Source of the DNA: Blautia sp.
GTDB lineage: Bacteria; Bacillota; Clostridia; Lachnospirales; Lachnospiraceae
DNA: 35,891 nucleotides
Direction of reading: 5' to 3'
Assembly: GCA_022770365.1 (NCBI GenBank)
Contig: JALEHU010000080.1
Span: 1 to 35,891 of the forward strand
Below are positions 1 through 35,891 of this stretch, in pieces. How positions within the stretch are numbered: the stretch's first letter is position 1; each line of letters opens with the position of its first letter. A program made the translations under genes and the position numbers. The notes under the pieces were generated by a model. That model was not told where the DNA came from. It was given only the letters and a program-made list of their open reading frames with translations, and made no database searches.

Positions 1-591
1 CGGGAAAAAGGCTTTTTTGTTACATACAATCATCCCACATGGTCACAGGAAAACTATCGTGAATATAGTTCCTATATCGGTATGAATGCAATGGAAATCT
101 GTAATTTTGGCTGTATGACAGAAGGATATGAGGATTATAACCCGAGGGTATATGATGATATGCTCCGGGCAGGAAAGAGAATATACTGCATTGCTGCGGA
201 TGACAACCATAATCGAGGGGAATATGGTACAAGGAAGTTTGATTCTTTTGGCGGATTTACCATGATCAAGGCGGACAGACTGGATTACCGCACGATCACA
301 GGCGCTCTGGAAGCTGGTAATTTTTATGCTTCACAGGGGCCTGAGATTCATGCGCTGTGGATGAAAAATGGAAAACTGTATATAGAGTGCGGACCGGCAG
401 AGAAAATTCAATTTACTTCCGGAATCAGGCGAAATTCCGTTGTCTGGGCGGAACCGGGAGAGTCTGTCACAGAAGCTGTATTTGATGTAAAACCGGAGGA
501 CGTATATATCCGTGTTACCGTGACAGACCATGCCGGGCGCCATGCGGATACCCGTGCTTATTTTACGGATGAACTGTTTTCTGCCGATTAG
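1..591 (+). CDS. PHP-domain metal-dependent phosphoesterase, C-terminal part
   Basis: The frame is open from base 1, so this is the 3' end of a gene that starts outside the window; 196 residues are visible. The start of the visible part reads TYNHPTWS, and further on come DDNHNRG and a C-terminal beta-rich stretch. The NHP and DDNH motifs are those of the polymerase/histidinol-phosphatase (PHP) fold, in which His and Asp residues bind the catalytic metals. Family members hydrolyse phosphoesters in the cytoplasm; the substrate cannot be told from this fragment. The tail (GALEAGNFYASQGPEI) is typical of stand-alone PHP proteins that carry a small beta-sandwich after the barrel. The stop codon lies 29 bases inside the convergent MATE gene, so the two genes overlap tail to tail. 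An internal ATG at 82 lies within conserved sequence and is not the start. Confidence 0.8.
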   Translation, partial: REKGFFVTYNHPTWSQENYREYSSYIGMNAMEICNFGCMTEGYEDYNPRVYDDMLRAGKRIYCIAADDNHNRGEYGTRKFDSFGGFTMIKADRLDYRTITGALEAGNFYASQGPEIHALWMKNGKLYIECGPAEKIQFTSGIRRNSVVWAEPGESVTEAVFDVKPEDVYIRVTVTDHAGRHADTRAYFTDELFSAD

Positions 592-1948
592 TGCTTTGCC
601 CCAGCATTGCGGAGACTTTCCGGACAGTGAAGAGGTAGCTGCTGATCAATACCACGTCTGCACCTGCCCAGGCAAGTACTTCTGCAAGAAATACACCAGT
701 CTCACCGATGTAACGGGAAAGAATGAGCGCGGCACTGGTACGCATAATCAGTTCAGCAATTCCGGAAACCATGGGCAGGAATGTATTTCCCATTCCCTGC
801 AGAGAAGAGCGGAACACATACAGAGCATACAGGATCGGAAGGCATACGCACATGATGGTCAGATAGCGGTAAGCTACATCGATGGTCTGTGCCATTTCCT
901 GTTCTGTTCCGGATACAAATCCGCTGAGAATCCATCTTCCTGACAGAAGCATGACTGTGGAAATCACCAGGGAAGTGAGGACCGCTGCCAGAAGAGCGGA
1001 GCGTACACCGCGGTGGATGCGATCCATTTTTTTGGCTCCAAGATTTTGTCCTACATAAGTAGTCATGGCAAAACCGAAGGAAGAAGTGGCAATTTCCAGA
1101 ACTCCGTGAAGCTTGCTTCCTGCAGTAAAACCGGCAATGAATAACAGGCTGAACCGGTTGACGACAGATTGTACGATCATTCCGCCTGCGGCAATGAGCA
1201 GATTCTGCAAAGCCATGGGTGCGCTGGTGGAAAGCATGGAACTTACCAGCTGTTTTTGGAGATGCAGATGCTCTTTCTGCAGGAAAAGCAGATCGATCTT
1301 TCGTATGTAATAGAAGCAGTAGAGACAGGAACAGAACTGAGCAATCAGGGTGGCTGCTGCTGCACCTGCGATACCGAAATCCAGTACAATTACGAACAAA
1401 AGATCCAGTATTACATTGATAACGGAGGCTGTGATCATAGCCCGCAGAGGCGTCTGACCGTCTCCCAGAGCCCTGAGAATAGATGCCTGCAGGTTGTAGG
1501 CGGCGATAACAGGAATGCCGATAAAGCAGATCCTCAGATAGAGGAGTGCATAAGGAATTACCTCTTCCGGTGTCCGCAGAAGATGCAGGATCGGAAGCAG
1601 CAGGAGCTGTCCGAGAAGCAGAAGAATCAATGCGCTGACGGAAGATAATATCACAGAATTGCCGACTGCTGTTTTCAGACGGCGTTCATCTCTGGCGCCA
1701 AAAGCCTGTGCGATCAGAATGGAAAATCCCTGTGTAAGCCCCTGAAGAATTCCAAGAATAATAAAGTTTGGCCATGTGGATGCCCCAAGACCTGCAAGGG
1801 CGCTTACCCCCAGTGATTTGCCAACTACCATACTGTCTGCGACGGAATATAGCTGCTGAAAAACATTTCCGATCATCAGTGGTAATGCAAAAGTGACAAT
1901 CAGCGAAACCGGTCTGCCGGTGGTCATATCTTTTAATCTGGCTGTCAT
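563..1948 (-). CDS. MATE-family multidrug/sodium antiporter
   Basis: This 461-residue protein has the length and the twelve hydrophobic segments of a MATE (multi-antimicrobial extrusion) efflux pump, arranged as two six-helix halves. The N-terminus (MTARLKDMTTGRPVSLIVTF, followed by a QQLY..D.MVVG segment) matches the bacterial NorM/DinF-like subfamily, and the second half repeats the pattern near FGFAMTTYVGQNLGA. Such pumps sit in the inner membrane and export cationic drugs or metabolites in exchange for Na+ or H+. The start is supported by GAGGTG about ten bases upstream. The gene is downstream of the AraC regulator but separated from it by a terminator, so it probably has its own promoter; that promoter shares a conserved block with the one in front of the GH172 gene. 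The last residues overlap the convergent PHP gene by 29 bases. Substrate unknown. Confidence 0.9.
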   Translation of the reverse strand: MTARLKDMTTGRPVSLIVTFALPLMIGNVFQQLYSVADSMVVGKSLGVSALAGLGASTWPNFIILGILQGLTQGFSILIAQAFGARDERRLKTAVGNSVILSSVSALILLLLGQLLLLPILHLLRTPEEVIPYALLYLRICFIGIPVIAAYNLQASILRALGDGQTPLRAMITASVINVILDLLFVIVLDFGIAGAAAATLIAQFCSCLYCFYYIRKIDLLFLQKEHLHLQKQLVSSMLSTSAPMALQNLLIAAGGMIVQSVVNRFSLLFIAGFTAGSKLHGVLEIATSSFGFAMTTYVGQNLGAKKMDRIHRGVRSALLAAVLTSLVISTVMLLSGRWILSGFVSGTEQEMAQTIDVAYRYLTIMCVCLPILYALYVFRSSLQGMGNTFLPMVSGIAELIMRTSAALILSRYIGETGVFLAEVLAWAGADVVLISSYLFTVRKVSAMLGQSTNRQKTVHP

Positions 1949-2046
1949 GAGAACTGTTCACCTCTTACTGAAATGTTATTATGATGAACCGGCAGCGTCT
2001 GCAAATATAAAGGGAATCCATGGCCGCCGGATCATTCTTTGCCTAT

Positions 2047-2106
2047 ATATTAGCATTATCTGTGATTACAGAAAATGCACAGTTTCCAGAAAAAATATCA
2101 CAATAT
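2047..2106 (-). promoter_or_regulatory. Putative promoter/operator of the MATE gene (dispersed element, copy A)
   Basis: Read on the minus strand this holds an extended -10 (TGCTAATAT, 2055-2047) about 100 bases before the MATE start. The bases upstream of it are conserved with 4575-4635, in front of the GH172 gene. The shared core contains TTTCCAGAAA on the plus strand, a near-palindrome that sits where an activator site would be, just beyond a poor -35 (TTTTCT). Promoter function is inferred from position and conservation. Confidence 0.45.
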
Positions 2107-2110
2107 CACA

Positions 2111-2140
2111 TAAAAAAGAATCCTGTTTTGCAGGATTCTT
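2111..2140 (-). terminator. Rho-independent terminator after the AraC gene
   Basis: Inverted repeat AAGAATCCTG / CAGGATTCTT with a five-base loop. On the minus strand the stem is followed by a run of T (the plus-strand TAAAAAA). It lies 36 bases past the AraC stop codon and separates that gene from the MATE gene. Confidence 0.8.
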
Positions 2141-2175
2141 CACTTCGGGGCGGATTGCTTCAGTAATGAGTTTTA

Positions 2176-3063
2176 TCATGAACTGTTCTGATTCAGCTGT
2201 TTACGGTATTCCGAAGGCGTGCATCCCTGAAATTCCCTGAACCGGCGGATAAAGTAACTGAAATTCTCATAGCCCACTTCCAAACCTACTTCCATGACCG
2301 GCATGTCTGTTGTCTGAAGAAGCAGACATGCTTTCTCAATGCGGAACCGGTTCAGGTACTGTACAAAGCTGATGTATAATGTCGAGGAAAAATAATTGGA
2401 AAAATATTTCGGAGTCATATGCATGATACCGGCTGCCTGTTCCAGAGAGATATTTTCCCTATAATGTTCCGCTACATAATTGATCACTTCTTTCAGACGA
2501 AGGGCAGTTTGGGAGTGCTGACGGGACATATGGCCTGCTTCTGTAAGGAAAAGATGGTTCTGCTCGAGGACAGCGATCAGCCGGTACAGCTCTGCTTTGG
2601 TGAGGAGTTGGTAGGCAGCAGGCTGATCTGTGTTAAGCTCTTTCAGTCTGCAAAGAATCCGGGAAATATCCATATATCCTGAGGTATCCGAAGATACTTT
2701 CAGGGGAAACCATCGTTCTTTGCAAAGCGGGTTCAGAATGGCTGTCTGTGTATAATCCTGCTCCTGAAAATTCAGCATTGACAGAGAAAATACGAAGGAA
2801 TAGTAGGAATTTTCCTTATCAGTACCACAGATCTGATGAAGCTGCTCCGGGTTAAAAAAGAAGATATCACCGGTGTTTCCTTCTTCGCAAACACCGTCGG
2901 CATATATCCGGAGAGGTCCCTTTTCCACAAATAGAATTTCCATACTCTGGTGCCAGTGAAAAGGCACCAGAATTTTTAAGGAGTTTCCTGTATGGGAATG
3001 ATAACACTGGAACGGAAACAGAAAGGAGCCGTGTATTTTTTTCTCTTCATAATCGTTTTTCAT
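2176..3063 (-). CDS. AraC-family transcriptional regulator with cupin sensor domain
   Basis: The 295-residue protein has a typical two-part AraC layout. Residues ~20-110 form a cupin-like sugar-sensing domain (FHWHQSMEILFVEKGPLRIY, then GDIFFFNPEQLHQI). The last ~100 residues are the double helix-turn-helix (ISLEQAAGIMHMTPKYFSNY, then GYENFSYFIRRFREFQGCTPSEYR). Proteins of this kind usually activate adjacent carbohydrate genes when they bind a sugar. The start has AGGAGG eight bases upstream. The gene lies between GH172 and MATE, all on the minus strand, with terminators on both sides (3149-3193 and 2111-2140), so it is probably transcribed alone. The shared element upstream of the two flanking genes makes it the natural candidate regulator of both; that link is inference. 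Confidence 0.9.
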   Translation of the reverse strand: MKNDYEEKKIHGSFLFPFQCYHSHTGNSLKILVPFHWHQSMEILFVEKGPLRIYADGVCEEGNTGDIFFFNPEQLHQICGTDKENSYYSFVFSLSMLNFQEQDYTQTAILNPLCKERWFPLKVSSDTSGYMDISRILCRLKELNTDQPAAYQLLTKAELYRLIAVLEQNHLFLTEAGHMSRQHSQTALRLKEVINYVAEHYRENISLEQAAGIMHMTPKYFSNYFSSTLYISFVQYLNRFRIEKACLLLQTTDMPVMEVGLEVGYENFSYFIRRFREFQGCTPSEYRKQLNQNSS

Positions 3064-3148
3064 GGGAGATTCCTCCTGTTTTCTACTGGAAGTTGTATGC
3101 TGAAAGAGATGATATGGACCAGACTTTCAGATAGTCTGTCTGAATAAC

Positions 3149-3193
3149 AAAATACGATGCAAGGGAGCTTTTACTGCTGTTACATCGTATTTT
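3149..3193 (-). terminator. Rho-independent terminator after the GH172 gene
   Basis: An 11-bp perfect stem, AAAATACGATG / CATCGTATTTT, encloses a loop of about 23 bases. On the minus strand it ends in ATTTTGTTATT. It lies about 110 bases beyond the GH172 stop and before the AraC gene. The symmetric A/T flanks could also stop plus-strand transcription. Confidence 0.65.
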
Positions 3194-3223
3194 CTCACGT
3201 TCACTTTTCTATTTATTTATAAC

Positions 3224-3264
3224 ATTTTCTTTTTTTTATGTCAAATTTTCTTTTTTTATGTCAA
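3224..3264. repeat. Tandem direct repeat, ~20 bp x 2
   Basis: Two adjacent copies of ATTTTCTTTTTTTATGTCAA; the first copy (3224-3244) has one extra T, the second is 3245-3264. They lie just downstream of the GH172 gene and directly abut a second, unrelated duplicated 20-mer. Confidence 0.8.
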
Positions 3265-3265
3265 A

Positions 3266-3305
3266 CTTTTTGATGTATCGGTTATCTTTTTGATGTACCG
3301 GTTAT
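3266..3305. repeat. Tandem direct repeat, 20 bp x 2, overlapping the GH172 stop codon
   Basis: CTTTTTGATGTATCGGTTAT (3266-3285) is followed at once by the same 20-mer with one change, T to C (3286-3305). The second copy contains the stop codon of the minus-strand GH172 gene (3302-3304), so the gene end itself has been duplicated. Confidence 0.85.
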
Positions 3306-4396
3306 CTTGGCCATCTCTCTCTGCGCTCCATGAGCGGCGCAAACGGAGTATGAGGTTCTGTCTGATACCAGTAGGCTACGGTAGCTACATCGTCCTGGCG
3401 CTCAAAAAGTCCGCCGTGGTAGACACCGATCTGCTGGATCGTGACTTTCAGATCTTCCTCAAAAAGAATGGGATCTGCAATGTGCCAGCGGTAAAAACTG
3501 CGCTCCGGCATTTTATCATCGTTATGATAATCATTGTGGACCAGAGTATCACGATTGGAATAATAAGGGTATCCCATAAATGGCGTACAGTAGGTATTTT
3601 CCACGGTCCTTCCGTTTTCCTGAGTCGCGAAGCTCCATGCTCCGCCGAAGTAATCTTCGGTTCCGGTTCCGCAGATGGTAGGATATTCCTGATCGCCGTC
3701 GATGTAAAATTTCACTTCGCCTTCTCCGTACCAGTAGCGTTCCAGAGTGGTCAGTGCCATATATGTTCCAACATACTGCCCGCGCCCTTTGACATTGTCA
3801 AGAATGACATAATCCTGACCTTTTTCCGTGAGTCGCTGGCGTTTCCACTGGGCGTGGAAGTAACCGGTATTTTCCGGAAGAGTGTCGGTAAGACAGTAAT
3901 CTACCTGGTAAAAGAATGCTTCCAGGTCTTCGTCACACTGATTTTCAATAGTGATGCGTGCTTTTTTATAAAAAGGCATCGGGAAATAACAGTTGAAGCC
4001 TCTGGTGGGGTTTACAGCAATCGGCAGGGAATTGACGCAGTAGGATGCGCCGAATCCACAGCAGAAAAAGTCACCCAGAGGGCTTTCTACGGAAGGAGTC
4101 TCCTCATTGTCCCAGTACATGCGCAGCACCAGGTCTCTGAGCAGATAGCGGTTGCGGTCACTGGTGTGATCTGTGACCGTGATCCAGATGTGCTGGATCG
4201 TTCCGGGACCGGTAATCTCAGCAAGGGTCACGGTTTCGCCGGCAGCAATCCTGGGAACGCAGGGGGAACCTTTTCTGGATGGTCCCAGAGGGCTTGCCGC
4301 CATGCCGCCTTTTCCTTTTTCGCCATTTTGGTTTTCCCAGTTGATACTTCTGCTTTTGCCTTTTTTTAATTGAGAAATCTGACTTAAATCGAACAT
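3302..4396 (-). CDS. GH172 family glycoside hydrolase (DUF2961)
   Basis: The 364-residue protein carries the hallmark GTGTEDYFGGAW (residues ~243-254) of DUF2961, now glycoside hydrolase family 172. Characterised members act on alpha-D-fructofuranosides and alpha-D-arabinofuranosides. The conserved acids are likely Glu247 in that motif and Glu225 or Glu227 in WYGEGEVKFYIDGD; assignment of nucleophile and acid/base is by analogy. HNDYH near residue 305 and the C-terminal VYHGGLFERQDDVATVAYWY are also typical. There is no signal peptide, so the enzyme is cytoplasmic and would act on imported oligosaccharides. The length is full for a one-domain member; these proteins usually work as trimers or hexamers. 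The start has AAGGAG about eight bases upstream. No transporter lies beside it; the linked genes are the AraC regulator and the MATE pump. Confidence 0.9.
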   Translation of the reverse strand: MFDLSQISQLKKGKSRSINWENQNGEKGKGGMAASPLGPSRKGSPCVPRIAAGETVTLAEITGPGTIQHIWITVTDHTSDRNRYLLRDLVLRMYWDNEETPSVESPLGDFFCCGFGASYCVNSLPIAVNPTRGFNCYFPMPFYKKARITIENQCDEDLEAFFYQVDYCLTDTLPENTGYFHAQWKRQRLTEKGQDYVILDNVKGRGQYVGTYMALTTLERYWYGEGEVKFYIDGDQEYPTICGTGTEDYFGGAWSFATQENGRTVENTYCTPFMGYPYYSNRDTLVHNDYHNDDKMPERSFYRWHIADPILFEEDLKVTIQQIGVYHGGLFERQDDVATVAYWYQTEPHTPFAPLMERRERWPR

Positions 4397-4574
4397 AGTG
4401 TACTCCTTTTTCCTGATGGGTTATGTCTATTATTTGGGTGTGTTTTATTTTAATTACCAATATTAGTTACTTTAATTGCCGATTTGGGTCGCCTGCATCA
4501 GCAATCACTTTTGTTTAGTAGGAAACTTCGCTTACTGTACGATAAAACATTCCGTGATAAGATTATCTGTACCT

Positions 4575-4635
4575 ATTTTAACATTGTCTGTTTCTATGGA
4601 AAATACACAGTTTCCAGAAAAAGTATCACGAAATA
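4575..4635 (-). promoter_or_regulatory. Putative promoter/operator of GH172 (dispersed element, copy B)
   Basis: The second copy of the element at 2047-2106, roughly 80-85% identical by eye. On the minus strand it has an extended -10, TGTTAAAAT (4583-4575), at exactly the aligned position of TGCTAATAT in copy A. The most conserved part, around ACAGTTTCCAGAAAAA on the plus strand, lies upstream of the weak -35. The GH172 start codon is about 180 bases downstream. The rest of the 4397-4694 gap holds three near-repeats of TTARTTRCY (about 4450-4485) and nothing that looks like a gene. Confidence 0.45.
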
Positions 4636-4694
4636 TAGCTGGATAAAAACGGGTGTCATCCATTGGCTGCTTAACTGGAAATCGATGGATCATA

Positions 4695-5051
4695 TTAGAT
4701 ATTATCAAGCATCTGATGAACGGCTGCAGGAGAAAGATGTAAAGAATCTGCGATTTCTTCATTGCTTTTTCCCTTGAGTTTTAACATCAGAACTTTATTA
4801 AGACTGTTAATGTTATCTGCGCGTTTCTTTTCATCGTCTGCGCGTTTTTTTTCATCATCCGCGCGTCGCTTTTCAACATCTGCCCGCTGCTTTTCTGCTA
4901 ATACTTTATCCTCTGCATCTCTGTATCCCTCTTCGTATCCATCCTGAAAGCTGATTTCTTTTTCGTTTCTGATGTGCAGATCTTCGTCATATTCCTGTAA
5001 GATCATATTTGTCACCTCCGCTTTGTTTCCGAGCAGGATATCGGTCAGAAT
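4695..5051 (-). pseudogene. Decayed 3' end of an Rpn-family nuclease/transposase gene
   Basis: Reading frame upstream of the first possible start still encodes ILTDILLGNKAEVTNMILQE, then DEDLHIRNEKE and GYEEGYRDAEDK, which is the C-terminal region of Rpn (PD-(D/E)XK recombination-promoting) proteins. The whole N-terminal nuclease domain is missing. The frame runs directly back into the TAA stop of the LacI-kinase gene (5052-5054), so the remnant abuts that gene's end. A GGAGG and an ATG at 5006 could still allow a ~103-residue protein made only of the charged heptad region and a C-terminal helix-turn-helix-like end (SNEEIADSLHLSPAAVHQML). A GTG at 5015 overlaps the GGAGG and is unlikely to be used. 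An intact relative lies at 25020-25829. Whether the remnant is expressed is unknown. Confidence 0.7.
4816..4899. repeat. 21-bp tandem repeat, 4 units, inside the Rpn remnant
   Basis: Four consecutive 21-base units of the type TCTGCGCGTTTCTTTTCATC occupy 4816-4836, 4837-4857, 4858-4878 and 4879-4899; the third and fourth have diverged. Read on the minus strand they encode the seven-residue repeat (R)ADDEKKR, a highly charged heptad likely to form a coiled coil. Unit number probably varies between strains, as is usual for such in-frame arrays. Confidence 0.85.
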
Positions 5052-6956
5052 TTATAATAACAATTCCGGTTCGATCCGCTTAATATGCGATTCCAGAGTT
5101 GTGCGGTCAACAAGTGCCGGGACGACACCCTGTCTGGAAATACAGAATCCGGCCGCATAATTAGCGATGCGGATGGACTTTTCCAGTGAATATCCGTCCG
5201 TCAGACAGGAAGCAAGGCAGGAAATAAAGGCATCTGCGCCTCCGGTGGTGTCTATCGGGGTAAAGTCAGCCGCAGGAAAATATCTGGCAGTGTCGTTGGT
5301 TTTCAAATAACATCCGCGAGAGCCGAGGGTAATGATAACGTTTGGAATGCCCTGACAAAAAAAGTATTCTGCCTGATCCTCAATAGTACCGTATTCCGGA
5401 GGACTGAGCAGTGAGGCTTCATAACGGTTGGGGATAAAAAAGTCAATGTAGGAACAAAGCTCACCTGGCATAGCTTTAATGACAGTTGGTTTTAAAAAGG
5501 TCTTAGCTCCATATTTTCTGGCGGTTTTTGCTGCCTCGAGAGTTGTTTCGTTTGTCAGTTCGGTGGAGATGAGACAGCATCCGGAATTTTTGAATAAATG
5601 CTGGCGCTGCCAGATGCATTCGGGGGTCAGATTACTGTTGGCTCCTGCGAGAACGCTGATCGCACTTTCACCGCTTTCCTCAATATAAATATATGCTTTT
5701 CCGGTAGGGAAATTCGGATTTCGCTGGATGCCCTGCGTGATTACATGTTCTTTTTCCAATTGGTCAAATATCAGATTGGAGTCAATGTCATTGCCGATCT
5801 CTCCGATCAGGGAAACTTCCCGTCCGAGTTTGGCTGCGCCTACAGCCTGGTTGGCGCCCTTTCCGCCAAGGGAAAAAGTGGAATTCAGGATTCTTGTAGC
5901 TTTCCCAGTCTGCGGCAGAGAATCTACATTAAAAGTCAGGTCTGTGTTGATGCTTCCTACTACAACAATTTTTTTGGAACGAAGGAAAAATGGTACGTAG
6001 AGGCTGTCTTCGGTATCCAGGGAGCAGTCTCCGGAAAAAGAAACTCCTGCATCTGTATCCGCTGTTTTTTCACATTTCTGTATGATTGCTTTTCCGATAT
6101 GATAGCCGAACTCTTTGTACGGGATACTGATGCTGGAAATATGCGGATAGGAAATAGCCTCCCTGACTTCGTCCTTCAGGCTGACAACAGACAGATCGGA
6201 AGGGATGGAGTAATGAAGCCGGTCCATATCCTCATAAAGAGTCAGAGAAGAGGAAAAGTGTGAACTTACTACTCCGGAGAATTTGTGTCCCAGCAGTTCG
6301 GTGAGATAATCCGGGTTCCCGATGGAAATTTCCATAGAGTTATGGTATGGAATGTGGTTGTCAAACAGACATTTTCGGAATCCTTCCAGAACCATCATGG
6401 AACGCTGGCTGTCAGGTTTTATCAGACAGGCGATTTTTGCATGTTTATAGTCAATCAGTTTCTGAGTGAGCAGGTATCCCATTTCCTCGTAATTGATTTT
6501 GAAAGAATGGGGATTGTCTTTCTCCATGATATGGATGAAAGGGATATTCTGATCAGTCAGGTAATGCTCCAGCTGGTGACTTTTGGCATTGACGGGTTCC
6601 CAGATCACACCGTCCACACGTTTCTGAGAGAGGGCGTTAATGTGTTTCAGCTCCAGATCCGGACGGTTCTGGCTGTCAAAAAGAAGAATGCTGTAATTAT
6701 ATTCCGCCGCGGCTTCTGCAATACCTGAAAGCATGGAATTGGTGCGGGGCATATTGGAAAGCACAACTCCCAGTATGAACGTCTTGGCGGTGGAAAGGTT
6801 TTTTACCATGCCATAGGGAGTGTAATTATATTCTTTTACAATTTCCAGAACTTTGTTGCGGGTTTCTGCTGCAATGTTCTGGTCTTTATTATTTACGATC
6901 TTTGAGACAGTGGAAATGGAAACACCTGCTAAAGCGGCGATTTCTTTGATTGTCAT
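5052..6956 (-). CDS. LacI-family repressor fused to a PfkB/ribokinase domain
   Basis: The 634-residue protein joins two families. Residues 1-50 are a LacI helix-turn-helix (MTIKEIAALAGVSISTVSKI), ~60-320 a periplasmic-binding-protein-like sensor, and ~325-634 a ribokinase fold opening VVVGSINTDLTFNVD with GGKGANQA. The start at 6956 is set by AGGAGG eight bases upstream; a longer frame to 7121 lacks a site and precedes the HTH. The kinase domain keeps the Asp of the PfkB C-terminal signature, but reads DTTGGADAF where active enzymes have DTTGAGD, so the anion-hole glycine is displaced and activity may be altered. It is divergent from a complete ribokinase gene, with a palindrome over its own -35. 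Likely role: repressor of the ribose module, sensing a pentose or its phosphate. DNA binding is confident; catalysis is open. Confidence 0.9.
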   Translation of the reverse strand: MTIKEIAALAGVSISTVSKIVNNKDQNIAAETRNKVLEIVKEYNYTPYGMVKNLSTAKTFILGVVLSNMPRTNSMLSGIAEAAAEYNYSILLFDSQNRPDLELKHINALSQKRVDGVIWEPVNAKSHQLEHYLTDQNIPFIHIMEKDNPHSFKINYEEMGYLLTQKLIDYKHAKIACLIKPDSQRSMMVLEGFRKCLFDNHIPYHNSMEISIGNPDYLTELLGHKFSGVVSSHFSSSLTLYEDMDRLHYSIPSDLSVVSLKDEVREAISYPHISSISIPYKEFGYHIGKAIIQKCEKTADTDAGVSFSGDCSLDTEDSLYVPFFLRSKKIVVVGSINTDLTFNVDSLPQTGKATRILNSTFSLGGKGANQAVGAAKLGREVSLIGEIGNDIDSNLIFDQLEKEHVITQGIQRNPNFPTGKAYIYIEESGESAISVLAGANSNLTPECIWQRQHLFKNSGCCLISTELTNETTLEAAKTARKYGAKTFLKPTVIKAMPGELCSYIDFFIPNRYEASLLSPPEYGTIEDQAEYFFCQGIPNVIITLGSRGCYLKTNDTARYFPAADFTPIDTTGGADAFISCLASCLTDGYSLEKSIRIANYAAGFCISRQGVVPALVDRTTLESHIKRIEPELLL

Positions 6957-7034
6957 TGGCGGCCTCCTTCTATGAAGGGATTTTTTATTTGCTGATGAAT
7001 ACTGAAATTTATATTTCCAGCATTCTGTTTCTTT

Positions 7035-7075
7035 ATTATGTGGTATAAGAAATGAATTGTCAATCCATAGATTGA
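7035..7075 (-). promoter_or_regulatory. Promoter of the LacI-kinase gene with overlapping palindromic operator
   Basis: On the minus strand a consensus -35 TTGACA (7063-7058) and -10 CATAAT (7040-7035) are exactly 17 bases apart. The perfect inverted repeat TCAATC-CATA-GATTGA (7060-7075) overlaps the -35. It lies in the divergent region shared with rbsK, so the LacI fusion could repress itself and influence rbsK from it. The operator role is inferred. Confidence 0.6.
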
Positions 7076-7135
7076 TAGATGTGTCTAAAAAAATAGTTGA
7101 AGAAAAAGTTTTATTAAACATAAATGATAAAAATA

Positions 7136-7164
7136 TTGATAAAGTCGAACTTGTGTCATATAAT
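7136..7164 (+). promoter_or_regulatory. Promoter of rbsK
   Basis: TTGATA (7136-7141), a 17-base spacer and a perfect TATAAT (7159-7164), about 60 bases before the rbsK start. The match is strong enough to predict a regulated but intrinsically active sigma-A promoter. Confidence 0.7.
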
Positions 7165-7225
7165 ACGAGTACAGAAAAATGTGAAATTCATATGAGAATA
7201 AAATAGAAAAAGAGGAGAATAAACT

Positions 7226-8152
7226 ATGAAGAAAATCCTGATCATCGGAAGTCTGAACATGGATATGGTAATAGGAATGAAGCATATGCCCGTAGTAGGA
7301 GAGACTGTGCTCGGGGAGAATCCGACGTATATTCCGGGAGGAAAGGGCGCCAATCAGGCGTATACAGCCGGGAGTTTGGGCGGAAACGCGTCGATGCTTG
7401 GATGTCTGGGAAATGACAGCCATGGACGTGCGCTGCTGGAAAATATGAAAAGAAGCGGAACTGACTGTTCCGGACTTTCTCAATTGGAGGAGTATCCGAC
7501 AGGAATGGCTGTAATCTATGTCAATGAAGAAGGCAATAATTCCATCGTCGTCATTGCGGGCGCCAACAAAGCGTGTGATGTGGAATATCTGAAGGAACAT
7601 GATGAAATGATCCGTGAGAGTGATTATGTGATCTTTCAGATGGAAATTCCCTGCGAGGCTGTATTTTACGGAATTGAAAGAGCCAAAGAACTGGGAAAAA
7701 CGGTGATTCTGAATCCTGCCCCGGCTCCGGAGAATCTTCCGGATGAAATTCTTGAAAAAGTGGATTACCTTACACCGAACGAAACAGAAATTGCAAAACT
7801 TACAGGGAAAACAGAAGAGACTCTGGAAAGTATTCAGGCAGGTGCGGGGGAGCTGCTTGGAAAAGGTGTGAAAAATATTCTGGTAACACTGGGAAGTCAG
7901 GGGGCAATGCTGGTAAATGAAGAAGGTGTACAGCAGTATCCCACACGAAAAGTAGATGCTGTGGATACCACTGCAGCAGGTGACTGCTTTAATGCGGCGT
8001 TTGTGGTAGGTCTGTCGGAAGGAATGACCAATGCGCAGGCCATTCGGTTTGCAAACACGGCTTCTTCGATTGCCGTGACGCGAAAAGGAGCACAGAGTTC
8101 CATACCGACCCGTGAAGAAGTGGATGAAGTTATGCGCATGGAGAAAAGATGA
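7226..8152 (+). CDS. rbsK: Ribokinase
   Basis: This 308-residue PfkB-family sugar kinase matches ribokinase along its length. The N-terminus is ILIIGSLNMDMVIGMKHMPV, GGKGANQA (residues 39-46) binds the sugar, and the C-terminal signature DTTAAGDCFNAAF holds the catalytic Asp253 with Asp247 nearby. It phosphorylates D-ribose to ribose 5-phosphate with ATP in the cytoplasm, feeding the pentose phosphate pathway. An AGGAG site precedes the start. It is probably co-transcribed with the ADP-ribosylglycohydrolase-family gene 127 bases downstream and is divergent from the LacI-ribokinase fusion. Bases 7535-7656 recur as a 94%-identical fragment at 17646-17767. The stop codon lies inside a tandem duplication (8131-8219). 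A sister sugar such as deoxyribose cannot be excluded as substrate. Confidence 0.92.
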   Translation: MKKILIIGSLNMDMVIGMKHMPVVGETVLGENPTYIPGGKGANQAYTAGSLGGNASMLGCLGNDSHGRALLENMKRSGTDCSGLSQLEEYPTGMAVIYVNEEGNNSIVVIAGANKACDVEYLKEHDEMIRESDYVIFQMEIPCEAVFYGIERAKELGKTVILNPAPAPENLPDEILEKVDYLTPNETEIAKLTGKTEETLESIQAGAGELLGKGVKNILVTLGSQGAMLVNEEGVQQYPTRKVDAVDTTAAGDCFNAAFVVGLSEGMTNAQAIRFANTASSIAVTRKGAQSSIPTREEVDEVMRMEKR

Positions 8153-8219
8153 AGCCATGTGCAGGCAGAAAAGTGAGATTATGTGCATGGAGAAAAGATA
8201 AAGTCATGCGCAGGCAGGA
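8131..8219. repeat. Tandem duplication spanning the rbsK stop codon
   Basis: Two 40-base units (8131-8170 and 8180-8219) with a 49-base period match at about 35 of 40 positions. Each contains GCATGGAGAAAAGAT and CAGGCAG. The first unit encodes the last residues of ribokinase (VMRMEKR) and its stop; the second is non-coding and fills the space before the next gene. Confidence 0.8.
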
Positions 8220-8279
8220 ATGAAAGAATAAATCATGAATAAAAAGGATGCGGTTATACATAAGGAGGAACGATACAGG

Positions 8280-10415
8280 ATGAAGCAGGAATACATTGAG
8301 AATATATATGCCGGCTGGTTGGCGAAGATTATCGGGATCCGTCTGGGTGCGCCCATTGAAGGCTGGACATATGAAAAAATCAAAAATACATACGGTGATC
8401 TGCGGGATTATCCGGTGGATTATCATGAATTTGCGGCGGATGATGACAGCAACGGACCTCTGTTTTTCCTGAGAGCACTGGAAGAGGGACGTCATGGATT
8501 TGACCTTGAAGCCCAGGATGTGGCTGAGGCTCTTTTGAATTATGCTCCTTTTGAACATGGGTTTTTCTGGTGGGGAGGTTACGGAATCTCCACAGAACAT
8601 ACCGCATATCTGAATCTTCGAAACGGAATTCCGGCACCGATGAGCGGAAGTATTGAGCAGAACGGTCATGCAACGGCAGAACAGATCGGCGGACAGATTT
8701 TTATTGATACATGGGGTCTGGTAACTCCGGGAAATCCGGATCTGGCTGCAAAATATGCGGAAAAAGCCGCGAGCGTTACACATGGCGGCAACGGGATTTA
8801 TGGCGGTATTTTTGTGGCAGTATGCATCAGCTATGCGTTTGAAGAAAAAGATATTCGGAAAATTATCGAGAAGGGTCTTTCCTATATTCCAAAGGACTGC
8901 GAATATGCCCGTGTGGTAAGAGCCGTTATGGCGTTTTATGATGAGCATCCAAAGAACTGGAGAGAATGTTTCCGGTATATCTACGAGAATTTCGGCTATG
9001 ACAAATATCCGGGCAACTGCCATATTATTCCGAACATAGCCGTGATGATTCTGGGACTTCTTTATGGAGAGGGAGACTTCTCGAATACTCTGAATATTAC
9101 GAACATGTGCGGCTGGGATACAGACTGCAACGTGGGAAATGTAGCGACGATCATGGGTGTGCGCAACGGGCTTGCCGGCATTGATTATGATAAGTGGAGA
9201 AAACCGATCAATGATTTTCTGGCATGTTCCAGTGTGGTGGGCTCCATGAATATTATGGATATTCCTTACGGAGCCGCCTACATTGCAAAACTGGCGTATG
9301 CAGTAGCCGGTGAGGAAATGCCGGAGCCATGGAAAACCATTACGGAAGAGAGAATTAACAGCTGTCACTTTGAATATCCGGGTTCCACTCATGCCATCCG
9401 TGTCCGTACAGAAAGCTTCGGCAATGCCCGGACAGGCTATGAAACAGCAGTGATGAATACAGACGAATCGGCAGCTTCCGGGCAGCGTTCCCTGAAAGTT
9501 CTGGCGAAAATGGTGACAGGCGGGGATGCTGTTTTTGCGTACCGCAAAACGTATTATCAGCCGGAAGATTTCCATGACAGCCGTTATGATCCGTGCTTTT
9601 CCCCGCTGATCTATCCGGGTCAGACTCTGCATGCAAGTGTCTGCATACCGGAGTACAGCCAGGACGCGCTGATCAGCCTTTATGTCCGTGATGCGCATAC
9701 CGGAAAGATTTATGAAAGTGAAAGAACTGCTGTGAAAAAGGGAGAATGGAATACATTTTCTTTTGAAATCCCTTCACTGGAGGAAGCTCTTTTGGATGAA
9801 ATGGGAGTCTGCTCGCATATTATGGGAACCCATACAGAAGTTTTTGATTATGTGGTACTTCTGGATGATCTGTATGCAGATGGAAATCCGGACTATACAC
9901 TGGATTTTTCTGCAGAAACCACAGAAGTATGGCCGGGGCTTCACCGGGAAATCAGCCAGATGACAAAACTGAAGGGCCTGATGTATCTTGAGGATGGTCA
10001 GCTTCATCTGTCCTGCTCCGATTTTGCGGAAGCCTATACGGGAAGACATGACTGGAAGGATTATGGGGCAGAATTTACATTCACCCCTCTTACAGGAGAA
10101 CATCATATGGTAAATGTCCGCGTGCAGGGAGCCATTCGTTCTTATGCTTTTGGACTTCTTCCGGATGGAAAAGCCGCACTGCTGAAGAACGATAACGGAT
10201 ACCGTGTCCTTACGGAAAAAACATTCGACTGGAAATGCGGTGAGGAGTATACGGTGAAAATCACTGTAAAAGAAAATGCTCTGAAAGCAGAAATCGGAGA
10301 CTGTGTCCTGGAGATTCGTGATGAAGAGCATCCGTATCTGAGAGGTTCTGTGGGTGTATCCATGATGAAAGGCAGCCATGATAAATACCGCAGAATTAAA
10401 ATCACGAAAGAATAA
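8280..10415 (+). CDS. ADP-ribosylglycohydrolase-family protein with C-terminal beta-sandwich
   Basis: The 711-residue protein begins with an ADP-ribosylglycohydrolase (ARH/DraG) domain, roughly residues 1-345. The metal-binding motifs are visible as AADDDSNGPLF early and CGWDTDCNVGNVATIMG later, with GWLAKIIGIRLGAPIEG near the start. These enzymes use Mg2+ ions to break N- or O-glycosidic bonds to ribose. The remaining ~360 residues are beta-rich and end in a LamG-like stretch (YTVKITVKENALKAEIGD), suggesting a substrate-recognition module. I chose 8280 because AAGGAGG stands 11 bases upstream; an ATG at 8235 would add 15 residues but has no good site. Placement after ribokinase suggests that it frees ribose from a nucleoside-like or ADP-ribosyl compound for RbsK. 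The exact substrate is not known. There is no signal peptide, so the protein is cytoplasmic. Confidence 0.88.
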   Translation: MKQEYIENIYAGWLAKIIGIRLGAPIEGWTYEKIKNTYGDLRDYPVDYHEFAADDDSNGPLFFLRALEEGRHGFDLEAQDVAEALLNYAPFEHGFFWWGGYGISTEHTAYLNLRNGIPAPMSGSIEQNGHATAEQIGGQIFIDTWGLVTPGNPDLAAKYAEKAASVTHGGNGIYGGIFVAVCISYAFEEKDIRKIIEKGLSYIPKDCEYARVVRAVMAFYDEHPKNWRECFRYIYENFGYDKYPGNCHIIPNIAVMILGLLYGEGDFSNTLNITNMCGWDTDCNVGNVATIMGVRNGLAGIDYDKWRKPINDFLACSSVVGSMNIMDIPYGAAYIAKLAYAVAGEEMPEPWKTITEERINSCHFEYPGSTHAIRVRTESFGNARTGYETAVMNTDESAASGQRSLKVLAKMVTGGDAVFAYRKTYYQPEDFHDSRYDPCFSPLIYPGQTLHASVCIPEYSQDALISLYVRDAHTGKIYESERTAVKKGEWNTFSFEIPSLEEALLDEMGVCSHIMGTHTEVFDYVVLLDDLYADGNPDYTLDFSAETTEVWPGLHREISQMTKLKGLMYLEDGQLHLSCSDFAEAYTGRHDWKDYGAEFTFTPLTGEHHMVNVRVQGAIRSYAFGLLPDGKAALLKNDNGYRVLTEKTFDWKCGEEYTVKITVKENALKAEIGDCVLEIRDEEHPYLRGSVGVSMMKGSHDKYRRIKITKE

Positions 10416-10510
10416 GCAGACAGGAGAAGCCGATGAGATCAGGCAGTACAGGATCGAGACATAAATTTTTTTTGTGATGACAGGCTGAAAGGCAGCCAGC
10501 ATTAAAAATA

Positions 10511-10592
10511 GAATTATTGAAATCAGACAAATGGGTTCCTGGAGACGAAAGAACTTCGGGAAACCATTTGTTATTTATTCGGCATAAATGTC
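10511..10592. repeat. Dispersed repeat containing a terminator, copy 1
   Basis: This 82-base segment is about 88% identical to 17766-17847. It begins GAATTATTGAAATCAGAC and ends GCATAAATGTC. Several of the ten differences fall in the terminator stem and T-tract, where pairing is kept. In copy 2 it is joined directly to a ribokinase fragment. Confidence 0.85.
10528..10580 (+). terminator. Rho-independent terminator of the rbsK operon
   Basis: CAAATGGGTTCC (10528-10539) pairs with GGAAACCATTTG (10559-10570) with one internal mismatch, capped by a small inner GAAG-type hairpin and followed by TTATTTATT. It lies about 110 bases after the ADP-ribosylglycohydrolase-family stop. The rest of the gap to 10880 holds no convincing gene; a 62-codon frame at 10596 has no ribosome site. 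Confidence 0.75.
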
Positions 10593-10823
10593 AGATTGAA
10601 GTCAGAACAATTTCTGGCATGCAAGAAATATATCAGCCTTTGTGGTCGCATGATTGTGGATTCTCTTTCCTGCAATACACATATTGATTTTAAAATGGTT
10701 GATAGATCTCTTCACAGAGACACTTATTTTATAAAGAGAATCCTATTGCGGTGTGTCACGCTGAATACCTGGAAATATGCATAGTTCCATGTGTTCTCAA
10801 GTATAGGAGGAGAAAAATGCAAT

Positions 10824-10883
10824 ATGGGTAAAAAGATAAAAGTAATCGTGATTTTGGCAGTGGTAAAGAGGAAGTTGATATGA
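10824..10883 (+). CDS. Possible 19-residue leader ORF before yesN
   Basis: A short frame starts MGKKIKVIVILAVV and ends in TGA overlapping the ATG of the response-regulator gene (ATGA). A good AGGAGG (10805-10810) stands 13 bases before it, but stands only six bases before another ATG (10817) that encodes just MQYG and stops. The sequence looks like the beginning of a signal peptide, so it may be the worn-out start of an exported protein or a leader whose translation couples to yesN. Evidence is position only. Confidence 0.25.
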   Translation: MGKKIKVIVILAVVKRKLI

Positions 10884-12481
10884 ATTGCATAAAATCAATT
10901 GTAGTGGCAGATGATGAACCGCTGCAGTGTGAAATGCTAGGTCAGATATTGAATAAGATAGTGCCAGAGGCTGTTGTATATACTGCAAAAAATGGGAAAG
11001 AGGCATATGATTTCTTGGAGAATCGGCAGGTGGATGTACTAATAACAGATATTAGAATGCCTGTTATGGATGGAATAGAACTGATCCGGCATGCATCAGA
11101 GGAAAAACCGGAAGTTAAAATCGTGCTCATTAGTGCATACAAAGAATTTGAATATGCCAGAGAAGCTCTTAAATATCGTGTGGTTGATTATCTTCTAAAG
11201 CCTTTTCGTATAGAAAAGGTAAGAGACGTTATGAAAGACGTGAATAAAATGCTGGAAAAAGAACTGGAGAATTCTCATCAGCTCAGATATTATGAAAAGC
11301 TGGAACAGCTTTATCAAAAGAACCGTCAAATGGAAAAACTGGCGTTGCTGATTAAGAGAAAAACTGCTGTGGAAATACTGGATGAGAAACTTTATCAGTC
11401 ATTAGCTAAACCAGGAACAGTCATGGTGCTGCGCTGGAAGAAAAAAACGGCGGAAAGTGAAGGCATTACAGAGTTACAGCAGGAAAAGCTTCTTCAGAGC
11501 GTGCATCAGATTTGTGGCGGGGGATATGAGATTCCCCAGGATAAGGGAATTGATGTCAGCGAATATCGGATGGCACTGATTTTACCAGGGATAACAGAAC
11601 AGCAGGCAGTAGATGCCATGGAAAAACTGTTGGACGAGCTGGTTTTCAGGCGGATCATCTTTTGGTGTGGAATTTCTGGAACTTGTAAGAATCTGGTAGA
11701 AGAAATCAGCAGAGCTGTGGAAGAAGCAGAAGAAATGGTTTCTTTTTCTTTTTTCACCAGACAATCCGGCGGTGTGTTCTCCTGGAAATTATGGAATGAG
11801 AATCTGGAAATGATTCCAGAACCGATTGCTAATACCGAAAATGATATCCGTGTTTGTATTCATAATGGAAATGCGGAGGACGCTTTGGAAAAGCTGCATG
11901 AGTTGGAGAAAAAATATAGGAAAAAGCCTTATGTGGCTGCCTACAGGTTAAAGCATATGATATCTTCTATGGTTATGCGTATTGTTCGTGACATTGACGG
12001 AGTACTTCCAACCCCGGATTATGACAACCTGATCAATGAGGCATACCAGTCTTATGGGAATTGCGATTCGATAGAGGAGCTTTTTCGGATTTCGGAGGAA
12101 TTATTTCAGAAGGAAGCTGCTTATTACGGGCAGGAAAATGGAAGCTCTGATGTGGTTCAGAAAATTGTCACATACATTAAGATGCACTATAAAGAGGATC
12201 TATCTCTGCAGAATCTGGCAGAGAGGGCACATTTTTCTACCAGTTATCTTTCCTCAAGAATTAAACAACGCACAGGAATGACTTATTCAGAATATCTCAT
12301 GTCGCTTCGAATGGAGGAAGCCGTTCGCCTGTTGCTGTACACAGACCGAAAAGTGGTGGATATTGTCAAAGACTGCGGATTTAATGACAGCAGTTATTTC
12401 AATCGTATTTTCCGCAAAAGGTATAATCTGTCACCGGAAAAATACAGAAAGGTACACAAGCATGTGGAAAAAAATATATAA
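10880..12481 (+). CDS. YesN-like response regulator with AraC-type DNA-binding domain
   Basis: The 533-residue protein starts with a CheY-like receiver (SIVVADDEPLQCEM; phospho-acceptor Asp57 in VLITDIRMPVMDG; Lys107 in YLLKPF). A ~250-residue middle region with a coiled-coil stretch follows. It ends in an AraC double helix-turn-helix (LSLQNLAERAHFSTSYLSSR, then GFNDSSYFNRIFRKRYNLSPEKYR). This is the YesN type, which pairs with YesM kinases to activate sugar ABC transporter operons in Firmicutes. AGAGGAAG precedes the start by about six bases. The kinase gene overlaps its 3' end by 20 bases, so the two are translationally coupled. The downstream binding-protein promoter, with a poor -35, is the obvious target. 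Confidence 0.93.
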   Translation: MNCIKSIVVADDEPLQCEMLGQILNKIVPEAVVYTAKNGKEAYDFLENRQVDVLITDIRMPVMDGIELIRHASEEKPEVKIVLISAYKEFEYAREALKYRVVDYLLKPFRIEKVRDVMKDVNKMLEKELENSHQLRYYEKLEQLYQKNRQMEKLALLIKRKTAVEILDEKLYQSLAKPGTVMVLRWKKKTAESEGITELQQEKLLQSVHQICGGGYEIPQDKGIDVSEYRMALILPGITEQQAVDAMEKLLDELVFRRIIFWCGISGTCKNLVEEISRAVEEAEEMVSFSFFTRQSGGVFSWKLWNENLEMIPEPIANTENDIRVCIHNGNAEDALEKLHELEKKYRKKPYVAAYRLKHMISSMVMRIVRDIDGVLPTPDYDNLINEAYQSYGNCDSIEELFRISEELFQKEAAYYGQENGSSDVVQKIVTYIKMHYKEDLSLQNLAERAHFSTSYLSSRIKQRTGMTYSEYLMSLRMEEAVRLLLYTDRKVVDIVKDCGFNDSSYFNRIFRKRYNLSPEKYRKVHKHVEKNI

Positions 12482-14291
12482 TTGGCTTGGAAGAAGAGGA
12501 TTTTGTATGATATTGTGCATTGTCCTGGTTTTGTTTACCCTGGTGCCCGTTTTTTTGGTACAGAAAATTTTGGTGAAATATTACGAAGATGACATTATTC
12601 GGAATGCCTGCATTGGCGTCAGTTCGATGATAGATGTCAACAGCAGAAAATTGAATGAAATATTGGAAAACATTGAGACAACTGCCCAGCTCATGATAAA
12701 TGATGAATATTACTATGATGTTTTCTCTAAAATTCCGAATTATAAAGTATCAGATTATCTGCAGGTTGATAGAAAAATTGGAGAAAAAACATACAAAAAG
12801 TTCATCTATCAGCCGGAGGTTTATGATGCCTATTTTTATGTACCTGGCTGGACATTGGGTGTACATCATGCGGATAACGCAAATATTGTGATGGCAATGG
12901 GCTTTGATACGACAGCACATCAGGCGAAAGGCGCTGCAAAATGGATTACCGGATATGACTATGGAGAAACAGTAAAATCAGATTATCTTATTAAGAAGGA
13001 AGAGTATCCTTACCGGTATCTGCTTACTATGGTAAAAGAAATGAATTTTCAGTATGCTTCCCGAGGTTCATATTATCACCTTCAGAATCTGGAGGAATTG
13101 CCGGTATTGATCGTACATGTCAAAGAAAGCAGTATCCGGAATACTTATGCCGATACGCTTGGATATGAAGACATTAGGTATTTTATTTTTAATGGAGACC
13201 GAAAAATAGTCTCTTCTGCCACGGAAGAATTTGAAGTAAGTAAAAATGTTCCTGATGAGTTGTTTCTATACTATGGAAGCACCGGATTTGATATCGCTTC
13301 TTATAAAGGGCAGGAATTACTTTTATGTTACAATACGCTGAATAACAGGAATCTTTGTTCACTTGCGATGATTCCTCTGCAAACTCTGGTATACAATACC
13401 GTATCCGGAATGCGGGACTTATGGCGTACACTGGCGGTTTTCATAATTGTGCTGTCCATAGCAGCATCTGTTGTGTTTTCCAGATCCCTTTTTAAACCAA
13501 TTCGTATGCTGATGAAAGCTTCTGAGAGAGTAGGACAGGGGAATTTCAGCGCGGATACACCATTACCGTGGCTAAAAGAATTTAGGATACTTACGCAGAG
13601 CTTTAACGATATGGAAAAGAAAATCAGCAAGCTGATTTATGAAAATTATGAAATCAGTCTGAAAGAAAAAGAAAGTCAGCTGATGGTACTCTCTTTACAG
13701 ATCAATCCACATTTTCTGTACAACACATTGAATGTTATTAATCTATCTGCGATAAAAAATGAAGATCCGGAGACTTCCGAAATGATCATCAGCCTTTCGG
13801 AAATGCTTCAGTATACTACGCGGAATTCTTCGGAAAAAGGAGCCCTTGAGGATGAGATTGACTGGACTTCCAATTACCTGTATATTATGTCCCGACGTTT
13901 TCAGAACCGTTTTTATACAGAAATAGACATTGATGAGGACCTTATGAATGCCAGGATTCCAAGATTGCTTTTTCAGCCGTTTCTGGAAAATGCAATCATA
14001 CATGGATTTTCAGAAGAAAGCCATAAGGGAGTTCTTAAACTGAAAATAAATCAGGAAGAAGGATTCCTTCATATTATGATTTCTGACAATGGAAAAGGTA
14101 TGGATAAACAGGAGGACTATATGAATATTTCTCATCAGGAAGGTCACATCGGTATTTCTAATGTTGTCCGGCGTTTGAAGCTTATTTATGGGAATGATTA
14201 TTGCTTTCGGCTGGAGTCCAAAGCCGGGGAAGGAACAAGAGTCACGATTGTAATTCCTTATGAAGAAATATGTGAAAAGTCCAATTATTAA
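12462..14291 (+). CDS. YesM-like sensor histidine kinase
   Basis: The 609-residue membrane kinase has a first transmembrane helix at ~12-36, an extracellular sensor of about 280 residues, and a second helix at ~320-342 (TLAVFIIVLSIAASVVF). HAMP (SLFKPIRMLMKASERVGQGN) follows, then the His_kinase domain with phospho-acceptor His417 in QINPHFLYNTLNVI. The C-terminal ATPase domain shows LLFQPFLENAIIHGF and SDNGKGM. It phosphorylates the YesN partner on sensing an outside sugar or a liganded binding protein. I start it at 12462 (AGAAAGG about nine bases upstream), inside the end of yesN, rather than at an earlier ATG that would add 33 non-family residues. It is the second gene of the regulatory pair in front of the ABC operon. 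Confidence 0.93.
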   Translation: MWKKIYNWLGRRGFCMILCIVLVLFTLVPVFLVQKILVKYYEDDIIRNACIGVSSMIDVNSRKLNEILENIETTAQLMINDEYYYDVFSKIPNYKVSDYLQVDRKIGEKTYKKFIYQPEVYDAYFYVPGWTLGVHHADNANIVMAMGFDTTAHQAKGAAKWITGYDYGETVKSDYLIKKEEYPYRYLLTMVKEMNFQYASRGSYYHLQNLEELPVLIVHVKESSIRNTYADTLGYEDIRYFIFNGDRKIVSSATEEFEVSKNVPDELFLYYGSTGFDIASYKGQELLLCYNTLNNRNLCSLAMIPLQTLVYNTVSGMRDLWRTLAVFIIVLSIAASVVFSRSLFKPIRMLMKASERVGQGNFSADTPLPWLKEFRILTQSFNDMEKKISKLIYENYEISLKEKESQLMVLSLQINPHFLYNTLNVINLSAIKNEDPETSEMIISLSEMLQYTTRNSSEKGALEDEIDWTSNYLYIMSRRFQNRFYTEIDIDEDLMNARIPRLLFQPFLENAIIHGFSEESHKGVLKLKINQEEGFLHIMISDNGKGMDKQEDYMNISHQEGHIGISNVVRRLKLIYGNDYCFRLESKAGEGTRVTIVIPYEEICEKSNY

Positions 14292-14303
14292 TGAATTGTT
14301 CAA

Positions 14304-14332
14304 TTTTGTGAAAGAAACATCCGTGGTACAAT
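14304..14332 (+). promoter_or_regulatory. Putative activator-dependent promoter of the sugar ABC operon
   Basis: TACAAT (14327-14332) is a good -10. The hexamer 17 bases upstream (TTTTGT) is a poor -35, as expected for a promoter that needs the YesN regulator. It sits about 60 bases before the binding-protein gene, in the 98-base gap after yesM. Confidence 0.45.
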
Positions 14333-14389
14333 AATATTATCAAAAAAAGCATGCTTGGCTGAAATAACAAAGAGAGAGAGGAAAAAGAA

Positions 14390-15739
14390 ATGAAGAAAAG
14401 AGCAATGTGTGTGGCACTTACCGGTATCATGGCGGGATCAATGATGACCAGTATTATGGTATCAGCAGAAGAGTCTAAGGAGCCGACTGAGATTCGTTTT
14501 GCTACATGGGATACAGGAGATCAGCTGACTGTGTATGAGCAGATTGCGGAGAACTTTAATGAGGCACATCCGGATATCCATGTGACTGTTATGAATTTCC
14601 CTGATGAGTATGATACCAAGATTACAACAATGATAGCCGGAGAAGACGTACCGGAAATCTGCGAGATGGAGAGTGCCACACTTCTGTATCCTTTGGCAGA
14701 AGAAGGCTATATTCTGAATATGCAGGAATATATTGAAAAGGATGAGACTTTCGATAAAGAATGCCTGGATGATAAATTTAAGTATATGCTGAATGAGGAC
14801 TATATGGCAGGCTATGCGCTTGGTGCTGAGAATTTCTGTATGTTTTATGATCCATACCTGTTTGAAAAATACGGTGTGGAGGAACCTCCTGCAAGCTATG
14901 TGGATGCCTGGGATTGGGATACCTTTGTTAATGTGGCTCAGCAGTTAACTATTGATGAGAACGGAAAGAATGCTTTGGATCCGGATTTTGATTCGGAAAA
15001 TATCGAGGTTTATGGTATAAATCCTTCTATGTGGTGGGCAGGATATATGCCCTTTATGGCCAGTGTAGGTGAAAAATATCTGACAGAAGACGGGAAATCC
15101 ATTGGTTATGCTACAGAAAAAGGAACACAAGTTCTTCAGAACTTGGCAGACCTGATTTGGAAATATCATGTCGCTCCGACACCTACAGCCTCTGAGACTA
15201 TGCCTGGACTGACAGAAAATCTTGCTACCCATAAGGTTGCTATGACTTTCAGCGGACAGTGGTCTAATGCTGACTTGATGAGCGATGAGGTAGAGTACAA
15301 TGTTGCAGCACTTCCGAAAATGGGAGATGCTGCTAAGACAGATATGACCTTTGGTGCTATTTCTCTGATGAATACTGATAAAGCAGATGCTGCTTTTGAA
15401 TTTGTGAAATATATTTTGACTGAGGAAGGTGCGTTGGATCCGCTGGTTAAAAGTGGTTTACTGCTTCCATGTAATATGAAAGAGTATGCTGAAGAATATA
15501 TTCAGAGCCTGATTACAGAAAATCATCCGTCCAATTATTATGAGACAGTTGTAAAACCTATGTTTGATGGTACTGCAGAGCCACCTGCTACTTCATACGT
15601 TAAGAATTTCAGTAAGATTAATGATATCATTGATCCTGCTCTTGACGAATTATGGTCAGGAGAGAAGACGGCTGAAGAAGCTATTGCAACGATAAAAGAT
15701 GCTGCAGACGCAGAAGTTCAGGGCTTTTATGGTGAATAA
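14390..15739 (+). CDS. Extracellular sugar-binding protein of an ABC transporter (SPase I type)
   Basis: The 449-residue protein belongs to the family 1 solute-binding proteins (MalE/UgpB type). After the signal peptide comes TEIRFATWDTGDQLTVYEQI, then FNEAHPDIHVTV, and near the C-terminus FGAISLMNTDKADAAFEFVKYI. It would capture an oligosaccharide outside the cell and hand it to the two permeases downstream. The signal peptide ends ...IMVSA-EES, a signal-peptidase I site. There is no lipobox cysteine, although most Gram-positive binding proteins are lipoproteins, so its attachment to the membrane is unexplained. The start follows a purine-rich GAGAGAGGAAAAAGAA site. A hairpin separates it from the permease genes, fitting higher expression of the binding protein. 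The sugar cannot be named from sequence. Confidence 0.93.
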   Translation: MKKRAMCVALTGIMAGSMMTSIMVSAEESKEPTEIRFATWDTGDQLTVYEQIAENFNEAHPDIHVTVMNFPDEYDTKITTMIAGEDVPEICEMESATLLYPLAEEGYILNMQEYIEKDETFDKECLDDKFKYMLNEDYMAGYALGAENFCMFYDPYLFEKYGVEEPPASYVDAWDWDTFVNVAQQLTIDENGKNALDPDFDSENIEVYGINPSMWWAGYMPFMASVGEKYLTEDGKSIGYATEKGTQVLQNLADLIWKYHVAPTPTASETMPGLTENLATHKVAMTFSGQWSNADLMSDEVEYNVAALPKMGDAAKTDMTFGAISLMNTDKADAAFEFVKYILTEEGALDPLVKSGLLLPCNMKEYAEEYIQSLITENHPSNYYETVVKPMFDGTAEPPATSYVKNFSKINDIIDPALDELWSGEKTAEEAIATIKDAADAEVQGFYGE

Positions 15740-15759
15740 TTTTTAACGTTGTCAATAAA

Positions 15760-15794
15760 GCTGCCGCATATATTATGCGGCAGCACTCTTTTTT
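15760..15794 (+). terminator. Intercistronic hairpin/partial terminator between binding protein and permeases
   Basis: GCTGCCGCATA pairs perfectly with TATGCGGCAGC around a three-base loop, followed by CTCTTTTTTAT. It lies 20 bases after the binding-protein stop. Since the permeases have no evident promoter of their own, it probably stops part of the transcription and protects the upstream message. Confidence 0.75.
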
Positions 15795-15812
15795 ATGAAA
15801 GAGGTGAAAGAA

Positions 15813-16721
15813 ATGAGTAAATCGAAATTGAAAAACAAAACAATTCAGAACGTTAATGGCTGGTTGTTTGCACTCCCCGCAATGTTAGGATTTTTAATCT
15901 TTAATCTGGTTCCCATGTTTATGAGTGGATATTATAGTTTGTGTAACTACTCTATTCTGAAGGCACCGGAGTTTATAGGATTTGAGAACTATGTGAATCT
16001 GTTCAGTGGGGCAACAGGAAACTTCTGGGTGGCTGCAAAAGCAACCTTGCTTTACACGATTATGGCAGTTCCTGCGAATCTGATATTTGCACTTTTTATT
16101 GCGGTTTTATTAAACAGGAAAATGGTGGGCAGGACATTTTTCCGGTCGGTTTTTTATTTGCCGTGTATTCTTCCTGCTGTTGCAACCAGCTTTGTATGGA
16201 TACTGTTGGCGAATCCGGATTTTGGATTGTTTAATACGGTTCTGGAATGGCTGCATCTGCCGAGCAGTATGTTTTTCTGGGGAAAAGACAGTGTATTACA
16301 GACAATTGTGTTTATGGGGATCTGGTCAACCGGTTCTACCCAGGTAATCTTCCTTGCCGGCTTGCAGGATATTCCGCAGGTTTATTATGAAGCGATAGAG
16401 ATAGATGGTGGAAATGCATGGCAGAAGTTTCTATATATTACGCTTCCGATGTTGTCACCAACTCTGTTTTTTAACTTAGTCATGGGAATTATTGGTGCTC
16501 TTCAGGTTTTTGGTCAGGCTTATATCATTACAGAAGGAGGTCCCAATAATGCATCCCTTTTCTATGTGTATGAGCTTTGGAGACAGGCTTTCAAGTATAT
16601 GGATATGGGAGTGGCTTCCGCCATGGCATGGATACTGTTTATCGTTGTTCTGATTTTGACAGCTGTTGTATTTAAGACATCTAGAACATGGGTTTATTAT
16701 GCAGGAGGAGAAGAGGAATGA
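15813..16721 (+). CDS. Sugar ABC transporter permease, MalF/UgpA type
   Basis: A 302-residue inner-membrane protein with six predicted helices. The cytoplasmic EAA loop reads EAIEIDGGNAWQKFLYITLP, the site that docks the ATPase. It opens with LFALPAMLGFLIFNLVPMFM, typical of the first permease in carbohydrate uptake family 1. I place the start at 15813, where AAGAGGTGA lies about six bases upstream; an ATG at 15795 is nearly inside the T-tract of the preceding hairpin. The stop overlaps the next start (ATGA). The operon contains no ATP-binding subunit, so a shared MsmX/UgpC-type ATPase encoded elsewhere is likely used. Confidence 0.93.
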   Translation: MSKSKLKNKTIQNVNGWLFALPAMLGFLIFNLVPMFMSGYYSLCNYSILKAPEFIGFENYVNLFSGATGNFWVAAKATLLYTIMAVPANLIFALFIAVLLNRKMVGRTFFRSVFYLPCILPAVATSFVWILLANPDFGLFNTVLEWLHLPSSMFFWGKDSVLQTIVFMGIWSTGSTQVIFLAGLQDIPQVYYEAIEIDGGNAWQKFLYITLPMLSPTLFFNLVMGIIGALQVFGQAYIITEGGPNNASLFYVYELWRQAFKYMDMGVASAMAWILFIVVLILTAVVFKTSRTWVYYAGGEEE

Positions 16722-17566
16722 GAAAGAAGAAAAACGCAATTTATTATGTAAAAAAAACAGGGTTTTATATTTTACTCAGTGCGTTAGCTTTGTTCTGCCT
16801 GCTTCCTATGTATTGGATGGTACGTTCCTCGTTTATGAAAAATGTAGATATTTTTGTGATGGATCCATTTGTTGTATGGCCGAAAGAAATGCATTGGGAG
16901 AATTATGTCAAGGCATTTCAGAGTGCAAATTTTCTACAGTATGGATTGAATACCATTATTATTGTAGCAGGATGTATGGTCGGGACATTACTTACCTGTT
17001 CGATGGCGGCATATGCATTTGCCAGACTGAAATGGAAAGGAAAAAACATCTGCTTTGCTATGCTTTTGGCTACTATGATGCTGCCAGGGACAGTTACACT
17101 GATTCCACAGTTTATTATCTGGAAAAATCTGCATATGGTAAATACATTCTGGCCGCTGATCTTTCCGGCATTTCTGGGAGGCGGTGCTTTTAATATCTTT
17201 CTTATGCGTCAGTTTCTTCTGGGAATTCCGAAAGAACTAGATGAAGCAGCAACTCTCGATGGAGCAGGAGCCTTCCAGATTTATTGGAGAATCATTCTTC
17301 CTTTATCGAGATCAGCATTGGTAGTGGTGGCTTTGTTTACGTTTATGAATAACTGGAATGACTTCTTTGGACCGCTGATTTATTTGAATGAAAAGCAGAA
17401 ATATACATTGGCGTTGGGCTTGTTGCAGTTTAAAGGAGACTATTCCAATAAATGGAATCTCATGATGGCTGCATCCACTATGGTGGTAATACCCTGCTTT
17501 GCCGTATATGTGGTTGGACAGAAGCAGCTGATAGAAGGAATCAGTATGACAGGAATAAAAGGTTAA
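16718..17566 (+). CDS. Sugar ABC transporter permease, MalG/UgpE type
   Basis: A 282-residue inner-membrane permease with about six helices. The EAA loop is DEAATLDGAGAFQIYWRIILP and the C-terminus ends QKQLIEGISMTGIKG, both standard for the second permease of family 1 sugar transporters. The start ATG overlaps the stop of the first permease by four bases and has AGGAGG upstream, so the pair is translationally coupled. I reject a start at 16688, which would lie 30 bases within the upstream gene. It forms the channel with the first permease. Sugar operons usually continue with a glycosidase; here the operon ends in a recombination scar. Confidence 0.92.
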   Translation: MRKKKNAIYYVKKTGFYILLSALALFCLLPMYWMVRSSFMKNVDIFVMDPFVVWPKEMHWENYVKAFQSANFLQYGLNTIIIVAGCMVGTLLTCSMAAYAFARLKWKGKNICFAMLLATMMLPGTVTLIPQFIIWKNLHMVNTFWPLIFPAFLGGGAFNIFLMRQFLLGIPKELDEAATLDGAGAFQIYWRIILPLSRSALVVVALFTFMNNWNDFFGPLIYLNEKQKYTLALGLLQFKGDYSNKWNLMMAASTMVVIPCFAVYVVGQKQLIEGISMTGIKG

Positions 17567-17578
17567 AGGAAAGTGAGG

Positions 17579-17647
17579 ATGAAAAAAGAGTATAGAAAAA
17601 CTCAGGCCCTGCCCCTGTGTAGAGCTATCTATTTCCCGACAGCCTAA
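17579..17647 (+). pseudogene. Truncated start of a gene after the permeases
   Basis: An ATG with AAAGGA eight bases upstream begins MKKEYRKTQALPLCRAIYFP and stops after 22 residues. The TAA lies precisely at the joint with the ribokinase fragment (17646). It is probably the 5' stub of a lost gene of the sugar operon. Too short to assign. Confidence 0.35.
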
Positions 17648-17767
17648 TAATTCCATCGTTGTCATTGCGGGCGCTAACAAAGCGTGTGATGTGGAATATC
17701 TGAAGGTGCATGATGAAATGATCCGTGAGAGCGATTATGTGATCTTTCAGATGAAAATCCCCTGCGA
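17646..17767 (+). pseudogene. Ribokinase gene fragment (partial copy of 7535-7656)
   Basis: These 122 bases match 7535-7656 of the intact rbsK gene with seven differences (94%). The fragment encodes an internal piece (IVVIAGANKACDVEY...) with neither start nor end. At 17766 it is fused to a copy of the terminator that lies after the ADP-ribosylglycohydrolase-family gene, with a two-base overlap at the joint. It looks like the residue of a second rbsK operon after an internal deletion. Confidence 0.85.
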
Positions 17768-17847
17768 ATTATTAAAATCAGACAAATGGTTTCCTGAAGA
17801 CGAAAAAACTTCGGGGAACCGTTTGTTATTTTTTTTGCATAATTGTC
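17766..17847. repeat. Dispersed repeat containing a terminator, copy 2
   Basis: This 82-base segment is about 88% identical to 10511-10592, ending GCATAATTGTC. In copy 1 the same sequence stands downstream of the ADP-ribosylglycohydrolase-family gene; here it directly follows a piece of ribokinase. Confidence 0.85.
17783..17836 (+). terminator. Rho-independent terminator of the sugar ABC operon (second copy)
   Basis: CAAATGGTTTCC pairs along its length, allowing G-U pairs, with GGGAACCGTTTG. It has the same inner hairpin as copy 1 and a longer T-tract (TTATTTTTTTT). It is the first terminator after the permease genes and probably ends that operon. Confidence 0.8.
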
Positions 17848-17914
17848 CAAAAAGACAAAAAAAGGTTTCAAAAATTGTACGATTTCCAGATTTTCCTGAA
17901 TGCCTGCTTTTTCA

Positions 17915-17943
17915 TTGATTATGAAAAAAAGATGTGGTATTTT
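17915..17943 (+). promoter_or_regulatory. Candidate promoter of the DUF917/hydantoinase operon
   Basis: TTGATT (17915-17920) and TATTTT (17938-17943) with a 17-base spacer lie just past the terminator and about 100 bases before the first gene. The match is moderate. Confidence 0.35.
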
Positions 17944-17982
17944 ATTTAAAAAGTTTCATAGATTAACACTTTATTGCGGAAA

Positions 17983-18017
17983 AGGTCAATGGAGACAGCA
18001 GGGGCTTCCATTGACCT
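17983..18017 (+). promoter_or_regulatory. Leader stem-loop upstream of the DUF917 gene
   Basis: A perfect 11-bp inverted repeat, AGGTCAATGGA / TCCATTGACCT, encloses a 13-base loop and is followed by ATTTTATA. It lies 28 bases before the DUF917 start and could be an attenuator, an mRNA-stability hairpin or an operator, possibly for PucR. No known riboswitch class is recognisable. Confidence 0.4.
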
Positions 18018-18045
18018 ATTTTATAAAGAAAGGAAGTAAAACTGA

Positions 18046-19142
18046 ATGAGAAAAATCGGTGTAAAAGAGATTGAAGATATGGCAGTGGGTGCTGCTGTAC
18101 TTGGAACCGGCGGCGGAGGAGATCCTTATATCGGAAAGCTGATGGCAATTCAGGCGATCAAAGAGTGCGGCGAAGTGGAAATGATTACTCCGGAAGAGGT
18201 TCCGGATGATGCAATTGTAGTTCCTTCTTCTATGATGGGGCACCTACCATTCTGGTGGAAAAAATCCCGAACGGAAGTGAGCCGTTCAGGACATTTGATG
18301 CCCTGGAAAAACTGAGAGGCACGAAAGTATATGCGACCATGTCCATCGAAGCAGGCGGATTGAACTCGATGATTCCGTTTGTTCTTGCGGCCAGAAGAAG
18401 AATTCCTATTGTAGATGCGGATTCCATGGGACGTGCATTTCCGGAACTGCAGATGACAACCTTCCATCTGCATGGCGTGACCTGTGCACCGATGGTTCTC
18501 AGTGATGAAAAAGGAAATACCGTTTCCATGGATACCATTGGAAATAAATGGACGGAGGACATTGCCAGAGCGGCAACTGCGGTCATGGGCGGTTCTACAT
18601 TCATGGCGTCTTATGCCATTGACGGTAAGACTCTGAAAAAAGCCTGTGTTCCGTATACAGCTTCGAAATGTGAGCAGATCGGACGTGCGATCCGTGAAGC
18701 AAAAGAACGGAATATCAGCCCTGTTGAGGCTGTTCTGGAAGTGATGGGGGGCTTTGAATTATTCCGCGGAAAAGTGGTAGATGTAGCCAGAAAGACGGAT
18801 GGCGCTTTTGTGCGCGGTACTGCAGTACTGGAAGGTATTCTGGATTATAAGGATCAGACCTGTGAAATCTGTTTCCAGAACGAAAATATTATCGCGAAGG
18901 TTGGAGAGGAAGTGCTTGCAACAGCCCCGGATCTGATCATCAATCTGGATACGGAGACGGGTCTTCCGGTTACTACGGAGGGACTGAAATACGGTGCCAG
19001 AACAGTTCTGATTTCTGCGCCCTGCAGCCCGCAGTGGAGAACTCCTAAGGGACTCGAAACAGTTGGTCCCAGATATTTCGGGTACGATGTGGATTATGTG
19101 CCGGTGGAAGAACGCGTAAGCAGAAGAAAGGAAATGAAGTAG
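18046..19142 (+). pseudogene. DUF917 / S-methyl-thiohydantoin desulfurase-family gene, frameshifted
   Basis: Two overlapping frames encode one protein of about 365 residues. The first part (MRKIGVKEIEDMAVGAAVLG, with GTGGGGDP) ends in an unrelated tail and stops at 18315. The rest resumes one base out of frame from about 18241 (PTILVEKIPNGSEPF...). A single G is missing from the run at 18237-18240: with five Gs it would read SSMMGAPTILVEK without a break. The family is PF06032, formerly DUF917, which sits beside hydantoinase genes; members have been linked to thiohydantoin desulfuration. Its placement one base before the hydantoinase gene fits a joint pathway. RBS AAGGAAG stands about eight bases before the start. 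The break may be a true inactivation, a phase-variable G-tract, or a homopolymer sequencing error; all later codons are intact, which favours a recent or artefactual event. Confidence 0.82.
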
Positions 19143-19143
19143 A

Positions 19144-20712
19144 ATGAAGAACTGGAGAATCGGAATTGATGTAGGCGGTACAAATACAGATGCGGTAGTC
19201 ATTGATGAAAAATTAAATCTGGTTGCCGGTGTAAAAAATCCGACAACAGATGATGTTATGACAGGAATTGAGAAGGCCATGCATCGGGTGCTTGCCATGC
19301 CCGGAGTAGATAAAGAGAAGATTGGTTATGCAATGCTGGGAACCACACATTGTACCAATGCGATCGTGGAAAGAAAACGTCTGAACAAGGTGGCGGTTCT
19401 TCGTATCGGTGCACCGGCGGCAGTGGCGATCCCTCCGATGGCAGACTGGCCGGAGGATCTGAAGGAGGCAATGGATGTCAAATACTACCTTGTCGGCGGC
19501 GGAAACGAATTTGACGGACGTGAAATAGCACCTCTGGATGAGGAGAAAATTCTGGAATGTGCAGAAGATATGAAAGCAAACGGAGTCGAATCCGTTGCAG
19601 TTATTGCTGTATATTCCCCGGTTTCCGACAAACATGAAAGACGTGCCGGAGAGCTGCTCCGGAGCGTGCTTCCGGAAAGTGTTTCCATTACTTTTTCCAA
19701 TGAGATCGGATCGGTCGGACTTCTGGAGAGAGAAAATGCTTCCATTTTGAATGCGGCTTTAAGAGATGTGGCAAAAGTAACGGCAGAAAGTTTTGTGGCT
19801 GCACTGGAGGAAGAAAACATTAAGGATGCAGAAGTTTATCTGGGACAGAATGACGGTACGCTCATGAGCGTGGAATATGCGAAGAAATACCCGATCCTTA
19901 CCATCGCATGCGGCCCTACAGATTCTATCCGCGGTGCGGCTTTTCTGACTAATATGAAAGAAGCAATTGTAGTGGATATCGGCGGAACGACCACCGATGT
20001 GGGAGTGCTGACCAATGGTTTCCCGAGAGAATCTATGGTTGCTGTTGAAATCGGAAAGGTAAGAACGAATTTCCGTATGCCGGATATTATTTCCATAGGT
20101 CTTGGCGGCGACTCGATCGTCCGTGAAAAGGAAAACGGGGAAGTGACGGTAGGACCTGATTCCGTAGGATTCAGGGTAACCGAAAAAGCGCTGTGTTTCG
20201 GGGGAGATACTCTGACAGCAACAGACATTGTGGTTGCTCTCGGAATGGCTGAAGGCGTAGGCGATCCGGGCAAAGTGTCTCATCTGCCGAAAGAACTGCT
20301 GGATAAGGCATATGCAAAGATCAAGGAAAGCGTGGAGGAAGCCGTAGACCGTATGAAGACCAGTGCAGGAGACGTGGATGTGATTCTCGTCGGCGGCGGC
20401 TCTATTCTGATCGGAGATGATCTGGAAGGTGCATCCCATGTATATAAGCCGGAAAACTTCGGAGTTGCAAATGCCATCGGTTCCGCTATCGGACAGGTGT
20501 CCGGACAGATTGAAAAGGTATTTTCCATGGAACACACACCGAGACTGGAAGCAATTGATATAGCAAAGAATATGGCGAAAGAGGAAGCGATTCAGGCAGG
20601 TGCACAGCCGGATTCCGTAGAGATCATTGACGTGGAAGATGTGCCTATGGCTTATCTTGGTGATGCTGTGAGAATCCGTGTAAAAGCAGTGGGAGATTTG
20701 AAACTGTTATAA
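19144..20712 (+). CDS. Hydantoinase/oxoprolinase-family protein (HyuA-like, ATP-dependent)
   Basis: The 522-residue protein has the N-terminal Hydantoinase/oxoprolinase domain (RIGIDVGGTNTDAVVIDEKL) and a second actin-like nucleotide-binding half opening IVVDIGGTTTDVGVLTNG. GLGGDSIVRE and VGGGSILI are further family motifs. Relatives hydrolyse the five-membered ring of hydantoins or 5-oxoproline using ATP. It is a short HyuA-type protein with no HyuB partner; instead the DUF917 gene precedes it by one base, the common arrangement for this subfamily. RBS AAGGAAA stands about ten bases upstream. The downstream NCS1 transporter and PucR regulator are on the same strand with short gaps, pointing to one operon. 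The actual ring substrate is not known. Confidence 0.9.
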   Translation: MKNWRIGIDVGGTNTDAVVIDEKLNLVAGVKNPTTDDVMTGIEKAMHRVLAMPGVDKEKIGYAMLGTTHCTNAIVERKRLNKVAVLRIGAPAAVAIPPMADWPEDLKEAMDVKYYLVGGGNEFDGREIAPLDEEKILECAEDMKANGVESVAVIAVYSPVSDKHERRAGELLRSVLPESVSITFSNEIGSVGLLERENASILNAALRDVAKVTAESFVAALEEENIKDAEVYLGQNDGTLMSVEYAKKYPILTIACGPTDSIRGAAFLTNMKEAIVVDIGGTTTDVGVLTNGFPRESMVAVEIGKVRTNFRMPDIISIGLGGDSIVREKENGEVTVGPDSVGFRVTEKALCFGGDTLTATDIVVALGMAEGVGDPGKVSHLPKELLDKAYAKIKESVEEAVDRMKTSAGDVDVILVGGGSILIGDDLEGASHVYKPENFGVANAIGSAIGQVSGQIEKVFSMEHTPRLEAIDIAKNMAKEEAIQAGAQPDSVEIIDVEDVPMAYLGDAVRIRVKAVGDLKLL

Positions 20713-20762
20713 AACAGTTTTAAATAAATATGACAAACTTATTATACGAGGAGATGAAGATT

Positions 20763-22100
20763 ATGAAAGAGACGAATGAAAAAGTGGAAACCACGCTACT
20801 GGATGATTATGAAAATCGCCCTGTGCCTCCCGAAAAATGTTTTGGATGGTATCAGCAGGGCGCTGTATGGCTTGGATGCGGTTTCTGTCTTGCTGCTTTT
20901 TCTCTGGGCGGTCAGCTGGCAGAAGGTCTTGGCTTTGGCAAAGCATGTATTGCTCTTCTTCTGGGCTGTGTGATTCTGACAATTATGTCTGCTGCAATCG
21001 GTGCGATTGGTGCGACAACTCATCTGTCCAGCTCCGTGACATCCCGATTTACTTTTGGTATCGGCGGAGCAAAGATTTTTGGTCTGATCTGTGCAGTATC
21101 GCTGTTCGGATGGTTCGGTTATCAGTGTTCCTTCTTCGGTCAGAGTGCAGTGGAAGTTGTAAAAATGGCAGCGGGTGTCAGCCCGAATGAAGCAGTTCTT
21201 ACGGTAATCGGCGGTCTTGCAATGATGATCACTGCGATTATCGGATACCGCGGAATCAAGATGCTGTCAAATTTCGGTGTGCCGATGCTGTTCCTTCTCG
21301 TTATCGCAGCTGTAATTAAAACACTGACACAGGTTTCATTTGGAGACATTGTGTCAAGCGGTCCTGTCGGAACTTCTATCACTCTCGGAAGCGGAATCGT
21401 TCTGGTAGTAGGTTCTTTTGCTGTCGGCGCAAGTATGATCCCGGACTTTTCCAGATACAGCAAAACTGTGAAGGATTCTAATATCGGATGCTTCCTTGGC
21501 TATGGTATCGGTTATTTTCTGATCGTTTTCATGGGTATGATTTTTACCTACGCATTTTCCGAAAATAACTTCACCAATATCCTGATCAACAAACTTGGCT
21601 TTGGATATATTGCAGCTTTTGTACTGATCGTTGCAACATGGACGACTAATGATAATAACCTGTATCAGTCTGTACTTGGTATCAGCAATGCGATCGATGG
21701 TGTTATAAAGGTTCCGCGAGTTGCTCTGACTGTTGTAGTCGGAATTATTTCCACCGCATTTGGTGCTCTGGGTGTTGTTAACATTTTTGTTCCTTTCTTA
21801 TGTTTCCTGGGCGTGGTAATTCCTCCGCTTGCTGCAGTTATTATTGCAGATTACTATTTCTTTAACAAAAACAACTATGATTATGCTAAAATAGATAAGC
21901 AGCCGAGTTTTTGTGTAAATAACTGTATTGCAGCATTGATCGGAATCCTGATCGGATGCACAATGAACGCAGCGCCGTATGGCTTCCAGGTGCCGTTCAT
22001 GATGAGTCTGGCAACAAAGATTCCGTCTTCTCTGATTGCAATGGCTGCAAGTATTGTTGCATGTATTATTGTGAACAAGGTTCACCCTGTGAAAAAATAA
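20763..22100 (+). CDS. NCS1-family nucleobase/hydantoin transporter (CodB-like)
   Basis: A 445-residue membrane protein with about twelve helices, of the nucleobase:cation symporter 1 family. The N-terminal signature (DDYENRPVPPEKCFGWYQQG) and the pair MIPDFSRYSK and ATWTTNDNNLYQS are those of CodB-like cytosine/purine permeases. The Mhp1 hydantoin transporter is in the same superfamily, so with its hydantoinase-type neighbours a hydantoin or related ring compound is a reasonable cargo. I chose ATG 20763, about ten bases after CGAGGAG; starts at 20730 and 20754 lie upstream of or inside that site. It lies 50 bases after the hydantoinase-like gene and nine before the PucR gene, so it belongs to the same operon. 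Confidence 0.9.
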   Translation: MKETNEKVETTLLDDYENRPVPPEKCFGWYQQGAVWLGCGFCLAAFSLGGQLAEGLGFGKACIALLLGCVILTIMSAAIGAIGATTHLSSSVTSRFTFGIGGAKIFGLICAVSLFGWFGYQCSFFGQSAVEVVKMAAGVSPNEAVLTVIGGLAMMITAIIGYRGIKMLSNFGVPMLFLLVIAAVIKTLTQVSFGDIVSSGPVGTSITLGSGIVLVVGSFAVGASMIPDFSRYSKTVKDSNIGCFLGYGIGYFLIVFMGMIFTYAFSENNFTNILINKLGFGYIAAFVLIVATWTTNDNNLYQSVLGISNAIDGVIKVPRVALTVVVGIISTAFGALGVVNIFVPFLCFLGVVIPPLAAVIIADYYFFNKNNYDYAKIDKQPSFCVNNCIAALIGILIGCTMNAAPYGFQVPFMMSLATKIPSSLIAMAASIVACIIVNKVHPVKK

Positions 22101-22109
22101 GGATAATTT

Positions 22110-23687
22110 ATGAGTGTATTTGTTTCTGATATTCTGAAGCTCCCTGTTATGCAGGGAGCAGAATTATTAGGCGGGAAAAGCGGGCTTTCCAAAATTGTAT
22201 CTGCCGTAACGGTTCTGGAGTATGCAGACCCGGAGCTCCTCCATGAAGTGTTTCGCGGAAAAGATTATTATCGTAATGAGATCGGTCTGACCGGTTTCTG
22301 CAATAATCCGGAAGATGTGGAGCTTCAGGTGGCCTGTATCCGCAAGATGGCTGCGGAAGGAGAAGTGGGACTGATCCTCTTTTATGTGGGTAGTATTATG
22401 CCGGAAGTGGATCCGAAACTGATCGCTGCAGCCGATGAGTCGGATTTTGCGCTGATCTGTATGCCGCGAGGAAATTTGTCCCTTCGATATTCTGATGTGA
22501 TCTATGAGATCATGGAATTGATCTTCAAGGATCAGGGAGCGCAGCATTCGTTTGTATATGATATTCTGGATTATGTTGCCGGACTGAAAAAAGACCAGAG
22601 AAATCTGTTCACGGTTTTGAGTATGCTGAAAGATGAACTGACAGCCAGTCTGGTCTTGACGGATGCGTCCCATAATGTTCTGTATCATATGAACTGGAGA
22701 GATACAAAGACGGATTATCAGTTTTCACTGGAGGATGATCTTCTTCCTGTGGCAGACGGGATTCCCATACGCTACGAGGCAGACCCCAGTTACTGGATAT
22801 ACCGGCTTCTGATCAGAGATAAAAGGAATACAGGAACAGAGTTATTTATTTTCCGCAAAAACGAAACGCTGGAAGAAGAGCAGAGAAGCCAGGCGGCGGA
22901 AATTGTCCGTCTGGCAGTCAGTATCTGGGATGACAGGCAGGGAGAAGAGGTTATTGCGGAACTGATCCGCGCAATTTTGAATGATGAACCTGCCAAAATG
23001 CGGAGACTGGCAAATCTATTTCAGGTTGACGTAACAGCAATCAGTTCTATGTGGGTTCTGCACAAAGATGATGACCGTTTTTCGAAAAAAGATGTAAAAG
23101 AACTGAAGGATATTATTTCGCAATATACGAATGTGATTGTGGAAGATTATTATGAAAATGATTATGTGATTTTTTCCGGAAATCTGAATTACCGGGATGA
23201 ACAGGAACTGCGGCAGGGATTAACAGAGAGCGGGATTCTGAAGAAAAGCGGGATTGCATTGATATACTGCGGCAATCTGGCAAATACGGTATCGGTAAAA
23301 TCTGCATATAGGATGATCTGTAAAAATATTCATGAATCCTGCCATGTGTTTGGAAACAGAAGTCTGTATACGCTGAATGATATTTCCTATATTGAAGAAT
23401 GCAAATCTGTGATGGAGCAGGGAGAGCAGCATCTGGAACAGATCCTGGAACCGATTCAGTGCCTGGAGGAATGCAGACAGAACGAATTCCTGGAAACACT
23501 GGCCGTATATCTTCTGGATGCGGAAATGAGCGTGCAGCGTACAGGGGAACTGATGTATCTTCACAAAAATATGGTGAAATACCGGCTCCAGAGGATTGCG
23601 GAGCTTACCGGTATCCGCCCCGGCGAAATGCCCGGAACCATCCGGCTGTATAAGGCGGTGGTTGTAAAACGTCTGCTTGACCGATGA
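22110..23687 (+). CDS. PucR-family transcriptional regulator
   Basis: The 525-residue protein has an N-terminal purine-catabolism regulatory domain (DILKLPVMQGAELLGGKSGL, then VTVLEYADPELLHEVFRG). The centre is a long GGDEF-like region. The C-terminal PucR helix-turn-helix reads LLDAEMSVQRTGELMYLHKN, then MVKYRLQRIAELTG. PucR proteins control nitrogen-rich ring catabolism such as purine/allantoin use. It is the last gene of the hydantoinase operon, nine bases after the transporter (AAGGA before ATG), so it most likely regulates the operon and perhaps the convergent nitrilase-family gene. A strong hairpin terminator follows. Confidence 0.92.
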   Translation: MSVFVSDILKLPVMQGAELLGGKSGLSKIVSAVTVLEYADPELLHEVFRGKDYYRNEIGLTGFCNNPEDVELQVACIRKMAAEGEVGLILFYVGSIMPEVDPKLIAAADESDFALICMPRGNLSLRYSDVIYEIMELIFKDQGAQHSFVYDILDYVAGLKKDQRNLFTVLSMLKDELTASLVLTDASHNVLYHMNWRDTKTDYQFSLEDDLLPVADGIPIRYEADPSYWIYRLLIRDKRNTGTELFIFRKNETLEEEQRSQAAEIVRLAVSIWDDRQGEEVIAELIRAILNDEPAKMRRLANLFQVDVTAISSMWVLHKDDDRFSKKDVKELKDIISQYTNVIVEDYYENDYVIFSGNLNYRDEQELRQGLTESGILKKSGIALIYCGNLANTVSVKSAYRMICKNIHESCHVFGNRSLYTLNDISYIEECKSVMEQGEQHLEQILEPIQCLEECRQNEFLETLAVYLLDAEMSVQRTGELMYLHKNMVKYRLQRIAELTGIRPGEMPGTIRLYKAVVVKRLLDR

Positions 23688-23764
23688 GTGCCGGTTCGGC
23701 GTGGAACAATAGGAAGTATAACGGGCGGAAATGCGATAACAGATGAATAACAGTCAAACGAATA

Positions 23765-23816
23765 AAAAGAAGGCGTTCTTAGAGCCGTACGCGGCTTTTG
23801 GAACACCTTCTTTTAT
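23765..23816. terminator. Bidirectional terminator between pucR-like and nitrilase-family genes
   Basis: AAAAGAAGGCGTTC pairs with GAACACCTTCTTTT, with an inner AGCCG / CGGCT stem. It has T on the plus strand and A on the other side, so it works for both convergent genes: it is about 80 bases past each stop. Confidence 0.8.
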
Positions 23817-23850
23817 TCTTTTGCCTGTTTTATTTCATTAGGGTTATGTT

Positions 23851-23878
23851 TTGTATCCTGCAGTTTGTATCCTGCAGT
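23851..23878. repeat. 14-bp perfect tandem repeat
   Basis: TTGTATCCTGCAGT occurs twice without spacing (23851-23864 and 23865-23878), 15 bases beyond the nitrilase-family stop codon. Probably a local slippage duplication with no evident function. Confidence 0.8.
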
Positions 23879-23892
23879 CTATACGCTATGGT

Positions 23893-24711
23893 TTATAAGA
23901 AATTGCGGTATTGCTCGGGACGGCGGTCACGCAGATACGGACTGCTGGTTCGGGCCTGTGTGATTGCATCCAGATCAAGAACACCGTACAGAGTTGCTTC
24001 TTTTTCTTCTTTTATGTGCTCCAGAATCTGTCCGCGGGGACCGCAGATAATGCTGTATCCGCCCATATAGAGGTCATCACCTTCCTGTCCGAAACGGTTG
24101 ACCGCACAGACATAGCAGGTGTTTTCCAGGGCACGCTGGGGCATGTTCAGATGCCAGATATCCATATCCTGAATGCACCATGCAGACGGACAGAAAATGA
24201 TCTCAGCGCCTTTACAGGTCAGGATTCTTGCAACTTCCGGGAACCCTGCATCATAGCAGATCATAATTCCGATACGGCCGTAACGGGTGTTAAATACCGG
24301 GTAATCTTCTCCATTGCGGAAATAGAAACGTTCCAGCGCCCAGAGATGGTTTTTGTCATAAGCGCCCTCTACATATCCTTCATCATTAATGAGAACAGCG
24401 CTGTTGAAAAGAACGCCCGGAAGTTCCGGTTTGTAAAGTGCGATCGGAGCAATGATATATACTTTTTTTTCTCTTGCAACTGCCTGAAGAGCCTGAATAG
24501 TCGGGCCATCGATGTATTCGCCCATGGATGGGAATTTTGTTCCCAGGATACCCAGATTGTATCCGGTGGAAAAGAGCTCGGGCAGGCAGATGATCTGTGC
24601 GCCGTTATCGGCGGCTTCTTCAATCATGGGAATTGCTTTTCGGGTACTTGCCTGTGTGTCGCCCATAATACTCTGAAACTGGATTAAAGCTACCTTTACT
24701 GTACGTTTCAT
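23893..24711 (-). CDS. Nitrilase-superfamily carbon-nitrogen hydrolase (N-carbamoylase-like)
   Basis: The 272-residue protein has the Glu-Lys-Cys triad of the CN-hydrolase fold: Glu45 in CLPELFSTGYN, Lys120 in YDKNHLW and Cys152 in MICYDAGFPEVAR. The glutamate second acid is also near GEDYPVF. The family hydrolyses non-peptide C-N bonds in amides, nitriles or N-carbamoyl compounds, in the cytoplasm. Size and motifs fit the amidase/N-carbamoyl branch more than true nitrilases. It is convergent with the hydantoinase operon and next to PucR; removing the carbamoyl group after ring opening would complete a hydantoin route, but this is inference. AGGAGG stands eight bases before the start. An unrelated omega-amidase-like role is possible. 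Confidence 0.88.
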   Translation of the reverse strand: MKRTVKVALIQFQSIMGDTQASTRKAIPMIEEAADNGAQIICLPELFSTGYNLGILGTKFPSMGEYIDGPTIQALQAVAREKKVYIIAPIALYKPELPGVLFNSAVLINDEGYVEGAYDKNHLWALERFYFRNGEDYPVFNTRYGRIGIMICYDAGFPEVARILTCKGAEIIFCPSAWCIQDMDIWHLNMPQRALENTCYVCAVNRFGQEGDDLYMGGYSIICGPRGQILEHIKEEKEATLYGVLDLDAITQARTSSPYLRDRRPEQYRNFL

Positions 24712-24949
24712 AGTAGTACCTCCTCATATGCTGATAAAGCCGGTTTACAGAGGGTCAGATCTGTGATATACCGACGCTACGAGTATACCAGAAAACCGGA
24801 GAAAAGTAGATAGTTTAAAGCGACAAAATATCGGGAAAATACTTGGACAAAGGGACAATCGGGTTGTATTGACGGAGCAGGCGGAAACAGAATCTGTTTT
24901 TGAGAAAAATAAAAGATATATTAAAAATTTGTACATAGAAAGAAGGCAG

Positions 24950-24978
24950 TTGCTTTTATAAGGGCTATATTTTATAAT
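24950..24978 (+). promoter_or_regulatory. Promoter of the Rpn-family gene
   Basis: A perfect TATAAT (24973-24978) lies 17 bases after TTGCTT (24950-24955) and about 40 bases before the start at 25020. The rest of the divergent 24712-25019 gap holds no gene. Confidence 0.55.
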
Positions 24979-25019
24979 AAAGCTACGCAGGATACATTTG
25001 CCATACATAAGGAGTACAT

Positions 25020-25829
25020 ATGGCAAATACGAAGTTTAAGGATCTGAATTTAAAAAATGCTTTTCTTTTTGCTGCAGCGCTGCAGGATAGTGAAACTTGC
25101 AGGATTATTCTTGAAATCATTCTTGGAAAGGACATTCCTGCATTAAGAGTTCACACAGAGCACTGCCTGCTTTATAGTTCTGATTTCCGCAGCATTCGTC
25201 TGGATGTATATGCCAGCGATGAGGTGGAGATTTCTTACAACCTTGAAATGCAGAACGGGGAAAAAGCGGAACTTCCGAAAAGAAGCCGCTTTCATCAGGC
25301 AGAAATGGATGTAGCTTCGCTGAAACCCGGGGACAGCTTTCGGGATATGAAACCGTGTTATGTGATTTTTATTTGTACGTTTGACCCGTTTGATCGGGGA
25401 CTGTACAGATACACATTTGAAAACCGGTGCAGGGAGGCAGATTTCTCTTTGGGGGATGAAGCCTGTAGAATTTTTCTTAATACAAAGGGAACGAACAGGG
25501 AAGAAGTACCGGAACTACTGGTGGATTTCCTTCACTATGTAGAAGACAGCAGTGATGCCTTTGCCAGCAGGGTGTCCTATCCGCAGATCAGTCAGCTTCA
25601 CAGTAAGGTGAAAGAATTGAAGAAAAGCAGAGAATGGGAGGGACGGTATATGACGTTTGGAGAACTTCTCGATGATACGAAAGAAGAATGCAGGAAAGAG
25701 TGTCTGCATAAAGTGGTGCTGAATATGCTTCGTGCAGGAAGATATTCCATGGAAGAGATTGCGGAAATCAATGAGATCTCTGTGGCAGAGGTGCAGAAAA
25801 TAGAAGAGTCTGCCTGTGCTGAAAAGTAA
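25020..25829 (+). CDS. Rpn-family recombination-promoting nuclease / putative transposase
   Basis: A 269-residue protein of the Rpn (PD-(D/E)XK) family, common in many copies in Lachnospiraceae. The opening FKDLNLKNAFLFAAALQDSE and the catalytic core RLDVYASDEVEISYNLEMQ (candidate Asp62, Glu76, Gln78) are typical. The last part carries the charged region and small helical end (MEEIAEINEISVAEVQKIEE). Rpn proteins in E. coli are DNA endonucleases that raise RecA-independent recombination. The start has AAGGAG about six bases upstream and a good promoter. There is no partner gene and no inverted repeat at its ends; the 430-base gap behind it is non-coding. A tail-only relative lies at 4695-5051, so the family has been gained and lost in this genome. 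Confidence 0.85.
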   Translation: MANTKFKDLNLKNAFLFAAALQDSETCRIILEIILGKDIPALRVHTEHCLLYSSDFRSIRLDVYASDEVEISYNLEMQNGEKAELPKRSRFHQAEMDVASLKPGDSFRDMKPCYVIFICTFDPFDRGLYRYTFENRCREADFSLGDEACRIFLNTKGTNREEVPELLVDFLHYVEDSSDAFASRVSYPQISQLHSKVKELKKSREWEGRYMTFGELLDDTKEECRKECLHKVVLNMLRAGRYSMEEIAEINEISVAEVQKIEESACAEK

Positions 25830-25983
25830 TACTCTGTCTGGAAAAATTCCTTTGATGTACAAATGATAAAATACGCATATCCTATGATACGATTATAAGA
25901 GGATACACATTTTAAAATAAAATACTTTTCTGATAAATACACAACTGTTATTGTACATATCTGAACAGTTAATGAATCTATGG

Positions 25984-26057
25984 CATGCAAGGGAATGGAT
26001 ATAAAGAATTCCCTTGTATGTACACGGTCTTGATCCGGCTGGAACAGCCTGCCGGAT
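25984..26057 (+). other. Two stem-loops in the leader region of the UROD-like gene
   Basis: The 25830-26259 gap holds no gene. It contains a 9-bp perfect hairpin, CAAGGGAAT / ATTCCCTTG (25988-26016). A second stem, ATCCGGC / GCCGGAT (26033-26057), can instead fold as GGCTG-GAA-CAGCC. Neither is followed by a T-tract, so they are not ordinary terminators. No known riboswitch consensus is visible; a structured leader is possible. Confidence 0.35.
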
Positions 26058-26259
26058 GTCGATATCATTTCAATTGTTGTTATATTTAAAAATGGCATAT
26101 GTATTCTGTGTGGATGAAAAGACAGCCAATCCATGCTTGCGTAATTTCGGGTAAGGATTTAGTATGTAAATATAGAATAATTGTATCTGTTCAGAAGTTA
26201 CTATCTGCAGAGATACTGGACAGATACGAATAATCTTAACAGGTACACAGGAGGAAGAC

Positions 26260-27441
26260 ATGAACACGTCAGAACGCTTATTAGCTACGTTGAATTTCGA
26301 AAAGCCGGAGGACAGAGGGGCATTTGCGGAGACTTTTTTTCCGTGGACGCTGACCGTGGAACGATGGCTGAAAGAGGGGATTCCGGAGATATTTACAGCG
26401 GATTATTTATACCCTCAGGCGAAGGACCGGAGCAGAAGATACTTTAATGATCTGATGACAGATCCGGTTTATGAGTATGAACAGTTTCTGGGTCTGGACG
26501 GGGTAAAGAGAATGTCTTTTCGTATTCCGTTCAAATGTTTTGATGAGCAGGTACTGGAGGATACACCGGAATTTACTTTGAAACTGGACGAAGACGGATG
26601 GCAGAGAAAATATTATAAAACGAGAGATCTGGTTCAGGAAATAAGACCGGTGATTACGGAAGAGGAAGACTGGCCGCTGTTAAAAGCAAAAATAGAGTCT
26701 GAACTGGAGCATTACTGCAGTAATGAAAAGCTCCGGGAAATCTATGGGAAATATACAGACGGGCACAGAAATGGGGGATTCTCCATTCGATTCAGGGCTT
26801 CCGGATTTTTCTGGACGGCGAGAGAACTTCTTGGTGTGGAAGAGCACCTGATCGCTTTTTATGAAATGCCGGAGCTGCTGCATGAGATCAATGATTTTAT
26901 TCTGGAAAAATATCTGGAGTATTTCGATAAAATTTTCAGCCTGATCCAGCCGGAAGTGATTTTGTTTGAGGAAGATTTGAGTGGTGTGAACGGACCGATG
27001 ATATCGCCGGAAATGTTTGACGAATTTATCGGTGCCTATTATAAAAAACTGATCCCGTTTCTGAAGAAAAAAGGTGTGAAAAATGTATTTGTGGATACAG
27101 ATGGTGATTTCAGACAGCTGATACCCAATATGCTGGCAGCAGGCGTGGATGGCTTTCTGCCTGTGGATGTGAATGCCGGGATGGACATCGTGGAAGTGAG
27201 AAAACAGTTTCCAGGTGTAAAACTGATCGGAGGCTTTAATAAACTGGCCATTGCAGATGGGAAAGAAGCTATCGATAAAGAGTTTGGGCGGCTGATGCCT
27301 GTTATCCGCCAGGGCGGGTATATCCCCGGAGCGGATCATCAGGTGGCGCCATCCACTTCTCTGGAGAATTACCGGTATTACCTGGAGTGTCTGAAAGAAG
27401 CGATGAAAGATGCAGGTATTGATGCGCAGCAGATTAAATGA
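26260..27441 (+). CDS. Uroporphyrinogen decarboxylase (UROD)-fold protein
   Basis: A 393-residue TIM-barrel protein of the UROD/MtaA/CmuA family. It opens MNTSERLLATLNFEKPEDRG and ends with the UROD-like ...GFLPVDVNAGMDIVEVRKQF, GGFNKLAIADGKEAI and GGYIPGADHQVAPSTSLENY segments. True HemE has an RQAGR motif near its start that is absent here, so this is not haem synthesis. Paralogues act in methyl transfer in anaerobes, and many lie in carbohydrate loci with no known reaction. AGGAGG precedes the start by a few bases. No corrinoid protein or methyltransferase activator lies next to it; the MalY-like gene is about 95 bases downstream and may be in the same operon. Function undetermined. Confidence 0.85.
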   Translation: MNTSERLLATLNFEKPEDRGAFAETFFPWTLTVERWLKEGIPEIFTADYLYPQAKDRSRRYFNDLMTDPVYEYEQFLGLDGVKRMSFRIPFKCFDEQVLEDTPEFTLKLDEDGWQRKYYKTRDLVQEIRPVITEEEDWPLLKAKIESELEHYCSNEKLREIYGKYTDGHRNGGFSIRFRASGFFWTARELLGVEEHLIAFYEMPELLHEINDFILEKYLEYFDKIFSLIQPEVILFEEDLSGVNGPMISPEMFDEFIGAYYKKLIPFLKKKGVKNVFVDTDGDFRQLIPNMLAAGVDGFLPVDVNAGMDIVEVRKQFPGVKLIGGFNKLAIADGKEAIDKEFGRLMPVIRQGGYIPGADHQVAPSTSLENYRYYLECLKEAMKDAGIDAQQIK

Positions 27442-27466
27442 AGCATAGAAATATAAAGGTTTCATA

Positions 27467-27496
27467 AGCACAAAGTGCGGAGAAATCTGTGCATCA
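27467..27496 (+). repeat. Dispersed 30-bp element, copy 1 (upstream of malY-like gene)
   Basis: AGCACAAAGTGCGGAGAAAT plus ten further bases, matching the last 30 bases of the window (35862-35891) at 28 of 30 positions. It can fold as GCAC-AAA-GTGC and as CGGA-GAAA-TCYG, a stem capped by a GNRA tetraloop; the differences leave pairing possible. It lies in the 95-base gap before the MalY-like gene. Confidence 0.75.
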
Positions 27497-27536
27497 GAGA
27501 GGCAAAAATACTATTTACCAACAGGAGGAACAGATT

Positions 27537-28739
27537 ATGAAGTACGATTTTACATCAATCATAGACCGCCATGGAAAGGATGCCATTGCGATAGACAAAC
27601 TTGGCGGAGGCGGAACGGCGCCGGATCTGCCGAAGGAAGGATTTGACGCTATCCCTATGTGGGTGGCGGACATGAACTTTCCGACAGTGCCCACGATTCA
27701 GGAGAGTATCATAGAACGTGTGAAGCATCCCATGTATGGATATTTCGACCCAACGGACGAATATTATGATTCCATCATTCGCTGGCAGACAAAGAGAAAC
27801 GGCGTAACAGGACTTACGAAAGAGTGCATCGGATACGAAAACGGTGTTCTCGGAGGCGTGATATCTGCCCTGATGGCTTTTGCATCGCCGGGAGATGCAG
27901 TGCTGCTTCACAGTCCGACCTATATTGGCTTTACCGGAAGTATTACCAGCAGGGGCTTTAAAATTGTCCACAGCCCGCTGAAACAGGATGAAAACGGCGT
28001 CTGGAGGATGGATTTTGAAGATATGGATGCAAAGATCAAGGAAAATCATATCCATGCGGCTGTTTTCTGCAGTCCACATAATCCATGCGGCCGTGTATGG
28101 GAACGCTGGGAAATTGAAAAAGCCATGGAAGTGTACAGAGCCAATGACTGCGTGGTGATTTCGGATGAAATCTGGTCTGACATTATTCTGGAAGGGAATC
28201 ATCACACTCCGACACAGTCCGTCAGTGAAGACGCGAGGAACCGTACCATTGCCCTTTATGCACCCAGCAAGACCTTTAACCTGGCCGGACTGATCGGAAG
28301 CTATCATATCATTTACAATCCGTATCTCCGTGACCGGGTGCGGGCTCAGTCAGAAAAATGCCACTACAATTCCATGAATGTACTTTCCATGCATGCACTG
28401 ATCGGCGCATATAAACCGGAAGGCTATGAGTGGGTGGACGAGCTCTGTCAGGTATTGACGGGGAATATTAACTTTGCTTGTGATTATATTGGGGAGCATT
28501 TTGAAGGGGTGAAAGTAAGCCGGCCGCAGGGAACTTATATGCTGTTTCTGGACTGCTCCGAATGGTGCGAAGCCCATGGCAAAACCATTGATGAGGTACA
28601 GAGAGCCGGATGGGATGTGGGAGTAGCATGGCAGGACGGCAGGCCGTTCCATGGACCATGTGCGATACGTATGAACCTTGCATTGCCGTTTTCGCGGGTG
28701 AAAGAAGCATTTGAACGTCTGGATAAATATGTATTCTGA
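27537..28739 (+). CDS. MalY/PatB-family PLP-dependent C-S lyase/aminotransferase
   Basis: The 400-residue protein is a fold-type I PLP enzyme of the MalY/PatB class. FDAIPMWVADMNFPTVPTIQ at the start, CSPHNPCGRVW in the middle, SDEIWSDIIL and the PLP-binding Lys245 in YAPSKTFNLAGLIGSYHII identify it. Members cleave cystathionine or other cysteine S-conjugates to pyruvate, ammonia and a thiol; MalY of E. coli also represses the maltose regulon. The start at 27537 has AGGAGG about eight bases upstream, and 27489 lacks a site. It lies about 95 bases after the UROD-like gene and 75 bases before the large STAND gene, so the three may be co-transcribed; no terminator is visible between them. Confidence 0.9.
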   Translation: MKYDFTSIIDRHGKDAIAIDKLGGGGTAPDLPKEGFDAIPMWVADMNFPTVPTIQESIIERVKHPMYGYFDPTDEYYDSIIRWQTKRNGVTGLTKECIGYENGVLGGVISALMAFASPGDAVLLHSPTYIGFTGSITSRGFKIVHSPLKQDENGVWRMDFEDMDAKIKENHIHAAVFCSPHNPCGRVWERWEIEKAMEVYRANDCVVISDEIWSDIILEGNHHTPTQSVSEDARNRTIALYAPSKTFNLAGLIGSYHIIYNPYLRDRVRAQSEKCHYNSMNVLSMHALIGAYKPEGYEWVDELCQVLTGNINFACDYIGEHFEGVKVSRPQGTYMLFLDCSEWCEAHGKTIDEVQRAGWDVGVAWQDGRPFHGPCAIRMNLALPFSRVKEAFERLDKYVF

Positions 28740-28814
28740 CAGACCATATCGAGCGGAATTTTCCGGATGGAGGAAGGGCAGTATCCATTGACAGAGGGAA
28801 CGGAAGGAGGACGT

Positions 28815-31800
28815 ATGAAAAATATTTTTGTATCAAGCACATTTCGGGATTTTCAGTACGAGAGAGATTGTCTGCGAAGCCAGGTGATTCCGGCCCTGAA
28901 CGAAACGGCACGGAAGTACGGGGAGTCTGTTGATTTTTGTGATCTGAGATGGGGCGTGGATACTACAGAGGAATACGAAAAAGCAGCCGAAAAAGTAATT
29001 TCGGTATGTCTGGATGAGATTGACCGTTCCCGTCCCTACATGCTGATCCTTTTGGGCGAACGATATGGTTTTGTGCCGGATCCATCCGTAATTTCCCTCG
29101 AGGCTCACAGGCGGAAACTGGAACTGGAAGAACTGGAAATCAGTGTAACGCAGCTGGAAATCGAGTATGGTATTATGAAAGATTCGAATACCTGTCGGCA
29201 TACACTGATTTATTTTCGCGAGATCAGGGAAGTCTCCGGGAGAAAGCCCGGCAGGGAATATCTGCCTGAGAATGAGGATTATCAGAAAAAAATGTCAGCG
29301 CTGAAAGAACGGCTGCTTCGTCTTAGCGGAGCAGAAGTCCGTTTTTACCGTGTGGATTCGGATAAACTGGATGATCTTGATGAATTTGCCGGTATGGTTC
29401 AGAGGGATTTTCTTCATCTGCTGGAAGATGAATGGAAAAAAGTCGCTCTCATGAATGTGTTCGAAAAAGACAATTATGCACAGTGGAGATTTCTGGAAGA
29501 AAAGGCGAAATATTTTTCTGCGGGAAGAGGATTTGCGGATCAGGTAATCGCGTGTCTGGAAGAGGAAAAAGAGACGAAACCGGTAATGCTGACAGGGGAA
29601 TCCGGAAGTGGAAAAACCACCTGTTTCAGCCATATCTGTTCTGAAATGAAAGAACGAAAATGGGATGTAATTCCTGTATTATGCGGGAACACTTCCCTGT
29701 CTGTAAGCCGGGAGGGACTCCTGAAATCTGTCGTCTGGCAGGTGGAAAAACTGTTAGGAGAACCTCATTTGTCAGAGGATCAGATGGAAGGGGAAGAACA
29801 CGCCGGAGAAGGCACAGAGGAGAACAATCCGGACAGGTACAGAAGGATGTTTATGCAGCGCCGTTTAAAAAACAGGCTCTCAAAACTCTGCACCATTTAT
29901 GAAAAAACAGACAGGCATCTTCTGATTGCTTTTGATGGTCTTGATCAGTTATCGGATATGGAAAACCTGGAGAACTTGGAGAACTCCGGCCTGTTTCCGG
30001 ATGAAAGCTTCAGAAATGTCAGATGGCTGGTGACCGGTCCGGATACACTAAAAAAACCGGGATCGGTTCACGGACTTTACATGCCGTTTTTTGAGGATGA
30101 AGATAAAAATGCCGTGATCGAGGAAATTCTTGCCGGAAAAGGCAAGCAGCTTTCTTCTGCTGTGAAGGCAGCAGTACTTGGGAAAAAGTCAGCCTCAAAT
30201 CCCCTTTATCTTTATCTCCTGATCAACCGCATGTGCCTGATGAATGCCGAGGATTTTTCTTTTATTGGCAGACAGGGAGGCTCTATTGATGCGATTAACC
30301 GGAGGCAGCTGGAGCTGGTCGGCGGTTACTCGGATGATCTGCAGGAAATGTCCCGGGAACTTCTGTTTATGATCGCAGAAATGCTGGATTCGAAAATGCC
30401 GGGCTCAAAGATGATAGAAGGATGTCTGCAGTATATGGGAATCTCCAGATACGGACTGCGTCTGGCGGATCTGGAAGTTCTGCTGAAAGAGGATGGAGAC
30501 CGTTTTGTACCTGTCGTTTTTTTGCAGATGGTACACTTTATCAGTGAATTGTTTTTGCTGAGGAATGACGGAAGATATGATTTTATGCATAGTTCTCTTC
30601 GGGAAGGAATCTGCAGGGCGATTTCGGATAAAAAAGAAATACATCGCAGGCTGGCGTGCTATTTTCTTTTGCTCCCGGAACAGGATCCCATACGTCAGCA
30701 GGAAGTTCTGTATCATATGATCTGTGCCGGAATGACCGGGGAGGCAATGAAATATGCAGCCGGGATCGGGGAAAATACTGTGCCGGCCGGATATGCTGCG
30801 GAGACGCTTTACGGTCAGTGCATGAAGGATCATGGGGCATGGGTGCTGCACACGATGAATTCTGCAGGAAATGATCTGCAGAGTTTGGAGGATTTTTGTG
30901 GTTTCTGGAGCTTTCTGGAATGTGAGGTGTCAAAGCGTTTCAGGGAAAACAGGGATGCGATGGAAATCTGGCAGTCTGTTCTGGAAGAGGCGCTTCCTCT
31001 TCTGGAAGAACTGGCAGAAGAACAGACGAAAAAACTGACAGAAAGATCAGAGGGAAAAGAGAATTATGTGAGCGGCTATTTATATCGGATTCTTTATCTT
31101 GCCTATGAACAGATTGGAAAAAACCTGGAGCTGACGGAGAATGCGGAGAATTTTGACCGGGCATATGAGTATTACAGGAAAGAAATCAGCATATGTGAGA
31201 CGCTTGCAGACCGGTATAAAAGCGCTCACCATTATTCGGAACTTGCAGTGGCCTATGATAATATGGGTTCCTTTCTCAACAGTATGGGAGATGATAACAA
31301 CCGGGAAGGTTCCCTGAAATTTCTGGAACAGGCAGCTGCGATCAACAGGGAAATTGTACGGCAGGTTCCTGATGAAATCTATATCAGAAATCTTGCTCTG
31401 GCATGCGGAAAAATTGCAAGAATTCATCTTGAAAGGCGAAGAGTTCAGGATATCGAAAAGGGGATGAAGCTTCTCAGAGAAGCAGAAACGCTGATGCGAA
31501 GCCTGATGGAAAAAAATCCGTCTCCGGAGAACCGTTTTGAACTGGCAGCAACGCTTGGAGATCTGGGTGGTGTATACAGGATTTCAGGCGGAAGAAAAAA
31601 TATAGAAACAGGGATCCGCCTTTATGAAGAAGCACTGCAGATGAATCAGGATCTTTATACAGATTTTCATTCGGTCAGAAGTCTTGGAAATTTAGTAAAT
31701 GTATATCTTGCTCTGGGTGAAACCTGCGAGAAAATGGAGGAACGCGTATATGATCAGTATGCATTGTCCTGTTATAAAAAAGCACTTTCTTATGCTGAAA

Positions 31801-34451
31801 AAGCAGCACAGAGCAGCCGCCTGTCGGATGGCGTGAGAAAACAGGTCAGTGCCTGCAATGCTGCGGCAGAACTCCTGGTAAAAATGGGAGAAGAAGAAAC
31901 CATGAACCTGGCACTTCAGTATCTGTTATGTGCGGGCAGTCTGGCTGTGGAACTTTATGAAAAAACGGGAACTTACGTAAACAGGATTCTTGTCGGGGAT
32001 GTTCTGTGCCGGACTGCTAAGGTATATGGGCTTCTTGGCACAAAGGAGAATCTGGAAACGGCACTGCAATTGTATCAGGCAGGCAGAGAGATTTATGAAG
32101 AACTGGACAGATCAGAATTTACATCGGAAGCAGTGAGTGAGAAGTTAGCTTCGGCCTTTTCCGGAATCGGGCATATTTATAAATGTATGGGCGGTGTACT
32201 TAATTTCCGAAAAGCGAAGCCGTATTATGAAAAGTCCATGGAGATTACGGAAAGAATTATTGCAAAATACGGAAAGTCCGAAGTGCGCAAACGCAATATA
32301 GAAGTGGGAAATCATGAGATCGGTGAGATGTATCTTCAGACAGGTGACTGGGAGAAGGGGCTGGAATATCTTCGGAAGGGACGGCAGATTGCAGAGCAGC
32401 TGAAAGATGAGAATGACACAGTACAGCATCTGTGGGATCTTTCTTATAGTCTCAGATTGAGTGCTCAGGGATTTCTGGCAGGAAATAAAACAGCAGAAGC
32501 TCTGGAATGTTACCGTAAAGCTCTGGAAATCCGTATGCTGATCTGTGAGAGACAGGATACTTCGGGAAATCTGAAATCCCTGATGATCAGTTATCAGGAT
32601 GCGGCAGAGGCATATCTTTATTCCGGGAATAAAAAGGAGTGGAACAAAGCCGGAGAGTATATGAGAAAAGCCTGTGAAATTGCAGAGAAACTGGAACAAA
32701 GCTGTAATACACTGGAAATACAGAGAAATATTGCCGAAGTGTATGTAAATACGGGCGATTATTTTTCGCAGGCGGAAGAAAACAAAGAGGTGCAAAAAGC
32801 ACTGGAATATTATAGCCGTGGAGTCCGTATTTTTGAGAAAATCACACCGATGATCCAGACTTATCGGGTATCTGTTGAATGTATTTCCACTTACGGAAAA
32901 ATAGCGCATCTCTATATGAGAATAGGGGATGAGACAAAGACAGAGGCATATTTTGCCCGTGCACTGGATGCGGCAGAACAGTTTTTGAAATGCGATGCAC
33001 AGCCGGAATATAAACTGATGATTCCTGATATTTATATGGATATTGCCGGGTATTATGAAGAATCTGAAGATCCGGACAAGCTGGAAAAATGTGCGTGGAT
33101 GTACGAAAAAAGCATAGAAATCTATAAGGAAGTATTGGCTGTGTCGGAGGACGATTCTGTGTACGGAAATCTGGCTTCTGTTTATTTCGGTGCCGGAGAA
33201 CTGTACAGCCGTATGGAAAGGCCGGAGAATGCGCTGCGCTGTTATCAGAAGAATATGGAAATAACGGAAAGACTTTCCGAAGAGAGCAGGACACAGCAGA
33301 GAATTATCTGTGCGTATACAAGCTGCGGCAGAATCGGATACATTTATGCACAGATGGAAGAATTTCAGAAAGCACTGGGGTATTTTGCGAGGGCAGTAAA
33401 AGAGGAAACAGATGCCATTATGAATCTGAAAGAGGAGTCCTTTGCAGCGGAGATTCTTGTGGATCTTCAGAAGGACTCTGCTTATATGGCTGTTTTGTGT
33501 GTCATGTGCGGGGAATATGACCAGGCGATGAAAAATTACGACCTTGCGATTCAGGTTCTTATGCAGCTTGCAGAAGCGGCACCGGAAGAATTTGAACCGG
33601 AACTTGCCGGGATATGCCGGCGTCAGGCGGAACTGATGATGGAATGCAGGAGACCGGAGAAGGAAGTCAGAAAGTATATTGCAGCTGCGATGAATATTTT
33701 CCAGAGATATCCGGGATATGAAAGAGAGTTTGCTGAACTTGCAGAAATGCTGGGATACAGACGGGAAGAAAAATTGAAAGAAGAATCAAAAGAAGAAGTT
33801 AAAGAAAAACCGGCTGAAGAGAATGCTGCGGCGAAAAAGAGAATTGATATTTATGAATTTGCAGATGCGATATTGTCAGAAGGCAGGGAAGATCAGGCGC
33901 TGGAATTGTATAAAAGGTATGCAGAGCTGGTGGAGGGCATTCCTTGCGGCAGTCTTTCTGTGAAAGAACGGATATATCGGTATAATTGTTACAGCCAGAT
34001 GGGATTTATCCATGTTCAGAAAAAAACGAGAGCCGATTATATGATTGCGATTCATTATCTGGAAAAGGCAGTGTGTCTGGAAGAAGAAGCAATGAAGCTT
34101 CCGGGAATGGAGGAAAGAAAAGAGGAAATCATGAGTGATCTGAAAGACGACTGCAGCAGTCTGATACAGCTTAAGGAGGCTCTTCGTAAATTTGAAGATG
34201 CGGAAATGTATTACAGGAAAGCTGTGGATACTCTGCGAATACTTTCAGAGACAGTGCCGGAAAGATACATAAAAGAATATGTGCGGATGTGCATGAAATA
34301 CGCAGTATATCTTCTGGGATTCCGGCAGAATGTGGAAGAAGGTGCAAAAATGCTCGCCAGGTGCGCAGAGATTGTGGATAAGTATCCGTGGATGGAGGAA
34401 GAACGGGAAGCCCTGTCTGCGATGATTGCGCCGTTTATGAGCGGAGAATAG
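28815..34451 (+). CDS. DUF4062-STAND NTPase-TPR protein (candidate defence/signalling ATPase)
   Basis: A single 1878-residue protein. Residues 1-~95 form a DUF4062 domain (NIFVSSTFRDFQYERD, then CDLRWGVDTTEE at 42-53 and LGERYGFVP at 80-88), as in eukaryotic TEP1, NPHP3 and NWD1. An AAA/NACHT-like STAND NTPase follows, with Walker A GESGSGKTT (261-269), Walker B LLIAFDGLDQL around Asp374/Asp377, and a winged-helix region to ~630. From ~755 to ~1650 there are tandem TPR-like helical repeats, a charged linker (~1652-1678, EESKEEVKEKPAEEN) and a last TPR block to the end. In STAND proteins the repeats hold the switch closed until they bind a partner, then the NTPase oligomerises and the N-terminal domain acts. 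The start has GGAAGGAGG upstream; no partner gene lies next to it. An anti-phage role is an inference from architecture. Confidence 0.9.
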   Translation: MKNIFVSSTFRDFQYERDCLRSQVIPALNETARKYGESVDFCDLRWGVDTTEEYEKAAEKVISVCLDEIDRSRPYMLILLGERYGFVPDPSVISLEAHRRKLELEELEISVTQLEIEYGIMKDSNTCRHTLIYFREIREVSGRKPGREYLPENEDYQKKMSALKERLLRLSGAEVRFYRVDSDKLDDLDEFAGMVQRDFLHLLEDEWKKVALMNVFEKDNYAQWRFLEEKAKYFSAGRGFADQVIACLEEEKETKPVMLTGESGSGKTTCFSHICSEMKERKWDVIPVLCGNTSLSVSREGLLKSVVWQVEKLLGEPHLSEDQMEGEEHAGEGTEENNPDRYRRMFMQRRLKNRLSKLCTIYEKTDRHLLIAFDGLDQLSDMENLENLENSGLFPDESFRNVRWLVTGPDTLKKPGSVHGLYMPFFEDEDKNAVIEEILAGKGKQLSSAVKAAVLGKKSASNPLYLYLLINRMCLMNAEDFSFIGRQGGSIDAINRRQLELVGGYSDDLQEMSRELLFMIAEMLDSKMPGSKMIEGCLQYMGISRYGLRLADLEVLLKEDGDRFVPVVFLQMVHFISELFLLRNDGRYDFMHSSLREGICRAISDKKEIHRRLACYFLLLPEQDPIRQQEVLYHMICAGMTGEAMKYAAGIGENTVPAGYAAETLYGQCMKDHGAWVLHTMNSAGNDLQSLEDFCGFWSFLECEVSKRFRENRDAMEIWQSVLEEALPLLEELAEEQTKKLTERSEGKENYVSGYLYRILYLAYEQIGKNLELTENAENFDRAYEYYRKEISICETLADRYKSAHHYSELAVAYDNMGSFLNSMGDDNNREGSLKFLEQAAAINREIVRQVPDEIYIRNLALACGKIARIHLERRRVQDIEKGMKLLREAETLMRSLMEKNPSPENRFELAATLGDLGGVYRISGGRKNIETGIRLYEEALQMNQDLYTDFHSVRSLGNLVNVYLALGETCEKMEERVYDQYALSCYKKALSYAEKAAQSSRLSDGVRKQVSACNAAAELLVKMGEEETMNLALQYLLCAGSLAVELYEKTGTYVNRILVGDVLCRTAKVYGLLGTKENLETALQLYQAGREIYEELDRSEFTSEAVSEKLASAFSGIGHIYKCMGGVLNFRKAKPYYEKSMEITERIIAKYGKSEVRKRNIEVGNHEIGEMYLQTGDWEKGLEYLRKGRQIAEQLKDENDTVQHLWDLSYSLRLSAQGFLAGNKTAEALECYRKALEIRMLICERQDTSGNLKSLMISYQDAAEAYLYSGNKKEWNKAGEYMRKACEIAEKLEQSCNTLEIQRNIAEVYVNTGDYFSQAEENKEVQKALEYYSRGVRIFEKITPMIQTYRVSVECISTYGKIAHLYMRIGDETKTEAYFARALDAAEQFLKCDAQPEYKLMIPDIYMDIAGYYEESEDPDKLEKCAWMYEKSIEIYKEVLAVSEDDSVYGNLASVYFGAGELYSRMERPENALRCYQKNMEITERLSEESRTQQRIICAYTSCGRIGYIYAQMEEFQKALGYFARAVKEETDAIMNLKEESFAAEILVDLQKDSAYMAVLCVMCGEYDQAMKNYDLAIQVLMQLAEAAPEEFEPELAGICRRQAELMMECRRPEKEVRKYIAAAMNIFQRYPGYEREFAELAEMLGYRREEKLKEESKEEVKEKPAEENAAAKKRIDIYEFADAILSEGREDQALELYKRYAELVEGIPCGSLSVKERIYRYNCYSQMGFIHVQKKTRADYMIAIHYLEKAVCLEEEAMKLPGMEERKEEIMSDLKDDCSSLIQLKEALRKFEDAEMYYRKAVDTLRILSETVPERYIKEYVRMCMKYAVYLLGFRQNVEEGAKMLARCAEIVDKYPWMEEEREALSAMIAPFMSGE

Positions 34452-34513
34452 ATAAATGAGCAAGAGGGTAAATGAACGGATAAATAAACAGATGGATAAA
34501 AGAATAAAACATC

Positions 34514-34543
34514 AAAAGCACGCAATTATATTGCGTGCTTTTT
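34514..34543 (+). terminator. Rho-independent terminator after the STAND gene
   Basis: A perfect 12-bp stem AAAAGCACGCAA / TTGCGTGCTTTT with a five-base loop and continued T. It lies about 60 bases after the STAND stop. The remaining gap to the LacI gene (34544-34704) holds no gene. Confidence 0.85.
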
Positions 34544-34704
34544 GGTAATATGGTATAATAATACAAAGTTTTTATGAAGAGTCTATATGAACATGGAATG
34601 ATCGTGAAATAAGTGTGAAATGATCATGAGATGAACGGGTAATAGATCAGAACCGGAGTATTCCGGTTCCGGCAGCAGAGTATTCGGAAAGCAGGAGAGA
34701 GATT

Positions 34705-35730
34705 ATGGCAGTAACAATCCAGCAGATAGCAGAAAAAGCGAATGTATCCAGGGGCACCGTAGACAGGGCACTGAACAACCGGGGGCGTATTGATCCGGAA
34801 GTTGCGAAGCGGATCCGGCAGATCGCCGATGAAATGGGATATGTACACAAAGAACGGAAAAAGAATGCCGCGAATAAAAAAATAATCAAAATCGGAGTAG
34901 TGACTCAGCTTGCAAAAGCTTCCTTTATGCTGGAAATCAACAGAGGAATCCGGCAGGCGGGAGAAGAACTGAAGGACTGGGGAGTGGAAATCCTTTTAAA
35001 AGAGGGCTTTTCCGTGGATGAAGAGGAGCAGGTGCGTGCGATTGAAGAACTGGCTGAAGAAGGTATTCAGGGACTTGCGGTGATGCCGGTGGAATGCGAG
35101 CGTGTCCGCGAGAAAATCAACTGGCTGACGGAAGAGAAAAAAATTCCGGTGGTGACATTTAATTCAGACATAGTGGGTACCAGACGTTCCTGCTTTGTGG
35201 GAATGGATAACAGAAAAAGCGGGCAGACGGCTGCGGGCCTTATGGGAATGATGACAGGCGGCATTGGAAAGGTGCTGATCATTACCGGCTATTTCAGCAA
35301 TGTGGTTAATAATGCACGCGTGGATGGTTTCGTGGAAGAAATCAAGAAATCCTATCCAGACCTGGAAATTGCCGGGGTGCAGGGAAGCTTCGATGAGGCG
35401 GGAGAAGTGGAGCGCATTATTTTAAATGCCATGCGGGATATTCCGGGAATCAGCGGCATTTTTGTGGTATCCGGCGGGCAGGCTGGAGTAAAAACAGCCT
35501 TTGACAGTCTGGGACTTAAGAAGCGTCCGTATGTGGTTGTCTATGACCAGACACCCAGAAATGAAAAGGCGATTAAAGATGGTGTGGTAGATTTTCTGAT
35601 TGATCAGAATGGATTTTATCAGGGATACCGCCCGCTCTATATTCTTACCAATATGCTGCTGAAGGACATACAGCCTGAGGAAGAATTCCAGTTTACTGAA
35701 ATTAAGATAAAAACCAAGTACAATTTGTAA
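34705..35730 (+). CDS. LacI-family transcriptional regulator
   Basis: The 341-residue protein has an N-terminal LacI helix-turn-helix (TIQQIAEKANVSRGTVDRAL) and a periplasmic-binding-protein-like sensor of the type 4 class (IKIGVVTQLAKASFMLEINR, then VGMDNRKSGQTAAGLMG and FVVSGGQAGVKTAFDSLG). The RGTVDRALNNRGRI hinge side is characteristic of the subgroup that senses sugars such as ribose, inositol or xylose. AGGAGAG stands about seven bases before the start. The strong terminator upstream gives it its own transcription unit; its target is probably a sugar-use operon beyond the right window edge. Nothing links it to the STAND gene. Confidence 0.92.
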   Translation: MAVTIQQIAEKANVSRGTVDRALNNRGRIDPEVAKRIRQIADEMGYVHKERKKNAANKKIIKIGVVTQLAKASFMLEINRGIRQAGEELKDWGVEILLKEGFSVDEEEQVRAIEELAEEGIQGLAVMPVECERVREKINWLTEEKKIPVVTFNSDIVGTRRSCFVGMDNRKSGQTAAGLMGMMTGGIGKVLIITGYFSNVVNNARVDGFVEEIKKSYPDLEIAGVQGSFDEAGEVERIILNAMRDIPGISGIFVVSGGQAGVKTAFDSLGLKKRPYVVVYDQTPRNEKAIKDGVVDFLIDQNGFYQGYRPLYILTNMLLKDIQPEEEFQFTEIKIKTKYNL

Positions 35731-35746
35731 GAATAGTATGATACCA

Positions 35747-35801
35747 GGGTCAAAAGGTCATGTGTTTCATGCTTGTATGAAAAAACATGACTTTGGGACC
35801 C
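35747..35801. repeat. Long imperfect inverted repeat downstream of the LacI gene
   Basis: GGGTC, GTCATGT and TTTCAT on the left pair in order with ATGAAA, ACATGAC and GACCC on the right, forming a ~55-base hairpin with small internal bulges. It is not followed by a T-tract (GCAAAAACATGAG), so it is a weak terminator at best; it resembles a REP/MITE-like palindromic element. It starts 16 bases after the LacI stop. Confidence 0.6.
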
Positions 35802-35861
35802 GCAAAAACATGAGAAAGTAGCCCGAACAGGGCGGATTTCGAATGTTTTTAGGATTTCGGG

Positions 35862-35891
35862 AGCACAAAGTGCGGAGAAATCCGTGTATCA
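35862..35891 (+). repeat. Dispersed 30-bp element, copy 2 (cut by the window edge)
   Basis: The same 30-base element as 27467-27496 with two C/T differences; the sequence ends here so its full extent is unknown. As in copy 1 it comes after an inter-operon gap and probably stands upstream of the next gene. Confidence 0.75.

Follow-up and report, generated by a model that had tools for sequence, protein, structure and literature searches.

A giant Blautia protein combining a TEP1-type DUF4062 domain, a NACHT-type NTPase and TPR repeats is a candidate NLR-like NADase switch

DUF4062 has been described as a TIR-like NADase in a preprint of May 2026, which shows it both for Swarozyc, an anti-phage system, and for human TEP1 (PMC13174449). 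The Swarozyc protein KpSwz, which carries a winged-helix AUX sensor, depletes NAD+ upon sensing the phage portal, and the NADase activity of TEP1 depends on E1008. In the assay of that preprint, human NPHP3, NWD1 and NWD2, in which DUF4062 stands beside a NACHT domain, were inactive as NADases (PMC13174449). The preliminary description of the locus studied here, in which DUF4062 was held to have no assigned activity in bacteria, is outdated on this point. A second described system of related layout is Avs5, a Sir2-nSTAND3-TPR/Sel1 protein that acts against jumbo phages and is triggered by a known phage protein, whereas Avs3 and the other Avs1-4 proteins carry nuclease effectors (as set out in parts of PMC12931631). 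Among publications that mention DUF4062, the abstracts point to PMC13174449 as the only one that addresses its function, and a term search of the text of PMC7159879, PMC8195603 and PMC9503650 returned no mention of TEP1 or NWD1. A bacterial DUF4062-NTPase protein is not described in the main text and legends of PMC13174449; its supplement may show some.

The window analyzed here is the whole stretch of 35,891 nucleotides at positions 1 to 35,891 of contig JALEHU010000080.1 of a Blautia sp. genome. It contains a gene for a giant protein of 1878 residues with the following features.

28815..34451, + strand: giant DUF4062-STAND-TPR gene (open reading frame of 1878 residues plus stop; orthologue with the same start in a sister species)
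28804..28810, + strand: ribosome binding site AAGGAGG, read directly and also present in the sister species
28815..29444, + strand: residues 1-210, DUF4062, TEP1-type TIR-like domain, the predicted NADase effector (Pfam, match to TEP1 crystal chain 11gz, tree, model)
29157..29159, + strand: E115, predicted catalytic Glu, equivalent to TEP1 E1008 (alignment with 11gz)
29454..30074, + strand: residues 214-420, STAND/NACHT-type P-loop NTPase
29595..29618, + strand: residues 261-268, Walker A, GESGSGKT
29919..29945, + strand: residues 369-377, Walker B, LLIAFDGLD (DGxD form)
30075..30794, + strand: residues 421-660, probably the helical and winged-helix segment of the STAND module, with the stretches NPLYLYLL and FMHSSLRE, which we take to be its helical and winged-helix motifs
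30795..34448, + strand: residues 661-1878, repeat region with many TPR matches (Pfam TPR models), the presumed sensor and the fastest-changing part
34514..34542, no strand assigned: terminator-like hairpin, listed by the scan on the - strand, with a similar hairpin after the gene of the sister species

The mechanical reading frame can begin at 28767; the ATG at 28815 carries AAGGAGG four bases upstream, and the orthologue in the sister species (locus L004) has an identical ribosome binding site, spacing and start codon position. The gene had been described as standing alone between a strong ribosome binding site and a terminator. Both signals are present, the hairpin ending in a short T run when read on the + strand, but a PatB-like gene on the same strand ends only 75 bases before the start, and in a promoter scan of positions 27300-35000 the + strand had no sigma-70-like site upstream of 31035. 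The neighbors in the window are metabolic genes (PatB-like, MtaA-like and nitrilase), and a LacI gene follows the giant gene. The GC content of the gene (0.450 against 0.441 for the sampled genome) gives no signal of foreign composition, and the only tandem DNA repeat within it is one short, weak array. An Rpn-family nuclease/putative transposase gene (TIGR01784) lies at 25020-25829 on the + strand, between the nitrilase and MtaA-like genes and 3 kb before the giant gene; it is missing at the corresponding place in the sister locus. Elsewhere in the window, positions 5052-7121 on the - strand encode a 689-residue fusion of a LacI-type regulator and a PfkB-family sugar kinase.

Pfam matches to DUF4062 (residues 4-115, 42.5 bits, cut-off 24.7), to the NACHT NTPase model NPHP3_N (residues 247-407, 33 bits, cut-off 24.8) and to TPR_12 (87.9 bits, cut-off 30.1), together with further TPR models, all lie above the curated cut-offs and therefore represent more than chance. 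The domain order and the Walker motifs of the preliminary description are borne out. NCBIfam gave no match to the protein at 0.001, and PADLOC (2023 library) returned weak matches only, to TPR, AbiO, mad and RtcR_PspF1 (CARF_AAA_HTH); none of its Avs profiles matched, and nothing in that library places the protein with Avs/AVAST.

Structure prediction of the N-terminal part, which had been proposed earlier along with the Pfam search, was performed with AlphaFold2 on residues 1-420 using 11 sequences (mean pLDDT 82.7, pTM 0.70). The model consists of a five-stranded alpha/beta domain followed by a P-loop domain. A fold search, in which rows within 1 Z count as ties and the TIR-like part is barely covered, ranked the NTPase part with NRC3 (Z 13.6), Avs3 in complex with phage terminase (13.3), a chain of an ORC/Cdc6 complex (12.6), Dark (12.5), the plant resistosome 6j5t (12.3), APAF-1 (11.7) and CED-4 (11.3). 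In this prediction the NTPase ranks nearest the plant NLR NRC3 and the phage-sensing Avs3, tied with ORC proteins, many chains of which are interspersed in the ranking. The ORC/Cdc6 AAA+ chains are similar by fold, and Pfam places the NTPase with NACHT. The P-loop, the DGxD Walker B, the predicted STAND-like fold and the adjoining repeat region are features of STAND/NACHT proteins. The layout of effector, NTPase and sensor in one chain, as first proposed, is supported, as are an effector homologous to a proven NADase and an NTPase whose predicted fold is near NLR, Avs3 and apoptosome proteins (ORC/Cdc6 being similar).

The preliminary description did not recognize that the N-terminal domain is, by sequence, of the TEP1 type, which is other than the type tested against phage. 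The window domain singly matched TEP1 crystal chain 11gz over residues 4-208 with an E value of 1e-19. A profile (A1) of 11 DUF4062-NTPase proteins matched TEP1 with an E value of 2e-42 (148.8 bits), against 0.007 (18.7 bits, residues 3-20 only) for KpSwz, and the pattern was reversed for a profile made from four short DUF4062 proteins of the same family of bacteria (KpSwz 1.4e-56, TEP1 0.013). In a tree of 39 domains, which is unrooted and drew a warning about long branches from the program, the 23 long-type rows, TEP1 among them, are separated from the 16 short-type rows, which include KpSwz, with support of 100/100, and the split persists at 100/99 when the alignment is reduced to the 149 columns that are widely filled. 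Class models from which TEP1 and KpSwz had been left out assign TEP1 to the long type (152 against 33 bits) and KpSwz to the short type (193 against 23 bits). When 66 loci, many of which had also served in building these models, were scored with them, strong matches occurred on one side only; lower scores came from fragments or weak hits (L019, L026, L153), and five loci (L090-L092, L150, L151) matched neither model.

The two types also differ in the spacing from the SST motif to the Glu. Among 29 domains caught by a pattern, it is 75-85 in all 17 of the short type and 108-122 in 10 of the 12 of the long type, with one at 176 and one counted to a wrong, later Glu. The long-type proteins are mostly large and carry a P-loop NTPase: 18 of the 20 checked have a Walker A by a strict pattern and 19 have the Glu motif, L075 having a variant Walker A and L122 neither element by these patterns. 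On this sequence evidence, DUF4062 divides into two types, a short one to which Swarozyc (KpSwz) belongs and a long one with TEP1, a division that is new here, and the window protein belongs to the TEP1 type, found here on NTPase proteins. Membership in Swarozyc was rejected, since profiles, tree and class models all place the domain outside the KpSwz type. A third, divergent group (L022, L030, L031, L082, L086 and L152) fits both the Swarozyc and the TEP1 models poorly.

The active site was located by alignment with 11gz, for which an offset of 893, itself deduced, puts 908, 954, 976 and 1008 on the Arg, Arg, Arg and Glu of the preprint. R11, K60, R83 and E115 of the window protein then occupy the positions of TEP1 R908, R954, R976 and E1008, with R954 replaced by Lys. 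E115 and R83 are invariant in all 14 aligned long-type domains (alignment A5). The R908 position is more variable: in one alignment with six bacterial rows of the long type, two of these rows (L149 and L155) have Asn there, and L079, L081 and L085 have Lys. The architecture, the homology and the conserved residues are well established, and the giant protein is likely to be an active NADase, although the inactivity of NPHP3, NWD1 and NWD2 in the preprint assay means that a DUF4062-NACHT layout is no guarantee of catalysis.

Among the described systems, TEP1 of the human vault shares the DUF4062 subtype of the giant protein, the equivalents of the catalytic Glu, R908 and R976, and the order of DUF4062 followed by a NACHT NTPase. 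The identity between the two domains is about 31% (60 of 193 aligned positions). TEP1 differs in having WD40 repeats where the giant protein has TPR, and the giant protein has no TROVE, vWA or vault. By description only, human NPHP3 has the DUF4062-NACHT-TPR order of the giant protein. Its NACHT domain follows PMC13174449, in which it was without NADase activity, whereas activity was demonstrated for TEP1; that of the giant protein is a prediction from sequence. KpSwz is, like the giant protein, bacterial and has the catalytic Glu in the same DUF4062 motif; it differs in subtype and in its AUX sensor, where the giant protein has a NACHT NTPase and about 1200 residues with TPR repeats after DUF4062. 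Avs5 has the same arrangement of effector, STAND NTPase and C-terminal TPR-type sensor in one chain, and differs in its Sir2 effector and its NTPase family (parts of PMC12931631). The joining of a bacterial TEP1-type DUF4062 to an NLR-type NTPase is the new element. The literature searched, with the main text and legends of PMC13174449, contained no description of this combination and no phage data on any TEP1-type bacterial protein.

The gene is distributed patchily. A model search over 64 genomes of the genus, the window's own among these 64, found a DUF4062 match in 11, nine of them over the cut-off. An orthologue is present in two of the 64, the window's own genome and that of the sister species (G474, an uncultured Blautia MAG); a BLAST search of 36 of the 63 remaining genomes with residues 1-662 also found none. 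The two carriers are 84-85% complete, and none of the 34 genus genomes with a completeness of 90% or more and a contamination of 5% or less has the orthologue. In a draw of 397 genomes from the family, 42 had a DUF4062 match; at least 12 genomes carry the long type and 17 the short type (one in pieces), the rest of the 42 being of other type, weak or not fetched. A1 matched five of 391 genomes in a class draw at 1e-25, and the long-type domain matched five of 398 in a phylum draw at 1e-20, the window's own being included in both counts. Phage records contained no homologue, a scan of viral contigs with two short patterns gave no confirmed one, and plasmid records gave two partial matches only. 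Universal conservation in syntenic metabolic loci, which the preliminary description had regarded as speaking against a defence function, is not what was observed; the gene is patchy and its genomic location seems to change, as in defence genes.

The genome of one congener, G858, contains two different, distant long-type giant DUF4062 genes (L148 and L149) on two contigs. A relative on a Rhodococcus plasmid (L154, NZ_CP054208.1; 1212 residues by coordinates) has two TIR-domain genes and a WD40-repeat gene in its vicinity. In L089 (G291:C19; 1953 residues) the start of DUF4062 is split into another frame, and the gene may be broken or misread.

Comparison of the window with L004 showed a block of low dS, mostly 0.10-0.30, from window position 18255 to about 31700. 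In seven flanking genes upstream of the giant gene, dS is 0.10-0.30; the median of the background, taken from 26 sampled gene pairs of which one is an implausible frame, is 0.83. Along the giant gene, dS is 0.21-0.27 over most of the first 960 codons (0.52 in one 80-codon stretch) and rises unevenly to 0.89 at the end, and it is 1.11 in the LacI gene that follows. This profile probably reflects a recent exchange between the two species, one edge of which falls within the giant gene. The identity to the L004 orthologue falls from 95% (residues 1-130) to 63% (residues 1711-1860), and the effector is also the best-conserved part in two other close pairs (93% and 87%). The dN/dS ratio is 0.21 for the whole gene and 0.26 for residues 1711-1860, compared with a background median of 0.057 and 0.016-0.14 for eight flanking genes. 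A conserved effector with a faster-changing sensor would fit the pattern of immune receptors; relaxed constraint would also fit, the tail having a dN/dS below 1.

According to the preprint, predicted defence islands contain about 20% of the bacterial DUF4062 homologues, and more than half of the homologues neighbor a known defence gene (PMC13174449). A survey for clustering of homologues in such islands had been proposed for this gene. We examined 17 long-type loci from Clostridia, leaving out L082, L086 and L090-L094 as being of other type; they have 175 neighboring reading frames of at least 100 residues within 8 kb, of which the 147 within 5.5 kb were scanned, with 147 of 183 reading frames from other contigs of the same genomes as a control. 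At 1e-10, the neighbors matched 40 PADLOC families and the controls 66, which gives no excess of defence families near the relatives; the tally counts families rather than reading frames with a match (library of 2023), so the test is coarse. Nearly every family matched among the neighbors was matched by a single reading frame, and those listed include PD-T4-6, PDC-S27, mad, Stk2 and MzaA; the control matches happen to include Hachiman, AbiE and restriction genes.

Of 17 adjacent genes found on the same strand, 10 were compared with Pfam, and none of these is a known defence gene. The 10 encode a Mur ligase, an HD-domain protein, a PLP decarboxylase, a GFO oxidoreductase, YicC, a RyR-domain protein, an LRR/MORN protein, a histidine kinase and two matchless products; four are metabolic or housekeeping and two are signaling genes. 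The Pfam tally of the neighbors is largely metabolic and regulatory among the 25 of 171 families listed, and the only families found to recur between the 17 loci resemble two-component regulators. Prophage or mobile-element surroundings were rejected, as the PHROGs tallies of neighbors and control look alike among the 25 families listed for each. Two cross-genus pairs of giant proteins, L076/L077 (71%) and L079/L081 (80%), have no common neighbor at an E value of 1e-20 within 8 kb, one side being little covered in this comparison because a contig end truncates L077 and L079 is close to such an end. No clean empty site was found, the PatB and LacI orthologues never being side by side in the congeners examined. 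The TEP1-type loci in Clostridia differ from the figures of the preprint in that they do not look enriched in defence islands.

The reading that we favor, by a modest preponderance, is that the giant protein is a single-chain, NLR-like NADase switch, probably anti-phage. The TEP1-type TIR-like domain would be an NAD+ hydrolase that is kept off in the resting protein, and the NACHT/STAND NTPase would be a nucleotide-driven oligomerization switch, held closed by the TPR repeats. Binding of a foreign protein to the repeats, most likely one derived from phage, would open the NTPase, and ring-type oligomers would then cluster the TIR-like domains, leading to loss of NAD+ and to death or growth arrest before phage release. 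The anti-phage role, for which we see about even chances, is the best single guess: the closest relatives that have been tested, KpSwz as regards the effector and Avs5 as regards the logic (parts of PMC12931631), act against phage, and the gene has a patchy distribution and seems to move by itself. The main point against this role is the lack of defence-island association. The absence of homologues from phage records, with two partial ones on plasmids, the variable R908 position and the similar fold scores of ORC/Cdc6 chains also count against the favored reading.

That same lack of a defence-family excess, and the metabolic neighbors of the gene in the window, would suit an active TIR-like NADase switch that responds to something other than phage. 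Plasmid transfer or conjugation, a prophage or gene transfer agent, or internal stress might then set off regulated death or dormancy; a bacterial CARD-NLR-like system has been reported to control gene transfer agent release (part of PMC13236601). We consider such a trigger rather unlikely, as patchiness and the absence of common neighbors in the two close pairs are typical of immunity genes, and the DUF4062 and STAND-Sir2 proteins tested so far act on phage (PMC13174449; parts of PMC12931631). It is still less probable that the protein is a non-enzymatic scaffold in the manner of NPHP3, NWD1 and NWD2, with DUF4062 as an oligomerization or binding module that does not hydrolyze NAD+. The inactivity of those proteins (PMC13174449) and the fact that NPHP3_N is the best Pfam match for the NTPase speak for a scaffold, but the catalytic Glu and the Arg equivalent to TEP1 R976 do not vary in any row of A5, the effector is the part best kept both between the orthologues and in the other close pairs, and the three human proteins may have lacked activators in the assay. 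A role as a MalT/AfsR-like STAND regulator of transcription that acts on the neighboring metabolic genes, to which the PatB-like, MtaA-like and nitrilase neighbors and a weak match of the NTPase to MalT (chain 8bob, E 0.0002) might point, is very improbable, given that the 25 of 32 Pfam families listed include no DNA-binding domain, that the recurring neighbor families at the relatives' loci resemble two-component regulators only, and that the N-terminal domain is a homologue of a TIR-like enzyme.

If the giant protein is indeed an NLR-like NADase switch, bacteria would possess an NLR, encoded by one gene, whose killing by NAD+ loss relies on the domain subtype of human TEP1, and it would be one more defence system missed by the defence-island method. 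We tentatively suggest, as an idea that may well prove wrong, that these gut-bacterial proteins are living bacterial counterparts of the TEP1 core module of TIR-like NADase and NACHT switch, forming complete one-gene NLR immune receptors apart from Swarozyc, and that animal TEP1, and perhaps NWD and NPHP3, descended from such a receptor, with a later exchange of the repeat sensor and addition of the vault. What TEP1 does in the vault has long been puzzling. With a small bacterial system whose phage trigger can be found, one could then ask how a TEP1-type NADase is turned on, and bacterial immunity would be linked to the origin of the TEP1/NWD/NPHP3 family.
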